Notes under the pieces: model-generated
The model's input: only the letters and a program-made list of their open reading frames with translations
Database searches by the model: none
Told to the model about the DNA's origin: nothing
In this document: in pieces, positions 1 through 64,000 of the stretch
Layout of the letters: each line of letters opens with the position of its first letter
Position numbering within the stretch: the first letter of the stretch is position 1
Program-made: the position numbers and the translations under genes
Assembly: GCA_903904885.1 (NCBI GenBank)
Contig: CAIVED010000024.1
Coordinates: 1-64,000, forward strand
Direction of reading: 5' to 3'
Length of the DNA: 64,000 nt
Source of the DNA: an uncultured archaeon
Lineage (GTDB): Archaea; Nanobdellota; Nanobdellia; Woesearchaeales; CAIVOO01

Positions 1-60
1 AGCATTTTTAATATTTGTTATTTGGTTTGTAAATAAAAAACTAAAATAGGACCATAAAAA

Positions 61-516
61 ATGAACAAGAAAATATTATTCATACCATTTATTTTATCAA
101 TCTTAGTTATTACTGGATGTAAATTTTGTCCTAGTTCTTGCGATGATGGGATAAAATGCACTAACGATTTTTGTAATGTCAGCACAAATTATCAATGTTC
201 CCATAATAACATAACTCCTTGCGAAGGAAACAACAAATGCGAAAAAGGAGAGTATGGAACAAAAGATTGTCCAAATTGCACAGATACTAATAATCTTACA
301 AAAGATTATATAAATTATCAAACAATGGAATGTGTTCACGATTGTAACGATTATTTTGATGCTTGTCCATTTACCAAATTAAAAACTCAAGGATATGGTG
401 ATTGTATTGATTGTGGTTGTATTGATTGTATAAGTGATTCTGATAATCCTATATGCACCATTGATAGATATAATGCAGAAGTTGATGCAAGAAATGAATG
501 TAATGGGTTTACATAA
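61..516 (+). CDS. Small cysteine-rich putative lipoprotein
   Basis: 151 aa. The N-terminus has Lys residues, a hydrophobic stretch and then LVITGC, which fits a lipobox, so the mature protein probably begins at that Cys and is anchored outside the membrane. The rest is rich in Cys (pattern CDDGIKCTNDFC, then CEGNNKCEKGE and CPNC), resembling disulfide-bonded Cys-rich modules of archaeal surface proteins. The second half repeats DC/CIDC motifs. The start follows a short A-rich leader. The membrane gene at 536 follows after 19 nt, so the two are probably cotranscribed. No enzymatic motif is seen. The lipoprotein call is from the motif only. Confidence 0.6.
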   Translation: MNKKILFIPFILSILVITGCKFCPSSCDDGIKCTNDFCNVSTNYQCSHNNITPCEGNNKCEKGEYGTKDCPNCTDTNNLTKDYINYQTMECVHDCNDYFDACPFTKLKTQGYGDCIDCGCIDCISDSDNPICTIDRYNAEVDARNECNGFT

Positions 517-535
517 AAAAGGGAACTAAAGGAAA

Positions 536-775
536 ATGATAATCAGCGAAGAAATATTTTGGATAATATTCACAGGATTCTTCTCAGCAATCTGTTCAGC
601 ATTTATCACCTACCTTTTTACCTGCTATACGCGTAAAGAAATTAAAATTGGCAATATTTTAAAATTCTTATTGTTATCTTTAGTGGTTGTGTTTGCTACA
701 TTCTTTATAGCAACATTAATATTTATCTGTATTTCATTAATTCTCCAACTGGGATTTGGCGTAGCCATAGAGTAA
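536..775 (+). CDS. Small two-helix membrane protein, unknown
   Basis: 79 aa with two long hydrophobic segments (about residues 7-30 and 44-75) separated by a short basic loop (TRKEIKIG). A purine-rich ribosome binding stretch (ctaaaggaaa) precedes the ATG. It sits 19 nt after the Cys-rich lipoprotein gene, suggesting one transcript. No family is recognised; it could be a membrane partner of that lipoprotein. Confidence 0.5.
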   Translation: MIISEEIFWIIFTGFFSAICSAFITYLFTCYTRKEIKIGNILKFLLLSLVVVFATFFIATLIFICISLILQLGFGVAIE

Positions 776-900
776 ATTTTAACTCACTTTTAAATAATTA
801 AACCCACTACGCAGGGAACGGAGTTTTTCCACTCTCCGGAAGCGGGGTTTCTTTGATCTTAGAAGAAACTGAATAAAAAGGAGGACAAAAAATAGTTTGA
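776..900. other. Intergenic stretch with TATA-like box and GC-rich inverted segments
   Basis: Contains a TATA-like ttttaaataatt near 788-800, then a GC-rich patch in which CGGAG and CTCCG can pair, and an aaggaggac sequence followed directly by a very short open frame. It may encode a small RNA or just a 3' region. No protein gene is supported here. Confidence 0.25.
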
Positions 901-1440
901 CTATCTCTTCTTCTCATCCTTGTACACGCTCTTAAAAAACGGGCACATCACACAAAAATGGTCTGTTGGGCATAAATATGATTTGTCATTAACTATTTTG
1001 AATTTAAATTCTTTCCAGCTAGACAACTCGTCCCAATTAAGCAAACAACTATTAATGTCAAAATCAAAATGCCCGCAATATATTCTTTTTAAACCACCAC
1101 ATACATAAAAGATAGTTGAAACCTGTTGAGAACTAAGAATACTATCAGATTGCAATTTTTTAAACATATCATAGTTCTGCTCTGCTTCTTCAGGAGTTAT
1201 GCTTAGTTCAATCACTGCTTCAACAGGAGTCTTGCCTTCGCTGAACATCTTGAACATTTTGCTGCTTGTTTCTCCGCTAATGGTTTTCTTTTCGTTCATG
1301 TTGTCCTCATTGCCGGCTTGCTCTAAATTGTTCCGAACAGTGTCCCAGGATACCCCTACTTCTTTGGCGATTTTGCCTGTGGAATACCCTTGTTTTTTGA
1401 GTTCTGCAATCTTTTCCAGCTTTTTTTCTGAGATGGTCAT
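901..1440 (-). CDS. Helix-turn-helix protein with Cys-rich C-terminus
   Basis: 179 aa. Residues about 8-40 (KLEKIAELKKQGYSTGKI, then AKEVGVSWDTVRNNL) form a resolvase/Hin-like helix-turn-helix. The C-terminal third carries several Cys and His residues (CGGLKRIYCGHFDF, CPTDHFCVMCPFF) that could bind zinc or a cluster. A TATA-like sequence (ttttatacc) lies about 25 nt before the ATG on the minus strand, so the mRNA would be almost leaderless. Role unknown; it could be a DNA-binding regulator or belong to an integrated element. No recombinase catalytic domain is present. Confidence 0.6.
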   Translation of the reverse strand: MTISEKKLEKIAELKKQGYSTGKIAKEVGVSWDTVRNNLEQAGNEDNMNEKKTISGETSSKMFKMFSEGKTPVEAVIELSITPEEAEQNYDMFKKLQSDSILSSQQVSTIFYVCGGLKRIYCGHFDFDINSCLLNWDELSSWKEFKFKIVNDKSYLCPTDHFCVMCPFFKSVYKDEKKR

Positions 1441-1645
1441 GAAGTCAGGTTTGATTTAGTGGTATAAAAATCTTGCTATATGGGGAAAACTATCTCGTAC
1501 AACATTTCGGTACGAAAAAAATGTTCAAATTGAGTTCGATTCGAGATATTTTTTGAGAGATTATTGAGAGTTTTCCTGCAAGTCTGATAAGTATATCTGT
1601 GGATATATGAAAATTAAAATTGTAAAATCAAGAAATTCAAAAGGT

Positions 1646-1848
1646 AAGGACTAGGAGGTCATGGAGGGTCGTCGGGAGCCTTAACTAAGTAACCTTCAAG
1701 ATCGTTAATCCTGGCCCGAATTTAGGGGTTCAGAAAGGATTATATAGTCGAGGATATTACCTGTTTCATAGGTTTTCTTCGGAAGTTTGATACGCAGGCT
1801 TATCGGAAAACCGATGCCTTCCCGCCTGACGTATCTGGGTGACCACAA
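1646..1848 (+). ncRNA. Candidate structured RNA between HTH and Fic genes
   Basis: The gene-free stretch 1441-1854 has no convincing ORF. Its last 60 nt form a strong nested hairpin: GATACG (1789-1794) with CGTATC (1830-1835), CAGGC (1795-1799) with GCCTG (1824-1828), and ATCGG (1802-1806) with CCGAT (1811-1815) around an AAAA loop. GGTCA (1657-1661) can pair with TGACC (1840-1844), enclosing the whole region. A TATA-like box (aagtatatctg) lies near 1589-1600. It does not match the SRP RNA helix 8 motif, RNase P conserved regions or 5S rRNA as far as can be judged by eye. Alternatively, the hairpin is a 3' structure of the Fic transcript on the other strand. Confidence 0.35.
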
Positions 1849-1854
1849 TTTGAC

Positions 1855-2778
1855 TTATTTTCTTTTTGTAGTCACCTGTTTTATCATTTTCTTGTATTGT
1901 TTTATTAGGAACTTTGCTGTTGGTTTCAGATTATGACTTCCTGAATATTCATTTAAGGTGTAATAATATTCTGCTCTATCTTCCAGAAGTATGTTTATTG
2001 GGGGATATTTGTTTCTTAGTAATATAAAATTTAACAAAAGCCGTCCAACCCTGCCGTTTCCGTCCTGAAATGGATGTATATGCTCAAATTGGTTGTGAAT
2101 GATTGCTGCGAGGATTAATGGCTTGAATTTTCTCTTGTTTTTCTTGTACCATGAAATCATATCCTCCAAAGCACTTTTTAGCTGGTTTGAGGGAATGCCT
2201 GCGTGTACAATTTCTCCTCTGCCATTTTTTATTACAACTTCAACATTTCTTAATTGCCCTGCAAAGCTTTTTGTTCCATCAAAGCAGAGTTTATGTACGC
2301 TCTTTATCAGTTCAAGAGACAAATCATGCTTTGTTTTTCTTATGAATTCTACTGCTTTTGCAACATTTTCTGATTCATGCTCATCATGGTTTTTTGGGGT
2401 TTTTTGTTTTTCTATTATTTCTTTTACTTCTCCCTGCTGGACTGTTGAGCCTTCTATGGCATTTGTGTTGTAAACAAATTCCTCTGTAAATCTGTGCCAC
2501 TCTTTTTTGTCAAGATGATGTATTTTTATCTCTTTGTCAAATAGGTTAAGAAATTGTAATTGTTTTTTTGTCAGTGAGAAATTGAATATTTCTGTGTTTA
2601 ATTCTTCCAATTCTCCGGATATGGCTTGCTTTGCTTCAAGCTCTGCTTTTTTAAGTTCATCCAAAGAAAGATTTAACCCCAGGTATCTTCTTATTTTTTT
2701 GACAACTCCCTTTTCTCTATAAGAATAAACGAGGTAATACTTTACTCCTTTTCCGTGCCTTCTTTTTTCTATGAACAT
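1855..2778 (-). CDS. Fic family protein (putative AMP-transferase)
   Basis: 307 aa, a typical length for single-domain Fic proteins with an N-terminal helical extension. The Fic motif HPFQDGNGRVGR is complete at about residues 235-246, with the catalytic His and the phosphate-binding GNGR. An intramolecular inhibitory helix TNAIEGS (residues 105-111) matches [S/T]xxxE[G/N], so the enzyme is probably autoinhibited (class II). The N-terminus (KRRHGKGVKYYLVYSYREKG) is the basic beta segment common in archaeal Fic proteins. The expected activity is transfer of AMP from ATP to a protein hydroxyl; the target is unknown. No adjacent antitoxin gene is seen, consistent with self-inhibition. Confidence 0.85.
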   Translation of the reverse strand: MFIEKRRHGKGVKYYLVYSYREKGVVKKIRRYLGLNLSLDELKKAELEAKQAISGELEELNTEIFNFSLTKKQLQFLNLFDKEIKIHHLDKKEWHRFTEEFVYNTNAIEGSTVQQGEVKEIIEKQKTPKNHDEHESENVAKAVEFIRKTKHDLSLELIKSVHKLCFDGTKSFAGQLRNVEVVIKNGRGEIVHAGIPSNQLKSALEDMISWYKKNKRKFKPLILAAIIHNQFEHIHPFQDGNGRVGRLLLNFILLRNKYPPINILLEDRAEYYYTLNEYSGSHNLKPTAKFLIKQYKKMIKQVTTKRK

Positions 2779-2827
2779 ATACTATTAAAGGTGTCCACAT
2801 TTATAAATATTTGTATTTTGTGGTCAC

Positions 2828-4873
2828 CTACAGCCTATACCCCAGTTCCTTCTTTGCGAATATGAATGCCGCAATAAGCGAGACCATGTCCAATGCATTG
2901 TGCTCGAGAACAGGGGAGATGTCTGCATCACAGAAAATATACTGTCGGTATATGACCGGCACCTGCTTTCCCGCTATGTCCTCTCTTTCTGAGCCGCAGA
3001 GAAGGTCTATCTGTCCGAGTTTTGAGTTGCGTAGCCTAAGTTTTTTTCTTGCGCTGATAAAGCACTGTGTATAAACATCTATATTTGGCTCCATTTTGGG
3101 AATTTCCAAAAGATGCGCTGTGCATCTGCTTTTTATCCTTTTCAAATCAAATGACCTTCCGTTGTATGTTACAATAATATGATGGCCGTTGATTTTATCG
3201 TTTAGGTGTTGCAGAAGAGCGGCTTCCTCGAGAGGGTTTCTTGCAAAGGCAATGTCTATCCTGAGGCTGCGGTTATCCCTGTAGGCCAGGCCTGCGGATA
3301 TTATTTGGTCATTCATGCCAAGCCCTGCCGTTTCCAGGTCAAGGAACAGTTTGTCTCTCTGCCACGCCGATGCCATGTTTTTCAGGACATACTCCAGTGT
3401 TTTTGATTCGCCTAAATCAGTTATTGGAATGCGGTAGAGCGAGAAAAGTCCTTTTTCATTGCTTTCTGTCTTCCCTTTATTCCCGAAAACTTTTGGGGTT
3501 TTTATCTTAATCTCGCTTTCACCGCACAGCATTCTGTTTATTTCGCGGATTATGTGCAGGGCATATTCCAGCTGCTTTCTCTGGCAGTCTTTCAGCAGGA
3601 GATGGCTTGAGTATGCCATTTTCTGGTAGAGGTCAGCCAGCTGTTTTGGCGCCAATGGCAGTTTTATCCTGCCCTCGCAGAGTTCCAGGCCTGTTTCAAG
3701 GCTGTCTTCAAAATCCCTGCTGTTGAATGTGCCTATGCCCTCCTCAAGAAGGCTGTCTTCCATGCCCCTGACAATTTTTTCATGGCCGTGGATAACAGCA
3801 ATCCTGGAACTGACTATTCTCCTCTCATTTCCTTTTACCAGATAAAGATTCCTGCCTCCCCCAAGCTGTTTTTTTATCTTTTCAACAGTTGCTTTTCTTT
3901 TTGTTTTTGCAACCTTCACTTCAGCAACAGAATCATTTACTATTATGTCTGGGAGGAAGTATTCCCCGCGGTCGTCCTCAACACAGGACCCGTTCGAGCT
4001 TGTAACTTTTAAAATAGGCAGGGGAAACGTTTCCCTGAACTTTTCGGTCTGTCTTTTTCCCTCAGGATCCAGTTTCATGGTCATCATGAGAAGCATTCTT
4101 GTAAGCTGCTCACCCAATGTGCCTATTTTTTTGACCTTTCTCTGGGTGGAGGTTACAAACTCAGAGGAGTTTATGCCTGTTAAATTTGATATTACCTCTG
4201 TTTTAGTGGTGCCAAGATGGTAGATTTTGTCATTTTTCCGCAGCAGGTCCACGAATCTAAACAGCAGCCTGTGATTTTCTCTCAATCCCCCTGCGGGGGA
4301 GATGTCACCCTCTTCGCGGTATATTTGGAGCAGGTCGCTCTTTATTTTTTCTGTGTTTGTTGATTTTACAGAAACCTTGCGCGATATGAGGTCATAAAGC
4401 GGCGGGGAGCCAGGGAACATTTCATGAAGTTCGGGGTACAGCCCGTTTACTAATTCTCTTACAGAAGGCAGGCTGTTTCTGTTGATTTTTCTTGTGTATG
4501 CATCATGCTCCTTCCTGTGCCATTCCTGTTTCCTCAGCTCGGATATTGCAGGCAGTTTGATATTCTGGCCTCCATACAGCCCTATAACTTTATTCAATGG
4601 GTAGGCTTTCCTGAGAGATTCTTGAAAAGTTTCCTGTGTTGTTGTAACATAGCCTGATTTCCATCCCGCAGCTGCAAGAAGATTTGTTACATTGTGGCCA
4701 AAGCCGTTTTTAACTGCAAGTTTTTCCAGGCGGGTTGATATGCCCCATTTCCCTTCTTTTCTTGTTTTGGTTGTAACGCAGACAGATTTGGTTTTATCTG
4801 CGAAACCCGCTTTAAGCATAAGTTCATCTACTTCTTTTAGGACAATATCCTCAAGCTTTCCCTCTTCACCCAC
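2828..4873 (-). CDS. Two-domain nuclease: PD-(D/E)XK-like plus YprB-like RNase H-fold exonuclease
   Basis: 681 aa from the GTG at 4873, which overlaps the dnaG stop by 8 nt and is preceded by gagggtg; a longer frame to 4900 would need a TTG start. The C-terminus (about 508-670) has the YprB-type DEDD signature: DLET (Exo I), TYNGRSFDLKRI (Exo II) and EHNALDMVSL (Exo III). The middle (about 250-330) contains PD-(x8)-EVK in FLPDIIVNDSVAEVK, preceded by a helix with GEQL, which fits a PD-(D/E)XK nuclease core. The N-terminal 240 residues are helical and unassigned. Coupling to dnaG suggests a role in DNA replication or repair. The individual domain calls are by motif; the combination is unusual. 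Confidence 0.7.
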   Translation of the reverse strand: MGEEGKLEDIVLKEVDELMLKAGFADKTKSVCVTTKTRKEGKWGISTRLEKLAVKNGFGHNVTNLLAAAGWKSGYVTTTQETFQESLRKAYPLNKVIGLYGGQNIKLPAISELRKQEWHRKEHDAYTRKINRNSLPSVRELVNGLYPELHEMFPGSPPLYDLISRKVSVKSTNTEKIKSDLLQIYREEGDISPAGGLRENHRLLFRFVDLLRKNDKIYHLGTTKTEVISNLTGINSSEFVTSTQRKVKKIGTLGEQLTRMLLMMTMKLDPEGKRQTEKFRETFPLPILKVTSSNGSCVEDDRGEYFLPDIIVNDSVAEVKVAKTKRKATVEKIKKQLGGGRNLYLVKGNERRIVSSRIAVIHGHEKIVRGMEDSLLEEGIGTFNSRDFEDSLETGLELCEGRIKLPLAPKQLADLYQKMAYSSHLLLKDCQRKQLEYALHIIREINRMLCGESEIKIKTPKVFGNKGKTESNEKGLFSLYRIPITDLGESKTLEYVLKNMASAWQRDKLFLDLETAGLGMNDQIISAGLAYRDNRSLRIDIAFARNPLEEAALLQHLNDKINGHHIIVTYNGRSFDLKRIKSRCTAHLLEIPKMEPNIDVYTQCFISARKKLRLRNSKLGQIDLLCGSEREDIAGKQVPVIYRQYIFCDADISPVLEHNALDMVSLIAAFIFAKKELGYRL

Positions 4874-6653
4874 TTTCAGCACCCTCTTTGTCAAGCACAA
4901 TCCTCTGTGCAGTAAGCTCTAGCGCCAGCTGGCCATTGCCTGATTTTTCTGCAGATATTATTCTCATCTCCAAATCATGTGCTTGCTTTTCAAAAAAGCT
5001 TTTTCTCAGGGCGCTGATGCAATGGCTGTCATCGCTGCGTCTTCTTGCAATCTGCGCAAAAAGCCTGGCGGAATTTTCAGGGTTCATCTCCACACTCATT
5101 GAAGAGCAGTAGCCCAAAAATGATTTCTCCAAATCATCGCAGGTTACGCCCTGCCATAAAGGAAGGTCGCTTATTGCATCCTCCGGCCGCAGGAGAATAT
5201 TGTCGATATCATTGCTTCCTGTTAAGAATTCAAAAAACAGCTCCCTTTCAATTGCGCTGAACTGATCAGGTCTTAGCCGGCTTCCTGCAGATCTTCTTTG
5301 TGTCGGGTTGCGGGCAAGGTGCGAGAGGACCGCAAGCTCAATGTCTGCCTGGTCGCGGGAACGCTGGGGGGATTTGGACATTCGCCATGACCTGAAGTCT
5401 GCTCTCACAATCCTTTCTTCTATTCCAAATCTGTTGGCTATGCTGTTCAGGTATCTGTCCTTTAGCAGCAATGATTGCGCAGAATAAACTGTAGGATACA
5501 GAAAAGTCCTTATGGTTTCAGTAACCTCATCCGGCTGCCTTGAATTGCCAGCCATATCCAGCTGGAAATCAATGAGAAATCCCGGGTCCGATATTATTTC
5601 GCGGAATCTTTCCCTGTCCGAAATAATAAAAACATCAGGATCATTTCCCTCGGGCAGCTGGGCCACAAGGGCCTGAAGCCCGTGCTCAAGAAGTTTTCTC
5701 CCGCAGGTTACTGTTTTTTCCCTCCCTGCATTATCCGGGTCAAGGCAGATTACGCATCTGCTGGTCAGCCTTGCAATCGCGTCGACATAGCTGTCTGTCA
5801 GCTCAACACCGGCAAAGGCAACAACATTTTTGAACCCTTCCTGGTGCGCGACAATTGCATCAAAATATCCCTCAACAAAAACCGCAAACCTCTGTTTACT
5901 TATTGCTCTTGTGGCCTCGTAAAGCCCGAATAGCGTTTTTTCTTTATTGTAAAATGGGGTGTTTATGGTCAGAAATTTTGGAGCATCTTTCTGGTCAGGA
6001 AACATCCTGCCTGAGAATCCGACAGTCTGGCCCCTCCTGTCCCGGACAGGAATCATTATCCTTTCCCTGAACCGGTCAATCAGCGTTCCCCTACTGCTTT
6101 CCTGGGAAAGCCCGAATGATATCAGCTGCTCCCTTGTTAATCCCTGATTTGAAAGATATCTTGTGAGGGGGTCCCAGTCTCCTGAAAAAGGGGAATATCC
6201 TATTCCCCAGCTTTCTATGGTTTCATCCTTCAGCCCTCTTTTTGGCCCTTTGAGATATTCAATTGCTTCCCCTGTAAGATTCCTCCTGTAGAATTCTGAT
6301 GCGAGTTTGTAGGCATCGTAATAATTCTGCTTTTTTTCTGTTGTCCCTGACCATTCCCTTTCAAAATTTATGCCTGCCCTTGCGGCAAGCCTTTCAGCGG
6401 CCTCTACGAAAGACAGTCCTTCCATCTTCATCACGAAACTGATTGCATTGCCGCTTTCGCCGCAGCCAAAGCACTTGAAATATCCCTGTCCAGGATGAAT
6501 CTTGAAAGAAGGCGTTTTTTCCTTGTGAAATGGGCAAAGGCCCTTGTAATTCTGACCGTCCTTTAAAAGATGGACATAATCCTCAACAACTTCCTGAAGG
6601 CTAACCCTGTCTCTTATCTCACCAATGACCTGTTCTGGAATTCTCCTCCTCAT
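4866..6653 (-). CDS. dnaG: DNA primase, bacterial DnaG type
   Basis: 595 aa. An N-terminal CHC2 zinc finger is complete (C40, H43, C61, C64 in CPFHKEKTPSF and FKCFGCGESG). The catalytic core with RFRERIMIPVRD follows, then a TOPRIM domain with FVEGYFDAI (Glu261) and CLDPDNAGREK (Asp305/Asp307). This order is that of bacterial DnaG, which makes RNA primers for replication. Canonical archaeal DnaG lacks the CHC2 finger. The C-terminal 170 residues are divergent and may be the helicase-interaction domain. It is the first gene of a two-gene minus-strand unit with the nuclease and shares a 55-nt divergent promoter region with the gene at 6709. Transfer from bacteria is an inference. Confidence 0.9.
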   Translation of the reverse strand: MRRRIPEQVIGEIRDRVSLQEVVEDYVHLLKDGQNYKGLCPFHKEKTPSFKIHPGQGYFKCFGCGESGNAISFVMKMEGLSFVEAAERLAARAGINFEREWSGTTEKKQNYYDAYKLASEFYRRNLTGEAIEYLKGPKRGLKDETIESWGIGYSPFSGDWDPLTRYLSNQGLTREQLISFGLSQESSRGTLIDRFRERIMIPVRDRRGQTVGFSGRMFPDQKDAPKFLTINTPFYNKEKTLFGLYEATRAISKQRFAVFVEGYFDAIVAHQEGFKNVVAFAGVELTDSYVDAIARLTSRCVICLDPDNAGREKTVTCGRKLLEHGLQALVAQLPEGNDPDVFIISDRERFREIISDPGFLIDFQLDMAGNSRQPDEVTETIRTFLYPTVYSAQSLLLKDRYLNSIANRFGIEERIVRADFRSWRMSKSPQRSRDQADIELAVLSHLARNPTQRRSAGSRLRPDQFSAIERELFFEFLTGSNDIDNILLRPEDAISDLPLWQGVTCDDLEKSFLGYCSSMSVEMNPENSARLFAQIARRRSDDSHCISALRKSFFEKQAHDLEMRIISAEKSGNGQLALELTAQRIVLDKEGAESG

Positions 6654-6708
6654 CGAACTTTTAAAAAAGAAAGCATTTTAATACCTTTTGCTTTTTTAGA
6701 GTAGTAAA

Positions 6709-7032
6709 ATGATAAGGTGGGAGTTTCTCGAAAGCGTGCGTTTTTGGTATAGTCTAAGGAACACTCCGGAGCATCCAGCGCTTGTGGAAGAGGCAAAGGG
6801 TATAATTGAACAAATCCCCCATGAACGCAGAAGGCCAACCCTGGACAAGGTCCTCGTGCTTGCTGCAGGCGATTTCGAAGACCCGCTCTATAAACTGGCG
6901 TTTGCAGATTTGCCCTATTATCAAGGAATGTCAACAGCGCAGCTTAAGGAATATGCCTGCTATTTAATTCAGACTTTTGATTTTTCGCCTGCAAAAAAGA
7001 AATTGCAACTTCCTAACGGGCAGCCTTCTTAA
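6709..7032 (+). CDS. Hypothetical protein, 107 aa
   Basis: Soluble, mostly helical protein of 107 aa with no membrane segment and no recognised motif. It starts just downstream of a T-rich, TATA-like divergent promoter shared with dnaG. The 3' end overlaps the convergent malic enzyme gene by 20 nt. The composition (EEAKGIIEQIPHERRR, YACYLIQTFDF) suggests a small helical fold. No function proposed. Confidence 0.5.
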   Translation: MIRWEFLESVRFWYSLRNTPEHPALVEEAKGIIEQIPHERRRPTLDKVLVLAAGDFEDPLYKLAFADLPYYQGMSTAQLKEYACYLIQTFDFSPAKKKLQLPNGQPS

Positions 7033-8158
7033 CAGCTTCCGCAACAGCATCGGCAACGCCCTCATCAAAAACAGAGGGAATAATCATCTCAGCAGTTGGT
7101 TTTTTTATCATTCCTGCAAGCGCCTCTGCTGCCGCGAGCTTCATTTTTTCTGTTATCTTCACCCTTAGTTCCAATGCGCCCTTGAAAACCCCGGGGAAAG
7201 CAAGAACATTATTAACCTGGTTTGGAAAATCGCTTCTTCCCGTTGCAATAACCATCGCCCCGCCTGCCTTTGCCTCTTCGGGCATTATCTCGGGAACAGG
7301 ATTTGCCATGGCAAAAACAATTGATTTTGGATTCATTTTTTTAATGTCTTCCTTTTTCAGCAAATTTGGGGAGGAAACCCCGATGAAAACATCCTTGCCT
7401 GAAATAACCTCAACGAGTTTGCCCTTTTCTTTTGCTTTGTTTGTTATTTTCGCAATCTCTTCCTTTGCGAAATTCATTCCCTCTGTTCTTCCGGAGTAAA
7501 TTGCCCCCTTTGTGTCGCACAAGATTATGTTTTTGAAGCCATAGTCAAGAAGCAGCTTTGAAATGGCAATGCCCGCAGCCCCTGCGCCGCTGATTATTAT
7601 TTTAACATTCTTATCCTTTCCAACAACCTTGATTGCATTAATCAGCGCAGCCAAAACAACAATTGCTGTTCCGTGCTGGTCATCATGCATGACTGGCATG
7701 TTCAGTTCCTTTACAATTTTCTCAACAATAAAGCATTCCGGCGCCTTGATGTCCTCAAGATTTATCCCGCCGAAAACAGGCGAGATTTTTTTTATTATTT
7801 CGGCAAGCTTGTAGGGGTCTTTCTCGTCAATGCATATCGGAAATGCGTCAATTCCCCCAAAACGGCGGAACAAAACTGCTTTTCCTTCCATTACAGGAAT
7901 CGCCGCTTCCGGCCCGATGTCTCCCAGGCCAAGAACTGCTGTTCCGTTTGAAACAACCGCAACAAGATTTCCCTTTGCTGTGTAATCATAAACTTTATTT
8001 TTGTCTTTTGCAATCTGCAATGACGGCTCTGCAACACCGGGAGTGTAAGCAAGCGCCAGGTCATCTGCCGTTTCAATGGGCACTTTTGAACGTATGCAAA
8101 TCTTTCCCTTGTGCTTGTTGTGCAGTTCAAGCGACCTTTTCTTTATTTCCTCGCTCAT
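7013..8158 (-). CDS. maeB: NAD(P)-dependent malic enzyme
   Basis: 381 aa, the length of short archaeal/bacterial malic enzymes without the phosphotransacetylase tail. YTPGVAEPS carries the catalytic Tyr (residue 38) and EGKAVLF the catalytic Lys (93). HDDQHGTAIVVLAAL gives metal-binding acids, and GAGAAGIAIS (191-200) is the Rossmann dinucleotide site. It converts malate to pyruvate and CO2 with reduction of NAD(P), linking C4 and C3 metabolism in the cytoplasm. Its ATG overlaps the stop of the upstream AMMECR1 gene (ATGA), so the two are translationally coupled. Confidence 0.93.
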   Translation of the reverse strand: MSEEIKKRSLELHNKHKGKICIRSKVPIETADDLALAYTPGVAEPSLQIAKDKNKVYDYTAKGNLVAVVSNGTAVLGLGDIGPEAAIPVMEGKAVLFRRFGGIDAFPICIDEKDPYKLAEIIKKISPVFGGINLEDIKAPECFIVEKIVKELNMPVMHDDQHGTAIVVLAALINAIKVVGKDKNVKIIISGAGAAGIAISKLLLDYGFKNIILCDTKGAIYSGRTEGMNFAKEEIAKITNKAKEKGKLVEVISGKDVFIGVSSPNLLKKEDIKKMNPKSIVFAMANPVPEIMPEEAKAGGAMVIATGRSDFPNQVNNVLAFPGVFKGALELRVKITEKMKLAAAEALAGMIKKPTAEMIIPSVFDEGVADAVAEAVKKAAR

Positions 8159-8733
8159 ATAACTTCAACCACTTTCCCATTCTTATCCGCAAATATCTGG
8201 CACTGGAAAACATAGATGTCCGGGCTCAAATCTTTCCAGGCGTCCATCGTCATGCCTGCTGATTCGCACAAGTATCTTAATAACTTTTCTGCGTCCCATT
8301 CGTAGGTCATGTCTTTGCTGGGGAGCAGGACTGCGTGGTAAAGCCCTGATTTTATCATCAGGCCATCGGTTCCGACATTAATCTGGCTGAAATATTCTTC
8401 TGGCCTCGAAACCCTCAGTAACTTTGAGCCGGTCAAAACTGCAACTTCAATTTCAATTTCATTAAACTCTTCCCTGGAAACGGGGTCAAATCTTTTGTCA
8501 TTGAATGCAGCATCCCTCGCTGCCTTCAGGACTGCCTGGTACAGCTCGTCTTTTGTTTCAACAGTGCCCATCTGCCCCCTAAGTTTCCCTTTTTTTCTCA
8601 GGGTAACATAGATCCCTGTTTTTTGGCTGAATTCCCTGAACGGCTCAAGAGCCAATGGCTTGTTGAACAGAATTGTATCAATCGCATGCCTTGCCAGCCT
8701 TACCAGCTTCGCCCCCTGCTCAAGTGTGAACAT
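8155..8733 (-). CDS. AMMECR1 domain protein
   Basis: 192 aa covering one AMMECR1 domain. Family motifs visible are LRGQMGT (usual LRGCIGT), AFNDKRFDPV and EFNEIEIEVAVLT, and the LLPSKDMTYEWDAEKLLRYL segment matches the conserved C-terminal part. The Cys commonly found in the LRGCIGT motif is Gln here. The biochemical role of this cytoplasmic family is not established. It is cotranscribed with malic enzyme (4-nt overlap). A TATA-like aatttataaag lies about 25 nt before its ATG. Confidence 0.88.
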   Translation of the reverse strand: MFTLEQGAKLVRLARHAIDTILFNKPLALEPFREFSQKTGIYVTLRKKGKLRGQMGTVETKDELYQAVLKAARDAAFNDKRFDPVSREEFNEIEIEVAVLTGSKLLRVSRPEEYFSQINVGTDGLMIKSGLYHAVLLPSKDMTYEWDAEKLLRYLCESAGMTMDAWKDLSPDIYVFQCQIFADKNGKVVEVI

Positions 8734-8785
8734 ATTCTCTTATTCTCTCTGCTCTTTATAAATTTTTATTAAATAAAATTCCGTT

Positions 8786-8950
8786 TGCCGGTTCTTGCAT
8801 TAGGCTTCAAGTTTTATCTGCTTCTTCTGCAGGAGTGCCATGCAAGGAGAAAGTATTAGCTGTCAAGCGCAGCGCAGACAGCTTAATGCAGGCCTGGCAA
8901 TCAATGCCGGCAGAAAAAGCAAGAGTCGGAGTTAAGGACTGCGCAGAAAA
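8786..8950 (+). ncRNA. Dispersed structured element, copy A
   Basis: One of four related copies (the others are at 15651, 22577 and 59847). Helix P1 pairs TGCCGG (8786-8791) with CCGGCA (8907-8912). P2 pairs CTTGCAT with ATGCAAG. P3 is an independent hairpin AGCTGTC/GACAGCT. The block GCAGGCCTGGCAATC is followed about 45 nt later by TTAAGGACTGCGCAGAAAA, whose GGACTGC can pair imperfectly with GCAGGCC (P4), crossing P1. A TATA-like ctttataaat lies 25-30 nt upstream. It lies between two minus-strand genes and is transcribed, if at all, from the opposite strand. No ORF is supported. Confidence 0.6.
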
Positions 8951-8984
8951 TATTTTATCAATGGTAAATGCAAGAAAAAAGATT

Positions 8985-9245
8985 TTACTTAAATGCCTTC
9001 TTGAACTTTTCCAAATCCTTTTTGGACCTTGCGATTGCTTCCTTGACAGCCTTCTTGGCGTCTTCCTTGCCGTCTGTTTCAACAACAAGAGTTGGCTTGC
9101 CGATTAAAGGATGCTTTGCCTTGAGGCCTGAAATCCTGACATGCTCATCATTCCAGAGCTCTCTCTCGACAAGCCCTGCAATAGTCTGGTTGTCCAATTC
9201 TATGATAACCTTCTTCTTTGTTTCCTCAAGAATTTTTACTTCCAT
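8985..9245 (-). CDS. rpoL: DNA-directed RNA polymerase subunit L
   Basis: 86 aa, the usual size of archaeal RpoL (Rpb11/AC19-like). The hallmark HPLIGKPTLVVET and the preceding NDEHVRISGLKAK match the family, followed by the amphipathic C-terminal helix (AKKAVKEAIARSKKDLEKF) that pairs with RpoD. It is a structural assembly subunit of the archaeal RNA polymerase. The promoter region (ctatttataaacc) is shared with the divergent GNAT gene at 9299. This gene is one of the clearest archaeal markers in the window. Confidence 0.9.
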   Translation of the reverse strand: MEVKILEETKKKVIIELDNQTIAGLVERELWNDEHVRISGLKAKHPLIGKPTLVVETDGKEDAKKAVKEAIARSKKDLEKFKKAFK

Positions 9246-9298
9246 GTTTTAGTGGGATAGCATACTATTTATAAACCTTGCTGTGAACTTAATATATC

Positions 9299-9772
9299 AT
9301 GAGCATTAGCTATCGGGTATTGGATAGCGCAGACGAGCCCTTTTTGTTGGCATTTATCCGGGGGTTATCTGCAGAAACAAAGCTAAAAAGATTTCTTACC
9401 ACTCAACATATTTGCAGCAGCCGGTTCGTGGAGAGGCTGTTAAAAGCAGACTGCTCTCTGGCGGCAATCGAAGATGAGCCTGGTGCGGAGAAAATAATTG
9501 GGCTAGGTAATCTCCAAGATTTGGGAGAACAAACTTGCGAAATAGCCTTGGTCGTGTCCGATAATTATCAGCGTCAAGGAATTGGCTCTCATATTGCGCA
9601 GGAACTAGCAAATTATGCAAGAACTACTGGTTATCGGAGGATTTATGCAGATGTTGATGCCAAAAATAATCAATCATTGAGTTTTTTAAAAAAGCTTGTT
9701 GGAACAGGCGATATGAGTGTGACTAACCCTGGAGAGGGTGCTATGCTTAGTGTCGAGATTAATTTTCAATAG
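9299..9772 (+). CDS. GNAT-family acetyltransferase
   Basis: 157 aa single GNAT domain. The acetyl-CoA pyrophosphate-binding motif A is seen as [13 protein letters not shown] (Q/RxxGxG/A), followed by the motif B region [18 protein letters not shown]. It resembles the acetyltransferase domain fused to acyl-CoA synthetases and protein acetylases, but is standalone here. The substrate is unknown. The short leader after a TATA-like box is consistent with the ATG at 9299. The 3' end overlaps the convergent methyltransferase gene by 14 nt. Confidence 0.8.
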
Positions 9773-10382
9773 CTATCTTCTCAAATCTCCAGCAGCCCAC
9801 AGATATCCGTCTTATTCTGCTCCTGTGAAACTTCTGGGTTGCCTTCAGCGGCATTTCAAACTTTATCAAATTGGTTGGGACAAAACCTCTCTGCCTGGCA
9901 AATGTCTCGACAAATTCCCTTGTTTCAAGCTTGTGAAATGTGTGGACAGCATCCTGCGATATTTCAAATGCCTTTTCAAGAAACTCCCGGTCAGCATGCT
10001 TTGTTTTTGTTCCAAACGGAGGATTCTGGATTACTGTCGAGACCTTTATGTTAAACTTAGTTACATCGCTTAAAACTATCTCTGCATTTTTTTCTATTCC
10101 GAGCTTTTCCAGATTCTCCCTGCAGATTCTCAGTGCAGTTTTATCGCTGTCAACGAAATAAACTTTGTCAGCGCCGAGAAGAATCGCGCCGATTCCGAGG
10201 ATTCCTGTGCCGCAGCCCAGGTCAGCAATGGTTCTTCCGTCGATGTCCCCCCGCATTTTTGCAAGCCAAAGGGCCTCGGCTGCATTTTCAGAATCTGTCA
10301 TGTACTGCTCTGCCTTTAGTTTCGGATTTTCAAAGGGCCTCAGCTTCGACAGTTCAATTGCGAGTTTTGATTTTGTAATCAT
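9759..10382 (-). CDS. METTL5-like RNA N6-adenine methyltransferase
   Basis: 207 aa. Class I SAM-binding motif [15 protein letters not shown], acidic motif II ([15 protein letters not shown]) and catalytic [16 protein letters not shown] are present. The NPPF plus the following HADREFL is characteristic of METTL5/archaeal homologues that methylate adenine in small-subunit rRNA. It probably acts on rRNA in the cytoplasm; the target is inferred from the family. Conserved length, and no fusion. Confidence 0.85.
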
Positions 10383-10535
10383 TTTGCAGTTATTTTTACC
10401 TATGGAAAATATTTCTGTTTTTAAACGTTTTCATCTATCTTCTTTAACCTATATTTCCCAAAGTAGATTTTTGAAGAACAGCAATCTATTTAAAGCATTT
10501 GAAAATTACAACTAAAGTTTTGGGGGGTGTTTGAT

Positions 10536-11018
10536 ATGAGTTTGTTGGGGTTGAAAAGCAACTCTCTCGTCGAGGTCGAGGGGAGAGTAAGGAAGTCATT
10601 TTCTGCCGTAAGGGAGGAGATGGAAGACCATCTTGTGGCAATCAATGAGAATACCGATGAGCTGAAAAGCCATTCTGATTCAATGAATGAGCTTGACAGG
10701 AAGATAGAAGTCATCGGTGAACGGATAGAATCGCTGCATCTTACCCTTATGCAGGCCATGGGCTCTTCTCTTAATGAAAACGAGAAAAAAATACTTCATG
10801 TGCTGGACAGCAGCCTTACTTTCCTGTCCTGCCGGGATGTTGCGGTTTCAGCAAGCGTCAGTGAACTTTTTGTAAAGGCGCATCTATTCAGCATGATTTG
10901 CAAGGGCGTTCCGCTGAAAGAAAAGGTCATAGACGACCAGTCCTACTTCGCGCTTGAATCAGAAAAGAAAAAACTTGAACTCTGCACGGTGAAAAATCAC
11001 CAGCTTGCCGAGTTCTGA
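10536..11018 (+). CDS. Coiled-coil protein with C-terminal helical/winged-helix-like region
   Basis: 160 aa from the ATG at 10536, preceded by ggggggtg; an upstream GTG at 10527 is less likely. Residues about 10-75 are a heptad-type coiled coil (REEMEDHLVAINENTDEL, DRKIEVIGERIESLHLTL). The second half (LNENEKKILHVLDSSL, then CRDVAVSASVSELFVKAHL) resembles a winged-helix module. TATA box ctatttaaagc near 10488. Unrecognised family; it could be a DNA-binding or scaffold protein. Confidence 0.6.
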   Translation: MSLLGLKSNSLVEVEGRVRKSFSAVREEMEDHLVAINENTDELKSHSDSMNELDRKIEVIGERIESLHLTLMQAMGSSLNENEKKILHVLDSSLTFLSCRDVAVSASVSELFVKAHLFSMICKGVPLKEKVIDDQSYFALESEKKKLELCTVKNHQLAEF

Positions 11019-11027
11019 TTTTTTATC

Positions 11028-11900
11028 TTAACTTTGGGTTGAATTCCCTTTCTTTTCCTTTTTGCCCGCAGGAGGTGTCCGGTTCTTTTTAAGGATGTAT
11101 TCTGTATTGTCTATGTTTCCATCCTGGTCTGGCTTCACAGCGTTAAACTGGTAGTCTAACATTTCTCCTGCTGCGCTTAAGAAATTGGTAGCCAAAGCTG
11201 CTTCTGCCATTGTTTTCAGGTCAACATTGCAATAAACATGCAATGCTCCCAAAATTCCTGCGCATGCCAGCCCGCCTATCACTTTTCCCACAGTTCCTTT
11301 TCGTTCTTCATATAATGATTTTATTTTAGAACCATCAATCGCAGTCGCTGCTGCTGTTGGAATCGCAAACGGAGTAGCAAGCCCGATAAGAGCATCTCCA
11401 ATTACTGGAAGGTCTTCTATTCTTTTGACTGCTTTTCTCCATTTTGTTGGCCTGTAACCCGGAGTTGGAGGGAGCATTTTCCCTGGGTCCCTGTATATTC
11501 CATCGGGGGAGCCGATGCCGGCCTGGTTTAGGTTTTCGTTTGCCTGTTTAAACGCATCCCCGTCTTCTAAAGATTCCTGGCCCTCACTTCCAGATGCATT
11601 TGGGCGTTGAGCTAGAAGCATGTAATTCATTTGGCCAATTCCTGCTTCGCAGTTTTCGGTTCTCCGCTCTGAACGTTGTATTCTGCCGTTTACCCTTCTA
11701 ATTTCGTTGGTTACTCTTGTAACAAGATCGTTAATTTGGCCAGTTACCCTCCCATCCAATTCTGTCGACCTATTATTCAAATCAACTATTGCTGAAGAAT
11801 TGGTAGCAGCTTGGCTAGCCAGGCGCATCATTCCGTAATTCACATCTATTTCTCTTTGCTCCATTCCCAAATAATTCCTTAACAGGCTTCGTATGCTCAT
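11028..11900 (-). CDS. Coiled-coil membrane-associated protein, unknown
   Basis: 290 aa. The N-terminal 90 residues form a coiled coil (STELDGRVTGQINDLVTR and following). A Gly/Pro/Ser-rich linker leads to two moderately hydrophobic segments (about 165-190, LPVIGDALIGLATPFAIP; and about 205-225, VIGGLACAGILGALHVY) and a basic C-terminus (KKEKKGNSTQS). TATA atttatatag lies about 55 nt before the ATG, with an inverted repeat TCACT/AGTGA (11936-11949) near the transcription start. Three palindromic sites lie further upstream (12045-12186). Role unknown. Confidence 0.55.
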   Translation of the reverse strand: MSIRSLLRNYLGMEQREIDVNYGMMRLASQAATNSSAIVDLNNRSTELDGRVTGQINDLVTRVTNEIRRVNGRIQRSERRTENCEAGIGQMNYMLLAQRPNASGSEGQESLEDGDAFKQANENLNQAGIGSPDGIYRDPGKMLPPTPGYRPTKWRKAVKRIEDLPVIGDALIGLATPFAIPTAAATAIDGSKIKSLYEERKGTVGKVIGGLACAGILGALHVYCNVDLKTMAEAALATNFLSAAGEMLDYQFNAVKPDQDGNIDNTEYILKKNRTPPAGKKEKKGNSTQS

Positions 11901-12044
11901 TTTTCCTCTGTGTTATTTTGATTTGTCACTTATTAGTGAATAAAAAATTAAAGCTACTATATAAATCTTTCCTTTTTTGCTGTTGTAATGCGCCTGCCTG
12001 GCCTTTCTATCTCTCACTTTGGCCCTGAAAAGCGAAAGAATCCC

Positions 12045-12186
12045 GACAATTGTCCAAACAATCTCCTGCTGAGAAAATGCCGAAAAAATTCGTCAGGATA
12101 CAATAACGACGACATTTGTCTGTAAAATCTTAGTTAATCATTTTCCAGAATAAATTCGGTAAAATGCCATTTTAGCGACAGTTGTC
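12045..12186. promoter_or_regulatory. Three palindromic GACAnnTGTC sites at 66-bp spacing
   Basis: GACAATTGTC (12045-12054), GACATTTGTC (12111-12120) and GACAGTTGTC (12177-12186) start exactly 66 bp apart, about six helical turns. The intervals between sites 1-2 and 2-3 share only scattered identity (AAATTCG). They lie between the HTH regulator gene at 12219 and the promoter of the gene starting at 11900. The half-site GACATTTGT also appears in the regulator's own promoter (12780-12812). Probably cooperative operator sites for that regulator. The gene-free stretch 11901-12218 holds nothing else clear. Confidence 0.55.
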
Positions 12187-12218
12187 AAAATTAAACCAAC
12201 TAAAAATAATCAAAATAT

Positions 12219-12737
12219 TTAATCATTTATCATATTTTGCTCTCCAAACTCTCCGGAAACAGCGTTTTCCCGCTGTTTTTGGCTTATTTTCTCGTTTTTC
12301 AGCACCCGTTGGAGCTCCTGGACGTATTTCTTGGTTATTTCCAGGTGATTCTGGATGTTTAGCACTGCTTTTTCAAAAGCAGTCTCAACAGTGGCTCCGT
12401 TTAGCTTGTAGCCGATGATTACCTTGCTGTCTTTGATATAACTCGTTTTTACGATTACATTCAGCGCCAGCCATCGCTTAAGGTAGTCATACATGGTTTG
12501 CCTTGTAATGCCCGCAAAAACACCCATTTCCTCGACGGTCATCACAGATGATTCCGGCTTCTTCTCCCTGTTGGACATCTTCATTCTCTCGTACAGCTCG
12601 AGGAAAACCTTGTGCATGTTCTCGGTAGATCCTGTCTTCCTCGGCTCCAGGCCCATTCTTGCCAGGATAACCCTTGCAAGCTCTTCCCCTGTCGGATTAA
12701 GCCCTGTTTCCTTGTTGGTAAGTATAATCTTAGTCAT
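12219..12737 (-). CDS. HTH transcriptional regulator
   Basis: 172 aa. A central helix-turn-helix (MTVEEMGVFAGITRQTMYDY, then LKRW; about residues 66-90) is followed by a wing-like beta segment (VIVKTSYIKDSKVIIGYKLNG) and a helical C-terminus likely for dimerisation. A Shine-Dalgarno GGAGG sits 8 nt before the ATG, with a roughly 30-nt leader after a TATA box ctatttaaac. That TATA box lies between inverted repeats of GACATTTGT (12780-12812), so autorepression is likely. Probable target sites also lie downstream of the gene (12045-12186). Confidence 0.72.
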   Translation of the reverse strand: MTKIILTNKETGLNPTGEELARVILARMGLEPRKTGSTENMHKVFLELYERMKMSNREKKPESSVMTVEEMGVFAGITRQTMYDYLKRWLALNVIVKTSYIKDSKVIIGYKLNGATVETAFEKAVLNIQNHLEITKKYVQELQRVLKNEKISQKQRENAVSGEFGEQNMIND

Positions 12738-12779
12738 GTTCAGCCTCCGATCATTTCGATCACTGTAATGTATTATTCA

Positions 12780-12812
12780 GACATTTGTTTAAATAGTTCA
12801 CAACAAAATGTC
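12780..12812 (-). promoter_or_regulatory. Promoter with inverted-repeat operator for the HTH regulator gene
   Basis: GACATTTGTT (12780-12789) and AACAAAATGTC (12802-12812) are near-perfect inverted repeats. They flank and overlap the TATA-like ctatttaaac that would drive the minus-strand HTH gene starting at 12737. Binding by its product would block TBP access. Confidence 0.6.
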
Positions 12813-13223
12813 CAGTGAATAGTGTAAACTATTTAATTTTTAATTAAAATTTTTGATTAAAACAAGGAAAACAGCCTCTGATAGCCAAAATAATGCCAAG
12901 CATATACCTAGTTTAAAAAGCGGGGGCTGATTTTAGGGTATTTTGCCTTAATCTAACCCTCGCTTGAAATCTGTCGGGAAAATCCCAGTCATAAAGGCAT
13001 TTTCTCCAAATAGGCCAGCAAATGCCCTTTTTCAGCCTGTCCACCCTGCTTTCAGAACAACAAAGGGTTGAACTTTTTTGTCGGCATAATCCTTTACACG
13101 TCGGCATTATCCAAACAAATTAGTGCATTTTGCCAGAATGAATCCTTTTGTGTCAAATCAATAGAAATCAAGTTCACCTGGGTTTGTAAGGGAAAATAGC
13201 TGAAAGGTATACTGATTTAGGAT
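12813..13223. other. Gene-free stretch with a short direct repeat
   Basis: About 410 nt without a supported gene. A 64-codon minus-strand frame (12913-13107) has no ribosome binding site and a biased composition and is rejected. A direct repeat GTCGGCATAATCC (13080-13092) / GTCGGCATTATCC (13100-13112) with 20-bp periodicity is visible. An AT-rich block near 12828-12860 includes gtaaactat, echoed at 13985. Confidence 0.3.
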
Positions 13224-13628
13224 TTACTGTTGGTTTTGCTGATTCGCATACCTGCCGCAAATTTCTGCCAAGTCTTTTACAAATGTGCCAGGATTTTTTA
13301 ATTTTGCAGGAATCCCCCTTGCTTGAGCTTCTGTAACCATATTCTCATTTGATGAGTACACGGTAAACCTTGAAGGGTTATGTACTGCCTCATACACCAA
13401 TTTCCACGCCCAGTTTAACCCGTCGCAAATGATATTATCCTGCTCAGATATCACCACATTATTTCCGCTTAGTGAATCTGCTATTGAACCGCCATCAGGG
13501 CCGTATTGAATCCCCTTGTAATGGATAGGTTCTATTTTGAATCTGGCCAACTCCGGTGTTCTCTCGTTCATCCGCTTGACTAGCTTCAGAAAATCCCGGT
13601 CATCGTCTATGAATAATATCCTTATCAT
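13224..13628 (-). CDS. Receiver-like (pseudo-receiver) domain protein
   Basis: 134 aa from the ATG at 13628, 1 nt after the stop of the upstream gene. ILFIDDDRDFLKLVKR matches the first strand and acidic pocket of CheY-like receivers. FTVYSSN resembles the strand with the conserved Ser/Thr, and PAKLKNPGTFVKDLAEI the conserved Lys. The strand that should end in the phosphoacceptor Asp reads NNVVISEQDN, with Ser at the expected place, so phosphorylation is doubtful. Probably a signalling or partner-binding domain encoded with the small protein at 13630. Confidence 0.55.
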   Translation of the reverse strand: MIRILFIDDDRDFLKLVKRMNERTPELARFKIEPIHYKGIQYGPDGGSIADSLSGNNVVISEQDNIICDGLNWAWKLVYEAVHNPSRFTVYSSNENMVTEAQARGIPAKLKNPGTFVKDLAEICGRYANQQNQQ

Positions 13629-13629
13629 T

Positions 13630-13821
13630 TTACCTGTAAACCTCAATTTCCTTCTCGGATTCGAGTTTCCTCAATCTTTGGTCCAACTCCCTAAGTTTGA
13701 CCTTGATGTCATTCTGGTTGCCGTTAAGGAACAGAACCCAGTCGTTTGTGCTGGTTCTCAGGCCGCCGATGTCTGTTTTTGCCTTCCTGAATGCATTTTT
13801 AACCTTTGTTTTGAAAAACAT
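13630..13821 (-). CDS. Small basic helical protein, unknown
   Basis: 63 aa from the ATG at 13821, chosen because a GGAGG lies 6 nt upstream; a frame extending to 13869 lacks such support. The sequence (FFKTKVKNAFRKAKTDI, DWVLFLNGNQNDIKVKLREL, DQRLRKLE) is amphipathic and ends in a short coiled coil. It is translationally coupled to the receiver-like gene (stop and next ATG 1 nt apart), suggesting the two products work together. No family function known to me. Confidence 0.6.
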   Translation of the reverse strand: MFFKTKVKNAFRKAKTDIGGLRTSTNDWVLFLNGNQNDIKVKLRELDQRLRKLESEKEIEVYR

Positions 13822-13985
13822 TTTTCCCTCCTGCTTCGCCCCGAATAGCCAAAAGTGAGAGTTGGCCATATTTAAGCCTTTCCATTTTTATTACTGGGGG
13901 GTAATTATTAATAATGCTAAGATTTAAATATAACTTGGTTAAACCTGACTGGGAAATTGGGTGGCGCATTTTTTGATAATTCACG

Positions 13986-14006
13986 TAAACTATAGTTTAT
14001 AGGAGG
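13986..14006 (+). promoter_or_regulatory. Palindrome abutting the Shine-Dalgarno of the acidic mini-protein gene
   Basis: TAAACTATAGTTTA (13986-13999) is a perfect 14-nt palindrome directly followed by aggagg (14001-14006), 5 nt before the ATG at 14012. It can be an operator or an mRNA hairpin controlling access to the ribosome binding site. A TATA-like gatttaaatata lies at 13921-13932. Confidence 0.45.
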
Positions 14007-14011
14007 TCAAA

Positions 14012-14143
14012 ATGAAAAGATTGATGGTTATGGAAGACGATGACGGAGCTGATGATGAAAAGCCTGACTCTGACAGTGAAACCCCTGAAGACGATTTTGA
14101 CGATCAGGATGACGACTCAGATGAAGGCGATTACGAAGAGTAA
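14012..14143 (+). CDS. 43-aa highly acidic mini-protein
   Basis: Reads MKRLMVMEDDDGADDEKPDS and continues as an Asp/Glu-rich tail ending in GDYEE. Over half of the residues after position 8 are acidic. A strong aggagg Shine-Dalgarno sits 5 nt upstream and a TATA-like sequence lies about 80 nt upstream. It may be an acidic partner, for example a DNA mimic or chaperone tail, but no function can be assigned. A 6-bp hairpin TGCCGC/GCGGCA (14201-14219) follows 58 nt after the stop. Confidence 0.5.
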   Translation: MKRLMVMEDDDGADDEKPDSDSETPEDDFDDQDDDSDEGDYEE

Positions 14144-14272
14144 TCCTGCCATTTCCTAGTTCTTTATGTTTTTGGTTTTTATTCCTTCCCGGGCAGATAA
14201 TGCCGCTAATTGGGCGGCAATCTCAAAAGATTTTTAAATAAGACCGGGTCAGGATTGGAACACAACAAAAAA

Positions 14273-15601
14273 ATGCTCAAAAAACAAATATTGCTGGTTC
14301 TTGCACTGTTTTTGCTAATGGCATTTTTTGCCTCTGCAATGGCAGTTTCAGTAGAGTTCTCTGTGAAAGCAGAGGGTACAGTCACAAAGACAGTCCAAAA
14401 CGAGACAATAATTGAGAATTGCACTCTGAATACAGAAACAAACCTTACCGATTGCATAAATCAGACAGTTACAGGAGAGTCGCAGGTTGAGTCTCCCTGG
14501 GAAAAAACAGTTGTCATAGACATTGAATGCGAGGATTCCTGCTCATATCCGATGCCTTCATTCAACCAGCCTTCAGATGCCCAGATTGAGAAGTATTCGC
14601 TTGAAACCTCATCCAATGCCACAGTTCTTTTTGAGAGCACAGATTCAAAATCAACAAAAAACCCGGAGGACAAGATAAATGTCAAGGCCCAGAAAGCGGC
14701 AACATTCTCCTCGCTGATGCTGGAAAAGATGCTTCCCTCAACCATAAACGAGGGAGTCTCCCAGGTTAATCTGTTCCTCACAAACAACGGAACAGAGGCA
14801 ATAGTTTACATAAATGCCAGCATAATCGGCGGGGGAGCCTCGGCGGCCTATGCAGAGTCCTTTGACAGGCTTGAGCCCGGCAGGATGGCAATAATACCTG
14901 TAATGCTCAATGCGAGCGGCGACGGGCAGAAGGATGTTGTCGTCAGGGTAAACTGGAAAGGGGCAAAGAATCTTTACAGCTCCATATACTCCTATAGGAT
15001 AAATGTCCTGCCAAAGCCGGGAAATGAGCCGAAGTCGGTCAATTCAACCGAGGTAATTGCCCAGTTCAACAGCGACAAGGAAACTCTGAGGGGGTATGAG
15101 GGCCAATACCAGCAGAAGCAGGCTGACGGATATCTTGTTTCTACTGTTTATGATTCCATAAAGGATGCAAAGGACTATGTTGCCACAATCCAGCTTCTTA
15201 TAGGTGAGGAAAAATTCGGGGAAGCAAAGGTCAAGCTTGCGCTGCTCGAGCTTTCGCTTGATGACATAGACAACGGCCTTCAGAATGCGCTGAAAACAAA
15301 GCAGACTTTCACTGATAAGCTAAAAAATAATGCCCTGCTTATTTCCTCAATAATTGCGGCAGCGGTCGCAGCGTTTGGCTTTTATGAAAAGCAGAAGATG
15401 AAAATCAAGGCGTTGAAGGAAAAAATTGCGGCGAAAAAATCCGCAAAAGAGAGTGTGAAGGAAGCCGCCAAGGAAAGTTCTAAAAAGAAACCAAAGGAAG
15501 CACCCAAGAAACCGGGCAAAAAAGCCAAGGCTCCCAAAAAGGCGGAAAAGGAAAGTTCCAAAGATGATGATGACGACACTCTTCAGACGCCGGTGCAGTG
15601 A
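14273..15601 (+). CDS. Secreted, C-terminally anchored surface protein with Lys/Ala-rich tail
   Basis: 442 aa. The ATG at 14273 is chosen because TATA tttttaaata (14231-14240) lies about 35 nt upstream; an upstream ATG would precede the transcription start. A signal peptide (ILLVLALFLLMAFFASAMA) opens a beta-rich extracellular region with several N-x-S/T sequons (for example NLTDC, NNGTEA, NASI). A helical stalk leads to one transmembrane segment (LLISSIIAAAVAAFGFY, about 355-373). The cytoplasmic tail is very rich in Lys, Ala and Glu and ends in an Asp run. Probably a cell-surface stalk protein; binding partner unknown. Confidence 0.7.
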   Translation: MLKKQILLVLALFLLMAFFASAMAVSVEFSVKAEGTVTKTVQNETIIENCTLNTETNLTDCINQTVTGESQVESPWEKTVVIDIECEDSCSYPMPSFNQPSDAQIEKYSLETSSNATVLFESTDSKSTKNPEDKINVKAQKAATFSSLMLEKMLPSTINEGVSQVNLFLTNNGTEAIVYINASIIGGGASAAYAESFDRLEPGRMAIIPVMLNASGDGQKDVVVRVNWKGAKNLYSSIYSYRINVLPKPGNEPKSVNSTEVIAQFNSDKETLRGYEGQYQQKQADGYLVSTVYDSIKDAKDYVATIQLLIGEEKFGEAKVKLALLELSLDDIDNGLQNALKTKQTFTDKLKNNALLISSIIAAAVAAFGFYEKQKMKIKALKEKIAAKKSAKESVKEAAKESSKKKPKEAPKKPGKKAKAPKKAEKESSKDDDDDTLQTPVQ

Positions 15602-15650
15602 GTTTGTTTAAATCATCATAAAATTATTTTTCTATTACAAAAATAAACCA

Positions 15651-15811
15651 TTTGCTGGGCAGGCCTTAATTCGGATGTTAGTTTAAGTTGTTTGCCGCGA
15701 TTGCCGGGCTTGCGTTAACCAGCCTTCGGCAGGCATTACTAATTTCTTGCGCATGGCAGGCGAGCATAAGAAGCGGGATAAGTATGGATGTTAATGCAAG
15801 AACCAGCAAAC
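15651..15811 (-). ncRNA. Dispersed structured element, copy B
   Basis: On the minus strand. P1 is GTTTGC (from 15811) paired with GCAAAC (ending 15690). The conserved TTCTTGCATTA, CGCTTCTTATGC, TGCCATGCGCAAG and GCAAGCCCGGCAATC blocks are present, as is the terminal ATTAAGGCCTGCCCAGCAAA (15651-15670). P3 is a short GCC/GGC hairpin. A TATA-like ctatataagt overlaps the stop codon of the upstream PAC2 gene, about 28 nt before the element, so it may have its own promoter. It fills the convergent gap between the surface-protein gene and PAC2. Confidence 0.6.
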
Positions 15812-15837
15812 GGAATTTTGTACGGGGAAATAAAGAA

Positions 15838-16539
15838 CTAACTTATATAGCTCATCTTTTTCTTTTCCTGCTCGTCGGTAACTGCGCTTTTCTGCGCCAT
15901 GATTGTCTTCAGCTTTTTCTCGAATTCCTCGGCCTGCTTCAGCAGCGGCTTGTAGTCGACCTCAAGGCCCAGATACCTGTCAAGCACCTCAATCACCTTT
16001 GCAGCAGCCTTGCTGTCTGGCATTGCGGAATGGGTTTCAACAAATATTGATGAAACAGGAAGCCCCGCTTCAAGCAGCAGCGCTCCTGTCACGCCCACTA
16101 CAATTCCTTCCTTCAGCTTGTCAACCTTGATTGTTTCAAATTTCTTGTCAGCCGTTTTCTGGTTTGAAAAATAGAAGCTTCTGGTGCTGTCATCCCCTCC
16201 GACAACGCCCTCAAGGCAGATTATTTCCTTTGCCTGCAGGTCCTTTGCAAGCTGCTTTATTATCTCTGCCATTTTCCATTCGATTCCCTGAGCGCTTGCG
16301 ATAACGTGGACAATCAATATGTTTGTTTTTTTGTCATAGAAAAGCCCCACGGGATGCACAACCTTGCCATTGTGTATTGCTATCATGGGAGTTGTCTCTT
16401 CAAGCCTTATGGAGCCAATCTGCTCTGCGCCAAGATGCTCAATAAGAAACTCTGTGCTTATGTTGCCAACCAGCCCGAATCCCGGGAAACCCTCGATTAT
16501 TATGGGGTTCTTCGGCCTCTTTGTCATCTCTATGTCCAT
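15838..16539 (-). CDS. PAC2 family protein (proteasome assembly chaperone-like)
   Basis: 233 aa. Near the N-terminus PIIIEGFPGFGLVGNISTEF is the typical PAC2 opening. SIRLEETTPMIAIHNGKV, EIICLEGVVGGD and VVGVTGALLLEAGLPVSSIF match conserved strands of this family, and a C-terminal helix follows. PAC2 proteins are relatives of eukaryotic proteasome assembly chaperones and are common in archaea; the archaeal function is not established. Single gene, with a TATA ctatttaaaca upstream. Confidence 0.85.
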   Translation of the reverse strand: MDIEMTKRPKNPIIIEGFPGFGLVGNISTEFLIEHLGAEQIGSIRLEETTPMIAIHNGKVVHPVGLFYDKKTNILIVHVIASAQGIEWKMAEIIKQLAKDLQAKEIICLEGVVGGDDSTRSFYFSNQKTADKKFETIKVDKLKEGIVVGVTGALLLEAGLPVSSIFVETHSAMPDSKAAAKVIEVLDRYLGLEVDYKPLLKQAEEFEKKLKTIMAQKSAVTDEQEKKKMSYIS

Positions 16540-16598
16540 GGAGTTATGTTTTTGAATATGTTTAAATAGTTTTTCATTCTCCTGTTATCTACTGAAAA

Positions 16599-17897
16599 AT
16601 GGGAATAAATTTCGAAACGAACATGGCAGCAGCACTTGCCATAGATGGCATTGTGAGGCTGGCGAAAAATGAAGACTATGGAGGATTCTTTGCAGCCATG
16701 GACTTCCTTACAGGGGAGAACATAGAGCCTCCGGATGTTGCATCAGTGAACATATTTGATGAGTATGAATCTGCAGTTTCCCCCAAGTCAGAAGGAATAA
16801 CCCGGCTTTTAGACGGCCTGAGGACTGTCTACGACCATGGCGGTTATAAGGATGCCCTTTCGTCAGGAATTGATGATGCCGTTGCAGGGCTTGGGCAGGC
16901 AAGCTTAGACCGCCTGAAAAATGCGCTTTGGGTTTTGGAGCTGTCTGCAAATCAAAAATCAAAAACAGCCATAAGAAATTCCATTCTGTGGCTTGGCACC
17001 GGCAGTTCGCCTGTTGCAGAAAGCATTTCGCCCGAATTGGTTTGCCATATTTTATCATCACCCTGCTCCGGTTTGTCATTCCTTGACAAGGCGGCGCTCT
17101 ATCTTGCCGGGCCTGCAAAAAAAATCCAAAAAGCAGAAATCCCTCAGATTTTTAAGATTCCGGAAAGGGAAGCGCTTCTGCTGGCATTTGCAGCCTCAGT
17201 AGACAATCTGGTCCATCAATACGCCGCCATGGAATTCATGGGCAACAACAGGATGTGCCATGATTTTTTTATTGGGCTTGCAAATTTTGTTTCTCCAAGA
17301 AAAATGGTTGAACTGAATTTCAATCATCTGGATGGGAAAGGATTCAGCTACCTTCTGGAAGCCTATGGCTTTGAGGGAAAGGAGCTGGAAAGGATGGATT
17401 TGGCGCTGGAAAAATTCCCCGCTGTTGCCGAACCAAGGTCCAAATTTTGGCAGCCGGGCAGGGCTGCTGCAGAAGAGCTTGCGTCTGCGTTTTCCTGCAA
17501 AGGCAGCATTTCAATCATGCCTGAAATGGCAGTTGGCCTTAGGCATTGCGTGTATAATCTTGCCAATCCTGTTTATGTTGCAGAGCTCCAGATAATCGCC
17601 CAGCTGTGGGACAGGTATTCTCCAGCGCAGCGTGCAGAAGCAGAGAAAATTGCAGAGGGTATCATGAAAACTGAGGTTCCAATGGGCTGCAGGGTTGAAA
17701 TGCTTAAGGCAGGAGAGTTCCTGTCCTTCAGAAACTATGCATCAATGATGAATGAGACAGCAGTTGCCCACTGCACAGGGCTTGAGGGAGCTATACGCCT
17801 GAAAGATGCGCAGAATTTTCTTATGGATTATTTCAGCCAGGCGAAATCGCCGTTTGAAGAAAACAAAATAATGGAACTGCTAAGGCATCATCCGTAG
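16599..17897 (+). CDS. Hypothetical helical protein, 432 aa
   Basis: Soluble, largely alpha-helical protein without signal peptide or membrane segment. Repeated helical hairpins (LDRLKNALWVLELSANQKSK; FLDKAALYLAGPAKKIQKAE) suggest a solenoid or repeat fold. It starts after a TATA gtttaaatag about 30 nt upstream. The 3' end overlaps the convergent gene at 17888 by 10 nt. No family recognised. It lies at the edge of the envelope gene cluster. Confidence 0.55.
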   Translation: MGINFETNMAAALAIDGIVRLAKNEDYGGFFAAMDFLTGENIEPPDVASVNIFDEYESAVSPKSEGITRLLDGLRTVYDHGGYKDALSSGIDDAVAGLGQASLDRLKNALWVLELSANQKSKTAIRNSILWLGTGSSPVAESISPELVCHILSSPCSGLSFLDKAALYLAGPAKKIQKAEIPQIFKIPEREALLLAFAASVDNLVHQYAAMEFMGNNRMCHDFFIGLANFVSPRKMVELNFNHLDGKGFSYLLEAYGFEGKELERMDLALEKFPAVAEPRSKFWQPGRAAAEELASAFSCKGSISIMPEMAVGLRHCVYNLANPVYVAELQIIAQLWDRYSPAQRAEAEKIAEGIMKTEVPMGCRVEMLKAGEFLSFRNYASMMNETAVAHCTGLEGAIRLKDAQNFLMDYFSQAKSPFEENKIMELLRHHP

Positions 17898-18871
17898 GCG
17901 CTGTTCCTTATTATAATGCTTAGTTTTTCAATTTTTTCTATAATTTCCGCTGCAGTTTTCTGTGAATCTTCAATATTCTTAAGTTCCCACGCTTTTAGAA
18001 ACACTGCCGTCCTTACGTTTGGATTTCTTAAATCAACCTTGCTCCATCCATTTGCAGGATGCGGGCCAAAATCTTGCCTGAGCCTTGCAAGAGGGTTAGG
18101 AATGCCTGCTTTGGGGTCGTTTTGTTCGAGGGCTGCTGCAATTGCAGCAATGTCTCTTTGAATTTTGTTCTTTGCGCTTTCAATATCAATTTCATTTACA
18201 ACTCTAAGCCGTTCGCTAAACAGTTTGGCAAGCTGGTTAATCTCTTCAGGATAATTTTTCCCTCCAAGATGGGTTGCTGGGCGCCACCATTTTAGGTTTT
18301 TGCTTGAAAGGCTGTTAATCCATGCAGTATAATCCTTAATTTTTTTCTCAATCTCCCCAAGCTTGCCGATGAGGTCAGATGATTTTTGTATCGAATCTGC
18401 ATGCCTCATAAGTTTATTTTTAACAATCGGTTCGAGCCCATCCTTAAACATCTCCGCAGTTGCGGGAGGGGTTGCGTTGCTCAACATTGAAAACTCATTT
18501 TCAAATTCTTTAAGTGCTTCCCCCAGGCTCAGTATTGAAGCATATTCCGACTCCAGTCTTGCTCCTTTGATTTCTCCAATTGTTGAGCTTATGCTCCTGC
18601 AGTTCGCTTCCCAGGCTTCAGCAGTCTTCTGTTCAGGAGTCAGGGTTCCGGCGCTCATGGTTTCCGGACTTGCAGCAAGGTTCAACTCACTTGCCTTTTT
18701 TTGCATAGCATAGGCTTCCTCCTTGAGTATCCTCTGGAAATCCTGGTTAGGAGTGAGCATGTGGTATGTGTTGCAAATCTTAAAGAAGCTTCCCTGCCCT
18801 GCGGCTATGTTTGCAATTCCGCTATCCCGCACTATTTTCTCTTTCAACTGTTTTTTTTCATCGTCATTCAT
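17888..18871 (-). CDS. Hypothetical coiled-coil protein, 327 aa
   Basis: Soluble and helical throughout, with coiled-coil heptads (KLGEIEKKIKDYTAWINSL; AEIIEKIEKLSIIIRN). The ATG lies 2 nt after the stop of the membrane gene at 18874, so it is the third gene of a minus-strand operon (20215-18874-17888). No signal peptide, so it probably acts on the cytoplasmic face of the two upstream membrane proteins. No known family. Confidence 0.55.
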   Translation of the reverse strand: MNDDEKKQLKEKIVRDSGIANIAAGQGSFFKICNTYHMLTPNQDFQRILKEEAYAMQKKASELNLAASPETMSAGTLTPEQKTAEAWEANCRSISSTIGEIKGARLESEYASILSLGEALKEFENEFSMLSNATPPATAEMFKDGLEPIVKNKLMRHADSIQKSSDLIGKLGEIEKKIKDYTAWINSLSSKNLKWWRPATHLGGKNYPEEINQLAKLFSERLRVVNEIDIESAKNKIQRDIAAIAAALEQNDPKAGIPNPLARLRQDFGPHPANGWSKVDLRNPNVRTAVFLKAWELKNIEDSQKTAAEIIEKIEKLSIIIRNSAYG

Positions 18872-18873
18872 TT

Positions 18874-20205
18874 TTAGCTAGTTGCATGGTTTATTGCATC
18901 AATCACCCTGCTGTGCGCATTTCTGTATGTTCTTATAATGTCAACCAGGTGAACAATCTGCTCGTTTTTCAGTTTCCTGAAAAGATCGGACATGTCTGAA
19001 ACTGAGCTTGCTGCAGCGTCTGCATCGGCTGCACGCCTTCTCATCTCTCTTCCTATTTGAAGGAAACCATCCATTTCCTCTGCCAGTTTCGTTTCGTCAG
19101 CAGTTCTTACCGCCTCTGCCTGCTGCTCAAACTGCGTTACAGCTGCGTCGTAATTCTGAACTTTTTTTCTGAAGTCGCCTATCTTGCCGATTATCTGCGA
19201 CAGGTCAGGCTCTTTTTCTCCCTCTTTTGGCTTGCTTGCGTCCAAAGGCTTTTGTGCTGCACCCTCTCCTCCTTTCAGCAGGCTCTCGAACCATCCCTCT
19301 TTTTCTCCGTACTCATACTTGCCACCGCCTCCGGTGAAGATAGCCATAATCAAATGGTACATGAACAGAACCATCAATGCGGCAATTGCAAGATTGCTCA
19401 TTTCAATCCAGCTTGTTGAAAAGGATGCAACATTAAGCTTCACATCTTTCACGGACATGACGCTCATGTAATTTGTTATCAAAGTTGAAAGGAAATAGTA
19501 GATTACCGCCTTACCGCCGTGGTTTATCCTTCTCTTGCCTGCATCCGGCTCCTTTGTTTCAGACGTCGGGAAAACAGAATTTGCAAGAAAAATAATTGCG
19601 ACAACAGGGATTGTCATCAGCAAAAATGAGACCGCCAGCCCGTAGGAAGTGCCTATTGAAAGCACAAATGCATCAGGCATGAAGTAAACGGAAATTAAGG
19701 CGACAATTGCAGCTATTGGAAGCGCAGTATTCTTTTTTGCAAAAGGAGATTTTCCGCCTTTAGAACCGAAATTCATCAGAACTGCGTAAAAAACAGTGAA
19801 AAGAAGTATCCACAAAAGCACTCTGGTGAATAATAAATCCCCGATAGTTTTTGAAACATCAACAAATATGAAATTGACGAAAACACCCAGTGCATTTGTC
19901 AGTGGCGCAAGCGTGGTGCTTGTCAGCGCTCCGGTTGTCGGTGTTCCAGTGGTTCCAATATTTCTTGAAAGGTCAACAGGTATTTTTGGAGCTGCAGGCG
20001 GTGTTGTCGTTGCCGGAGGACTTGCTGCCCCAGCCTGGGCTCCTGCGGCGCGGGTTGCAGACGTAGACCCTCCGGCTGAGCCGGAAATCCCTGTATTGGC
20101 TGCTGTGGTTGCACCAGTGTTAGCCTCGGCAGCCAAGACACAGCTCACCATAAAAATAGCCAGAATCAATGCAAAAATCGGAATCAGTATTTTTTTATTT
20201 TTCAT
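18874..20205 (-). CDS. Multi-spanning membrane protein with coiled-coil C-terminus
   Basis: 443 aa. Signal-peptide-like start (LILAIFMVSCVLAAEA), then an Ala/Thr/Pro/Gly-rich linker (to about residue 85), then five hydrophobic segments including TRVLLWILLFTVFYAVLMNF, ALPIAAIVALISVYFM and AVSFLLMTIPVVAIIF. The last 130 residues are a charged coiled coil (KIGDFRKKVQNYDAAVTQFE). The architecture mirrors the upstream gene at 20215 (spacing 9 nt), suggesting divergent paralogues forming a membrane complex. Function unknown. Confidence 0.6.
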   Translation of the reverse strand: MKNKKILIPIFALILAIFMVSCVLAAEANTGATTAANTGISGSAGGSTSATRAAGAQAGAASPPATTTPPAAPKIPVDLSRNIGTTGTPTTGALTSTTLAPLTNALGVFVNFIFVDVSKTIGDLLFTRVLLWILLFTVFYAVLMNFGSKGGKSPFAKKNTALPIAAIVALISVYFMPDAFVLSIGTSYGLAVSFLLMTIPVVAIIFLANSVFPTSETKEPDAGKRRINHGGKAVIYYFLSTLITNYMSVMSVKDVKLNVASFSTSWIEMSNLAIAALMVLFMYHLIMAIFTGGGGKYEYGEKEGWFESLLKGGEGAAQKPLDASKPKEGEKEPDLSQIIGKIGDFRKKVQNYDAAVTQFEQQAEAVRTADETKLAEEMDGFLQIGREMRRRAADADAAASSVSDMSDLFRKLKNEQIVHLVDIIRTYRNAHSRVIDAINHATS

Positions 20206-20214
20206 TTCTGTCGC

Positions 20215-21939
20215 TCATCTAAGTGTTGGGTTTGCCAGGATTTTTTGAATTTCCATTCCAATGTTGTTGAGTTGTATGCTTACGGCATTAAGCTGTGCCA
20301 TGATTTCGATTACGTCTGTGTTGTTTTTCTCTATTGTCTTTTCCAGTTCGGGTACTTTCCCTTCAGCAGTTTTTATCTCTTTGCCTGCTGAATCGAATTT
20401 TTCTGCCTCAGCTTCTGGGCTTAGCAGTCCTGTGGCAGTTCTCAGCCGCTTTAGGACTTCATTGTTTAATTCATTTTTAAAGTTTTCTATGCCTGCTATT
20501 TTTTTTGTGATTTCTACATCAATAATGTTAAAATTTTGCTTTAGCTGGATGATCTGTGTTACCAGAATATCCGCCTCTTCTTTGGCTTCCTTTACCGGCT
20601 CTAAAATCTTTACCAATTCGTCAAACTCTTTTTGCACTATGTTCTTCTCAGGGGTGCCTTCTTTTGTAGGGCCCAGATCTATTAATTGCTGTCTCAGTCT
20701 ATTATAATCTGCTTCCTTCCTGGAAAGTGATTCTCTTATTTTGCTAAAATATGCTGCCAGCTGATTGATGTCGTTGATTATGTTTGCAGTGTTCTCTTTT
20801 TCATTTGTGATATTCACAATTTTTTCATTTTCCAGGTTGTCTATTGCCGTGAATTGTTCTGTAATCTTGTTGAGTATTGTCTGCACTTCAACTAATGCGT
20901 CATCTCTGTTTTTCTTCATATTCTCAAGGTGCATCATTTCTTCAGCTGAGGCAGCCGAAGCAAGCAGGGCATAATTCTTAGTTGCCACGCAAACCGCCTT
21001 AAGCGGCCCGATTGATTCAGAAAATTTCTGAAGCCACTTCTGCAATTCAGCCATATGAGCGGGTTCCTGAGAGCCAATGGCGTTTAATTCTCTGAGGCTT
21101 GTCGAAAGCTTTTGCTGAGCATCCAAAAAATCTCCAAGAGCCTTTGCTATATTCTTTTTTTCTGGTTCGGTCGCTGGCGGCGCATTTCCTCCTGTTGGCT
21201 GTATTGGATTCCCTATTCCGGGAATGCCAAGGCCGCCTTTTGGCGGTTTTCCGTTTCCTCCATCTCCTCTGCTACCCCAGTTTGTAGGGTTCCAGCTGTT
21301 GTTTTTCCCGAGGCCGAACAGGGCCATGGCTGCGAAGAACAAAAGTGCTGCGAATATGAAAAGAACCCAGTTTATCCATGTTGTTCCGAGAACTTTGTTA
21401 AAATCTGCTGCCTGGCTTAGGACAGTCCTGGCATTTATGGTGTAATAAAAGCCGACAGCGCAGACCACAATCTTGGCTATAATTGCCCCAACCTTGCTTT
21501 TTTCCTCGACAGTCTTGTCTATGAAATTGTATATCGCAAATATTGCAGCAATTGGAAGTATGTAGAGTATTACTGTCGCAATTCCGGAGTATGTTGCTGT
21601 CAGGTTTGCGATTGTGGAAGGGGGAATTGCCATTATTGAAATCATTCCAATGGCGAATGAGATTATGCCCGGTATCGCCTTGCTCTTCCCTTTGAATACA
21701 AATGAAAGCAGGTAGAAAATCGGGAGTATTACTATCAGGGCGAAAAGCACTTTGGTATACAGCACCATGTTGGCATTGTGTGGGTCCAGAAGAAACCCGA
21801 AGTTTTGAACAAATGTCAGAAGGACAGATTCAATAACCCCCGGTTGCGCGCTTGTAGCCTGCGCAGCCGCGAAGTTCGCAAATAAGGGAGATACCAGCAG
21901 AACTATAAATAACGCAATCGCCCAATTTTTTTTGTTCAT
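20215..21939 (-). CDS. Multi-spanning membrane protein with long coiled-coil domain
   Basis: 574 aa from the ATG at 21939, chosen for the GGGTG 5 nt upstream and a classic signal peptide (WAIALFIVLLVSPLFANFAA). Several membrane segments follow (TKVLFALIVILPIFYLLSF; IISFAIGMISIMAIP; IATVILYILPIAAIFAIYNF; TWINWVLFIFAALLFFAAMA). A Gly/Pro-rich hinge (about 225-265) leads to roughly 300 residues of coiled coil. TATA ctttatatatag lies about 45 nt upstream. It heads an operon with 18874 and 17888. The membrane core pattern T(R/K)VL...FY is shared with 18874. Unknown envelope function. Confidence 0.6.
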   Translation of the reverse strand: MNKKNWAIALFIVLLVSPLFANFAAAQATSAQPGVIESVLLTFVQNFGFLLDPHNANMVLYTKVLFALIVILPIFYLLSFVFKGKSKAIPGIISFAIGMISIMAIPPSTIANLTATYSGIATVILYILPIAAIFAIYNFIDKTVEEKSKVGAIIAKIVVCAVGFYYTINARTVLSQAADFNKVLGTTWINWVLFIFAALLFFAAMALFGLGKNNSWNPTNWGSRGDGGNGKPPKGGLGIPGIGNPIQPTGGNAPPATEPEKKNIAKALGDFLDAQQKLSTSLRELNAIGSQEPAHMAELQKWLQKFSESIGPLKAVCVATKNYALLASAASAEEMMHLENMKKNRDDALVEVQTILNKITEQFTAIDNLENEKIVNITNEKENTANIINDINQLAAYFSKIRESLSRKEADYNRLRQQLIDLGPTKEGTPEKNIVQKEFDELVKILEPVKEAKEEADILVTQIIQLKQNFNIIDVEITKKIAGIENFKNELNNEVLKRLRTATGLLSPEAEAEKFDSAGKEIKTAEGKVPELEKTIEKNNTDVIEIMAQLNAVSIQLNNIGMEIQKILANPTLR

Positions 21940-22092
21940 CCAGACACCCATTTAGGTACTTAAAACTTTATTTTTTTTCTATATATAAAGGTTTTGATAT
22001 TTTATATATTAAATCGTTAAAAAATCCATTTTTAATCTTAACTCTCCAATTATAAGAAACATTTAAAAACTCCGGAGTAAAATTATCAGTTT

Positions 22093-22548
22093 ATGGCAAC
22101 AGTTGTACAGCCCGCATTGATGATTATGCCCGCGATTGTTTCAGGGCTTGTAATCGGAATCTATGAGATACTTCTCGTCCACAGGGACGTTACAATACCT
22201 ACACACAGGTTCGGCCATGCACTGCATGCGCTGATAATTGCGGTTATTGCGGCGCTGGCGGTTTTCAACGTTCCTTTTGTTTTCAACATGTTCCCTCAGT
22301 TGGCTAAAATTCCCTATGTTGGCAGTGTCCTGGGATTCAGAATCATAATAGGATTGATAATGATGGGGAAAATCCACGGAGTTTCTGCTGCGCTGAAGGG
22401 TGCAGGAATGTCTTCCCACGGAATGAGGGAAACATGGATGCACAGCCTGATTGTCGCAGCGCTTGTTATTCTTGCGCCCTACGTTTGGCCTTTCATCGCC
22501 CCAATGATTCCCCAGTGGGCCGGCGGGTCAATCCCAGTTAAGAAGTAA
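22093..22548 (+). CDS. Small multi-pass membrane protein
   Basis: 151 aa with four hydrophobic segments (MIMPAIVSGLVIGIYEILLV; ALIIAVIAALAVFNVPFVF; FRIIIGLIMMGKIHGV; HSLIVAALVILAPYVWPFI) and short conserved-looking polar loops with His and Arg (HRDVTIPTHRFGHALH; SSHGMRETWMH). It is divergent from the 20215 operon, sharing a roughly 140-nt promoter region (TATA catttaaaaac). It may belong to the same envelope system. No known family. Confidence 0.55.
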   Translation: MATVVQPALMIMPAIVSGLVIGIYEILLVHRDVTIPTHRFGHALHALIIAVIAALAVFNVPFVFNMFPQLAKIPYVGSVLGFRIIIGLIMMGKIHGVSAALKGAGMSSHGMRETWMHSLIVAALVILAPYVWPFIAPMIPQWAGGSIPVKK

Positions 22549-22576
22549 TTTCTTTATCTTAACAAATAAAAATATT

Positions 22577-22736
22577 TTTTCTGGGCAAGCATTAAAATTT
22601 CTTCTTTTTATTCAAAGTTGCGCATGATTGCCAGGCTTGCTTTTAACTTGCATTCTGCAAGTAATAATCTTTTCTTGCATGGCAATAATGCAGAAGAAGC
22701 AAATTAGACATCAAGCTTAATGCAAGAACCAGCAAC
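22577..22736 (-). ncRNA. Dispersed structured element, copy C
   Basis: Minus strand. P1 pairs GTTGC with GCAAC (22617-22621). The conserved TTCTTGCATTA, GCTTCTTCTGC, TGCCATGCAAG and CAAGCCTGGCAATC blocks are present. P3 is ACTTGCA/TGCAAGT with a GAA loop. P4 pairs GCAAGC with GCTTGC of the terminal TTTAATGCTTGCCCAGAAAA block (22577-22596). It lies 30 nt beyond the stop codon of the L35Ae gene, so it could be a 3' extension of that mRNA. No clear TATA box precedes it. Confidence 0.6.
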
Positions 22737-22765
22737 CGTGTTTTTGTTCAAAGAAACTAATAGAA

Positions 22766-23023
22766 TCACTCAATCTTAATCTTGGCGCCAACGGCCTGGC
22801 CCGGCATTCCTCTTTCGAAAATAGCCCGCACAGCGCCCTTTTTTCCGTGGGCTGCAGTTATTTTTCCTTTTATCTGCTTTTTGGCAGGGCTTTCCCAGAC
22901 CACTGTTTTGCCTACGAATTTCTCTGCCTTTTCCTTCTTGTCACAGCCCTCAGGAATTATAACCATGTAGTTTCCCTTCTGCCTATGCTTGGATCCCCTG
23001 AAATTAACAACCACGCCGTTCAT
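22766..23023 (-). CDS. rpl35ae: Ribosomal protein L35Ae
   Basis: 85 aa, the usual archaeal length. MNGVVVNFRGSKHRQKGNYM, KTVVWESPAKKQIKGKI, HGKKGAVRAIFERGMPGQAV and GAKIKIE match the family core (GNKGAVR...GLPGQALG). A large-subunit ribosomal protein found in archaea and eukaryotes. Its own short transcript is likely; the flanking AlaE-like gene at 23047 is upstream on the same strand, separated by 23 nt, so readthrough is possible. Confidence 0.92.
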   Translation of the reverse strand: MNGVVVNFRGSKHRQKGNYMVIIPEGCDKKEKAEKFVGKTVVWESPAKKQIKGKITAAHGKKGAVRAIFERGMPGQAVGAKIKIE

Positions 23024-23046
23024 GAGTGAAAAAGAAAGGGGGTTAT

Positions 23047-23616
23047 TTATAAAGGTTTTGTAGGCAGGTCGGTATTTGCCTGGTCCTTTATTTCTTTGTC
23101 GATAGAATCCTCAATGGACACTTCTTTGATTGCCGGCTGGACCCCAAAAGCTTTTCTAAATTTATCCTGAAACCAGCCGTATGGCGCAGAATGCAATGTA
23201 CCCAAGGCTACACCAACGCCCCAGGCTATGGCTGAGGATTTCCAATCGTAATGGCCTGACCAAGCCATTCCTCCCATAAGCATGGCTCCATAGGTGATTG
23301 CCTGCGGCGGTGTTACTGTAACAAGATTAACCTTAATCTTATCCGCAATTGAACTCTCATCTGTAACTTTCCATCTTTCTGCAACGTAATTACGAAGCAT
23401 CCCCACCGGGCGCATGACTACTGCGTGGGCTAACAGCCCTATTGCCCTAGTTTTTATAACTGATTCAGTATCTTTTCCAGAAGCTAACTCCTGCAGTGCA
23501 TAGGTGAGGGTATAATATATCCATCCGCTGCCAACATCTACGCAATATTTGTAGAATGCTCTTTCTGAATTTTCTTTGCATCTTGAAATTAAGCCTACAT
23601 TTTCCTCTAATGCCAT
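23047..23616 (-). CDS. AlaE-like membrane exporter
   Basis: 189 aa. The arrangement resembles L-alanine exporter AlaE: an N-terminal helix (ERAFYKYCVDVGSGWIYYTL), RPVGMLRNYV (AlaE WPYGMYRDLF), TVTPPQAITYGAMLMGG (AlaE TFQSPVYVAILL) and GVALGTLHSAPYGWFQDKFR (AlaE VVSMLMGAVYGYFLDYCR). Four weak-to-moderate membrane helices. The expected role is export of a small amino acid across the cytoplasmic membrane; the substrate is not proven. A 40-residue charged C-terminal tail is extra relative to E. coli AlaE. The next gene upstream is a TrmB regulator. Confidence 0.65.
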   Translation of the reverse strand: MALEENVGLISRCKENSERAFYKYCVDVGSGWIYYTLTYALQELASGKDTESVIKTRAIGLLAHAVVMRPVGMLRNYVAERWKVTDESSIADKIKVNLVTVTPPQAITYGAMLMGGMAWSGHYDWKSSAIAWGVGVALGTLHSAPYGWFQDKFRKAFGVQPAIKEVSIEDSIDKEIKDQANTDLPTKPL

Positions 23617-23682
23617 AGTTTAAAAGAAATTCGTTCATTTTTAAATCTTTCTATTTTAACCACTGCGTAGGAATTAAATAAA

Positions 23683-24414
23683 TTATATCCTTGCACCCTG
23701 CCACAAAACTTCAAAATACTGTTTGTAAGAATCTGCCACCTGCCTGTTTTTTATTCTTATTGTTATGGGGTTTTCGTTCCACATGACGAGAGCAATCTCA
23801 TCGCCGCAGATGTTTGTTGAGACTGTTGAATAGAACTGCTGCGGCAGGTATCTTGCCTCTGTGAAAGCAAGGGTATTAAGGTATTTTATCCTCTCCATTG
23901 CATTGAAATTGTAGATGTGCTTCATCACGATTTTCTTGGTAAGCCTATTATCATGGAAATGGCCTATGAAATTCTTCATCATTTCAGGGGCGTTTTTCGG
24001 AATGCCGTAGCATAGAATCGGCTCCTCAAAATCAAGCCAGCCCAGGAGGATTTTCTGGAATGCGTGGATTCCCTCAAGAATCTCTGCATCGTTGCGCTCG
24101 CCTGCAAACTTCCTTGACATCATCAGCTCAGGCAGCACCTTTTCAAGCGCGATTTCCTTTTCCTTGAGGACATTTCTCAGCTGCGAGGGCTCCAGAATCT
24201 GGTACAGCTTTTTGTCACTCTTCGAAATGTATGAGACAAGGCCTTTCCTGACCAGCCTGTTTAATGCATCATAGGTGTTTGTCCTGTGAATCTTTATTCT
24301 CTTTGAGATTTCCCAGGATGTGGCAGAGCCAGCCTCGAGAAGCGTGAGGTAAACCTTCACCTCGTTTTTGCTCAGTCCGAGCTCTTCAAGAATCTCTTCC
24401 TTTCCACTCCCCAT
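23683..24414 (-). CDS. TrmB-family transcriptional regulator, single sensor domain
   Basis: 243 aa. The N-terminal winged helix matches TrmB: EEILEELGLSKNEVKVYLTL, then EISKRIKIHRTNTYDALNRL and GLVSY. A coiled linker (KEIALEKVLPELM) leads to one effector domain ending in VADSYKQYFEVLWQGA. It lacks the sugar-binding domain of classical TrmB and is like the short archaeal members. It may control the adjacent AlaE-like gene or the 24488 gene. The ligand is unknown. Confidence 0.82.
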   Translation of the reverse strand: MGSGKEEILEELGLSKNEVKVYLTLLEAGSATSWEISKRIKIHRTNTYDALNRLVRKGLVSYISKSDKKLYQILEPSQLRNVLKEKEIALEKVLPELMMSRKFAGERNDAEILEGIHAFQKILLGWLDFEEPILCYGIPKNAPEMMKNFIGHFHDNRLTKKIVMKHIYNFNAMERIKYLNTLAFTEARYLPQQFYSTVSTNICGDEIALVMWNENPITIRIKNRQVADSYKQYFEVLWQGARI

Positions 24415-24487
24415 GAAAATAGTTTTTACTGGTGAGTTTATAAGAATTGCGGATATAGAAAGTTAAAAATAAAGTTTAAAAAAATAA

Positions 24488-25423
24488 TTAAGCTGCAGCT
24501 GCTGGTGTCCCGCCTGCTGCTGGAGGAGTTGCTGGTGCTGGAGGCGCTGTTGTTGGCGCTGCTCCGCCTGTTGCTGTTGTTGGAATAGTTGTTGGTGCTC
24601 CGCTTGCTCCTGTTGCTGGTGTCTCAGCATAAAACTCTTCAGGCGTAAAGCCGCTTCCTGACGGAATCTGTCCGCTGGCATTTCTATCTCTTGAGGCAGC
24701 AAATTCGAAATACTTGTTTGATGGCATCAGTGTATCGCCAAGGTCAATGCCGTAAAGGGCTTTTTGCATTTCGTTAGCCTTCGCATTTGCCGTCTTAGCC
24801 AGCTTATACACCTGTTTTGCGGATTCAAGTTTAATTCTTACATCCCTGTACATCAGGACATATCTCCCCATTAAATCTCCGTTAGGGTCAATTGTTTCAA
24901 GGCCCCCGCTTAAATCAGGGTTAGCTTCCCCTGCTCGTGGGGCATACTCAGTTCTGGTGTTTTGATTCCTTGATTTTTCATCAACTGTAGTCAATACCTC
25001 CAGTCCTGCGATTAAATCAAGTGCATCTTTGCTAAGGTCATCAAATGCTCCAATTAGCGCAGCAGTTACTTGCTCTGCTTTTTTAAGCAGCTTTTCTTTC
25101 CGTTCATTATTATTATTTGTATTGGCTGCCATTGTTTCAAGATCTTTAAAATTTTTCTTGGTTCTTGCAAGAAGGTCTCTGGTGCAATTTATGCTTGCCA
25201 ATGGGCGCTGCGTATAGTCTGCACCTGTAAGCTGCCTTAGTGATCGTATTGTGCCTGCTCTGGAAGTTTCATAAACAACATCAAGTGCGCCCTGGAAATT
25301 CCCCTTTTCAGCGTAAGCGTTTATGCCATTGATGGCATCTTTTGATTTGCTCTCTACTGCGTGAACCCCTGCGGGGGTCAGATTCATGTAAACTGCTTTT
25401 ATTTCATCTGCAATTGTTGGCAT
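24488..25423 (-). CDS. Helical protein with Pro/Ala/Thr/Gly-rich C-terminal tail
   Basis: 311 aa. Residues 1-225 are helical and soluble (GVHAVESKSKDAINGINAYA; ERKEKLLKKAEQVTAALIGA). The last 55 residues are a low-complexity Pro/Ala/Thr/Gly tail like the linker in the gene at 18874. No signal peptide is evident. The leader includes an S-/T-rich TATA region near 25470. The similar linker composition and position suggest membership in the same envelope cluster. Unknown function. Confidence 0.5.
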   Translation of the reverse strand: MPTIADEIKAVYMNLTPAGVHAVESKSKDAINGINAYAEKGNFQGALDVVYETSRAGTIRSLRQLTGADYTQRPLASINCTRDLLARTKKNFKDLETMAANTNNNNERKEKLLKKAEQVTAALIGAFDDLSKDALDLIAGLEVLTTVDEKSRNQNTRTEYAPRAGEANPDLSGGLETIDPNGDLMGRYVLMYRDVRIKLESAKQVYKLAKTANAKANEMQKALYGIDLGDTLMPSNKYFEFAASRDRNASGQIPSGSGFTPEEFYAETPATGASGAPTTIPTTATGGAAPTTAPPAPATPPAAGGTPAAAA

Positions 25424-25656
25424 TTTTACCTCGTATGAACTCTTTTTAGAGTCGTTAGGAAACGCTCCTATTTAAATCTTTCTATTTTTACCACTTACTA
25501 ATAGTAATCTGTCTGGCGTAGCCAAATCCGGCTTAAATTGAATCTGATTTTTTGAATATCCTGCCTTCAAGGGCGTTCAGGCAGGCAAATCCCTTTGTTT
25601 TCCCGAAACCTTTAAATACAGGCTGTTTTCAAATCAAAACCATGGGGGATTTTACA

Positions 25657-25881
25657 ATGGAACAATCGAGACCTTTGGACGCCCTTAATAAATCGAAGGG
25701 CAAAAGAGTAGTAGTAGAGCTGAAAGGCGGAAGACAGTTCGTAGGTAGTTTGAATGCATTCGACATCCATGTCAATGTTGTTCTTAACGAGGCTGAGGAG
25801 AGGGAAAACAACGAGCTGAAAAGAAAAGTAGGCACTGTTTTCATAAGGGGAGACACCATAACGGTCATATTCCCAGAGTAA
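25657..25881 (+). CDS. LSm (archaeal Sm-like) RNA-binding protein
   Basis: 74 aa from the ATG at 25657, with GGGGGA 8 nt upstream; the ATG at 25642 is possible. Sm1 motif ([20 protein letters not shown], then [14 protein letters not shown]) and Sm2 motif ([13 protein letters not shown]) are complete. It forms a ring that binds U-rich RNA in archaeal RNA metabolism. First gene of the LSm-L37e-S8e operon, a common archaeal pairing. TATA tttaaatac (25611-25619). An inverted repeat CCTGCC/GGCAGG precedes the promoter. Confidence 0.92.
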
Positions 25882-25882
25882 A

Positions 25883-26053
25883 ATGACAAAAGGAACAGCT
25901 TCTCAGGGAAAGCGCTCAGGCAAGACATCTCATATCTACTGCAGGAGATGCGGAAGCAAGTCATATCACGTTTCAAGAAAAGTCTGCGCATCCTGCGGCT
26001 ACGGCGCCACAGCGAAAATGCGAAAATACAAATGGCAGACAAAGGTTGACTGA
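25883..26053 (+). CDS. rpl37e: Ribosomal protein L37e
   Basis: 56 aa. Begins [20 protein letters not shown], followed by [10 protein letters not shown], then [20 protein letters not shown]. The four Cys (CRRC and CASC) form the zinc site. This matches archaeal L37e over its whole length. The ATG follows the LSm stop by 1 nt, and the S8e gene starts 2 nt after its stop, so all three are cotranscribed. Confidence 0.9.
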
Positions 26054-26055
26054 AA

Positions 26056-26436
26056 ATGGCAATATACCAGGCACGTTCAAAGAGAGGAAAAACAGGAACA
26101 AGGTTCAAGCAGAGGGTAGCTAAGAAAGCCCACGAGCTTGGCAGGGAGCCTTCCTTTACAGGGATAGGGGAGAATAGAACCATCAATGTGAGGGGCATGG
26201 GCAACAACAGGAAATACAGGACACTTGCTGCTGATTTTGCAAACATTCTCGACAAGAAAACAAAGAAATTCACAAAGGCAAAGATAAAAACCGTTGTTGA
26301 AAATCCTGCAAACAGGAACTATGTCAGGCGAAACATAATCACAAAGGGCGCAATTGTCGAAACAGACAAGGGCAAGGCAAGGATAACATCAAGGCCAGGA
26401 CAGGACGGAACAGTTAATGCGGTGCTGGTTGATTAA
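26056..26436 (+). CDS. rps8e: Ribosomal protein S8e
   Basis: 126 aa, archaeal length. ARSKRGKTGTRFKQRVAKK, NRTINVRGMGNNRKYRTLAA, NRNYVRRNIITKGAIVET and GKARITSRPGQDGTVNAVL match the conserved S8e sequence. A component of the small ribosomal subunit, found in archaea and eukaryotes. Last gene of the LSm operon; 35 nt separate it from the HAD gene, with a TATA-like tttataatttt in between. Confidence 0.95.
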   Translation: MAIYQARSKRGKTGTRFKQRVAKKAHELGREPSFTGIGENRTINVRGMGNNRKYRTLAADFANILDKKTKKFTKAKIKTVVENPANRNYVRRNIITKGAIVETDKGKARITSRPGQDGTVNAVLVD

Positions 26437-26471
26437 GAAGGTTTATAATTTTTTCTTGTATATATCTTTTG

Positions 26472-27086
26472 ATGGCAGACAAAATCAAGGCAGTAGTTTT
26501 TGATTTGTATGGGACCTTAGTTGAGATAAGGAACAAAACTCATGTTTATCATCGGCTTATAGAAAAATCAGCAAATGCAGAGGAGCTTGGCCATTTGGTT
26601 TTAACCAAAATGATTAGTTTCGCGCAACTTGCACAAATGATAAGCCCTGACCGTAAAATTGATTTCCGTGCATATCAACTAGATTTGCTAAAAGAGCTAG
26701 GGTCCGTTGTGCCTTATCCTGAAACTTTTGATGTGCTTGAAAGATTGCGCGGGAGATTCCCTCTTGGGCTTATTTCAAATGTGGCCATGCCGTATGTAAA
26801 GGCATTTTCCGATCTGGGGTTGGATAGGTTTATGAACCGCTTAGACTGCTCTTTTTCGTGTGAATGTGGAATGAAAAAGCCCGAAAAGCAAATTTATCAG
26901 GTTACTGCACAGATTATGCGGGTTGCTCCTCAGGAAATTCTTATGGTTGGGGACAGTATAGAATGCGATGTCCTAGGGCCAAGGACTGCTGAAATGAATT
27001 CTGTTCTTCTTGACAGGACAGGAAAATTGGATTTTCCGGAAAAGATATCCTCTTTGGAAGGAATTTTTGATTATATTGCCATCTAA
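26472..27086 (+). CDS. HAD-superfamily hydrolase
   Basis: 204 aa from the ATG at 26472. Motif I VVFDLYGTLVE (nucleophile Asp and acid Asp replaced by Tyr at D+2, giving DLYGT as in several HADs), motif II GLISNVAMP, motif III Lys in MKKPEKQIYQ, and motif IV MVGDSIECDVLGPRTAEM. The helical cap lies between I and II (subfamily IA). Probably a phosphatase of a small metabolite; the substrate is not known. The 3' end overlaps the convergent gene at 27083 by 4 nt. Confidence 0.85.
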   Translation: MADKIKAVVFDLYGTLVEIRNKTHVYHRLIEKSANAEELGHLVLTKMISFAQLAQMISPDRKIDFRAYQLDLLKELGSVVPYPETFDVLERLRGRFPLGLISNVAMPYVKAFSDLGLDRFMNRLDCSFSCECGMKKPEKQIYQVTAQIMRVAPQEILMVGDSIECDVLGPRTAEMNSVLLDRTGKLDFPEKISSLEGIFDYIAI

Positions 27087-27412
27087 AAATACCTGGGGTC
27101 GTAGCAGTCCACTGTTTCAACAACCCGCTCTTTTTTTTCAGTCGTGTTTTTGCTGTTCGCATCCCTGGCTTCATTCATCTCAAGAACTTTTCTCAGGTTC
27201 ATGTTGCCGCATTTCAGGCAGCTGAAGAAAATCCCGTATTTGCCGTTCCTCATCTCAAGCCAGCTTCCGCAGGCGCATTTCATGTCATTAAGAACAGAGT
27301 CTTTGTGCCGGGCGCAAACAGGAATCTGCTGCTTGTTTTTTGTTGTTGCCTGCTGGCTGCAGAATGGGCACCTGTCAACCTTGCTCTGTCCGTACCGCTT
27401 AGGGATGTACAT
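27083..27412 (-). CDS. Zinc-ribbon protein
   Basis: 109 aa from MYIPKRYGQSKVDRCPFC. Two or three Cys pairs are seen: CPFC with CARH, CACG and CLKC, making at least two zinc ribbons; the second (CACGSWLEMRNGKYGIFFSC) resembles topoisomerase C-terminal zinc-finger repeats. It ends in a charged tail. The first frame Met at 27412 is preferred over a TTG at 27430. Probably nucleic-acid binding; no catalytic residues. Confidence 0.65.
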   Translation of the reverse strand: MYIPKRYGQSKVDRCPFCSQQATTKNKQQIPVCARHKDSVLNDMKCACGSWLEMRNGKYGIFFSCLKCGNMNLRKVLEMNEARDANSKNTTEKKERVVETVDCYDPRYF

Positions 27413-27545
27413 AACACGTTTCGTTCTCAAAAGGTTTTTAATGATTTCTAGTATTCCTGCCGCGTATTTATTCTATTCTAAAGTAACAAAAAGAGAAAAT
27501 TATATAAGTGAGCTTCCTTTGAAAATTTTACTGAGGGTGAGGATT

Positions 27546-27563
27546 ATGAGGTGTGAAAAATGA
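27546..27563 (+). other. Five-codon upstream ORF overlapping the purC start
   Basis: ATG AGG TGT GAA AAA TGA: the stop overlaps the purC ATG (AATGAG). It is preceded by gagggtgagg, a good ribosome binding sequence. Ribosomes finishing the mini-ORF could reinitiate at purC. It may be a coupling device or chance. Confidence 0.3.
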
Positions 27564-28669
27564 GTTCAGAAAGCCAAGCTATTGTAAAAACAAATGATTT
27601 GCCAATACGGCAGGAAGGGGATGTTCATAATGGAAAAGTCCGCTCTGTTTACTGGTTTGGCCGGGAAGATAGCGAGTTTGTTGCAGGGATAATAGGCTTG
27701 AGAAAGTCACAATCTCCGTTGGGTGCGATGATTATAAGCGACAGGATTTCTGCTTTTGAGTGCACATGGGAGAGTGAAAGCGGATTGAAAGGCGTGCCTG
27801 GAAAGGGCGCAGCCCTTAACGCAATTTCGCAATACTGGTTTAATATGTTTGAGAGGGAAGGATTGGCGGGCAACCATATTCTGGCTTCACCGCATCCACT
27901 GGTTTGGATTGTCCAAAAAGCAGATCCTATACTGGTGGAAGCTGTTGCAAGGCAGTACATCACAGGGAGCATGTGGAGAGATTACCATGAAAAGGGAGCC
28001 AGGGAATTTTGCGGCATATCCTTGCCAGAAGGATTGAAAAAAGACCAAAGACTGGACGAGTTATTAATCACACCAACAACAAAAGGAATTATCCGAGGAG
28101 TCCCAGGAATTCCTGAAAAAGATGATGTCAACATAAGCAGGCAGCAGATTCTGGATAATTATCAGGCATTCGGTTTCAAAACAAGAGACGATGTGGCTGT
28201 TTATGAAAGGCTGTTAAGAGCTGGTTTTGCAGTTATAAGCAGGGAACTAGGCCCTATTGGAAAAATATTCGTTGATACAAAGTTCGAGTTTGGATATTTT
28301 TACGATACTGACGGACGGCCTTTTATGGTTTACATGGACGAAGTTGGAACCCCAGATTCTTCAAGAAAATGGGACAGAGAAGCATACAAAAGAGGTAAAA
28401 CAGTGGAGGAATCAAAGGAGAAGTTCAGGCAGGAGCTTCTTGATAATGTTCCGGAAAGAGATGTTTTGCTGAACAAAGCTAGAATGGATGAAAGAACTGA
28501 GCTGGCAAAAACTTACCGGGTTCCTGACAGGGTATTTATGGAAACCAGCAAACTATACAGAAGGCTGGCAGAGCAAATAACCGGGAAACCCCTGCCCCAG
28601 GTAGAAAATGCAAGGGCAGAGATATTGGAAGCGCTCATGCCTTATGGAATAATTGAGAAGGGGGCATAA
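27560..28669 (+). CDS. purC: Phosphoribosylaminoimidazole-succinocarboxamide synthase
   Basis: 369 aa, longer than the usual 230-300 aa form and like the long PurC type. Motifs: GKVRSVYWF near the N-terminus, MIISDRISAFEC, ARQYITGSMWRDY, KIFVDTKFEFGY and DEVGTPDSSRKWD. It catalyses ATP-dependent condensation of CAIR with aspartate to form SAICAR in purine synthesis. Followed after 1 nt by purB, so the two consecutive aspartate-using steps are cotranscribed. TATA aattatataag about 55 nt upstream. Confidence 0.94.
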   Translation: MSSESQAIVKTNDLPIRQEGDVHNGKVRSVYWFGREDSEFVAGIIGLRKSQSPLGAMIISDRISAFECTWESESGLKGVPGKGAALNAISQYWFNMFEREGLAGNHILASPHPLVWIVQKADPILVEAVARQYITGSMWRDYHEKGAREFCGISLPEGLKKDQRLDELLITPTTKGIIRGVPGIPEKDDVNISRQQILDNYQAFGFKTRDDVAVYERLLRAGFAVISRELGPIGKIFVDTKFEFGYFYDTDGRPFMVYMDEVGTPDSSRKWDREAYKRGKTVEESKEKFRQELLDNVPERDVLLNKARMDERTELAKTYRVPDRVFMETSKLYRRLAEQITGKPLPQVENARAEILEALMPYGIIEKGA

Positions 28670-28670
28670 A

Positions 28671-30128
28671 ATGCCGAAAATAATTCCTAAAACAACAAAT
28701 CCGAGAGCAAGATTCCCGGAAGGATTTAAACCCGACCCAAATGAGCTTGCTGCGAAAAGATACGGGACTTTTGAAATGTGCAAAGTCTGGGGAGCTGAGC
28801 AAACATTTGAAATCAGCTTGCAGGCAGAGGGCAAATCAGCGCTGGTTTTGTCAGCGATGCACCCAGACATTATCCCTTTAGCAGAGGCCCAGGAAATTGC
28901 GCAAAAGGCTTCTTTAACGTTTATCCGTCCGGACAGGATTAGGGATTTGGAAGAAAAAACCGGCCATGATGTGATTGCTATAAACAGATCTCTGGAAGAG
29001 GTTTTAAGCCATGCTGCCGCAACCCATGTAAACAAGCTGAAAACCAGCGCAGACAAAACCCAGCCAGCGCGCGCATTGCAGCTGAAGAGAAGTCTTGAAA
29101 TAATCGCCGGTTCAACAGACAATCTTAGGGATATCCTGATCGAAAAAGCAGTGGAGTGGATTGACATTCCTCATATGGACCAGACGCATCGGTATGATGC
29201 GCTCCCTACTGTTGCGGGCAGGCCTCTAGCGCATTATGCTGAAATGCTGCAAAGCGGTCTTGACATTTTAAAATTTTTTTATGACCATTCAATAAAAGGG
29301 AAATGGGGCGATGCAACAGGAAACCATCATCAGGCAACTACCTATGGGGTGAATGGCATAAAACTGCAGGAGGAATTCTGCAAAAGCCTCGGTGTTGGAT
29401 GGATGGACGCTGCTGCGCAACTTCCGGGGCTGGAATTTGAAGCGGATATAGTCTATTCCGTGGCGAGGATTGCAATGACTGTTAACAATCTTGCAAAGTA
29501 CATTGCAGAGGGGTTTGGCAATGACGTGGAAATATTCATTGACACAAATCCAAAGAAAAGGAAGGGTTCGTCAGCAATGCCCCATAAGGATGTAAAAGGG
29601 GGCAACAGGACTACGGAGGAGCAGGATGTTTCAATGGCGAATAAGCTTATGGGATGGATGACAACTGCTTTGGCAAATTGCGAGATGCCCTATGCAAGGG
29701 CGCTTTATGCCTCGGCAAACGGGCGCATTGATTTTGAAGACGGCTTCAAATTTGCTGACCATGGCATAAGAAGCCTAGCCTCTGTTGTGTACCATCTGGG
29801 AATTAATAGTGATAGGGCTCTTGAGAGGGTTTTAAGAACAAGGGGAATTGTGACCGCGCAGCAGGTCATGGCATACCTGACGGACCATAGAAGAACATCA
29901 AATCCCTTGACGAGAGATGAGGCACATAACCTGACCGCGGCTTTGGCAACAGAATCCTGGGATAATAAAGTGCCGTTTATTGATGTTTTATTGCGCAGTC
30001 CTGAGATTATGAGCAGGTTTGACGAAGAAATACTTAGAAAGATTACAGACCCGCTGGCCTACATAGGCCAAAGCAAGGAGATAATAGGCCTGGTAGCCGG
30101 AAAATGCTATCAGAGAAAAACCCTCTGA
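28671..30128 (+). CDS. purB: Adenylosuccinate lyase
   Basis: 485 aa from the ATG at 28671. The fumarase/aspartase-superfamily signature is GSSAMPHKDVKGGNRT (normally GSSAMPYKRNP), giving the flexible catalytic loop. Other conserved segments are TGNHHQATTYG and ASANGRIDFEDG. It cleaves SAICAR and adenylosuccinate, releasing fumarate. The signature loop is divergent (HKDVKGG in place of YKRNP), typical of the long archaeal/bacterial subgroup that accompanies long PurC. Cotranscribed with purC. Confidence 0.92.
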   Translation: MPKIIPKTTNPRARFPEGFKPDPNELAAKRYGTFEMCKVWGAEQTFEISLQAEGKSALVLSAMHPDIIPLAEAQEIAQKASLTFIRPDRIRDLEEKTGHDVIAINRSLEEVLSHAAATHVNKLKTSADKTQPARALQLKRSLEIIAGSTDNLRDILIEKAVEWIDIPHMDQTHRYDALPTVAGRPLAHYAEMLQSGLDILKFFYDHSIKGKWGDATGNHHQATTYGVNGIKLQEEFCKSLGVGWMDAAAQLPGLEFEADIVYSVARIAMTVNNLAKYIAEGFGNDVEIFIDTNPKKRKGSSAMPHKDVKGGNRTTEEQDVSMANKLMGWMTTALANCEMPYARALYASANGRIDFEDGFKFADHGIRSLASVVYHLGINSDRALERVLRTRGIVTAQQVMAYLTDHRRTSNPLTRDEAHNLTAALATESWDNKVPFIDVLLRSPEIMSRFDEEILRKITDPLAYIGQSKEIIGLVAGKCYQRKTL

Positions 30129-30132
30129 TGCG

Positions 30133-30825
30133 TTATTTTACAATTTTTTTCAGCGGGCAATTTATACCGCATAATTTCTTTGTATAATGTCTCTTTGCAT
30201 GCTCAACAATCAGGGCGTGGAATTCCTGGTAGATTTTGAAATCCTTTGGCAGGTTTTTTTCGAATAATTCCCTGATTTCATCGTAGTCCGCGCTTTCTTT
30301 GAAGAAACCAAGTTTTGAGAATATTCTTTTGGTGTAGGCGTCAACAACAAAGATTGGGACTTTGTAGGCATACAGCAAAATTGAATCCGCAGTTTCCCTT
30401 CCGACGCCCCAGACAGACAACAATTGCTCTCTTGTCGGAGTTTTGCCCTTCAAAGAAATGTAAAACTTTGCAAACTCTTTCAGCTTTTTTGCCTTCTGGT
30501 TGAAATAGCCAGCAGGTTTTATTGCAGATTTTAATTTCTCAATATTAATTTTGTTTATCGCAGTTGCTTCAATGGCTTTTATTTTTTTTAAATTCATTAA
30601 TGCTTTCTCAACTGAGGACCAGGCTACTGATTGGGTCAGTATGGCACCGCAGCAGATTTCAAACCTCTGCCTGTCATTTTTTGGAAAAGAATAATCTCTT
30701 GGATGATATCCTTTTATGCTGCCGGTTTTGGTCGGATTCCTGCCCCTGAAATCCAGAAGAGGCCACCAGCCCTGGGGACCGTATTCCGAAAGGAGGCAGT
30801 TGTAGATTTTTTTGATATTTTCCAT
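30133..30825 (-). CDS. HhH-GPD DNA glycosylase, MagIII/EndoIII-like
   Basis: 230 aa. The helix-hairpin-helix LSVWGVGRETADSILLYA and the catalytic Asp in FVVDAYTKRIFSKLG are present. The Lys of bifunctional EndoIII (GVGRKTA) is Glu here, as in MagIII-type 3-methyladenine glycosylases, so a monofunctional glycosylase is likely. The C-terminus keeps only two Cys (CGINC), so a 4Fe-4S cluster is probably missing. Base excision repair, cytoplasmic. The gene ends 4 nt from the convergent purB stop. Confidence 0.82.
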   Translation of the reverse strand: MENIKKIYNCLLSEYGPQGWWPLLDFRGRNPTKTGSIKGYHPRDYSFPKNDRQRFEICCGAILTQSVAWSSVEKALMNLKKIKAIEATAINKINIEKLKSAIKPAGYFNQKAKKLKEFAKFYISLKGKTPTREQLLSVWGVGRETADSILLYAYKVPIFVVDAYTKRIFSKLGFFKESADYDEIRELFEKNLPKDFKIYQEFHALIVEHAKRHYTKKLCGINCPLKKIVK

Positions 30826-30828
30826 CGT

Positions 30829-32358
30829 CTATGCCTTTGCCATCTTCCATAAAATATCAAAATAGTTTTTATAGCTGTCTGCAATTTCTTTGTTATCAAT
30901 CACAACCAGTATTGGTTCTTCCTTTGCCCAGTTTGAAATCATTATTCTGCTGCCAATAATCCAAAAGACTCCCGGTGCAGTGATTTTTTCCTTGAAGTAC
31001 CTGGTTTCCACAATGTCAAGCTTTGTGATTGCATGGCCTCTTGTGGATTCGTCAACAACATTCTTCCATCTCATTCCTTTTTTTCTGGCAATGTCAACTA
31101 TTTCCATGGCGTCTTTTAGCCGATTGTCGAAGAAATAACCTTTTGCTCCGATCCAATACAAGGTGTCTCCCATATCCAGGCTTTCCCTCCATACCCTTTT
31201 GAATGCATCATAGCCCTTGTATGTTCTTGTGCTTTCGTTCCATAGTAAATCAAAATAATTACGCTGATTGTCTGCCACATCCTTGTTATCAATCAGAAAA
31301 GCAACAGGGTCCTTTGAGAGTATCACATTGGCAACTTTGTCGTTGAAGACAAAAACCAGTCCCGGGTTCTCGAACTCAGGCAGGAATCTGAACTGAGTTG
31401 TAGAATCTCTTACGGTAGGCATATCCATGTATTTTTCGCCCATTATGCCCCTTGATTTGATATGTCTTTTTTTCTTTTCATTCTGCCACCAGAGAAAGAA
31501 ATCCCTGCCAAGCACATCAATGATTTTCATGCCCTCTGCGAAGACCTCATAGTCCCCGAAATCCAGAGTCTGCCTGATTAAATCTTTTATCTGCTCAACC
31601 CCCTGATAAGTATACACTCGTTGGTTCCACAACTTCTCAAACTGGTTTCTGAACGAATCAGCAACATCCTTGTTATCTATCATGAATACGGTTACATCCT
31701 CAGCCATTATGTTCAGGAGAGTAATATTGCCAGCAACGTTGATTATTGCTGGCGTCTGCATTTCATCGGAAACGTACTTTACCGTTGTATTCGGGAGCTT
31801 TTCCCTTATTTCCCCCTGGTCTTTGTGTTTTTCATTCATTATTACCCTGGACCTTATGCCCTTTTTTGCCCTCCAGGTATGGAGCTTTGTCAGCAGGTCA
31901 AAATATTGCTCATTTGCAAAGGAAACAACGAAACCAATCCATTCATCATCTTTTTTCATTGCATTTATCATTTGCCTGAATGCAGTTTCCCCGCCCTTTA
32001 TTCCCTTGAAAATTGTAGCCTCTGATTTGTATTTTGAAAGCTTTTGCCTAAGCTCAAGTTCCGGAAGAATTTTTGTAAGCTCGTCTTTTTGCCTGCTGAA
32101 TTCAGTTTCTTTTTCTTTCATATAATCCATGATTCTCTCAGGGGGAGCGGCTTCAAAATATTTTATCCCTGATTTGACTATAAAGCTGACCAGGCCCTTT
32201 TGCATAAGCTTTTCGAGTATCTCATAAATCTTTGATGAAGATGCCTTTGACTTTTCTACGATATGGCCTGTTGATGAGCTTCCCAGCTCAAGAAGTGCCA
32301 GATAGACCTTTGTTTCTGTTTTTGTAAGCCCAATTTCCTCCAATATATCTTCTCTCAT
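30829..32358 (-). CDS. TrmB-family regulator with three tandem sensor domains
   Basis: 509 aa, about twice the length of short TrmB proteins. The winged helix (residues 1-60: EEIGLTKTETKVYLALLELG, then KASSSKIYEILEKL) is followed by a coiled linker and three repeated domains at about 115-245, 252-374 and 380-505. Each ends in a DNK(D/E)(V/I)AD...N.F..LW motif (228-244, 357-373, 488-504). The single-sensor paralogue at 23683 ends the same way. Ligands unknown. The 3' neighbour glycosylase gene starts 3 nt after its stop, so cotranscription is likely. Confidence 0.85.
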   Translation of the reverse strand: MREDILEEIGLTKTETKVYLALLELGSSSTGHIVEKSKASSSKIYEILEKLMQKGLVSFIVKSGIKYFEAAPPERIMDYMKEKETEFSRQKDELTKILPELELRQKLSKYKSEATIFKGIKGGETAFRQMINAMKKDDEWIGFVVSFANEQYFDLLTKLHTWRAKKGIRSRVIMNEKHKDQGEIREKLPNTTVKYVSDEMQTPAIINVAGNITLLNIMAEDVTVFMIDNKDVADSFRNQFEKLWNQRVYTYQGVEQIKDLIRQTLDFGDYEVFAEGMKIIDVLGRDFFLWWQNEKKKRHIKSRGIMGEKYMDMPTVRDSTTQFRFLPEFENPGLVFVFNDKVANVILSKDPVAFLIDNKDVADNQRNYFDLLWNESTRTYKGYDAFKRVWRESLDMGDTLYWIGAKGYFFDNRLKDAMEIVDIARKKGMRWKNVVDESTRGHAITKLDIVETRYFKEKITAPGVFWIIGSRIMISNWAKEEPILVVIDNKEIADSYKNYFDILWKMAKA

Positions 32359-32492
32359 AGAGCTAACTTAGGCAGTTTAGTATAAAAATCTTTCTATTAC
32401 TCCCCCCTATGGGGTAGGTAATATTTAAATACAACCATCAAACGATTATTACTTTTAAATAGTGGCAAATTGCCTCTATTTTAGGAGAGAAA

Positions 32493-33263
32493 ATGTCAAT
32501 AAGAACAAAGTTAAACCAAACAATTGAAAAAATACCAATTATTGGAGGATTCTTGGCATCAGAAATAAGCCCAAGAAATTTAGCGCTTACAGCACTTGCA
32601 ACTTTATGCCTTGCAGGCCCTGCAAATGCAGCAAGAGTGTCCATTGAAGAATTTTTTGGGGCAGGTAGTAATCAAGGGGTTGCTCAAAGCGTTGCTGTTA
32701 CAGATGCAAAAGGCTGGGTGTCGCTAACCAAAAGGCTTGACGGGTTTGGCAGGATCATAAATACTGCGGATTTGAACAATGAAAATGCTGTCAGCCCGAC
32801 TTATGGATGGGGAAACCTTAATTACGAGGTTCTCGGGAATGAAAGGAGCAAGCTTGATGTTCTTGCGGGAGCAGAGTTTATTTCAGGCAGGCCTCTGGAT
32901 CCAAGAGTTGGCGCGCAGTTCACTTTTGCCGATAAAGGATTCTTATTTTATGGTTGTGGAACATACAGCCTTAACCCAAATCCAACTGCCAAAATAAAAT
33001 ATGATGTTGGATATACTGGGCCTATGAGCGCAGGATTTGGAGGGAGGATAAATTTGGAACAGGCATTTACTCTTCCATATAATGGCCCTGCAACAAATAT
33101 AACAAGATTAAGGCTTGGGGCGACTTGGGAAATCCCCAGCACCAAAGCGGTAATCTCAGGGGGCCTGGGTTTGGATGTTAATAATTTCCAGAACGGACCG
33201 AAGTCACCAGTAAATCCGAGAGTAGTGCTGATTGGTGCCTATTTGTCAGGCATGTTCCAGTAA
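32493..33263 (+). CDS. Secreted beta-rich, outer-membrane-barrel-like protein
   Basis: 256 aa. A basic amphipathic start (MSIRTKLNQTIEKIPIIGGF) leads to a hydrophobic segment ending ALATLCLAGPANAA, a signal-peptidase I type site. The mature part alternates polar and hydrophobic residues with Gly/aromatic-rich strands (YGWGNLNYEV, KLDVLAGAEFISG, RVGAQFTFADKGFLFYGCGTY, SAGFGGRINLEQAF, RLRLGATWEI), the pattern of bacterial outer-membrane barrels. TATA tttaaatagtgg about 35 nt upstream, plus a Shine-Dalgarno aggaga. In an archaeon this would be a surface protein of unknown kind. A related design appears at 60371. Confidence 0.55.
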   Translation: MSIRTKLNQTIEKIPIIGGFLASEISPRNLALTALATLCLAGPANAARVSIEEFFGAGSNQGVAQSVAVTDAKGWVSLTKRLDGFGRIINTADLNNENAVSPTYGWGNLNYEVLGNERSKLDVLAGAEFISGRPLDPRVGAQFTFADKGFLFYGCGTYSLNPNPTAKIKYDVGYTGPMSAGFGGRINLEQAFTLPYNGPATNITRLRLGATWEIPSTKAVISGGLGLDVNNFQNGPKSPVNPRVVLIGAYLSGMFQ

Positions 33264-33290
33264 TTTTTTATTTATGTTTGTGCAGTTAAA

Positions 33291-34040
33291 ATGAAACCTA
33301 AACCAAAACAACTCCTTGAAGTCCCCCTATACGCATCCTTTAACCTGTGCGCTCCAAGGCCTATCGCAGTCTTGACCACAATCCATTGGATGGAACATGG
33401 TGTCCGTAATGAGTACTTCTCTGCCAGGAGAGGACTTTCATATAATCCCAGGGTAGACTATGATGCTGCGCCTATGTCCACGTTGACATTGCAAGGCAAA
33501 AGACCCCCGGGGCATACCGGGCCTTTTGAGAATGCAGGGTCGCCTGTTCATCTGGTATCAATTACAGGCACAAGGAAAACTTACAGGAACCTGCTTGAGA
33601 CCGGAGAGGCAGTTGCAAATTTCCTCTGGCCAAGACAGAGAGATGTGGACGGGATGTACGTGCTTTCTGACGGGAGTTATGAGCTGGGCAATAATAAAAT
33701 CCGGGATAGCGGATTTACCCTGGAAGATTCTTTTAAATTAAGTGTGCCCAGGATTGCAGAAGCAATGTCATGGATTGAATATAAATTAATAAGAATGATT
33801 GACATCCCGGAATCAGAAAGGCCGATTTTTCTTTTGGAGCCTGTTGCCGCATATTGCTTGGAAGGCCTGGTTAATCCTAAAACATTTGCTTATAATACGC
33901 AGGTGGTTCCTATAGGCCAACTCAGCGCAAACATCTGTTCTGGAAAAATACAGGAAACTATTATTGCTAAAAAAAGGAAAAAGAGAACTGCTTTAACTCC
34001 CTCGCAGCATTGGAAGTATTCTGATGGGAAAACAACATAA
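33291..34040 (+). CDS. Flavin reductase-like FMN-binding protein
   Basis: 249 aa. The split-barrel pattern is visible: APRPIAVLTTIHWMEHGVRN, MSTLTLQGKRP, PVHLVSITGTRKTYRNLLETG and AVANFLWP, as in the flavin reductase family, and WIEYKLIRMIDIPE resembles its conserved later strand. It likely binds FMN and may reduce a partner. Separated by 5 nt from the B12/radical SAM gene at 34046, so the two are probably one operon and may work together. Start supported by spacing to the preceding gene and by family length. Confidence 0.65.
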   Translation: MKPKPKQLLEVPLYASFNLCAPRPIAVLTTIHWMEHGVRNEYFSARRGLSYNPRVDYDAAPMSTLTLQGKRPPGHTGPFENAGSPVHLVSITGTRKTYRNLLETGEAVANFLWPRQRDVDGMYVLSDGSYELGNNKIRDSGFTLEDSFKLSVPRIAEAMSWIEYKLIRMIDIPESERPIFLLEPVAAYCLEGLVNPKTFAYNTQVVPIGQLSANICSGKIQETIIAKKRKKRTALTPSQHWKYSDGKTT

Positions 34041-34045
34041 TTAAA

Positions 34046-35380
34046 ATGAAAGTCCAGCTATTCCGACCTCCATTTGACAACTGGTATAGTCATGACCGGC
34101 AGCTTGAGACCTTGCAGAGTCCTCCCACAAATCTTGCGATTCTTGATGCCGCTTTAAGGAAGGGCGGGTTTCAGGACACTGAAATAATTGATGGTTTTGG
34201 GAAGACTCTTGACTATTGCATTGGGAAAATTGATGGGGATATTGTTGGGGTAACTGACATTTACGCTGTTCACCTTAATGCACTGGAAATTCTGAGAAAA
34301 GCAAAAGAAAAAAATGCAATTACGGTAATTGGTGGACAAAATGTTAGGCCGATAGCCAAGAGAATATTGAGAAATCATGACTATGTTGACTATGCTGTTG
34401 TAGGTGACGGTGAGATAGCGTTGCCGCTTATTGTCGGGGGAGCACATCCTGAAAGCATACCTAATCTTGTGTACCGAAAAAACGGTGAACCAGTAAGTAA
34501 CCGGGAAATAAGCGTTCCTCTCGATTTGCTGTTTGATTTTGACAAAGTCGTTGATTTTAAGCCAGACCCTGAGAAAGCGGTAATAATTTCTTCCATACGG
34601 GGTTGTGTGAAAGCAGAAAATTATAGGAGATGCGACTGGTGCATAATGAGGGATAAACTAAGGACAATGGAAGTCAATCTTGTATGGCAGCAAATCAGAT
34701 TGCTCAGGGAAAAATATGGTTATAAGTTTATGATTGAAAGCGGTGATTCATTTTATGTGGGGGATTTTCCTGACAGACTCCTTAGCGCAAGGCCTGAAGA
34801 ACTCAGGGATACAAAATTCAGGGCGTATCTAAATCCGGAACATGTAACTAAAGGCGCAATAAACACTTTAAGCAGCCTTAATGTGCATTGGCCATACCTT
34901 GGTGTTGATGAAATAGATGAGACAAAGTTAAGAGCACTGGGCAGGGCGAACAGCAATGAAGAAATTCACAATGCTGTTGAATTATTGTCCGGCATCATTC
35001 CACAACCCACAATTCAAATAAGTATATTGGTTGGATTGCCTGGTGAGACAAGGGAAAACCTTGAGAAAAAGGTAGAATTCGCTCGCCGCGTTTCAGGTAT
35101 GTTTAATGATTTTATGGTTTTTGCAAGCCTTCCGGTACCCTGGCCCGGTACAATGTTGTTTGAAAAAATAAGAAATCATCCAAAAGCAAGAGCAGAGTAT
35201 CCGGGAGATATGGACAATGATGATTTCTTTCACTATGACGAGCTTGTAAGGGTTCAGCTCAAGTATTTTACTTCAGTAAGTTGGAAGCAGGCTCTAGATG
35301 CAATATCAAGAATCAAAAAATTAGCTCCTGCAGGGCAATCTAGTTCCTATTTTGTTCAAGACCAGTTTAAAAGAGAATAG
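34046..35380 (+). CDS. B12-binding radical SAM protein with unusual Cys spacing
   Basis: 444 aa. The N-terminal cobalamin-binding-like Rossmann part (DIVGVTDIYAVHLNALEILR; VIGGQNVRPIAKRIL; YAVVGDGEIALPLI) lacks an obvious DxHxxG. The radical SAM core follows, with the cluster Cys in RGCVKAENYRRCDWCIM, a C-x8-C-x2-C pattern instead of C-x3-C-x2-C. ISILVGLPGETRENLEKKVE is a typical later motif of the B12/SAM family. Expected chemistry is radical methylation or rearrangement; the substrate is unknown. Coupled to the flavin-reductase-like gene, a possible electron donor. Confidence 0.75.
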   Translation: MKVQLFRPPFDNWYSHDRQLETLQSPPTNLAILDAALRKGGFQDTEIIDGFGKTLDYCIGKIDGDIVGVTDIYAVHLNALEILRKAKEKNAITVIGGQNVRPIAKRILRNHDYVDYAVVGDGEIALPLIVGGAHPESIPNLVYRKNGEPVSNREISVPLDLLFDFDKVVDFKPDPEKAVIISSIRGCVKAENYRRCDWCIMRDKLRTMEVNLVWQQIRLLREKYGYKFMIESGDSFYVGDFPDRLLSARPEELRDTKFRAYLNPEHVTKGAINTLSSLNVHWPYLGVDEIDETKLRALGRANSNEEIHNAVELLSGIIPQPTIQISILVGLPGETRENLEKKVEFARRVSGMFNDFMVFASLPVPWPGTMLFEKIRNHPKARAEYPGDMDNDDFFHYDELVRVQLKYFTSVSWKQALDAISRIKKLAPAGQSSSYFVQDQFKRE

Positions 35381-35392
35381 TCAGTCGCCTTT

Positions 35393-35737
35393 TTACTTCT
35401 TGCTGACTTTATCTTCCTTGAGTATCATCTTCGCAATCATGAATACTGCGAATGCCAGTATCACAAAGTTTATCACGGCACTTAGGAAAGAGCCCCAGCC
35501 GAATTTAAAAGGCCCAAGAGCCAATGTTGCTGTCTGCCAGTCTCCCTTCGGGATGAACGGAGTTACTAAAGGCATTATGATGTTGTTTACCAAAGACTGG
35601 ACCAATGTTGTTGCAGCAGCAGCCATTATGAAAGCAACCGCAACGCCCACAACTTTGTATTCTTTCAAGAAATCCTTGAATTCCTGCAAGACCCCAATTT
35701 TTGGCATTTTGTTTCTTATGTCTTCAATATTCTTCAT
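35393..35737 (-). CDS. mscL: Large-conductance mechanosensitive channel
   Basis: 114 aa from the ATG at 35737, which overlaps the stop of the upstream gene (ATGA); a longer frame to 35989 only shadows that gene. Conserved MscL features: FKDFLKEYKVVGVAVAFIM (TM1 start), LVNNIIMPLVTPFIPKGDW, and TM2 FLSAVINFVILAFAVFMIAK. It opens under membrane tension to release solutes. The N-terminal amphipathic helix (MKNIEDIRNKMPKIGVLQEF) is longer than usual. Translationally coupled to the membrane gene at 35734. Confidence 0.9.
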   Translation of the reverse strand: MKNIEDIRNKMPKIGVLQEFKDFLKEYKVVGVAVAFIMAAAATTLVQSLVNNIIMPLVTPFIPKGDWQTATLALGPFKFGWGSFLSAVINFVILAFAVFMIAKMILKEDKVSKK

Positions 35738-36150
35738 TTTTGTTTCCCCCATGCTATTTTTCCGATTATTACCAGATTTACTATTGGTGCCACCATCAGT
35801 ATTCCCCACCAGCCGGGCCTGCCCATAACTTCTGCAATTTTCCACCATATGAATGCCATCAAAACTGCAATCGCAACTGCGCCCACAAAAGGTATAGCTG
35901 CTGCCAGAAGGCCAAGAGTAAAATATGGCGAGACTTTCCCGATCTGTGTCATCAGATAAACATTTCCAATCGGGACAAATGCCAGCCACGGATTGGCAAT
36001 TTTTCTCTTGTTTGCTATTGCCATCAGGGCAAGCGCGAAATAGACATAAATTGCGATAGCCAGTATAATTGCTACAATAATCGCTATAACAATTGTTATC
36101 CCAACCAAAGCAAGAAACTGCGGTCCGAGCAAGTTAACAAAATCAGCCAT
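35734..36150 (-). CDS. Multi-pass membrane protein, DUF5684-like
   Basis: 138 aa with four hydrophobic segments. The sequences NPWLAFVPIGNVYLMTQIGK and GRPGWWGILMVAPIVNLVII are a repeated W/P/G signature of the DUF5684-type family. No catalytic residues are known. First gene of a two-gene unit with mscL, with 4 nt overlap. A GGAGG Shine-Dalgarno (ggaggtgata) is just before the ATG. May modulate membrane or channel properties; inferred from position only. Confidence 0.7.
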   Translation of the reverse strand: MADFVNLLGPQFLALVGITIVIAIIVAIILAIAIYVYFALALMAIANKRKIANPWLAFVPIGNVYLMTQIGKVSPYFTLGLLAAAIPFVGAVAIAVLMAFIWWKIAEVMGRPGWWGILMVAPIVNLVIIGKIAWGKQK

Positions 36151-36250
36151 TTATCACCTCCCTGATTGTTTAATGCTGTCAATCTCTGTTTTTAAGCCTT
36201 TTGCCGTTTAATCCCTAACATTTAAAAATCCCTGGCTGAAACAATCAGTT

Positions 36251-36946
36251 ATGGAAGCGCCAAGGCACATAGCAATCATAGTTGACGGCAACAGGAGATT
36301 TGCAAAAAAAATCCTCAATCACCCTTTCAAGGGCCATGACGAGGGAGCAAAAAAGATAGACCTGCTCATCGACTGGGCAAAGGAGCTCGGCATAAAGGAG
36401 CTGACGCTTTATGTTTTCTCAATGCAGAATTTCAGCAGGCCGAAGGAAGAGGTTGATTACCTGTTTGATTTGTTTGAAAAGAAATTCAATGAACTGCTGA
36501 AAAGCGGCAAGCTGAATGAAAAAGGGATAAGAATAAATTTTGTCGGCAGATTGTTCATGTTCCCGAAAGGGGTGCAGGACGGCGCGAAAAAACTTATGGA
36601 GAAGACAAAAAACAACAAAGACTTGATTGTGAATTTTGCCCTGGGTTACGGGGGAAGGGAGGAGATTGTTGACGCTGCCAAGAAAATAGCAGAGAGGGTG
36701 AAGAAAGGCGAAATAAAAGTTGAGGACATTGATGAGAATTTGTTCGAAAAATATCTCTATAATTCTTCCCAGCCGGACCTGATAATCCGAACCAGCGGGG
36801 AATCCCGGCTTTCCAACTTCCTGAACTTCCAGGGCGCCTATTCAGAGCTGTTTTTCGTGAAAAAGTTCTGGCCGGAGTTCGAGAAAGCGGATTTGGTCGA
36901 GGTAATAAAGCAGTTCAGGGAGAGGAACAGAAGGTTTGGCGGGTGA
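36251..36946 (+). CDS. uppS: Cis-prenyltransferase (undecaprenyl diphosphate synthase family)
   Basis: 231 aa. IAIIVDGNRRFAKK holds the Asp that binds diphosphate and Mg. The later motif RTSGESRLSNFLNFQGAYSE and LFFVKKFWPEF are signatures of cis-prenyltransferases. It elongates a prenyl diphosphate with IPP in cis to make polyprenyl diphosphate, the lipid carrier for glycans. TATA catttaaaaatc sits about 25 nt before the ATG, so the mRNA has nearly no leader. Located upstream of the GT-C/UbiA/PAP2 genes, which use such lipids. Confidence 0.93.
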   Translation: MEAPRHIAIIVDGNRRFAKKILNHPFKGHDEGAKKIDLLIDWAKELGIKELTLYVFSMQNFSRPKEEVDYLFDLFEKKFNELLKSGKLNEKGIRINFVGRLFMFPKGVQDGAKKLMEKTKNNKDLIVNFALGYGGREEIVDAAKKIAERVKKGEIKVEDIDENLFEKYLYNSSQPDLIIRTSGESRLSNFLNFQGAYSELFFVKKFWPEFEKADLVEVIKQFRERNRRFGG

Positions 36947-36976
36947 ATTGAATAAAAGAAAAATAAAAAGAGCGCT

Positions 36977-37213
36977 TTATCCGACTAATTTTTTCATAGA
37001 TTCATACCCTGTTTGATATCTTTCTGCCCCAGAAAAATTATCATTCATATCGCAGGTTCTTGCGCAATAAGCTGCTGAATAACCAAATTCCATTGCAGTT
37101 TGTACCAAAGCCTTTTGTTCTGCGGTTAAGTTAGTTTTAGCAAGTTTTTTCTCTAGATCAGCAGATGTTCTGGAAAAAACGTCTCTCATGTCTTGTACCA
37201 TTTTATCATCCAT
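36977..37213 (-). CDS. Small hypothetical protein, 78 aa
   Basis: Helical, soluble, with two Cys in CARTC. The start is ambiguous between MDDKMVQDM and the internal Met. A palindrome CCAAGAAATCTTGG (37220-37233) lies in the leader just before the ATG and may form a hairpin near the ribosome binding sequence. TATA ctttatatacc lies about 65 nt upstream. No family known. Confidence 0.45.
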   Translation of the reverse strand: MDDKMVQDMRDVFSRTSADLEKKLAKTNLTAEQKALVQTAMEFGYSAAYCARTCDMNDNFSGAERYQTGYESMKKLVG

Positions 37214-37338
37214 AAAACCCCAAGAAATCTTGGAGTGATTCTAATATTTCACCCCTTTGCCTATTTGAAGGGTTAGGAGGTATATAAAGGTTTTGCCAGC
37301 TAAACAAGGATACGCTCAACCGAAACCTTTAAATATCT

Positions 37339-37366
37339 ATACACATTTATACACACAAATGTGTAT
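37339..37366 (+). promoter_or_regulatory. Inverted-repeat operator of the Doc/RHH pair
   Basis: ATACACATTT (37339-37348) and AAATGTGTAT (37357-37366) are a perfect 10-bp inverted repeat with an 8-bp spacer. It lies directly after the TATA box tttaaatat (37328-37336), over the expected transcription start and 6 nt before the ATG at 37372. This fits autorepression by the RHH protein encoded downstream. Confidence 0.6.
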
Positions 37367-37371
37367 TGAAA

Positions 37372-37713
37372 ATGAAATTCGCACTAACCCGGAAAGACAT
37401 TATTGCACTGAACCAGGAATTTGAGGACGGTGCTGTCCACAATGAGGCAAGCCTGGATTTTGCGCTAAGCTATGCCAAACGGACCGAGAACTGGCACAAG
37501 GCGCTGGCTTGGCTAATCAGGGCAATCCTGATTGACCATGTTTTTGAGGAGGGCAACAAGAGAACAGCCGCGCTTTTGCTAAAAAGCTATGTTGAATTTG
37601 AGGGGCACAGGACATATGATGACAAGATTGTAAAAATGATAAAGGAAATACTGCTAAAGAACATAACAGACATCAGCAAAATCGAGGAGATGATAAAAGA
37701 TGCAATCCACTAA
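37372..37713 (+). CDS. Doc/Fic-type toxin-like protein
   Basis: 113 aa from the ATG at 37372. The core reads DHVFEEGNKRTAALLLKSYV, matching the Doc motif HxFx(D/E)(A/G)NKR and keeping the catalytic His. Preceded by a helix (KALAWLIRAILI). Doc-type proteins phosphorylate translation factor EF-Tu; Fic relatives AMPylate. The substrate here is unknown. Overlaps the RHH gene by 14 nt. The toxin is encoded first, the opposite of the usual Phd-Doc order. Confidence 0.72.
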   Translation: MKFALTRKDIIALNQEFEDGAVHNEASLDFALSYAKRTENWHKALAWLIRAILIDHVFEEGNKRTAALLLKSYVEFEGHRTYDDKIVKMIKEILLKNITDISKIEEMIKDAIH

Positions 37714-37933
37714 ACTTTTGTCAATAGCGAGAAACATAAGAATGAAGAACAAGCCGCTGTTTGACTCGCTTATGGAATTTGAGAAAACAAAGAAAATAAG
37801 GACAAAAATACGGCTGAATTTCACAATCGATAGGTCAGTTGCTTCGCAGTTTCAGAAATTCTGCAGGGAACACGGCTACAACATGAGCGCCAAGATAGAG
37901 GAAGCAATGAGGAAGATGGCCGAAAAACAATAA
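37700..37933 (+). CDS. Ribbon-helix-helix antitoxin-like protein
   Basis: 77 aa. The C-terminal half (IRLNFTIDRSVASQFQKFC, then REHGYNMSAKIEEAMRKMA) fits an RHH domain: one beta strand and two helices. The N-terminal half is a basic extension that could wrap the toxin. Overlaps the Doc-like gene by 14 nt. Probable antitoxin and repressor binding the inverted repeat at 37339-37366. Confidence 0.62.
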   Translation: MQSTKLLSIARNIRMKNKPLFDSLMEFEKTKKIRTKIRLNFTIDRSVASQFQKFCREHGYNMSAKIEEAMRKMAEKQ

Positions 37934-37968
37934 TTACATTTAAAAACCTATCCTAACAATTCTGGTCT

Positions 37969-39354
37969 ATGGTAAACAAACTAGCCGACTTTTTCAAGCA
38001 CCCGCTCCTGTACATAATCCTGGCAGCGTTCCTTGCCAGATTGTATTTCCTGGTTTACCACGGAATTGCATGGTGGGATTCATCTGTTTACATTGGATTG
38101 GGGAAATACATCTTCTCCGGAGGAGCTGTCGGTGTTAATGAAGCGTTCAGGCCGATTCTCTGGCCGTTGATTCTTGGTTTTGTCTGGAAAATAGGAATTA
38201 ACCCGCTGATTTTCGGGATGGTTTTTGACCTAATCCTGAATCTGGCGTCAATTTATCTTGTTTACATAATTGCAAAAAAGATAATTAACAGGAAAGCTGC
38301 GATGTTCGCAGCAATCCTGATGGCAATCAGCCCGGCTTTGGTGTTTTACAGCTCAAAAGCGTTGACAGAAAACCTGGCGATTGTGCTCATTTTATTGTCT
38401 GTATATTTCATGATTGAAAAAAAATATGTCCATGCAGGGCTTTTCGCGGGCATTTCTGTGCTCGCCAGATATCCCAATGGCCTGATGCTTCCTTCGCTGA
38501 TTTTATTTGTGCTTATTTTCGGCAGGGGCGGATGGAAATTCAAGCTGAAAGATTCTTTCAGAATCGCAGAGGGCTTTGTAATCCCAATATTTGCCCTGCT
38601 TTTGTACAACCTTATCTCATTCGGAAATGTTTTTTACCAGTTCACAGAAGCCCAGAAAGCAATTGCCCAGGCAGGGGCATTTTTCCCTGAGCCCTGGTTT
38701 TATTATTTCTCGGCAATAATGGCTGAATGCTTCCTCTCTGTCCTGTTTTTCTATTCAAAATACCTCGCCTGGAAGGAAAAAAACAGGAACATCTGGCTGA
38801 TGGGCATAATTTTCCTTGTTTTCTTCATATACTATTCCACTGTCGACCGGAAAGAGATAAGATACCTCATGGTTGTTCTTCCGATGCTTTACATACCTGT
38901 CGCCTATGCGCTTGAAAACCTCTATTACAAGCGGCTGTTCGGGAAGCACGTTGCCAAATATGTTATAATTTCGCTTGTTGTTTTGTTTGCAGTTTCCTCT
39001 TTTTTCGCTGCAAAATCCCTGCAGGACCAGTTCTACAGGCCTGAAACCGGCGATGTTATGAACAACTTTTACAATTCAGCAGCGCTGGTTGGCAAGGATG
39101 TAATTTCATCATCTCCTGTGCCTGCTGCATACATGGATTTGAAACTTACCCTTATGGAGCCTGAAGTTTTCTACAAATATGTCAACATGTCCTCCAACTA
39201 TTACCTTTTTTACACCTGCGACTTTTTCTGCAGCGATGCCAGCTGCACAGAAAACCGCAAGGCATTTTTGAATATAATTAAAAACAAGAGGACGCTTGTT
39301 TATGGCAAAAAAGAGGAAAATGGCTGCGAATACCTTATCTACGAAAATAGCTGA
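37969..39354 (+). CDS. GT-C glycosyltransferase (PMT_2/ArnT-like)
   Basis: 461 aa with about ten membrane helices. The first lumen-side loop after TM1 reads WWDSSVYIGLGKY, with the acidic residue expected for GT-C catalysis. Further segments such as SPALVFYSSKALTENLAIVL match the PMT_2/ArnT pattern. Such enzymes use polyprenyl-phosphate sugar donors outside the membrane. It overlaps the UbiA-like gene by about 35 nt, so it belongs to the same operon. A Cys-rich C-terminal region (CDFFCSDASC) may be extracellular. Confidence 0.8.
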   Translation: MVNKLADFFKHPLLYIILAAFLARLYFLVYHGIAWWDSSVYIGLGKYIFSGGAVGVNEAFRPILWPLILGFVWKIGINPLIFGMVFDLILNLASIYLVYIIAKKIINRKAAMFAAILMAISPALVFYSSKALTENLAIVLILLSVYFMIEKKYVHAGLFAGISVLARYPNGLMLPSLILFVLIFGRGGWKFKLKDSFRIAEGFVIPIFALLLYNLISFGNVFYQFTEAQKAIAQAGAFFPEPWFYYFSAIMAECFLSVLFFYSKYLAWKEKNRNIWLMGIIFLVFFIYYSTVDRKEIRYLMVVLPMLYIPVAYALENLYYKRLFGKHVAKYVIISLVVLFAVSSFFAAKSLQDQFYRPETGDVMNNFYNSAALVGKDVISSSPVPAAYMDLKLTLMEPEVFYKYVNMSSNYYLFYTCDFFCSDASCTENRKAFLNIIKNKRTLVYGKKEENGCEYLIYENS

Positions 39355-40195
39355 TTACCTCCGGCTCTGCCGGCCGCACCAGTGGTACAAGAATCTTTTA
39401 GTCTTCCTTGCGCTGTTTTTCTCGGGCAATCTTTTCAATTCGTCCCTTTTGCTGTTGTCAGCATATGCATTTCTTGTTTTGATACTGGTTTCATCGGCAA
39501 ACTATGCCATCAACGACATAATTGACGCAAAAAAAGACAGGCTTTTCGCAGAAAAGAAAAACCGTCCGATAGCTGCGGGCAGAATCAAAAAATGGCAGGC
39601 AGGCATCTTTGCAGCTGTTTTGGTTTTGGCAGCTTTTTATTTCTCCCTTGCCCTGAATATTTATTTTTTCTTATGCGTTGCTGCAATTTTCCTGCTGACC
39701 CTGGTTTATTCACTTTTGCTAAAAAAAATATTCCTGCTGGACATAACAACAATCTCAGCAAATTTTTCATTGAGGGCTGCTGCAGGGGCATTTGTCATAG
39801 GTGTTTATGCCAGCAGCTGGCTCATCGGGGGGATTTTCCTGTTTGCATTTTTCCTGGTCGCCGGCAAGAGATACGGGGAAACTGCAATTTTGGGCAAAAA
39901 TGCCGTCCTTCACAGGAGCGTCCTGAAATATTACAGCAAAAAACTGTCAAAAATAATCATGTATGTTACTGCAGCCATCCTTTCAGTTTGCTTTGCATTA
40001 TTCAGCTGGGCTGAGCACAAAAATCTTCTTTATGCCCTGCCGCTGTTTGTTTTTCTTGTCGCAAGATACATTTACCTCGCAGTCCGAAACCCGAAAATCG
40101 CAGCAAATCCCGAGAAGGCGTTTTCAGACTGTCTGCTGCTTTTCGCGAGCATAATCTTTATAATAATCGCAATAATACTGCTTTATGTAAAATGA
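39320..40195 (+). CDS. UbiA-family prenyltransferase, decaprenyl-phosphate phosphoribosyltransferase-like
   Basis: 291 aa from MAANTLSTKIADYLRLCRP (ATG at 39320, gagg upstream; 39302 is possible). RPHQWYKNLLVFLALFF and NYAINDIIDAKKDR, then EKKNRPIAAGRI, match the DPPR synthase subgroup (RPxQWxKN and NDxxDxxxDR), and the second Asp region is in LLDITTISANF. About eight membrane helices. It would transfer phosphoribose from PRPP to polyprenyl phosphate. Followed by a PAP2 phosphatase with 4 nt overlap, as in the mycobacterial DPR pathway. Confidence 0.8.
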   Translation: MAANTLSTKIADYLRLCRPHQWYKNLLVFLALFFSGNLFNSSLLLLSAYAFLVLILVSSANYAINDIIDAKKDRLFAEKKNRPIAAGRIKKWQAGIFAAVLVLAAFYFSLALNIYFFLCVAAIFLLTLVYSLLLKKIFLLDITTISANFSLRAAAGAFVIGVYASSWLIGGIFLFAFFLVAGKRYGETAILGKNAVLHRSVLKYYSKKLSKIIMYVTAAILSVCFALFSWAEHKNLLYALPLFVFLVARYIYLAVRNPKIAANPEKAFSDCLLLFASIIFIIIAIILLYVK

Positions 40196-40647
40196 AACCC
40201 GTGAAATTTGTAACAGAAAGGGTGATGTTTCACATATCTGCCCTCGGTTCTGCAGCATTCATGATTATTTTAGTTCTGTTTTATTTTTTCCTCGGCAAGA
40301 CGAGATTGTCTTTTGAGCTTTTTATCGGGCTTTTGCTTGTTTTTGCGGTTGCTGTTCCGATAAAGCTGCTTTTTTACAGGGACAGGCCAAGACGAAGGCG
40401 CTTCTCAAATCTGATGGAGAAAATAGACGCCGCCTCGTTCCCGAGCATGCATGCCAACAGGGCTGCAATGATTTTCATAATAATGTCCTTTTATTTCAAC
40501 GGCATTTTTTTTGCAGTATTCATGTTTGCAATGAGCCTGCTGGTTTCATACTCAAGAATTTACCTGGAAAGGCATTACTGGAAGGATGTGGTTGCCGGCT
40601 ATGTTTTGGGCCTGATTGAGGGGGGTCTGATTGTTTTCTTTCTCTGA
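40192..40647 (+). CDS. PAP2-family membrane phosphatase
   Basis: 151 aa with four membrane segments. The three PAP2 motifs are complete: KLLFYRDRPRRRR (KxxxxxxRP), PSMHANRAAM (PSxH) and SRIYLERHYWKDVV (SRxxxxxHxxxD). By analogy with Rv3807c it may remove the 5-phosphate from polyprenyl-phospho-phosphoribose. Starts overlapping the UbiA stop by 4 nt. Confidence 0.88.
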   Translation: MKPVKFVTERVMFHISALGSAAFMIILVLFYFFLGKTRLSFELFIGLLLVFAVAVPIKLLFYRDRPRRRRFSNLMEKIDAASFPSMHANRAAMIFIIMSFYFNGIFFAVFMFAMSLLVSYSRIYLERHYWKDVVAGYVLGLIEGGLIVFFL

Positions 40648-40692
40648 CCTTCAACAACAATCTTTATAAACCTTCTTGCATTACTGTTTTTC

Positions 40693-40911
40693 ATGGCAGA
40701 TGAAAATCAACTAAGGGAAACACTTGAGAGCATCAAGCGAAAGCTGATGGTCATGCAATGGGACAAGAACCACAACCAGCTGAACTCAGGGAAGCTTGGA
40801 ATGTACAACGAGATGACCGAGCAGAAGATGAAGCTGGAAACAGAGCTCTCATCAGCAGCTCCTGCTGCCGAAATTGAGGCGAATCCTGAGATAAGCAAGA
40901 TAGGCGAATAA
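40693..40911 (+). CDS. Small hypothetical protein, 72 aa
   Basis: Charged, helical, with an Ala-rich tail. TATA ctttataaacc lies about 25 nt before the ATG, so the mRNA is leaderless or nearly so, which supports expression. The first part (LRETLESIKRKLMVMQWD) is an amphipathic helix. No family known. The following Kae1 gene is 34 nt downstream with its own TATA-like sequence. Confidence 0.55.
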   Translation: MADENQLRETLESIKRKLMVMQWDKNHNQLNSGKLGMYNEMTEQKMKLETELSSAAPAAEIEANPEISKIGE

Positions 40912-40945
40912 ACATTTTTAAACTCTTTTCTTTTCTATTTTAATT

Positions 40946-41947
40946 ATGAAGCAAACAAAGCCATATCTCTGCCTGGGAATTGAGTCAACAGCCCACACTT
41001 TTGGAGCCTCTGTTGTTTCAGGTGATGGGAATGTTCTTTCCAATGAGCGGAAGCTTTTCACAACAGAAACAGGAGGGATTGTTCCCCAGCAGGCAGCAGA
41101 GCATCATGTTCAAATCTGCGAGGAAATAATCCAATCTGCGCTGGAAAAAGCGAAGAAATCAATCAAGGATATTAAGCTGGTTTCTTTTTCCCAGTCGCCG
41201 GGTTTGGGCCACTGCTTAAGAATAGGGGGAATGGTCGCAAGAAGTTTGGCATCAATCCACAAGAAAGATTTGATTGGCGTAAATCACTGCATCGCCCATC
41301 TTGAAATCGGGAGATTGGCGACAAAAGCAAAAGACCCGGTCCTGCTCTATGCTTCCGGCGCAAATACGCAGGTGATTGCCTACGAGGGCGGCAAGTACAG
41401 GATTTTCGGAGAAACCCTTGACATGGGAACAGGCAATTTCATCGACACATTTGCAAGGATTTTGGGACTGGGATTTCCCGGCGGGCCGAAGATTTACGAG
41501 CTTTCCCTGAAAGGGAAGAATTTCATACCCCTGCCATACACTGTAAAAGGAATGGATGTTGCTTTCTCAGGCATTTTGACAAATCTTGAGCAGAAATTCA
41601 GGTCAGGAAAATTCTCAAAAGAGGATTTAGCATTTTCCATGCAGGAAACCGTTTTTGCAATGCTGGTTGAGGTTGCAGAAAGGGCAATGGCCCACACAGG
41701 AAAAGAGGAGCTGCTTCTTGGAGGCGGGGTTGCGTGCAATAAGCGTTTGCAGGAGATGGCAAAAATAATGTGCGAAGAAAGGGGTGCAAAATGCTTTATT
41801 CCGCCAAACGAGTTTCTGGTTGACAATGCAGCCATGATTGCCTGGCAGGGAATACTGCAGTACAACGCCGGCGACAGATTAAAGATTGAGAAAGCGAAGG
41901 TTGACCCTTATCTGAGGACTGATGATGTTAAGGTGACCTGGCGCTGA
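40946..41947 (+). CDS. kae1: Kae1/TsaD, tRNA threonylcarbamoyladenosine synthesis protein
   Basis: 333 aa. GIESTAHTFGASVV, the metal-binding AEHHVQICEEI and NHCIAHLEIGR, ASGANTQVIAY, ETLDMGTGNFIDTFAR and GGGVACNKRLQEM match the ASKHA-fold enzyme. Part of the KEOPS complex that makes t6A at position 37 of tRNAs reading ANN codons. It is not fused to Bud32 here, unlike in many archaea. Confidence 0.95.
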   Translation: MKQTKPYLCLGIESTAHTFGASVVSGDGNVLSNERKLFTTETGGIVPQQAAEHHVQICEEIIQSALEKAKKSIKDIKLVSFSQSPGLGHCLRIGGMVARSLASIHKKDLIGVNHCIAHLEIGRLATKAKDPVLLYASGANTQVIAYEGGKYRIFGETLDMGTGNFIDTFARILGLGFPGGPKIYELSLKGKNFIPLPYTVKGMDVAFSGILTNLEQKFRSGKFSKEDLAFSMQETVFAMLVEVAERAMAHTGKEELLLGGGVACNKRLQEMAKIMCEERGAKCFIPPNEFLVDNAAMIAWQGILQYNAGDRLKIEKAKVDPYLRTDDVKVTWR

Positions 41948-41993
41948 CTGTATATACTTAATATTTTTAAGGAAGCTGTTTCTTTTGATTGCC

Positions 41994-42611
41994 ATGCAAG
42001 AATATGTCGTTATAACCCCGGAAAATCTGGATAAGGTAAAGGGCAGAATAAACACTGATAAAACAGGCAGGCTGATTCTTGGCCGCCCGGCAATGATGAG
42101 CGGGTGGCCGGATTTGTTGGACAGCGTTGACGTTGACTTATTTGACCGCCCTGTTGCAGATTCAGGGATTTATTTTCATAAGGCAAGAGGGACTAAGAAA
42201 ATAAATGGGCAGGACTGGCAGACCGATTGGGAGAAAGACAGGGCCTATTATCTGCGCTTTGCACCAAAACCTGCAGAGGATAAGAAATGGCAGGCCTGCA
42301 GGGGATTATTTGAAAAGATGCTCATCGGTCCCTATGAATTCCAGATAGGATTCCAGTCCACAGTGGGGGCATCTTTTTTTAGAGACGGCCAAATTGCAAT
42401 ATATGCCCCGCCCGAACAATTGCTTGAGCCTGCGCTTAGGGAAGCGTTTGGGCATGTTGTGAGATTGATGAACAGCAAAAACAAATATCAGATTACTCCC
42501 GCAGAGCTTGATAATTTAATGGGCTATGTAATGAGAGATATTTCTACCGGAGAGGTTTTGCAGAAGAATTATCAGGCAGGACTGGATGCAGATGCTATTT
42601 TGGGACTGTAA
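41994..42611 (+). CDS. Hypothetical protein, 205 aa
   Basis: 205 aa from the ATG at 41994 (TATA tatatactta about 40 nt upstream). Soluble, mixed alpha/beta (TGRLILGRPAMMSGWPDLL; IGPYEFQIGFQSTVGASFF; GQIAIYAPPEQLLEPALREA). No catalytic motif recognised. Convergent with the small Cys protein gene at 42619. Confidence 0.55.
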   Translation: MQEYVVITPENLDKVKGRINTDKTGRLILGRPAMMSGWPDLLDSVDVDLFDRPVADSGIYFHKARGTKKINGQDWQTDWEKDRAYYLRFAPKPAEDKKWQACRGLFEKMLIGPYEFQIGFQSTVGASFFRDGQIAIYAPPEQLLEPALREAFGHVVRLMNSKNKYQITPAELDNLMGYVMRDISTGEVLQKNYQAGLDADAILGL

Positions 42612-42618
42612 AACCATC

Positions 42619-42891
42619 CTACAGTTTCCCTTCCAAATCAAGAGCGCCTATGATTTTTAAGATAGAGCAGTTTCTCATGCTCTTCGCGCATTCAAAAACC
42701 GTTTTAATCTCCCTGCCGCCATTTTGCTTGTATTGCACTTCGTATTCTCTTCCTAAATCCAAAGTGGGCGGTTCCATGTCCACTTCCATTCGCACGCTAA
42801 TAATCCCAGAATTTATTGTCTTATCGGTTCTGTAGCAGCAAAAAGGGCATTCATAGGATTTTTTTCTGTCAATTTCTTTAGATGGCGGCAT
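42619..42891 (-). CDS. Small protein with N-terminal zinc-ribbon-like half
   Basis: 90 aa. Begins MPPSKEIDRKKSYECPFCCY, with a CPFC knuckle, and has later Cys in CAKSMRNC. Could hold a zinc site or pair with another protein. Starts 32 nt upstream of nothing obvious except an AT-rich leader. Not recognised; possibly a nucleic-acid-binding regulator. Confidence 0.5.
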   Translation of the reverse strand: MPPSKEIDRKKSYECPFCCYRTDKTINSGIISVRMEVDMEPPTLDLGREYEVQYKQNGGREIKTVFECAKSMRNCSILKIIGALDLEGKL

Positions 42892-42923
42892 TTTACGATG
42901 TAATTTAAAAAGAATTAAAAACC

Positions 42924-43130
42924 TTACTTTTTCTTTTTTGCTTTCGCCTTTACCTTGGCGTGCCTTGGGACATCTTCCTCAAGAACCTCTTCAAAGTCGT
43001 CCTCCTCATCAGGGGCCAGTTCCTCGAATATCATCCCGCAGTCCTGGCAGATGAGCTGGTCCTTTTCCCTGTCGTAAATCACATTATCAGAACCGCATTC
43101 TGCGCACAGTTTCTTGAGTTTTCCCTTCAT
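42924..43130 (-). CDS. TFIIB-type zinc ribbon mini-protein
   Basis: 68 aa. LCAECGSDNVIYDREKDQLI, then CQDCGMIF, closely matches the N-terminal zinc ribbon of archaeal TFB, but no cyclin folds follow; instead there is an acidic stretch (PDEEDDFEEVLEEDVP) and a Lys/Ala tail. TATA gatttaaaaag about 25-30 nt upstream, so leaderless. May bind RNA polymerase at the TFB site or be a truncated factor. A GC inverted repeat (CCCCT/AGGGG) lies upstream of its promoter. Confidence 0.65.
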   Translation of the reverse strand: MKGKLKKLCAECGSDNVIYDREKDQLICQDCGMIFEELAPDEEDDFEEVLEEDVPRHAKVKAKAKKKK

Positions 43131-43242
43131 GTAGAATGTTATATTTTACGGCTTTTTAAATCTTTTGTTGCCCCTAGGTTGGGAGGGCGAGGGGTATATA
43201 CGTTACACGCGGGTTCTTAGTGAACTGATAATTTAGAATAAT

Positions 43243-45186
43243 TCAATGCCCGTTAATCTTTAGAATATCCCGCAGAATGCTCTCCTTTCCTTTCCAGACA
43301 AGAACCTCTTTCAGAACCTGAGAAATCTTCTCAACGGGGATTATCCTGACTTTCCTGAGCTTGCTTTCCTCGGCAACAATGTCTTTCAGGTTTGACTTCG
43401 GAACGATTATGTTTTTTATCCCTGCCTCAATCGCAGCCTCTACTTTTGCGGAAACTCCGCCAATCGGCAAAACCTCTCCCCGGACAGACAAACTGCCGGT
43501 CATTGCGAAATCCTGCTTTACCGGAATTTTTTTCAATGCGCTTATTATCGCAGTTGCAACTGCTATTGAAGCGGAATCCCCCTCAACCCCCTCATAGGTT
43601 TGCAGGAACTGCACGAAAATGTCATATTTGCCCTGGATGTCCTCGCCGAAAAACTTGCCTATTATGGCAGTCACGTTCTTTATTGCCTCCTTTGCGATTG
43701 TCCCGAGCTTTCCGGTTGCTGTAATCTTGCTCTCCCTCCCGCCGGGAGTGACCTCTGCCTCAATCGGCAGAATTATTCCTGAGTAGGCGCCCTCGCCTCC
43801 GATAACAGCAAGGCCGTTAACCCTTCCGACCTGGTGGCCAGTGACTCTTATGACCTCATATTCTTTTTTCAGTTCAATGTACCTGTCAGCCAGCTGCTGC
43901 TCAAGGGTCCTTGCAACCTTCAATGCATCTTCAATGTGATTTGGCTCCACAACCTTTGCCTTTTTCTCAATTGCGATGTCTCCCGCTGCCCTGATTAACC
44001 CGCCGAGCTCTCTTAACCTCAATGTCAAATGCCCTTTCCTGTTTGCCCTCTTCCTTGATTCCTGTATCAGCCTCAATATCGCATCCCTGCTGAAGTGGGG
44101 AATCCTTCCGTCCTTCACAATTTCCTGGGCGGCGAACACAGCGATTTTCTCCCTGTTTGAAGCAGTGTCAAGCATTGTTTCCTTCATGTAAACCTCATAG
44201 CCATAGCCCCGTATCCTTGAGCGAAGTGCGGGATGCATGTGCTTTATTGTCTCAAGATTCCCTGCAGCTACGAGAACAAATTTGCAGGGCACCGGTTCTG
44301 TCCTTACCATTGCCCCTGCGCTTCTCTCGCTCTGGCCTGTTATCGCGTATCTGCCTTCCTGTAGTGCAGTAAGCAGTTCCTGCTGGGTTGCCGGCGCAAG
44401 TATTGCAATTTCATCCACAAACAATACTCCCATGTGCGCCTTGTGAATCATGCCTGCAACAACCCTTTCGTGGGCAGGGGTTCCAAGCCCTCCTGTCTGG
44501 AACGGGTCGTGAAGCACATCGCCGAGCAGAGCCCCTGCATGGGCGCCGGTGGCGTCCAGGAAAGGCGCGTTCTGCTTCTTGTAATTGTCAACAATAACCG
44601 TAGGCGCCCTAATCTTTTCCATAGACTTCCTTCCAAAGTTTATGAAAAGTATTGCGCCCACAAAAAACACAATTCCTCCAAGAAAGAATGCTGCAAACAT
44701 TATGTCTGAATGGTATTTCTCCCTTATCCACCAGGGAACTATCATTGATGCGATTGCAAGAATAAGTATCAGAATATTCTGCCCCCTCAGCCCGGAGAAT
44801 GATTCCATCCTGGCGGCGTTGACAATCTCCCTTCCCTTGCCGGCAGTCACTGTTTGTATCAGTGGCTGGTTTTCATCATTTGGGTTAGGGAGCGATATTA
44901 TGTCAACAAGATTTTCCTTCGGCAGCAGTTCTGCAAGTGCAAGCCCAAGCATTGACTTCCCTGTTCCTGGCTCGCCGATAAGAAGGACATGCCTCCTCTG
45001 GAGCGCTGCTTTTTTTATGATATGGACAGCATCTTCCTGGCCGATAACCTGATCTGATATTTTTTTAGAAACATTAATCTGGCTGGTGTCTTTGAAATCC
45101 AGCTCCCTTTTCGGCCCTTTCTGCGATTTTGCCTCTGGCTTTGATGAAGTTCTCTTTACCACCCCGCTCTTAGCTTTTTTGGCCAT
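43243..45186 (-). CDS. lonB: ATP-dependent protease LonB, membrane-anchored
   Basis: 647 aa from [10 protein letters not shown]. Walker [12 protein letters not shown], Walker B with [12 protein letters not shown], and two membrane helices inserted in the AAA module ([37 protein letters not shown]). The proteolytic domain has Ser in [11 protein letters not shown] and Lys in [11 protein letters not shown], the Lon catalytic dyad. It degrades misfolded and regulatory proteins at the cytoplasmic face of the membrane, typical of archaea. Single gene. Confidence 0.94.
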
Positions 45187-45268
45187 GGTTTTATCCGGGG
45201 GGATAGGCATTTAAAAAGGTTGCGAATGAGAATATATTTTATTGGATTATATATCTTTGACTTCCCAA

Positions 45269-46609
45269 ATGGTTAAAAAGCAGCGGGTTTTTCCTGCTTT
45301 TTCAGGTGGTTTAATGGGTGAAGGATACATTGATGATGTGATCATTGCGCCGGTTTCTAAGACGCATCTGCCCTTTTGCCAGAAAGTCGCAAAGGAGGCG
45401 GGGCAGGATTTTGACATACAGAGTTTTATGATTCCTGACACATTCAGCGGCATGGAATATATGCCAACAATCCCTTTTTTGAGAGAAGCCCAGAAGGCAG
45501 GCAAAACCTTTGACCCGACCAGGGTTCTTGAGGGGAAAAAGGTTTTTTTGATAAAAACCTCCGGGCCATACCAGGACCCTGAAAAAATGGTTGCGCGGGT
45601 TGGCTTTACTGCCTCGGCTTTCAAGCAATACGGTGCTGAAAGGGTTACTGTAATTGCCACTGACCTTGACAACGGCAGGGCTGAGAGAGGGCCTGCAGAG
45701 GACAGAAAAGTTTCCGGCTACATGAACAAGGTAATGCCCATGGCCCAAATGTGGAAGTCCTGCGGAGTTGACAAGGTAATTAGCTTGCATCCCCACAGCC
45801 CGGAGATTGAGAAAATCTTTGAAAAGGTTTTTGGATGCCCGAATGCATTTGTTGGCATAAACCCTGTTTACATGTATGCTGATTACCTGGCGAAACATTC
45901 CGGGCTGAGGAGTTCGGGGGCGCTGGAAAATGGGGGAGAAAATCTTATATTTCTTTCATTCGATAGGGGAATCCGCACGTTTATGGACAATCTTGCGGAT
46001 GTTATGGACATGCCAAATGCAAGAAGAGTGAGGTTCAACAAGGCAAGGGGCGTGCCTAACAGGCCGGATATGGTTGAGATTGACCTGTGCGAGGACTATC
46101 CTGAAGGGGTTCTGGAAGGCAAATGCGTGGTTTCCTGGGATGATATTCTTGACACCGGTTCCGGCCTTGGAAAAATTTACCGGTGGATAGAGGAGAATTA
46201 TTCCGGCCACAAGCTTGGAAAGCCTGCAGGATATTATTTTGGCTTTACGCACCCAGTCCTCAGCGGGCAGGCATTTCCGCAGGTTCAGATGAGGATATGC
46301 AATGAGATGCCAAAGATGAGAGAGATAATATTCACAAACAGCCGGCCTTACATTGACGATCATCTTGATTTTTACGGCCTTAAGGCAGTGGCCACAATTT
46401 TGAGGGTGGCAAAGCTCTTTGCCCATGTGATAAAAGCAGAGCTCGGCACAGCTTCGGAAATAGAGGAAGCGCACAGAATCCTGTTTGAAAATAACATGCT
46501 TCAAGGAAATGTTTATGATGTCAAGAGAAGTTCTTCATATGCTTCTAAAGTCGGATCAGGGCTCCCTCCCGGATTTGTGGAAAGCTTGAAGTTAAAAGAG
46601 AATAACTGA
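45269..46609 (+). CDS. PRPP synthetase-like phosphoribosyltransferase homologue
   Basis: 446 aa, longer than standard PRPP synthetase (about 290-320). Resemblances: PYQDPEKMVARVGFTASAF, VISLHPHSPEIEKIFEKVFG (Prs DLH...IQ.FF), and SWDDILDTGSGLGKI for the PRPP loop (DDIIDTGGT). The ATG at 45269 follows TATA ttatatatc by about 18-20 nt. It could make PRPP or be a related, divergent enzyme. PRPP feeds the UbiA-like DPPR synthase in this window and purine synthesis. Confidence 0.7.
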   Translation: MVKKQRVFPAFSGGLMGEGYIDDVIIAPVSKTHLPFCQKVAKEAGQDFDIQSFMIPDTFSGMEYMPTIPFLREAQKAGKTFDPTRVLEGKKVFLIKTSGPYQDPEKMVARVGFTASAFKQYGAERVTVIATDLDNGRAERGPAEDRKVSGYMNKVMPMAQMWKSCGVDKVISLHPHSPEIEKIFEKVFGCPNAFVGINPVYMYADYLAKHSGLRSSGALENGGENLIFLSFDRGIRTFMDNLADVMDMPNARRVRFNKARGVPNRPDMVEIDLCEDYPEGVLEGKCVVSWDDILDTGSGLGKIYRWIEENYSGHKLGKPAGYYFGFTHPVLSGQAFPQVQMRICNEMPKMREIIFTNSRPYIDDHLDFYGLKAVATILRVAKLFAHVIKAELGTASEIEEAHRILFENNMLQGNVYDVKRSSSYASKVGSGLPPGFVESLKLKENN

Positions 46610-48505
46610 AGCTATCTCCATGTCATGGGGGGGCTGCCAGATTATCCTGCTGCTGTTTCCTTCGCAGGCGGCAATCCTGTAGGGGTCATAGCATACAAGC
46701 CGCGTTCCCTTTGACGCGAGTTTCCTGTAGCCCTCAAGCCCGCTGAATTCCATTTCTATTCTTCCCTCGAGCGGATTCACAACAACAACCTTTTGGCCGG
46801 TTAGCAGTGCAATTTTCCCTTGATATTCTGCAGCTGAAACAATGTTGCCTATTCCCGGAATCTGCAGTTTTTTCAGCGCAAAAGATGTATCGGTTATGCT
46901 GTAGAGATTCCCTTGGTCAGCAATGTACAAATGGTTTTCTGTCGGAACTAGTGCTACTATTTCCTCCTCTGTTTCAATCTGCCTGAACCATTCGCATTTG
47001 CTGGCATCAATGACTGTTGTGCCAGAGGCAAATAAAGGCAGCCCGTTGAAAATCACAAGCGATTTTGCATTGCCTTTCCATCTCAGCGAAAAAGTGTCAT
47101 TGCTGGAGACAAGAATGCCAAGCTCCCTGTCAGAATGGGCAGCAAAAAGCTTCTCTTCATGGACTACCAAAGAATTTATGCTTTCGTTCCCTCGGTAGTA
47201 GGGGTAGACAATTTCACTGCCTTCAAGCTGAACAGCGTTTGTCATTGCTGCGTAAAAATCCCCGTCATCAAGAAAGCCTATCCTTTTTACGGGCTTTTTT
47301 GTTTGCATGAAAACACTCCTTTTTTCCGGGTTTGCGCTGTTAATATCATAAATAATGCCTCCTCTTTGCAGGATGTGATTCACTGCAACAAACATTGCAT
47401 AGTTCTGTTCTGCGCCGCGTTCTATTTTTGCGGGGGCTGCCGGCGGAATCTCAACCCGCCTTTGCGGGGGCTTTATTTTTTCAGTCAGAATAAGTTTTTC
47501 AATATAATCTTCCTGCTTTTTTGCAATCTGCAGGAATCTTTTCTTTGTTTCAAAAGACTGTGCCCTGAAAAATTCAGGGTCAGCGAATTCAGCATCAAGC
47601 TCTTTGAAGCGCACAGGCATAACCAGGTAAACTGGAATTTTCGGGGCAAGATTAACCAGTTCATAATATTTTTTAGGGTCCTCCCCTTTTGGAATGTCCA
47701 CCCTGAAAAAATCATCTTCAAAATTGCAGTAAGTTGCCGCAGAGACAGAGCCGCTTTGCGTTAGCAGAGCGTTCAGGGTCAGTATCATGGCCCTTGCAGC
47801 AAGCTCGCTCGTATCCCTGTTAACAGCAACCTGCTCGTGGGCGAACTGGGACGCAAAATCTTCTATGGAGATTTCATGATTTACCAGCCATTCTTTCAGA
47901 TACAGGCCGTTTACCGTTATGGTGTCCGGCAGGATGATTTCCCCGTCGTTGTGCGTGCCCATTGTGCACACCCCGCTAAGGTCAAGCTTCCCGCCCGGCG
48001 GAACATATTTCATCAGAATGTTTTTAATCGCAATCCTTGCCCTGATTGCATCAATCTCTGCGCAGCCGATAACTCTTTTGGGGTTTTTTCCCAGGCTGTT
48101 TACATTAAACTGGCAGAGTGTTTCAAGGCCGTTGGTTTCGGTTATAATGGCTGCATCAGGGAGAGCCTGACTGCAAACCGATTCCTGGATTTTGAGATTG
48201 TACAATCCCATCTCCCTCCGGTCAGTAATCCCCCTGGTCTTCACCTCAGGATTGCTTGCGCACTGGATTAATACGTCCGGATGAAAATCCCCGATTCTGC
48301 CTATCAGGCCGCCGGCAATTTTCATTTCCGGCTCAAGCCCTTTTAGAATATTTGTATTAACCTCTAATTTTCTCTCATCCCTGGAAAACAGGACAAGCTG
48401 GCTTATTCTGTAGGGCACTGTTGGCTTCAGCACTGCAATCTCCTGGGCAATCCTCCAGCCAACAGCCCCGATTCCTGCAACTCCGACGATAAGACCATCA
48501 GTCAT
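46592..48505 (-). CDS. Malate/lactate dehydrogenase-like domain fused to a beta-propeller
   Basis: 637 aa. Residues 1-330: Rossmann GVAGIGAVGWRIAQEIA, VLIQCASNPEVKTRG, ITETNGLETL and GVCTMGTHNDGEIIL (the catalytic His loop GxHxD) resemble MDH/LDH. Residues about 370-637 are six to seven repeats of about 40 residues with Trp/Val/Leu strands (INSLVVHEEKLFAAH, ENHLYIADQGNLYSI, VSAAEYQGKIALLTG), a WD/PQQ-like propeller. The fusion is unusual. The substrate and partner are unknown. Its end overlaps the convergent gene at 45269 by 18 nt. Confidence 0.7.
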   Translation of the reverse strand: MTDGLIVGVAGIGAVGWRIAQEIAVLKPTVPYRISQLVLFSRDERKLEVNTNILKGLEPEMKIAGGLIGRIGDFHPDVLIQCASNPEVKTRGITDRREMGLYNLKIQESVCSQALPDAAIITETNGLETLCQFNVNSLGKNPKRVIGCAEIDAIRARIAIKNILMKYVPPGGKLDLSGVCTMGTHNDGEIILPDTITVNGLYLKEWLVNHEISIEDFASQFAHEQVAVNRDTSELAARAMILTLNALLTQSGSVSAATYCNFEDDFFRVDIPKGEDPKKYYELVNLAPKIPVYLVMPVRFKELDAEFADPEFFRAQSFETKKRFLQIAKKQEDYIEKLILTEKIKPPQRRVEIPPAAPAKIERGAEQNYAMFVAVNHILQRGGIIYDINSANPEKRSVFMQTKKPVKRIGFLDDGDFYAAMTNAVQLEGSEIVYPYYRGNESINSLVVHEEKLFAAHSDRELGILVSSNDTFSLRWKGNAKSLVIFNGLPLFASGTTVIDASKCEWFRQIETEEEIVALVPTENHLYIADQGNLYSITDTSFALKKLQIPGIGNIVSAAEYQGKIALLTGQKVVVVNPLEGRIEMEFSGLEGYRKLASKGTRLVCYDPYRIAACEGNSSRIIWQPPHDMEIASVILF

Positions 48506-48573
48506 GTATCTGTAAGGATGTAAAAAATTAAAAAGCTATCCTAAACGAGGGCTTAAAAAACTTGCGGCAAGAA

Positions 48574-49011
48574 TCAGTCTGCGGTCCGGTATCGTGCCAT
48601 TATCAGCGGCTGGGGGCCGAAGTAGATTATGTAAAGCACCGGCACAGGGGCTGTAAATCCGTTTGTATCCATTGTTTCTATCATCACCCCATTTTGGGAA
48701 GAAATCCAGCCAACTTCATCAGGATTCCTGTTCTGCCTCGCAACACTCATTATCTCATATGGGATTTTGGGGAAAATTTCCAGGTTTATGATTTTTGAAT
48801 CTCTCAATGCATCGTCTGTGGTTTCACCTTTCTTGCGATGGTGGGCCGCGCAAATAACTGCCTCCTGGCGGGAACCTCCCAGGACATAATTGGATAACAG
48901 CTTTTCAATATGGGATGCAACCTCCTGCTTTCTGCCTTCCGCCTCGTCCAAAAACCTGAAATTTTCAAGAGAAAAGGGGTTTTGAACCTGCTGTCTTAGT
49001 TTATCCGACAT
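48574..49011 (-). CDS. Hypothetical protein, 145 aa
   Basis: Soluble. The centre VICAAHHRKKGETTDDALRD resembles part of an HD hydrolase (HH...D) but the preceding HD pair is missing. The C-terminal half is beta-rich (VGWISSQNGVMIETMDTNGF). Could be a degenerate HD protein or unrelated. Not recognised. Confidence 0.45.
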   Translation of the reverse strand: MSDKLRQQVQNPFSLENFRFLDEAEGRKQEVASHIEKLLSNYVLGGSRQEAVICAAHHRKKGETTDDALRDSKIINLEIFPKIPYEIMSVARQNRNPDEVGWISSQNGVMIETMDTNGFTAPVPVLYIIYFGPQPLIMARYRTAD

Positions 49012-49066
49012 GAAATTATTATAATGCGAAAACTTAAAAATGTTTTTGTCATATCCAATAAGTGAA

Positions 49067-49510
49067 TTATCTTTTGAAGAAAAGCCAGTTCTTCGGGTTG
49101 TTGCCCATTTTGGTTTTCACAAGGACATATTCGCCTTTCAGCCTCTTTCCGCTGATTTTGATTACTAGGTCATTGGCATGCTCCTCAATAATTTCATAGC
49201 TGCCCCTGTCCCAGACCTCCACTTTTCCTGCGCCATAGTTTCCTTTTGGGATTTCTCCCTCAAAGAACGCATAACCCACCGGATGGTCCTCGGTCTCAAC
49301 TGCCAAGCGCTTTTCGCCGGCCTTGGCTGGCGGTTCCTTCGGGATTGCCCAGCTTTTCAGGACTCCGTTTCTTTCCAGGCGAAGGTCATAGTGGAGATGG
49401 CTGGCTGAATGCTTTTGGATTGAGTAAATCAATTGCTTGGATTTTGGTTTCCTGGGTTTTGGCTCAGGCGTTTCTGAGAAGTTTCGCTTCTTTTTGTATT
49501 GTGCCCGCAT
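49067..49510 (-). CDS. DNA ligase D-type 3'-phosphoesterase (standalone LigD PE)
   Basis: 147 aa. SIQKHSASHLHYDLRLERNG, VLKSWAIPKEPPAKAGEKRL, EDHPVGYAFFEGEIPKGNYG and AGKVEVWDRGSYE match the LigD PE domain, including the metal-binding HxHYDxRLE. It processes 3'-ends (removes 3'-phosphate and ribonucleotides) for end joining. A standalone PE is known in archaea. The associated ligase or polymerase is not in this window. Confidence 0.9.
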   Translation of the reverse strand: MRAQYKKKRNFSETPEPKPRKPKSKQLIYSIQKHSASHLHYDLRLERNGVLKSWAIPKEPPAKAGEKRLAVETEDHPVGYAFFEGEIPKGNYGAGKVEVWDRGSYEIIEEHANDLVIKISGKRLKGEYVLVKTKMGNNPKNWLFFKR

Positions 49511-49591
49511 GGGAGAAATAGTGCTCTTGGATATATAAATTTAGTGGGCTAAAAAATAGGTTTATATATTTTATGCTGCGATTAATGCTCC

Positions 49592-50269
49592 ATGATAGGC
49601 TCCCAGAAACTTGATGACTCTGTTGAAGAATTCAGGCAAGGCGGAGGGAACGTGGGTTTTTTTATTGCCCTTGACCCTCTTGCCCCGGAATGCAAAGTAA
49701 TAGCTTCCGAAGGCAACAGAGAAAAGACAAAGGAGAAAGCTTTTCTCGAAGGTTGTGAGCACCCCTTAATTATTCCATACGCTCCTCTTCCCCCATACCT
49801 GAGAAGGGAAAGCCAGGCTCCAAGCACTAATGAATACTCCTTGGTTTCACTTGATGAACATCATATTTCATGGCCGCACATAACAAAAACCCGCTCAGAG
49901 CTGTTGGGTTATTGCACTGAATCTCCGTTGGAAGTTCTGCGGAAAGCATTCAAGGATTTCCGGGTTACAAGCTACCGGGAATGGGGATTTTTTGACCTTA
50001 ATCACGTAAGTCAGAACTCTCCTCCAATAATCGGTATTGGAATATCCTCAGTTAAACCTGCCTACGGAATAACAGGAAAAATTGATGAGATACTTTCAAT
50101 GGGTGTTATAGAAAAGGCGCGAAGAACCAAGGGGGTGGAAGATGCTCAGATGATTTTATCACGCCTGGAGGCAGTATCCATGGAAAGCCATTTCCGGGAT
50201 GAGAAAACTCGAGAGGCCTCAAGAACTTTTCTTCTCGAGGTTGGCTCTGTCCTGCGGGATTATATCTGA
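49592..50269 (+). CDS. Hypothetical protein, 225 aa
   Basis: Soluble, mixed fold; motifs such as GNVGFFIALDPLAPECKVI and NSPPIIGIGISSVKPAYGI show strands with Gly loops. TATA gtttatatattt lies about 25-30 nt upstream. No family recognised. Confidence 0.5.
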   Translation: MIGSQKLDDSVEEFRQGGGNVGFFIALDPLAPECKVIASEGNREKTKEKAFLEGCEHPLIIPYAPLPPYLRRESQAPSTNEYSLVSLDEHHISWPHITKTRSELLGYCTESPLEVLRKAFKDFRVTSYREWGFFDLNHVSQNSPPIIGIGISSVKPAYGITGKIDEILSMGVIEKARRTKGVEDAQMILSRLEAVSMESHFRDEKTREASRTFLLEVGSVLRDYI

Positions 50270-50346
50270 TTATTCTGATTTTTATAGTAATTGAGAAGTA
50301 GTTACAAATACAAACATTTATAAGCAATCAGTTTTCCCAAAATCCC

Positions 50347-51399
50347 ATGGGAAAGCATTTTGACACACTTATTGAAATATTGTATGCTGCAAGGAAAGGG
50401 AAGACAGGCTCTCTGGAAAATGACATGCTGGTTCCGGGAAGGAATATTGTTGGAGTGGCGGACTATCTTGAAAAGCTGGTCCAGAGGGCGGCGCTTTTTG
50501 AGTTTCCTTTCAGCTCTCATTCAATAAGTGAAGTTCTGCAGCAGGATGCAAATCTGTCCAATTACATAAATGACTATTTCCGGCTTTCAGAGAAGAACAA
50601 CTGCAGGCTTATAACCCCGTTCAAGCTCACAGCCATAGAAGACCTGGAGACTGTTGTTTTTCTTGACAAGGTTCTCGGGCCTGACGGAAGGGAAACAGGC
50701 CGCTATGTAGTTACTTCCTGCGGCAATGACGCCAAGAAGGCAAAGGACTTCAGCCAACTTTCTCATCTGATGATAGCAAATGTCCTGATTGACGGCAGGA
50801 TGACCAAACAAAGAACACTTCCTGTTGTTGTAAATCCGGTTCATTATTCCGCGTATATGCATCAGAATGAAGTTGATGCTCTTTCTCTGGATGCATGTAC
50901 TTCGGGTACATTGGACAGCGCAAAGGACGTTGCCCAGGCAACCACGTCATTCATATCAGAACTTGTCTACATAATGGACCCTTCTAATTTTGTGATAAAA
51001 AAGGAAAACAAAATAAGCCTTATTGAGGATGAGCGCGCGAGGTCTAAGAAAGGAAAGCAGAATGGCAATGGCCTTCGGAAGACAGTTGCAAGGCCTCACT
51101 ATATGTTCCTGACCGCAAGAGAGCTTAAGGATTTCATACTTGAAAATTCGAAAGAGTCCAATCCCGCGCATCCTGTATCCGGCCACTGGAGGGAGCTGTT
51201 ATCCGAGCGGTTCAGGAATATGCAGGGATATAAAATCTTCATAAGGCAGTATTTCACAGGCGAAGGAGTATTCGAGGGAAGGGAAGGATGGAAATACACA
51301 GTTTTAATCAAGACTTCCCCGACAAGAATAGAGCCATATCACACCAGCAAAGCAAAGGGAAAATACATGGGCCCAAAGGCCCCAGCAGTGCCGGTTTGA
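50347..51399 (+). CDS. Hypothetical protein with phage/plasmid-type C-terminal HWR...RQYFTG segment
   Basis: 350 aa. The first 190 residues are unassigned. The last 100 contain PVSGHWRELLSERF, then GYKIFIRQYFTGEGVFEG, resembling a motif (GHWR... pHwRG) common in phage- and plasmid-encoded proteins of unknown function. TATA acatttataag about 25 nt upstream. Possibly of mobile origin; no integrase or capsid gene is near, so no prophage is claimed. Confidence 0.5.
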   Translation: MGKHFDTLIEILYAARKGKTGSLENDMLVPGRNIVGVADYLEKLVQRAALFEFPFSSHSISEVLQQDANLSNYINDYFRLSEKNNCRLITPFKLTAIEDLETVVFLDKVLGPDGRETGRYVVTSCGNDAKKAKDFSQLSHLMIANVLIDGRMTKQRTLPVVVNPVHYSAYMHQNEVDALSLDACTSGTLDSAKDVAQATTSFISELVYIMDPSNFVIKKENKISLIEDERARSKKGKQNGNGLRKTVARPHYMFLTARELKDFILENSKESNPAHPVSGHWRELLSERFRNMQGYKIFIRQYFTGEGVFEGREGWKYTVLIKTSPTRIEPYHTSKAKGKYMGPKAPAVPV

Positions 51400-51414
51400 A
51401 AATATCAGTTGTTT

Positions 51415-52191
51415 TTATTGTGTCAAAAGCGCTGATGTGGATTGCTGCAAGTAACGTGCTGCTTCGCCCATAATAATCTGGTTGTCTCTCATCAGTTTGC
51501 CCTGGGCATCTATGCAGAATTTTTCGGGATATCCGTTTCTTATTTGAATTATTCTCGCCTTAACATTATCGCCGCTTAACCCTCCGGCGATGCCTATCCT
51601 TGTATTTGGCATGCTCTCTCTTAGTGCATTCATCAACTCAAGCCCTCTTTTGATATCAAAATCTTTGGAAGTCCCGCCTGAAGGGTCTATCAATGCCCAT
51701 TTTACTAACTGGTCATATCCTGATGCCCGTCTTGCAATATCATCAACGGACAGCCCTTCCATGGCGATTGCAGGTATTTGCATTACAATCCTCATTCTTT
51801 GGTATTCCTGGAGAATCTTCCCTATCTGTTCAAGTTGCGGCCAGGCAACGTTCAGCTGTATCGCGCGGCAAAGGCTGTCGTCATACATTTTGCCAATCGA
51901 AAAAAGCTGCCTTACCTGCTCTGCAAGCGTTTCATTTTTTTCTGTGAAATAGTGCATCATGGGCAATGTCCACCTGGTGGTGCACTCTGAAAGAAACGGA
52001 AGTTCTTTTGCAGGAGGGCTTCTCGTTCCCCCAACAGCGAGATTGTTTAGCCTGTTTTTGGAAACAATGAACCCAAACATTGGGAGATAGTCTTCATTCG
52101 GAAAACCATTTGCCATCAAAATGTCTGTCACTTCTTTGACGTCCCGTTCGGTCTTGAATCCGGTAATCCCCAGGTATGGTTTTTCTTTCAT
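51415..52191 (-). CDS. TrpF-like TIM-barrel protein
   Basis: 258 aa. GITGFKTERDVKEVTDIL at the start, AIQLNVAWPQLEQIGKIL, LIDPSGGTSKDFDI and IGIAGGLSGDNVKARI mirror phosphoribosylanthranilate isomerase (CGIT...; LLDS..GGTGK.FDW; AGGL..ENV). The catalytic Cys/Asp positions are not clearly conserved: GITG replaces CGIT, and Asp is in LIDPSGG. No other trp genes are nearby. May act on a phosphoribosyl compound other than PRA. Confidence 0.65.
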   Translation of the reverse strand: MKEKPYLGITGFKTERDVKEVTDILMANGFPNEDYLPMFGFIVSKNRLNNLAVGGTRSPPAKELPFLSECTTRWTLPMMHYFTEKNETLAEQVRQLFSIGKMYDDSLCRAIQLNVAWPQLEQIGKILQEYQRMRIVMQIPAIAMEGLSVDDIARRASGYDQLVKWALIDPSGGTSKDFDIKRGLELMNALRESMPNTRIGIAGGLSGDNVKARIIQIRNGYPEKFCIDAQGKLMRDNQIIMGEAARYLQQSTSALLTQ

Positions 52192-52257
52192 TTTTGTTTT
52201 TATTTTAAAGTGGCAATAATGGAAAGGTTAATAAATTTATTTATTCTCCCCAATTGA

Positions 52258-52923
52258 ATGGAAAGCAAACTTTTGTATTTTGAGGATTTCGCCGCCCAGC
52301 TAATGGAAGGGAAGAGGGATTTTTCTGGTATGGAAATAAGAAGGAATAAAAAACAACTCTCCTCTCCTGACAAAGCAAAAATGTTAAGAGTTCTGAGCGA
52401 ATATCTCCTAACGCAGGATTTGCAGGCAAATCCAGTCATACTGTCAAATTCAAACATCTCTGAAGATGTGGACCTTAAAGGATTGCAAATGCCTTTCCTT
52501 GTTGGCATTAAGCTAAATTATCCAAATTCGAGATTGGGCAATGCGAATCTTGAAAAAGCAAATCTCAGTGATTCTTATTTTCGTGATGCAAGGCTTGGAA
52601 ATTCAAATTTAAGAGGAGCAATTCTTACAAGAACAAGGATTTATAGCTCCAGTTTTTACGCTGCAGACCTGCAAGGTGCGGATATATCCTTTGCTGACAT
52701 GTCTCATTCTGGTTTTCGTAAATCCATCCTTAAGAATGCCAATGTCTCGGGGACAGATTTTATGAGGGCATCATTCGAGGAAGCGGACTTGTCAGGAGTC
52801 GTGGGCTTGGAACAGGCCAAAAATCTTGAATATGCGTTGTTCCTTAGAACAATAATCGATCCGCAAAACAAGGAAATACTTGAAAGGTTATTAAAAGACA
52901 GATTTGTTGTTAGAAATCAATAA
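52258..52923 (+). CDS. Pentapeptide-repeat protein
   Basis: 221 aa. The central region has A(N/D)LxX repeats (NANLEKANLSDSYFRDARLG; NSNLRGAILTRTRI; ADLQGADISFADMSHSGF; SGTDFMRASFEEADLSG). Such repeats form a right-handed quadrilateral beta helix. The first 90 residues are a helical non-repeat domain. Function unknown; DNA-gyrase mimicry is known for one branch only. Ends overlapping the convergent zinc-ribbon gene by 7 nt. Confidence 0.82.
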   Translation: MESKLLYFEDFAAQLMEGKRDFSGMEIRRNKKQLSSPDKAKMLRVLSEYLLTQDLQANPVILSNSNISEDVDLKGLQMPFLVGIKLNYPNSRLGNANLEKANLSDSYFRDARLGNSNLRGAILTRTRIYSSSFYAADLQGADISFADMSHSGFRKSILKNANVSGTDFMRASFEEADLSGVVGLEQAKNLEYALFLRTIIDPQNKEILERLLKDRFVVRNQ

Positions 52924-53048
52924 ATCTCCGGCAGCTTCTCCTTCTCTTCCTCAGAAACAGTAACGATTACATCGCAGTCCTTACAGTAGAATAACTCCTT
53001 GCCTATCTGCATGGCTGCCCTTCCGCAATATGTGCATTTAACCGGCAT
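52917..53048 (-). CDS. 43-aa zinc-ribbon protein
   Basis: Sequence starts MPVKCTYCGRAAMQIGKELF, followed by YCKDCDVIVTVSEEEKE: two CxxC knuckles about 19 residues apart form a zinc ribbon. Preceded by gggggaa upstream of the ATG. Common small archaeal zinc-ribbon type; role unknown. Confidence 0.7.
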   Translation of the reverse strand: MPVKCTYCGRAAMQIGKELFYCKDCDVIVTVSEEEKEKLPEIY

Positions 53049-53123
53049 TTCCCCCAACGATACTGGTAAATAATTATTCCGACGGAGTTTATAAATGGTT
53101 TGTATATGGTGTATATGCTTCAG

Positions 53124-54323
53124 CTAATCTCCGTCGCACATCATTGACATAAAGCTGTCTGTTGTCTGGTAGTACTTTGGGAATGTTACTATTTTCCTGA
53201 TCTGCGCTTTTGCTGGCGCGTCCAACCCGACCTTTTGGCAGAATGTCCTTATGTAATTTTCTTTGTCTTTAAATGTTGGCGTGAGATTGTGCTGATAGTG
53301 GAAAATTGCATCCCTTAAGGAGCTCTTAAACATCTGCATCATTTCCCGCTGGAATCCTTCTCTCAAGGAAGAATCAATAGGGTTAACAAGCAGTTTTCTG
53401 AAGTCACCCCGCTTAAAATGGGAATACAAATCAACCACCTCGTCAACGTCAATAAGGTGCAAATCCCTTCCGTCAAAAACCTTGTCGTCAAAGTCCTGGA
53501 ACCCCTGTTTCCTGTAGCCCAGCAGGCAAAGCACAGCCAGCATTTCCGCGTCCTGCCTGATTATTTCATCCCTGCATTGTGGCAGGAATTCTGACGGACT
53601 CTTTCCCTCAACTTTCTGCAGGAATAAAAATTCCTCGACATCCCCTTCATAGTATCCGATTACCGGCGGGGTTTTAACTCCCTTTTCAGCTAGTTCAATG
53701 GTCATTTCCAGCTCGGTCTTTGATTTTGTTTTTTGAACATGCGCAAGATTTGTAAGCCTGTAGCTCGGCGGTTCGTATAGACAGCTAATGGATGTGTCTG
53801 CGCCCTTTGCATAGACAGTAATATTTCCGCCCTGTCTCTGAAGCTCAAAAAACATTACAGGCCTTTTTCCCTTTGATTCGGCTTTCCTGCCTATGGGCTC
53901 AAAATTCTCGGGCACAAGAAGTTTCGGCTCTATGTCGCCAAACTCTTCGTTTATCGCCAGGTGCGCAACTCCTCCCAGGCGATAATTTGTCCATTCTGTA
54001 TGTGGAACTTTCTGATTTGTTTTAAAGTCATAGGTTGCTGTTTCCCGGCAGGTCCATAGCCCCCTTAATACCGTTGGCTCTCCCCTGTAAAGAAAAACAT
54101 TTTTCCCAAGCTGCTGAAAATCCGGGCTGCCTACAGGAGGATCATATATTCCTACTCCTGCGCAGAGCCCTTCGCCGGTTAATGCCCCGGTTATTAGCGC
54201 AAGCTCCTCAATCCATCTTTTTGGATTTTTTCCCAGCGCTTTGTACACCCCCTTGGTTAGGTGCTCTTCTATAAAGTGCAGAAGATCCTTTCTTGCAGGC
54301 ACGTGATGGTGATTGAATTTCAT
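53124..54323 (-). CDS. Atypical protein kinase-like protein (probably catalytically altered)
   Basis: 399 aa. The second half follows a Bud32/RIO-like kinase order: TELEMTIELAEKGVKTPPVI (helix C and hinge), EEFLFLQKVEGKSPSEF, AEMLAVLCLLGYRKQGFQDF, then DLHLIDVDEVVDLYSHF in place of the DFG Asp segment. The HxD catalytic loop is not present in its standard form (GFQDFDD). The N-terminal 150 residues are unassigned (TYDFKTNQKVPHTEWTNYRL). Could be a pseudokinase or a phosphotransferase of unknown substrate. Confidence 0.6.
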   Translation of the reverse strand: MKFNHHHVPARKDLLHFIEEHLTKGVYKALGKNPKRWIEELALITGALTGEGLCAGVGIYDPPVGSPDFQQLGKNVFLYRGEPTVLRGLWTCRETATYDFKTNQKVPHTEWTNYRLGGVAHLAINEEFGDIEPKLLVPENFEPIGRKAESKGKRPVMFFELQRQGGNITVYAKGADTSISCLYEPPSYRLTNLAHVQKTKSKTELEMTIELAEKGVKTPPVIGYYEGDVEEFLFLQKVEGKSPSEFLPQCRDEIIRQDAEMLAVLCLLGYRKQGFQDFDDKVFDGRDLHLIDVDEVVDLYSHFKRGDFRKLLVNPIDSSLREGFQREMMQMFKSSLRDAIFHYQHNLTPTFKDKENYIRTFCQKVGLDAPAKAQIRKIVTFPKYYQTTDSFMSMMCDGD

Positions 54324-54427
54324 ATCGTTGGCTCTTAACGCAACTATTTAAATCTTATTATTTTAATTATTTAATAGTAGTTACAATTGGAAAGTTTTAT
54401 AAATCTCCTGCGCTGGAAAATAAAAAA

Positions 54428-55219
54428 ATGGAAGAAAAATATTTCAGCTGTGACCCTGTAGCCTGCAACGCTGAATGTTGCAGAAGCATTTCAACAAAGC
54501 CGGTTATGACTTTTGGGGATTTTCTCAGGATAGGCCAGCATTTAGGCAAAACTGCAACAGACATCTGGCTCGAGAGCGGCAACGTTGCGGTTGTTCCTTT
54601 ACAGGACAGGGAGGGAATTGCTGCGCTTGCAGCCTTGGCTTTGTTTCACAATCCTTGTCCGTATTTGTCTGAGCAAAACAAATGCAACATCTATAACTCA
54701 AGGCCGCTTGGATGCCTTGAATTCCCGTTTACAGCAATTGAAGATGGGCACGTTGACATTGAAGGATATCATTCTTTGGACTGCATGAAAAATGTCCGGC
54801 TATTCCCTGCGCAAAGAAAACTTTGCAAAGCAGTGGGTAGAATAGCAGAGGAGGAAACCAGACTGGACATCGAGCTTTTCTGGTCTGAAAACCTGCGCGG
54901 GTGCATTGACATTTTTTCACAGATGCAATATGAAGAAATAGCCAGAAGAGCGCTGGGAGTAATAGCAAATGGCAAAGTTTCCCCTGCCATGGCCCGTGAG
55001 GTGAGAATCTCTGCAGGGGAGATGCATCTGCTTATCAGTTCAAAAGGATATGACAGTATTGGTGTTAGGGAATTATGCAATTTTCTTGAGCCGATGGTTT
55101 ATGCCATTAAAAGAGAACAATTTGCCGAAGTGTTCAGGAAGGCTGAAAAATTTAAGCACAGGTACAAAAAGACTTCAGATGAACTTAGGAAATTAGCGGG
55201 GTTTTTCAATAGCTTTTAG
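54428..55219 (+). CDS. YkgJ-family metal-binding protein
   Basis: 263 aa. The YkgJ (Fe/Zn-chelating) Cys pattern is CNAECCRS, CPYLSEQNKCNIYNSRPLGC, then LEFPF, as in that family. The remainder is helical, with no other domain. Proposed to bind a metal or iron-sulfur centre; the substrate is unknown. TATA gttttataaatc about 30 nt before the ATG. The 3' end overlaps the convergent ProRS gene by 14 nt. Confidence 0.83.
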   Translation: MEEKYFSCDPVACNAECCRSISTKPVMTFGDFLRIGQHLGKTATDIWLESGNVAVVPLQDREGIAALAALALFHNPCPYLSEQNKCNIYNSRPLGCLEFPFTAIEDGHVDIEGYHSLDCMKNVRLFPAQRKLCKAVGRIAEEETRLDIELFWSENLRGCIDIFSQMQYEEIARRALGVIANGKVSPAMAREVRISAGEMHLLISSKGYDSIGVRELCNFLEPMVYAIKREQFAEVFRKAEKFKHRYKKTSDELRKLAGFFNSF

Positions 55220-56663
55220 AAACATAAACCTCATGCTCTGCTTTCTTCCCGCAGTATACGCATTTTCCGGATGGCTTCTCGTCAACAGGAATTGCAACAA
55301 GCTTTGCGCCGCCTGTCTTGTCCTTTATCTCATCTTCGCAAGTTGAATCGCTGCACCACATTGCCCTGACTATCTTTTTGCTGTCAATGGCTTTTTTCAG
55401 CTCGTCAAATGTTTTGGCATTGACTGTCGAATCTTTCAGCATTTTTCTTGATTTTTCAAGGAGGGATATCTGCATCGCTTCCAGCTCTTTTTCAACCTCT
55501 TTTTTCACATCAGAAAGTTTCACTGTTTTTTTCTCCCCGCTGTCTCTCCTTACTAAAACTGCCTGGGATTTTTCAAGGTCCTTTGGCCCAAATTCAATTC
55601 TTATCGGAACGCCTTTTAGTTCCCATTCGTTGAATTTCCGGCCGGGGGTGTAGCCTTCCCGGTCGTCGATTATGACAGAAAATTCCTTTTCCAGCTCTTT
55701 TTTCAGTTTGCTGCATTCTGCAACAACCTTGTCTTTTGTTGCGTCAAATAAAATAGGAACAATTGCTATCTGAACCGGCGCGACTTTCGGAGGCAAAACC
55801 AGTCCTTTGTCGTCTGAATGGGCCATTATCATGACACCAATCATCCTTGTGGTTATTGCCCAGGTGTTTTGGTAAACATATTTTTCCTTTTCATCCTTGT
55901 CTACAAATTTGAGATTGAATGCCTTTGCGAATATCTGCCCGTCATGGTGGGCGTCAGGCCCCTGGACAAGCCTTCCGTTAGGCGTCACAAACTCAAGCGC
56001 ATGGGTGTATTCTGCGCCTGCGAATTTCTCCTTCTCTGTCTTTTTCCCATGGATTCCGGCGAGAGCAAGAACATTTTCGCAGGTGTCAACCCACAAATTC
56101 ATTATGTCTTTGATTTCTTTTTCAGCCTCGGGTTTTGTTGCAAAAGCTGTGTGGCCCTCGTTCCACAAAAATTCCCTTGTCCTTATGAATGGGACGGGAT
56201 TCTTGAACTCCCATCTTACAACATTGTTCCACTGGTTTAATCTTAGAGGCAAATCCCTCCATGAGCGGATCCATTTTGAATAGGAATCATACATTATAGT
56301 CTCGGAAGTTGGCCTTACTGCCAGACGCTCTCCGAGTTTTGTGTTGCCCCCATAATCAACCCATGCAACTTCCGGGGAGAATCCAGTGAGATGTGTTGCC
56401 TCTTTTTTCAGCAACGATTCCGGAATGAACAATGGGAAGTATGCATTTTTAATTCCCATTTTTTTCAGTCGGATGTCAACATAGCTTTGTATTTTCTCCC
56501 AGACTGCATATGCCGCAGGCCTAAGGACAATGCATCCCGAAACAGAGGAATAGTCGACGAATTCAGATTTCAGCAAAACCTGCTGGTACCACTCAGAAAA
56601 ATCCGCATCTTTCTTTGCTGTAATCCCAAGCAGGTTCTCTTTTTCGTCCTTTTTTGCGGGCAT
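55206..56663 (-). CDS. proS: Prolyl-tRNA synthetase, archaeal type
   Basis: 485 aa from the ATG at 56663, 30 nt after TATA actttaaatac; a longer frame to 56735 would start inside the promoter. Class II motifs: LRPAAYAVWEKIQSYVDIRL, PLFIPESLL, AVRPTSETIMY, LPLRLNQWNNVVRWE, and HDGQIFAKAFNLKF. The C-terminal zinc domain (WCSDSTC and CVYCG) and terminal KSY are archaeal/eukaryote-type. Charges tRNA-Pro. Confidence 0.95.
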   Translation of the reverse strand: MPAKKDEKENLLGITAKKDADFSEWYQQVLLKSEFVDYSSVSGCIVLRPAAYAVWEKIQSYVDIRLKKMGIKNAYFPLFIPESLLKKEATHLTGFSPEVAWVDYGGNTKLGERLAVRPTSETIMYDSYSKWIRSWRDLPLRLNQWNNVVRWEFKNPVPFIRTREFLWNEGHTAFATKPEAEKEIKDIMNLWVDTCENVLALAGIHGKKTEKEKFAGAEYTHALEFVTPNGRLVQGPDAHHDGQIFAKAFNLKFVDKDEKEKYVYQNTWAITTRMIGVMIMAHSDDKGLVLPPKVAPVQIAIVPILFDATKDKVVAECSKLKKELEKEFSVIIDDREGYTPGRKFNEWELKGVPIRIEFGPKDLEKSQAVLVRRDSGEKKTVKLSDVKKEVEKELEAMQISLLEKSRKMLKDSTVNAKTFDELKKAIDSKKIVRAMWCSDSTCEDEIKDKTGGAKLVAIPVDEKPSGKCVYCGKKAEHEVYVSKSY

Positions 56664-56774
56664 AGCTGTCTGGGGTGATGATGAGTATTTAAAGTTTTTC
56701 AGGGAGATTCGTGATTTTTCAGGTAGAACCATCAACCATAAGCTATTTAAATGACCGCCTTGCTCCCGCGGTCT

Positions 56775-57119
56775 ATGCTAGGAGTTATCGACGAGACAGT
56801 CAGGCGGCTCGCGGAAAACGCAGAGAACGGAAGGATAAGGTCAGAGGACATTCCGGAGTCCCTGCGCGAGCTGGGTGGCATAATCTATCAGGAAGTGGCG
56901 AAGGCTGTTTTCGGCAACCATTACCGCCCGGAAGTCGTTGGCGCAATGAAGTTTTTAGAGAGATTCTGCATGAGCGCAGGAGATGTGCCAATCTTTGATT
57001 TATTGGCGATGAAATGCGTTGCCTTGGAATGGTCTGAACGAGTATACGCCAGAACAGGCAAACTTCCGATCGAGAGGGAAAATATCCGGGGGCTGGCACA
57101 GCAAATCTACAAGGGATAA
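56775..57119 (+). CDS. Small helical protein, first of a paralogous pair
   Basis: 114 aa from the ATG at 56775. An upstream ATG (56751) overlaps the TATA-like ctatttaaatg, so it is probably before the transcription start; the 56775 start also aligns with the next protein. The N-terminus (IDETVRRLAENAENGRIRSE, then DIPESLREL) aligns with the 57121 product (IIEQCMEMLKGKAGENGYIN, then VPREL). Soluble, all-helical. Function unknown; 1 nt before the next gene. Confidence 0.6.
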   Translation: MLGVIDETVRRLAENAENGRIRSEDIPESLRELGGIIYQEVAKAVFGNHYRPEVVGAMKFLERFCMSAGDVPIFDLLAMKCVALEWSERVYARTGKLPIERENIRGLAQQIYKG

Positions 57120-57120
57120 A

Positions 57121-57483
57121 ATGGAAGAGATAATAGAGCAGTGCATGGAAATGCTGAAGGGAAAGGCCGGTGAAAATGGCTATATTAATCCTGCCAATGT
57201 TCCCAGGGAACTAGTGCAGATTACCCGGCAGCTCGTTACGGATTTTACTTCAAGACATGAACGCGGCCTGAACGGCAGTCCTGCCACGGTTGTAGTTCTT
57301 CCGCTTATACTGAGAGCAATTAATCAAAACCTTCCCCTGCATCAGGAGGATGTGGACGCTATCCACGCATCCCTGCAGAGCATGGCAGATATTTACCGCA
57401 GGGATGGCAGAGAAATGGCTGAAGACCCGTCCTACGGCCCTCCTTTGAAAGCAGCCTATTTGGCTTTGGAAAGAGGGGAATAG
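57121..57483 (+). CDS. Small helical protein, second of a paralogous pair
   Basis: 120 aa. A longer frame from 57019 overlaps the previous gene; the ATG at 57121 follows its stop by 1 nt. It shares the N-terminal pattern with the 56775 product and then diverges (TVVVLPLILRAINQNLPLHQ). The pair probably arose by tandem duplication and may form a heterodimer. No family known. Confidence 0.6.
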   Translation: MEEIIEQCMEMLKGKAGENGYINPANVPRELVQITRQLVTDFTSRHERGLNGSPATVVVLPLILRAINQNLPLHQEDVDAIHASLQSMADIYRRDGREMAEDPSYGPPLKAAYLALERGE

Positions 57484-57510
57484 TGCAATAATAGTAGTAA
57501 AAACCGAAAC

Positions 57511-57585
57511 CTTTATATAGTACCTCTACTTTCTTATTCACTATTGGGTGACAAAAACACCCATTGGGATGGTTAAAAGAGGAGG
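57511..57585 (+). promoter_or_regulatory. Promoter and leader hairpin of the 57595 gene
   Basis: TATA ctttatatag (57511-57520) should start RNA near 57543. The leader then begins with a hairpin TGGGTG (57545-57550) / CACCCA (57558-57563) around ACAAAAA, followed by the Shine-Dalgarno agaggagg (57579-57585). A structured leader with a strong ribosome site is unlike the mostly leaderless neighbours and suggests high or controlled expression. Confidence 0.45.
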
Positions 57586-57594
57586 ATGATTAAA

Positions 57595-58230
57595 ATGGCA
57601 GAAAACAAAATTCCAAAGGAAGTTGAAGTTGTTCAAAAAGGAGCAAAAGCTATGGCCTCAGTGCCTAAGCGGTTTGCAGGATTCAATGAAGCGCTGTTCC
57701 ATAAGCTTTACACTGGCCTTGTTAAAACAGGCAAGGACGGAAAGCCTACAACCGAAGGTGCAGATGCAAAGGGCACAACTGCCGAATTATCAAATTACCT
57801 AATGGAGCATATTGTTTCAGCTCTTGGCTGGAAATATGATAAGGAAACTCAGGAATTCCTGAAGAAAAAGGCAAACGCAATGGGAACAACCATGGGCGGG
57901 TTGCTTATGGGTGACCATGGGATAAAGCCAGGAACTCTTGAGCATCTTGTTGCCCAGGCAGCTCAGGGAGGAACAAAGTTCCTTATGGAGAATGGTGCGG
58001 GAGCAATAACTGAAGCGGTTACTGAGCCATACTCTAACACAGAAGTAAGCCAGGCAGGTGCAGAGGCTATGCATGCGATTGAAAACAACCAGGACTCACT
58101 TAAGGCGGCAAAGGACATAATCAAGGAAGCATTTGGAAAAGATGCGCCTAAAAATCTTGCCAGCATGGGCGGGAAGCCGGTTGCAGAATATTTCGCAGTG
58201 GCTGCCAGGCAGCTTTACGGAAAAAATTAA
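57595..58230 (+). CDS. Hypothetical protein, 211 aa
   Basis: Starts MAENKIPKEVEVVQKGAKAM. The second ATG (57595) is chosen because aggagg is 9 nt upstream; the first ATG (57586) abuts the aggagg. Mostly helical with Gly/Ala-rich parts (NAMGTTMGGLLMGDHGIKPG, NGAGAITEAVTEPYSNTEVS). No signal or membrane segment. No family recognised. The 3' end overlaps the convergent membrane gene by 4 nt. Confidence 0.6.
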   Translation: MAENKIPKEVEVVQKGAKAMASVPKRFAGFNEALFHKLYTGLVKTGKDGKPTTEGADAKGTTAELSNYLMEHIVSALGWKYDKETQEFLKKKANAMGTTMGGLLMGDHGIKPGTLEHLVAQAAQGGTKFLMENGAGAITEAVTEPYSNTEVSQAGAEAMHAIENNQDSLKAAKDIIKEAFGKDAPKNLASMGGKPVAEYFAVAARQLYGKN

Positions 58231-59060
58231 TTTTTTCTTTTTTTAAGTTCTAATTCCTGAACTACATTTATCATGTAGACTCTTGCAGATACAAAGAATA
58301 GCATCAAAAGAATAATTCCCATTATCATACCAAGGACCGCATTAAGCGTGAACAGGCCGAATATTATCAAGTTTATAACGATAGCGCAGGCAATCACGAT
58401 AAGGTATGCGGCAATAACCCTTGATTTCAGGAATGAAAACAAAACAGTCTTCTTGAGAACATCCCTTATTCTGCCAGTCAGGGAGTAGGAGACAATCGCG
58501 AAGTAGCCGACAACTATGAACGTGAGGGCCATGCCGAGGTTCAGTATCATCCCGTTTGGGCTCGCTCCCATGGATGAAAATGCCTCTGCGAAAAACATCT
58601 GTATCGAAACATAAAGTATCAGGGAAACAATTGCTGCCCAGATGACACTTGTGACAGCGAATGTTTTGAGGTACTGCAGGTAACTGGTTTTTCTCCCGGA
58701 AATCCTGAATGCGTTCCACCAGTTGAATGCCTGGAAGGCAACCCAGACAACCAGAATGGAAATCACAAGAAAAAATGCGAGCTTCTTTATCTCAAAAAGT
58801 TCCTGGGCAATTTGCTGCACAACCGGAGCAGAGGCATAAATCCCCTGGTCCTGGACAGCAGAGACCATTGTCGGAGTCTGCTGCATTATTATTGTTGCAT
58901 GGGCGATAATCCTGTCAAAATACAGCTTGTAGATGAATCCGAAGAATGTCAGGAAGACAAAATCAACGAGAACAACAAGAAGCATCAAGGGCCATCTTTG
59001 CAGAAGGTCTGATAACGTCTTCTTCAGCTGGACAACCGGTTCATACTTGATTCGCCCCAT
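58227..59060 (-). CDS. Six-helix membrane protein
   Basis: 277 aa from the ATG at 59060; the longer frame begins with TTG. Six hydrophobic segments (for example LMLLVVLVDFVFLTFFGFIY, AFFLVISILVVWVAFQAF, VIAAYLIVIACAIVINLIIF) with a basic C-terminus (LELKKRKN). TATA gtataaaaag about 25 nt upstream. Resembles small unnamed archaeal membrane families; function unknown. Confidence 0.6.
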   Translation of the reverse strand: MGRIKYEPVVQLKKTLSDLLQRWPLMLLVVLVDFVFLTFFGFIYKLYFDRIIAHATIIMQQTPTMVSAVQDQGIYASAPVVQQIAQELFEIKKLAFFLVISILVVWVAFQAFNWWNAFRISGRKTSYLQYLKTFAVTSVIWAAIVSLILYVSIQMFFAEAFSSMGASPNGMILNLGMALTFIVVGYFAIVSYSLTGRIRDVLKKTVLFSFLKSRVIAAYLIVIACAIVINLIIFGLFTLNAVLGMIMGIILLMLFFVSARVYMINVVQELELKKRKN

Positions 59061-59102
59061 ATTACCCAATTTTCGGCTGTTCTTTTTATACTTTGTGAAA
59101 AT

Positions 59103-59112
59103 GTTTTTAAAT
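59103..59112 (+). promoter_or_regulatory. TATA box of the tRNA-like gene
   Basis: gtttttaaatg lies about 30-35 nt before the first base of the tRNA-like sequence at 59142, the usual archaeal spacing. A run of Ts (59234-59239) follows the 3' end and can terminate transcription. Confidence 0.5.
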
Positions 59113-59141
59113 GAGGCGAAAAATCCAGGTAATTAAAGTCT

Positions 59142-59234
59142 GCCCCCGTAGCATAGTAGCCATTGCGGCTGCCTAGTATTGCCGGAAGGCGAAAAGAAAG
59201 CAGCAGGTCGGGAGTGCAAGTCTCCCTGGGGGCT
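59142..59234 (+). tRNA. tRNA-like gene with a 20-nt anticodon-loop insertion and altered elbow
   Basis: Acceptor GCCCCCG (59142-59148) pairs with TGGGGGC (59227-59233), with one G-U. D stem GCA(T)/(T)TGC, G26. Anticodon stem GCTGC (59168-59172) / GCAGC (59200-59204), variable region AGGTC, T arm GGGAG TGCAAGT CTCCC. The loop between the anticodon arms is 27 nt, so an intron-like insertion of 20 nt containing GCC-GGAA-GGC is present. T8-A14, G15-C48, G19-C56 and T54-A58 are kept. However position 18 is A and position 55 is G, both partners of the elbow contact changed. Removing 20 contiguous nt would leave AGA or AGT as anticodon; A34 is unexpected in archaea. The identity is not assigned. Confidence 0.65.
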
Positions 59235-59275
59235 TTTTTCACTATTTTTTTAAATCCTCCTATCTTTCCCATTCC

Positions 59276-59809
59276 ATGATTCCGGTTTTGGTGGGGGATG
59301 GGATAACAATAACAGCAAGCAGGGTTCCATCAGGTGACACCATAATCGGGGTTATTCTGGGGGTTACTCTTTTCGGTCTTGTAGTTGTTCTCTATTTGCT
59401 ATACCGGTTTTTCAGGAAATCAGGATTTGAGAAGGATATGATTATGCGCGCTGAGGTTGCCCATGAATACTCCCAGATGAGGAAGCAGGAGATAAGCGAG
59501 AAAAGGAAAAAAACAATTGAGACAAAAAAGCTTGAGAAAAAGGAAGAGCCAAAGACTGGAACAGTTCCAGGAACTGTTGGAACTGTGGAACCGTGGCCGG
59601 AATATGTTCCTGACAAGCATCTGAAGGAGGATGAGAAGCAGATTGTCAACATCATGAAAGCCAGGGAAGGCAAGTGCGAGCAGGGGACTTTGAGAGTTGT
59701 TTCAGGAATGCCAAAGTCATCATTAAGCAGGATTCTGAAGGAACTTGAGGAAAGGAATATAATATCCAAGGAAAAGCGCGGGAAGAAGAATATGGTTTTT
59801 CTGAGGTAG
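59276..59809 (+). CDS. Membrane-anchored winged-helix regulator
   Basis: 177 aa. An N-terminal transmembrane segment (IIGVILGVTLFGLVVVLYLL, about 23-43) is followed by a charged coiled linker and a C-terminal winged helix (KEDEKQIVNIMKAREGKCEQ, then TLRVVSGMPKSSLSRILKEL, then EERNIISKEKRGKKNMVFL). This N-in membrane plus C-terminal wHTH design is common in archaea and lets a DNA-binding protein respond at the membrane. The target is unknown. Followed by element copy D. Confidence 0.75.
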   Translation: MIPVLVGDGITITASRVPSGDTIIGVILGVTLFGLVVVLYLLYRFFRKSGFEKDMIMRAEVAHEYSQMRKQEISEKRKKTIETKKLEKKEEPKTGTVPGTVGTVEPWPEYVPDKHLKEDEKQIVNIMKAREGKCEQGTLRVVSGMPKSSLSRILKELEERNIISKEKRGKKNMVFLR

Positions 59810-59846
59810 TTGTTTTTGATTCATTTCTCGTAAATAAAATTCCGAG

Positions 59847-60026
59847 TATCTACTTCTCGCATTAGTCCTGATGTTCCATCCGCTTCTTCTGCTCTAGTGT
59901 CATGCAAGAAATAAATAATATGTATGAACTGCAGTTGATTGCTCTCTGCACATATTATTTATTGCAGCTCTGGCAATCGAGCCAGATATCAGATAATAAA
60001 ATAGTGCCTAAGAGCTGCACCAGAAA
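59847..60026 (+). ncRNA. Dispersed structured element, copy D
   Basis: Begins about 38 nt after the stop of the membrane-bound regulator. P1 pairs TATCT (59847-59851) with AGATA (59984-59988). Conserved CTCGCATTA, GCTTCTTCTGC, GTCATGCAAG and CTCTGGCAATC blocks. P3 is the longest of the four copies: AAATAATATGT pairs perfectly with ACATATTATTT (11 bp). P4 pairs GCAGCTC with GAGCTGC. It ends with the CTAAGAGCTGCACCAGAAA block (to about 60026). No own TATA is clear. Confidence 0.55.
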
Positions 60027-60069
60027 TCGTTTTATTTTTGAAAATCGTAAGTATGCCTTCACCCCAATA

Positions 60070-60142
60070 ATCGTTCCGGAACGATATATGGCCAAACGGA
60101 ACCGTTTTTAAGCTTCTTTTTTTGATTTGGAACGATTGTTCC
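60070..60142. promoter_or_regulatory. Cluster of GGAAC/GTTCC inverted repeats
   Basis: ATCGTTCCGGAACGAT (60070-60085) is a perfect 16-nt palindrome. AACGGAACCGTT (near 60095-60106) and GGAACGATTGTTCC (60129-60142) are related inverted repeats. These look like multiple binding sites of one dimeric regulator. They lie about 120 nt before the promoter of the operon at 60371. Confidence 0.5.
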
Positions 60143-60183
60143 AGGGGCAGAATATATCTATTTTCTCTCTATCCTATAATATT

Positions 60184-60302
60184 CAACACCCCCAATGTTG
60201 TTGTTTTTGCTATGATGGTGAGTGTTTTACCACTCAATCATAGTCAAAAACAAAAGGTTTAAATACAAGCTGCAAATTATTGAGTAGCGAGTTGGGGTGT
60301 TT
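60184..60302. repeat. Nested inverted repeats before the barrel/Ig-repeat operon
   Basis: Outer arms: AACACCCCCAA (from 60184) and TTGGGGTGTT (60292-60301). Inner imperfect hairpin: 60202-60224 with 60230-60252 (TGTTTTTG, CTATGAT, GGTGAGTG against CACTC, ATCATAG, CAAAAACA). The operon TATA ggtttaaatac lies between the inner hairpin and the outer right arm. Could be a regulatory cruciform/RNA hairpin or the remnant of a small inverted-repeat element. Confidence 0.45.
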
Positions 60303-60370
60303 TGAGTATTTGAGTGGATAATATTGCTAGCAAAAAAAGGTTTGATGAAGAAAATACCACGGTGGGAAAT

Positions 60371-62047
60371 ATGTCAAAACTAAGAAATGTCGTTTTAATC
60401 GGTGCTGCTGCAGTAGGTCTGGGATTGTTATCGCCTCATTCTGCAAAAGCTATGGACCCTGCGAACAGGGCAGATTTGGAATTTATTGCTAATAATGATG
60501 CAACTCTTCAGGCGAATGCCGCTGATTTGAGAATTGGCCCTGATAAGCTTTGGCCTTTGACTAATACACTTTACCCGGCTGAGGCTGTCATTGCTAATGG
60601 TCAGGATATTCTCAAGGGAAAGGAGTACCAGCTTAGGGATGGAGAAGCAGCCCTGCTTGGCCGTGTGGACCCAGGGAATTTTGAGGCCATTGATGCAGCA
60701 AATGACCTGATGGTTCTTGAGCAGATTGCAAGAACTCATCCTGGTGTTGTTGTTCTTGAAAGAGACAGCTATGGCAGAGCAACAAGGATAAATGACCATG
60801 GAAGGGTTATAGGCGGCGAGAATGTAAAAACAATTATTTCTCCAGAAGGCCTGATTGGCGACATACTTTTAGTTGACCAGACTGGCAACCCGGTTAATGC
60901 TGCAGGAATAACAGGCGTCAGGGACGGTCACATTTTGTGGCATCCGGGAAAAAGTGCCAATGATGAAGATGCAACAGTAAGGTATCCGATGGAACTTGTT
61001 AGGCTTATCAACATGAATTATATACGCGGAAGAGTATCCGGCCAGATTCCACCTCTGCCATTGGGGTTGTGCCCTGAAGGAGAGGTTTCAAGGGGTCATG
61101 ACCCTGTTACAGGCATTATAGTATGCGTTCCGCAAATTCCAGGACCTCGGGGTCCAGCAGGACTAGCAGGCCAGAGCTGTACTTCAAATAGCGATTGCCC
61201 TTCAGGCATATGCGGATCAGCAGGAACATGCATTCCTGGCGGAAACGGAACTCCTTCAGGCCCAAGGGCAATAGGGTTTAATATTGGCGGCCGTGTAAAC
61301 TACCTTCAGATTGCAAGGGCAGCTGAAACAGAAACAACCGGCCCTTCAGGCAAAAAGAAGACACACACAGAAACAGTAAATGACGCACAAACAAATGCAG
61401 GCGTTCTGCTTACGTATCTTTTTGACAACGGAATTGGTTTCTCAGGAAGAGCTGCCTACAATCAGTTTGGCGGACAGCAGAGAGGAAGCAATTTCATGGG
61501 TTCCGCAGGCGTTGCATTTGGCGGACAGAGCTGGCTTGCCACAATCGGTTACGGAATGATGAATGAGACTGTTAAGCTTGATGACAAGGCAATATCTATA
61601 ACAAGAAAAAGATCTGCCCAGGGAGTTGACCTTACGGCTGTTGTTGACAAGGCCTATGGAGAAGGGAATTCAAGGATTGGGGGCGCTGTTCAGCTTTTCG
61701 CAGGAAATGGAGACAGCGGTTACACAATAAAAATCCCGGGCCTTAAAGACAGGTCTCACGGTGGAAACTTTTCATTAACAGAGGTTGACGCAACTGCATA
61801 CTGGATTCCTTTCGCAAATGACGTTATTGGGATAGGACCTCAGATATCTGTGCAGAACATAAACAGGCATGAGGAAGCTGGCGGTTACGCCCAGACTAAT
61901 CTTGTCTTTGGCGTGAGAATTGAGGGAAATCACTGGTATGTGGTTCCTTCATACGTGACCTCAACAGAAAGCACAACCGGAGCCAAGTCAAACGGCACAG
62001 GGTTTATGCTTCAGGTTGGAGCATACGATAAAATGCCAACACCATGA
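60371..62047 (+). CDS. Secreted putative beta-barrel protein with collagen-like and Cys-rich segment
   Basis: 558 aa from the ATG at 60371 (ggtggg upstream; an upstream GTG at 60314 is possible). Signal peptide VVLIGAAAVGLGLLSPHSAKA. The N-terminal 250 residues are mixed. A short G-x-y run (GPRGPAGLAGQ) and a Cys module (CTSNSDCPSGICGSAGTC) follow. The C-terminal 260 residues have about ten amphipathic strands with Gly/aromatic alternation (AIGFNIGGRVNYL, LTYLFDNGIGFSGRAAYN, SWLATIGYGMMNE, HWYVVPSYVTSTE, GTGFMLQVGAYDKMP), like bacterial outer-membrane barrels. Operon with the Ig-repeat gene (ATGA overlap). Confidence 0.6.
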   Translation: MSKLRNVVLIGAAAVGLGLLSPHSAKAMDPANRADLEFIANNDATLQANAADLRIGPDKLWPLTNTLYPAEAVIANGQDILKGKEYQLRDGEAALLGRVDPGNFEAIDAANDLMVLEQIARTHPGVVVLERDSYGRATRINDHGRVIGGENVKTIISPEGLIGDILLVDQTGNPVNAAGITGVRDGHILWHPGKSANDEDATVRYPMELVRLINMNYIRGRVSGQIPPLPLGLCPEGEVSRGHDPVTGIIVCVPQIPGPRGPAGLAGQSCTSNSDCPSGICGSAGTCIPGGNGTPSGPRAIGFNIGGRVNYLQIARAAETETTGPSGKKKTHTETVNDAQTNAGVLLTYLFDNGIGFSGRAAYNQFGGQQRGSNFMGSAGVAFGGQSWLATIGYGMMNETVKLDDKAISITRKRSAQGVDLTAVVDKAYGEGNSRIGGAVQLFAGNGDSGYTIKIPGLKDRSHGGNFSLTEVDATAYWIPFANDVIGIGPQISVQNINRHEEAGGYAQTNLVFGVRIEGNHWYVVPSYVTSTESTTGAKSNGTGFMLQVGAYDKMPTP

Positions 62048-64000
62048 ACAAACTGAATTTATTTTTTATTTTTGCAATTTTGGTTTTGATAGCTGCGCCT
62101 TTGGCAATGGCATCCGGGTCTGTCGTAATAACGCCTAATCCGGCAAATACGCAGAGCACCCTCACATGCACGGTTACCGTGGGAGGTTCAGGATACACCT
62201 ATGCCTGGAGCAGGAACGGTGCAGCCACAGGAATCACCGGCGCATATGTCCAGCCCGGATACCTGTATGCCGGAGATACCTGGACATGCAAGGTTACAAA
62301 ATATTACCCTGGCGGAATTGGCTGGGTTACAATTGGTTCTGATTCAAGATACATAAATGCCATCCCGGTGAATAATCCTCCATCTGCGCAGATTACAAGC
62401 CCTGCAAACTGGGCGGCTTTCACTGTTGGCACAAGCATAAATTTTGTAGGCTCTGGATGGGATTCTGAGGATGGGGTGCTTTCAGGCGCATCATTGCAGT
62501 GGTACGTTGATGGAGTTAATTTCGGCAGTGGAAATTCATTTAATTACGCAGGCCTTTCTGTAGGCCAGCATCAGATTACATTGATTGCAACTGATTCAGG
62601 GGGCCTTTCAGGGAGCACGGCAATAATGGTGGTAATAAATCCAGTGCCAGTGAACAATCCCCCTACTGTTCAGATTACAAGCCCGGCAAACGGCGCTTCT
62701 TTTATTTTCGGGACAAACATCAATTTTGCAGGAACTGGCAGCGACCCCGAAGATGGGGCTTTGTCTGGCAATTCCTTGAGATGGTTCGTTGACGGAGTTA
62801 ATCTTTTTAATGGAAATTCGGTTAACTATAATGGTTTGTCGGTGGGAACTCATACAATCACTCTTAATGGAATTGACAGTCAGGGTTTGACTGGAACTGC
62901 TTCAATAACAATCACAATAACTCCTGTTGTGGTGAATAATCCTCCTGTTGTGAATATTACAGCACCTGCTAATGGCACATGGTTCTTTAACGGAACAATG
63001 ATTTCTTTTACTGGTACTGGTGTTGATGTTGAGGATGGTGTTTTGTCAGGTAATTCTTTGAGGTGGCTTTTTGATGGTGTTAATCGTTTTAATGGGACTT
63101 CTGTTAATTACAATGGTTTGTCAGTTGGTAATCATACAATCACTCTTAATGGAATTGACAGTCAGGGTTTGACTGGAACTGCTTTGATAACTATTCATAT
63201 TAATTCAACAAATGGGACTATCAATGGAACAGCTCCTGTTGCAAACATAACTGCACCTGCCAATGGTTCATGGTTCTTTAACGGAACAATGATTTCTTTT
63301 ACTGGTACTGGTGTTGATGTTGAGGATGGTGTTTTGTCAGGTAATTCTTTGAGGTGGCTTTTTGATGGTGTTAATCTTTTCAATGGGACATTTGCCAATT
63401 ACAACGGCCTTTCTGTCGGCGCTCATACAATCACCCTGAATGTAATAGACAGCACAAGCTTGACTGGCACAGCTTCAATAACAATCAATATTAATTCAAC
63501 AAGTGCAATTAATGTCTCTGCTCCTGTTGCAAACATAACTGCACCTACCAATGGAACTTCATTCCTTAACGGAACAAATATTCTTTTCACAGGAACAGGA
63601 TTTGACTTAGAGGACGGAATTCTCTTGGGGACTTCCCTGAGATGGTATCTTGACGGAATTAACATGTTTAATGGCTCCTCATTCAGCTACAGCGGTTTTG
63701 CTGCCGGAACACACAATATATTGCTTAATGTAATAGACAGCACAAGCTTGACTGGCACAGCTTCAATAACAATCAATATTAATTCAACAACTAACGGGAC
63801 AAACCTTACCAATGGGACCAACGGCACACTTGCAGTCTTGCTTACTGCAAATCCAATTGCAGGAAACTCTCCTTTGAACGTAACATTCAATTGCTCAGTC
63901 ATTAACGGAACTGCGCCGTTCAATTACACATTTGGTTTGATTGGCCCTTCAAGCGGTTCTGCTTTTGGAACTGTAACAAACAGCACCTCAATACAGTTCT
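62044..64000 (+). CDS. Large surface protein with tandem Ig-like/PKD-like repeats (runs off the window)
   Basis: At least 652 aa; no stop before the window end. The ATG at 62044 overlaps the previous stop (ATGA). A signal peptide (LNLFFIFAILVLIAAPLAMA) opens the protein. Residues 24-108 form an unlike first domain. Repeats of about 95 residues start near residues 109, 203, 297, 397 and 493, with PPxxQITSPANG at the start and a D(P/V)EDGxLSGxSLRW core. A different PKD-like domain begins near 596. Many N-x-S/T sites. A cell-surface adhesin or S-layer-type protein is likely. DNA of 62980-63085 is identical to 63271-63376. Confidence 0.8.
   Translation, partial: MNKLNLFFIFAILVLIAAPLAMASGSVVITPNPANTQSTLTCTVTVGGSGYTYAWSRNGAATGITGAYVQPGYLYAGDTWTCKVTKYYPGGIGWVTIGSDSRYINAIPVNNPPSAQITSPANWAAFTVGTSINFVGSGWDSEDGVLSGASLQWYVDGVNFGSGNSFNYAGLSVGQHQITLIATDSGGLSGSTAIMVVINPVPVNNPPTVQITSPANGASFIFGTNINFAGTGSDPEDGALSGNSLRWFVDGVNLFNGNSVNYNGLSVGTHTITLNGIDSQGLTGTASITITITPVVVNNPPVVNITAPANGTWFFNGTMISFTGTGVDVEDGVLSGNSLRWLFDGVNRFNGTSVNYNGLSVGNHTITLNGIDSQGLTGTALITIHINSTNGTINGTAPVANITAPANGSWFFNGTMISFTGTGVDVEDGVLSGNSLRWLFDGVNLFNGTFANYNGLSVGAHTITLNVIDSTSLTGTASITININSTSAINVSAPVANITAPTNGTSFLNGTNILFTGTGFDLEDGILLGTSLRWYLDGINMFNGSSFSYSGFAAGTHNILLNVIDSTSLTGTASITININSTTNGTNLTNGTNGTLAVLLTANPIAGNSPLNVTFNCSVINGTAPFNYTFGLIGPSSGSAFGTVTNSTSIQF

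Follow-up and report, generated by a model that had tools for sequence, protein, structure and literature searches.

A dispersed structured repeat between gene ends in a Woesearchaeales genome, and the double hairpins nested within it

Introduction

Four intergenic stretches in a piece of archaeal DNA of 64,000 nucleotides (the window, meaning the whole stretch that was analysed) share ordered sequence blocks, and the arms of their helices differ from copy to copy and stay complementary. A sequence-only reading of the window described them as four copies of a structured element that it did not recognise as a known family, and that might be a new ncRNA class or a palindromic mobile repeat. The locus therefore raises the question of how large this family is, whether its pairing exceeds chance, and whether its fold is better understood as RNA or as mobile DNA.

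Copies, extent and distribution of the repeat

All four copies are present at about the places first proposed, and the ordered blocks are common to them (Table 1). A covariance model of the kind that the sequence-only reading had called for returns them with E values of 4.7e-36, 4.9e-36, 2.8e-33 and 5.5e-27, and finds no fifth copy in the 64-kb window, where the next independent match stands at E 0.16. For the genome as a whole (1.31 Mb, 44 contigs, 98.7% complete), however, four is an undercount. BLAST with copy 1 alone finds more than 40 places, and a genome-wide covariance model built from 32 copies locates about 74 distinct sites, of which 60 score above 90 bits; these were counted after removal of opposite-strand matches of the same copies and amount to 1.07% of the genome. 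The copies are spread over many contigs, so that they cannot be put down to one contaminating contig. Without inserts, the unit measures approximately 178-188 bp, beginning at an A-rich edge, nAAAATtCCGTTTGCTGG, and ending at a T-rich one, CCCAGAAAAnGGnTTTTTT; the elements as first drawn were thus correctly placed but slightly short of the ~180-bp unit.

Table 1. Positions in the window of the four repeat copies, their helices and the conserved blocks of copy 1
Feature	Position	Strand	Basis	Remarks
Copy 1 of the ~180-bp repeat	8774..8960	+	covariance model, alignment	
Copy 1, helix A	8792-8800/8840-8848			
Copy 1, helix B	8858-8864/8877-8883			AGCTGTC/GACAGCT
Copy 1, helix C	8888-8894/8936-8942			GCAGGCC/GGACTGC
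Copy 1, conserved block 1	8790..8802	+	alignment	GGTTCTTGCATTA; 5′ arm of helix A
Copy 1, conserved block 2	8819..8830	+	alignment	TGCTTCTTCTGC; apical loop of helix A
Copy 1, conserved block 3	8836..8848	+	alignment	TGCCATGCAAG and next bases; 3′ arm of helix A
Copy 1, conserved block 4	8893..8902	+	alignment	around CCTGGCAATC; 3′ of the 5′ arm of helix C
Copy 2	15641..15820	-	covariance model, alignment	between convergent genes (463-aa ORF and PAC2-family protein)
Copy 2, helix A	15794-15802/15744-15754			
Copy 2, helix B	15728-15734/15718-15724			GCCTGCC/GGCTGGT
Copy 2, helix C	15707-15713/15659-15665			
Copy 3	22567..22746	-	covariance model, alignment	between convergent genes
Copy 3, helix A	22720-22728/22672-22680			
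Copy 3, helix B	22656-22662/22646-22652			ACTTGCA/TGCAAGT
Copy 3, helix C	22634-22640/22585-22591			
Copy 4, divergent subtype	59836..60036	+	covariance model, alignment	after an HTH (DUF7343/MarR-like) gene
Copy 4, longer helix B			direct reading	AATAAATAATATGT / ACATATTATTTATT; alignment columns misplace this helix
Copy 4, helix C	59964-59970/60012-60018			GCAGCTC/GAGCTGC

Partial copies also occur. Those reduced to the helix A half, with their blocks kept (L036:3070-3178, L091:1596-1705, L094:1594-1695, L095:1646-1799 and L096:1624-1767), are commoner than those reduced to the 3′ half (C40:18 and C14:34026), which makes the A module a possible core unit. At L092:1649-1857, a truncated copy directly adjoins a tRNA-Ile(GAT) gene that lies on the other strand. 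Elsewhere in the genome, tRNA matches of 119-168 nt (L019:1751-1918, L038:964-1103, L031:1849-1973 and L076:2263-2381) point to long tRNA introns, and archaeal family matches include LonB, TrmB, PAC2 and archaeal RNase P. The genome is probably a reduced one of DPANN type. Within the window, a bacterial-type DnaG primase (CHC2 zinc ribbon, DNAG_N and Toprim) is encoded in this archaeal genome at 4866-6653 (-), adjoining an RNase_H_2 protein at 2828-4900.

The view that the element belongs to no known family is supported, since Rfam has no match to it even at E<=1. At that threshold Rfam yields nothing in the window; in ten copy-bearing loci it reports tRNA and, beyond that, just two weak matches that overlap tRNAs; at the gathering score, 40 further loci give only tRNA and archaeal RNase P. 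The covariance model matches none of 39 relatives, of which two belong to the same family, and, under stricter filters, none of 280 other genomes of the class, which belong to other genera. No high-copy family is seen in two same-family genomes over the 137 kb searched, which is part of those genomes. The suggested check for further copies in related genomes has accordingly returned none among those searched, although the family is still plainly real within its own genome. A corrected sequence pattern that fits 34-35 of the 74 own copies has zero matches in IMG/VR; its sole match among 84,980 species, on a Thorarchaeota contig in apparent coding sequence and with no model match, is attributed to chance. 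Such collection scans may leave out records very near the window's own genome, and "restricted" here means not seen outside this genome, in a searched set that holds no same-genus genome.

Fold, covariation and age

Pairing was assessed in 44 insert-free copies over alignment columns 19-27/68-78 (helix A), 90-96/123-129 (helix B) and 135-141/185-191 (helix C). Together, these helices are paired in 95.4% of 1002 cells, against 86.0% in a control in which the 3′ letters were dealt anew over 500 rounds, and none of the 500 shuffles reaches either the observed pairing or the observed number of cells changed on both sides, 114 against a shuffled 37.1. Covariation beyond chance, the proposed test of the element, is thus found for the three-helix set. 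When the arms are slid by 1-3 columns, pairing falls to 28-48%. A model-free mutual-information ranking places the pairs of helices B and C at the top, supporting both without any prior choice of structure and, along with the pairing test, bearing out the description as a structured repeat.

The individual helices differ in what they reveal. Helix A (TTCTTGCAT/ATGCAAGAA) is nearly invariant and carries little information. Helix B, which corresponds to the P3 arms noticed in the four copies, covaries strongly over the 44: each of its seven pairs shows changes in both partners, with up to five standard pair types. Helix C (GCAGGCC/GGCCTGC) covaries between two main states, GC..GC and TT..AA, which may go back to few underlying events. 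Helices A and C are supported here and were absent from the sequence-only reading, while its P1 helix (GTTTGC/GCAAAC and equivalents), complementary-looking in four copies, does not survive the larger set: it is paired in 67.3% of cases against 69.2% in shuffles, and its covariation is no better than that of shuffled or slid arms. The two ends of the unit form an imperfect inverted repeat (AAAATcCCgTTTnCTGG / CCAGnAAACGGGATTTT in the consensus). Their pairing as a closing helix that covaries was rejected by eye, because changes in the 5′ arm have no counterpart at the 3′ end.

Identity between copies reaches at most 83%, with a median of 69%. The copy tree is star-like, with terminal branches summing to 9.8 and internal ones to 1.7, and support of at least 0.9 at 4 of 41 nodes. 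Conservation is bimodal across columns, 30% of which are at least 95% identical, compared with 0.1% under one uniform rate. A family still copying would leave close pairs, and in a dead one the blocks would decay evenly. The combination of long independent branches and conserved blocks therefore suggests constraint in place, as judged within one genome. The best reading of these comparisons is an apparently old family with a constrained core, a recent burst being disfavoured. Palindromic elements of Methanocaldococcus are reported to be protein-coding, according to a title cited in PMC2229807. Here, a protein-coding repeat was rejected on account of one-base indels and the lack of three-base periodicity in column identity (0.84, 0.80 and 0.82 in the three phases).

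Placement between gene ends

Gene context, derived from the uncurated calls of a simple codon-usage gene caller, is convergent for 36 copies, tandem for 33 and divergent for 2 (71 classifiable, three unclassified). Relative to gene gaps in ~350 kb of the same genome, this skew has p=2e-13 per gap and p=2e-6 per bp. The distance from stop codon to element, measured in 33 cases on each of the two sides, has medians of 19 and 22 nt, and this stretch, read outward from the gene, is 51% T and 7.5% G on both sides, compared with 30-34% T after other stops. Archaeal transcription terminates at U-rich runs. By composition, the repeat is flanked on both sides by T-rich tracts resembling those of archaeal termination, although these could be part of the genes instead of the element. 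The same siting is also expected from purifying selection against insertions near promoters. A literature search found no archaeal convergent-gene repeat.

Nested double hairpins

About 20 repeat copies (16 by a strict pattern, approximately four more by eye) hold a nested double hairpin, an insert of ~50-60 bp exemplified by CGCAAGAAAA-tip-TTTTCTGCGCGCAGAAAA-tip-TTTTCTTGCG. With shorter-linker variants included, the genome total is about 25 such inserts. Three clear double hairpins lie outside any copy (C6:1630, C12:12836 and C24:95873), and another, at C10:30936, lies 31 bp past one. Since most of them fall within repeats that constitute only 1.07% of the genome, nesting is strongly preferred. 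The insertion point varies among the apical loop of A, the 3′ arm of A, the loop of B, the A-B linker and positions beside C. By eye, inserts in ATGCAAGAA, compared with empty copies, apparently carry a doubled GC, and those in the loop of A are apparently plain insertions. At the C12 site, a tRNA-like gene (L123, ~12650-12960, minus strand; acceptor ACGTCAG/CTGACGT, anticodon stem CGACC/GGTCG, T arm GCGGG/CCCGC) appears by eye to have a ~200-nt intron that holds the double hairpin; neither ARAGORN nor Rfam calls this gene.

The inserts vary freely in sequence while remaining paired. In 37 double hairpins from several genomes, the 74 hairpins have 65 distinct tips. The middle pair of the three-base stem foot in the first hairpin is G-C in 18, A-T in 9 and C-G in 6, making 33 of 34 Watson-Crick, a proportion that is the same at the foot of the second; the search had demanded no foot pairing, only at least one closing pair in one tip. 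Within the order, double hairpins occur in 18 of 353 genomes, the window's own included, and in 13 of 220 genera, with 1 to 20 pattern matches per strand in each carrier; several of the 18 are known by a single or one-sided match, and a reversed control pattern has zero matches in the 353 genomes. In one carrier from another family (G037), the double hairpin adjoins an unrelated structured repeat, AACAGTTCGGACTATT..AATAGTCCTTAGC (L149-L159), whose own hairpin differs among copies with pairing kept.

Transposase searches covered Y1_Tnp, TnpB-type and DDE_Tnp_1 proteins. Y1_Tnp (PF01797, RAYT) is absent from the window's own genome, control searches having given matches, and Y1 transposase is also absent from 9 of 15 other double-hairpin carriers, which implies that a RAYT-like mover is not required. 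The own genome likewise yields no TnpB-type zinc ribbon. It has two DDE_Tnp_1 genes (L143 and L144, at C24:86610 and C27:74486), 69% identical at the DNA level, and the ends of both loci are unrelated to those of the repeat.

Comparison with known structured repeats

In anatomy, copy number and siting, the repeat matches the broad class of bacterial structured intergenic repeats, a catalogue of which reports a shared predicted fold in 57 of 92 families (PMC2267715). The enterobacterial ERIC/IRU elements (127 bp; PMC2229807, PMC2267715) belong to the same size class and are likewise dispersed between genes, as imperfect palindromes with a conserved fold; their copies number in the tens to hundreds, and a role at mRNA 3′ ends or in stability has been proposed, ERIC being reported to affect mRNA stability (PMC2229807). 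ERIC, however, is one long stem-loop with target duplication (PMC2229807, PMC2267715), whereas the present repeat has three separate helices, no duplication found and an archaeal host, and is likened to ERIC by anatomy, with no sequence relation seen. In its described features, it also resembles the Caulobacter/Brucella CIR (long arms with a linker, phylogenetically conserved fold, intergenic placement; PMC2229807), which differ in having a GANTC methylation motif, and Bacillus bcr1 (similar size with a 167-bp model, intergenic class, predicted common fold; PMC2267715), which is bacterial. RepRanger reports REPs in archaea, in a text that does not mention DPANN (PMC12306157).

The nested double hairpin is closer to REPIN/REP sequences with RAYT (PMC3116915, PMC8266576) than the main element, whose three unlike helices set it apart from them: it consists of two short hairpins in inverted arrangement whose pairing is kept by compensatory stem changes, as in REPIN spacers, and each hairpin has one extra, possibly bulged, base. 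It differs in the absence of Y1/RAYT described above. Mitochondrial double-hairpin or repetitive hairpin-forming elements (PMC2800124) offer a further likeness, being short and located both between genes and inside other sequences; in the organellar elements of sponges it is the loops that differ and the stems that are conserved, whereas in the present double hairpin the upper stem pairs themselves vary freely. As target duplication, a cognate transposase and RAYT were not found, the repeat is not filed as ERIC, REPIN or MITE, and any function given to it by analogy with the bacterial repeats is putative.

Origin and possible role

We favour, at a probability of about one half, an ERIC/REPIN-like dispersed structured repeat that spread long ago and has been kept between gene ends, where it would be a putative boundary. 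The family may have spread through a hairpin-recognising or replication-based process; with no target-site duplication and no enzyme with matching ends found, its mobility is read only from dispersal. It would then have long been still, and the survivors would be those copies that lay between two tracts of transcription termination. There, the fold and core blocks may have been kept as a two-way gene-end boundary or binding site, aiding termination or protecting the 3′ ends of flanking transcripts; we infer this last step from the T-rich siting and the constrained fold.

A selfish or inert repeat is an alternative that we consider unlikely, yet the best of the remainder. Its paired changes would arise by template switching or hairpin correction, with no selection on structure, and its siting would reflect only the loss of harmful insertions. 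Template switching during replication is documented to create and maintain perfect stems, yielding compensatory changes (PMC8794818), and such changes also occur commonly in the spacers of REPINs, a form of mobile DNA (PMC3116915), so covariation alone is no proof of RNA. The wholesale yet complementary change of double-hairpin tips is in keeping with this explanation, as are G.U and A.C cells in the helices (37:20), which are nearer equal than in clear structured RNA. It leaves unexplained, unless conversion between copies is limited to them, why blocks outside the covarying stems are at least 95% identical in copies that are ~69% identical.

Genuine small RNAs or 3′-UTR RNAs, whose conserved boxes would act in trans or on the upstream message, are a less probable account still. 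The boxes, the three helices with covariation and the T-run at the 3′ edge would suit them, and the G.U excess (p=0.033 over 69 copies, the cells not being independent) leans weakly toward the given strand. Behind tandem genes, 20 copies are sense and 13 antisense, an excess in the expected direction that is not significant (p=0.30). Folding energy z values against dinucleotide shuffles do not differ between the strands (-1.8 and -1.7), the strand tests (G.U/A.C ratio and folding z) give no clear RNA signature, the upstream flank profile of the copies contains no clear promoter consensus, and Rfam has no match. The covariance model also matches the opposite strand of its own copies. Given these reverse-strand matches, 3′ siting in either orientation, equal folding and the mild G.U excess, the mobile-repeat half of the original alternative fits better than the ncRNA half.

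A MITE, the non-autonomous partner of a DDE or Y1 transposon that is still active or was lost recently, is very improbable: the imperfect terminal inverted repeats and the two DDE_Tnp_1 genes would favour it, but there is no near-identical pair of copies, no Y1_Tnp or TnpB-type zinc ribbon, neither DDE locus has the ends of the repeat, and target-site duplications show no excess over shuffled flanks at k=3-9, a test that a fixed TA or TTAA would escape.

Concluding remarks

The dispersed gene-end repeat that we favour would take on wider meaning if, as we propose with considerable reserve, it represents a new archaeal class of gene-end element, a selected bidirectional structured boundary at dozens of loci, accompanied by an order-wide, structure-only mobile double hairpin. 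In this tentative joint proposal, the double hairpin has the form C-N-C-A-AGAAA-tip-TTTCT-G-N'-G followed by its inverted counterpart, is moved by a non-Y1 mechanism, prefers structured repeats and has stem bases that are free as long as they are paired. The repeat itself is a high-copy structured family whose paralogous copies, in a probably reduced archaeal genome, show unusually clear covariation. It warns that covariation alone cannot certify RNA, and the same covariation among paralogues makes it testable whether such families are inert repeats or selected gene-end elements. The double hairpin, which 18 of 353 genomes carry and whose stem bases are nearly unconstrained, provides a clean system for studying how hairpin pairing is upheld and how hairpins move without a recognisable transposase.

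Follow-up and report, generated by a model that had tools for sequence, protein, structure and literature searches.

The element at positions 22,572 to 22,745 of the window, i.e., the whole 64,000-nt stretch of archaeal DNA that was analyzed, is best read as one copy of a MITE-like dispersed palindromic repeat of ~170–180 bp, a single strand of which folds into three nested hairpins; we place the probability of this reading at about 0.6. About 70 copies are scattered over the 1.31-Mb genome of the host and make up ~1% of it. Hairpin repeats dispersed in this way have been described well in bacteria but are, to our knowledge, little known in small-genome archaea.

The Four Copies in the Window

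The four copies found in the window (A to D) are real and strongly related. A covariance model built from them (R1) returned them with E values of 1e-38 to 1e-43, which are those of its own training set; a second model (R2) was built from 41 intact copies of the genome. Copy C is flanked by a 151-aa gene and the convergent rpl35Ae gene (ribosomal protein L35Ae), the latter identifying the genome as that of an archaeon. The first-pass annotation had described a terminal block that closes all four copies and pairs with an upstream segment to form a helix, P4. Such a block is indeed present in A (TTAAGGACTGCGCAGAAA), B (TTAAGGCCTGCCCAGCAA), C (TTAATGCTTGCCCAGAAA), and D (CTAAGAGCTGCACCAGAAA), but it is loose. 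The features discussed below are as follows.

22572..22745, minus strand: copy C, the copy studied, complete, 174 nt; R1 174.6 bits, E 1.6e-40; R2 158 bits
8775..8955, plus strand: copy A, adjoining an AMMECR1-family gene; R1 187.4 bits, E 1.0e-43
15646..15819, minus strand: copy B, adjoining a PAC2-family gene; R1 166.6 bits, E 1.7e-38
59837..60031, plus strand: copy D, with a longer P3 hairpin; R1 176.5 bits, E 5.5e-41
22729..22745, minus strand: left terminal inverted repeat of copy C, AAAAACACGGTTGCTGG (profile of ~60 copies)
22568..22584, minus strand: right terminal inverted repeat of copy C, CCAGAAAAAATATTTTT, with a T-rich end (profile of ~60 copies)
22720..22728, minus strand: P2 5′ arm, TTCTTGCAT; P2 mostly invariant in 41 copies
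22672..22680, minus strand: P2 3′ arm, ATGCAAGAA; U26-A67 extension with a compensatory C-G copy
22656..22662, minus strand: P3 5′ arm, ACTTGCA; double-sided changes, top-ranked covarying pairs
22646..22652, minus strand: P3 3′ arm, TGCAAGT; as for the 5′ arm
22634..22640, minus strand: P4 5′ arm, GCAAGCC; 96.2% of cells paired, 386/434 in 62 copies
22585..22591, minus strand: P4 3′ arm, TGCTTGC, within the terminal block; paired and covarying
22680..22684, minus strand: TGCCA motif, claimed 5′ arm of P1; conserved, no covariation with the claimed partner
22629..22633, minus strand: TGGCA motif, claimed 3′ arm of P1; counterpart of TGCCA in the right, inverted half, not covarying with it

Family Size and Distribution

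In the host genome, R1 gave 114 matches up to an E value of 10, many loci being matched on both strands, which identifies the element as a quasi-palindrome. R2 gave 71 matches, a few of which are pieces or halves of the element, and 70 loci were fetched and realigned, among them truncated half copies. Without inserts, the element measures ~160–196 bp. Copies are on average 69% identical to one another and no pair exceeds 85% identity, and there is thus no sign of recent copying. Even so, 73 of the 172 alignment columns reach 90% conservation or more; this suggests that the copies themselves are under selection and are not decaying neutrally.

No match was obtained in two other genomes of the same family, in the 37 nearest relatives, in 192 other genomes of the order, or among the best few candidates per genome scored in 370 genomes of the phylum. 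A search with a strict DNA pattern likewise gave no convincing match in the named genome collection and none in viral contigs. Homologues of quite different sequence could escape these searches. A pattern match in a Thaumarchaeota MAG (L071) was discarded as a chance hit, the rest of the element being missing. No Rfam family reached its gathering score in the window, and only chance-level matches occurred at copy C.

Anatomy of a Quasi-Palindrome

The left half of the element reads CTGG-TTCTTGCA-TTA, a loop, then CTTCTTCTGC..GA.TGCCA-TGCAAGAA; the right half, on the opposite strand and in the same order, reads CTGGGCAGGCC-TTAA, a loop, then GATTGCCA-GGCCTGC. Judging from this order of motifs, the two halves are imperfect inverted copies of one layout, P2 and P4 being their equivalent stems and P3 a central hairpin. 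Spacing is well kept: in 47 of 62 copies, the stretch that runs from TGGCA past TTAA to the second P4 arm measures 41 nt.

Terminal inverted repeats, as expected of MITEs, are found at both ends (TTnAAAnnAAAATCCCGTTTkCTGG), the consensus of the left end in a profile of ~60 copies being TTnAAAcAAAATyCCGTTTkCTGG. The ends TTnAAAnnAAAATCCCG..CTGG are common to both sides, T-rich inverted ends lie outermost, and in the same profile conservation fades ~20–30 nt outside CTGG/CCAG on either side. A closing helix joining the two ends was considered and rejected: the ends do not covary and are a sequence motif rather than a helix. Integron attC sites have RYYYAAC ... GTTRRRY ends and an integron integrase; here, the right end is CCAGAAAACGGGATTTTT, with no evident GTTRRRY.

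Several copies depart locally from this plan. A double hairpin of 54–59 nt, CGCAAGAAAA-n-TTTTCTGCGCGCAGAAAA-n-TTTTCTTGCG, whose stems are variable but self-complementary, is nested at different places in ~13 copies (L026, L037, L039, L040, L044, L050, L051, L055–L058, L062, and L070) and occurs almost only inside the element, the exceptions being at G000:C24:95870 and C6:1643. Double-hairpin and palindromic elements of mitochondrial DNA (PMC2670323, PMC7218506) likewise consist of two hairpins with variable complementary stems; the likeness, one of form and for an archaeal host, covers the nested insert and not the main element. Four copies (L063, L034, L023, and L058) carry extra partial left ends in tandem upstream at a spacing of ~52 nt, e.g., AAAATTCCGGTTGCTGGTTCTTGCATTTTTTCAAGCAAATGGCTCAAAT followed by the full element, and two truncated copies (L059 and L070) abut an apparent tRNA gene on the opposite strand.

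Evidence for and against Mobility

MITEs are multicopy elements of 50–500 bp without a transposase gene. The size and copy number found here, ~160–196 bp without inserts and ~70 copies, fall within this description, as does the intergenic location. A test for target-site duplications at fixed offsets, to which variable or decayed repeats are invisible, revealed no excess of direct repeats at any offset, and the element is for this reason named MITE-like rather than a MITE. The draft genome holds no gene for a Y1 (RAYT-like) transposase (PF01797), no DDE_3 transposase gene and no TnpB zinc ribbon (PF07282), the last speaking against an IS605-type omega RNA; none of the four transposase families searched in it provided a parental transposase bearing the ends of the element. 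Two DDE_Tnp_1 genes, at G000:C24:86610-87134 and C27:74486-75016 (L099 and L100), are ~69% identical over 1 kb of DNA; they were rejected as a source as the ends of the element are missing from their surroundings. A mobile repeat is favored by the inverted ends, the number of copies, the truncated halves and the lack of the element in relatives; the negative results above, together with the lack of any pair of copies beyond 85% identity, speak against it, and mobility is therefore an inference.

Hairpins P2, P3, and P4

P4 is a real, strongly covarying helix. As the first-pass annotation stated, it is perfect over the named 6–7 bp in copies C and D, with one mismatch each in A and B; in copy C, the seventh pair is broken. 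That annotation had offered the failure of the P4 arms to covary among more homologues as its own refutation, and P4 passed this test in 41 to 62 copies. When 62 copies were anchored on flanking motifs only and whole arms were shuffled, 386 of 434 cells were paired, against 330 ± 6 for shuffled arms (maximum 354 in 5000), a conservative count given that a few copies (L020, L032, L046, L050, and L056) are misplaced. Covariation was measured in 41 copies aligned by MAFFT without regard to structure; here, P2, P3, and P4 together had 95.3% of their cells paired and a covariation of 0.326, against 0.148 ± 0.009 for shuffles and <0.10 for all slid registers. P2 is nearly invariant (97.6% of cells paired), whereas double-sided changes affect 7 of 7 pairs in P3 and 4 of 7 in P4 (96.2% of cells paired). 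When 14,221 column pairs were ranked by mutual information in an unbiased scan, pairs of P3 and P4 took ranks 1–5 and 8. Three P4 pairs switched Watson-Crick state 9–10 times each, as counted by parsimony on a weakly supported tree of non-stem columns.

From the alignment, RNAalifold predicts three nested hairpins, with U26-A67 lengthening P2, where one copy has a compensatory C-G, and U138-A180 lengthening P4. Single sequences fold modestly better than shuffles (mean z −1.75 on the plus and −1.34 on the minus strand), and for copies A and C the fold of minimum energy is not that of the consensus. The hairpin model thus rests on covariation rather than on energy. It is most likely that the three hairpins were selected in single-stranded form, as RNA or as single-stranded DNA; with compensatory changes so unusually clear among the copies of one genome, it becomes possible to test which of the two it is.

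Genomic Setting and Possible Roles

Relative to the element, neighboring genes are convergent for 24 copies, codirectional for 39 (23 and 16) and divergent for 5 (n = 68), the element itself lying in either orientation. Divergent gaps thus host 5 of 68 copies, against 36% expected from length-weighted intergenic sequence (p = 4e-8, a rough figure with a baseline taken from the window only and crude gene calls behind the orientation counts). Copies often start 10–60 nt past a stop codon, and between convergent genes the element often fills almost the whole gap. Such placement is what one expects if insertions are tolerated at the 3′ ends of genes, and it fits a 3′-end role just as well.

The latter possibility, a functional 3′-end element selected at each site as a bidirectional terminator or as a 3′-UTR hairpin cluster on either strand, is unlikely, though the least unlikely of the alternatives. 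It would account for copies lying 10–30 nt past one or both stop codons and occupying convergent gaps nearly whole, for T-rich ends on both sides, for covarying stems and for strong site-specific conservation among divergent copies. However, an element present at only ~70 gene ends and absent from all relatives is not a general termination signal, and the same placement would arise if insertions elsewhere get lost.

With the left half written as CTGG-X-TTA-loop-TGCCA-X′, the arms X and X′ pair on one strand as P2, the center as P3 and the corresponding arms on the right as P4, and the pairing of P3 and P4 is kept through many sequence changes. Under the preferred reading of a MITE-like repeat, a trans-acting enzyme that works on the inverted ends would have spread the repeat within the lineage, and copies would have survived where insertion is harmless, namely in 3′ intergenic gaps; copies do sit in gaps past stop codons and avoid divergent promoters. 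Transcribed from either side, it would yield three hairpins and then a U-rich end, and such a folded transcript end would stabilize, process or end the transcript, as has been described for bacterial repeats of the ERIC and Correia types. Instead or in addition, the hairpins could be the single-stranded-DNA target recognized by the mobilizing enzyme. The element may therefore serve in 3′-end stabilization, termination or transposase recognition, all putative functions. It is rather doubtful, though conceivable, that it represents a new class of archaeal repeats in which it is the strand in its folded state, be it RNA or single-stranded DNA, that functions as the unit and the hairpins of the two inverted halves are read, for mobilization or use, by a lineage-specific archaeal enzyme.

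It is improbable that the copies are structured non-coding RNA genes standing on their own, each with its own promoter and transcribed from one strand. Hairpins that covary, plus-strand folds slightly more stable than those of the minus strand relative to shuffles, and an excess of G-U over A-C mismatches (30 to 15) would all suit RNA genes. However, misaligned copies account for part of this wobble excess, and in P4 the two kinds of mismatch are about even; an assignment of the strand of action drawn from it was consequently dropped. Furthermore, the upstream profile shows no consistent TATA box, codirectional copies occur in both orientations relative to their neighbors (23 and 16), and no Rfam family matches.

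P1 and the Proposed Pseudoknot

The first-pass annotation also proposed that P4 crosses a helix P1 (TGCCA/TGGCA) in a pseudoknot. A pseudoknot calls for two crossing helices that both have covariation support, and P4 has it while P1 does not. In 41 copies, P1 is 82.0% paired, against 82.4% for shuffles, with a covariation of 0.034 against 0.041; the best of its eight pairs ranks 613 of 14,221 in the unbiased scan, and its outermost pair needs the same bases as the extensions U26-A67 and U138-A180. Complementarity between TGCCA and TGGCA is expected from the inverted-repeat layout alone, and the two are better explained as a motif common to both halves of the quasi-palindrome: complementarity between the inverted halves of a palindrome is no evidence of tertiary contact. 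Both motifs are almost invariant, and since invariant pairs are silent, covariation cannot speak against a kissing contact between them, which is possible. The P2 loop (GCTTCTTCTGC) and the P4 loop (GCAAGAAGC) are in addition complementary over ~7 nt in many copies (22577–22745 of the window and others), which may mark a further contact between loops or again reflect the inverted layout. As for the suggestion that P2 competes with a pairing to a downstream TAATGCA, this pairing (CTTGCATTA/TAATGCA) does exist in copy A, but TAATGCA occurs in only 5 of 41 copies, and a switch through this unconserved partner was rejected. A compact or switching RNA knotted between P1 and P4 (and P2) is thus very improbable, for all that P4 is real and TGCCA and TGGCA could touch.

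Comparison with Known Repeats

REP/BIME sequences consist of hairpin units, paired and inverted, at the 3′ ends of genes, and REP/BIME-RAYT systems share such units in this location with the archaeal element; the archaeal units are far longer, and the genome holds no Y1 transposase gene. The YPAL/ERIC repeats of enterobacteria are ~127–169 bp long, occur in tens to hundreds of intergenic copies and have predicted hairpins (PMC2267715). Size, copy number, palindromy and intergenic hairpins are similar, whereas the archaeal element has three nested hairpins, two with long loops. QMITE2 of Coxiella burnetii is ~190 bp long and has 78 copies with inverted ends, mostly in 3′ untranslated regions and many of them truncated (PMC10969869). 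The archaeal element resembles it in size, copy number, inverted ends, 3′ location and truncated copies; it differs in that neither direct repeats nor a parental insertion sequence were found and in that its stems covary. No sequence kinship is claimed with either YPAL/ERIC or QMITE2. By analogy of form, the element looks like an archaeal cousin of the bacterial hairpin-forming mobile repeats.
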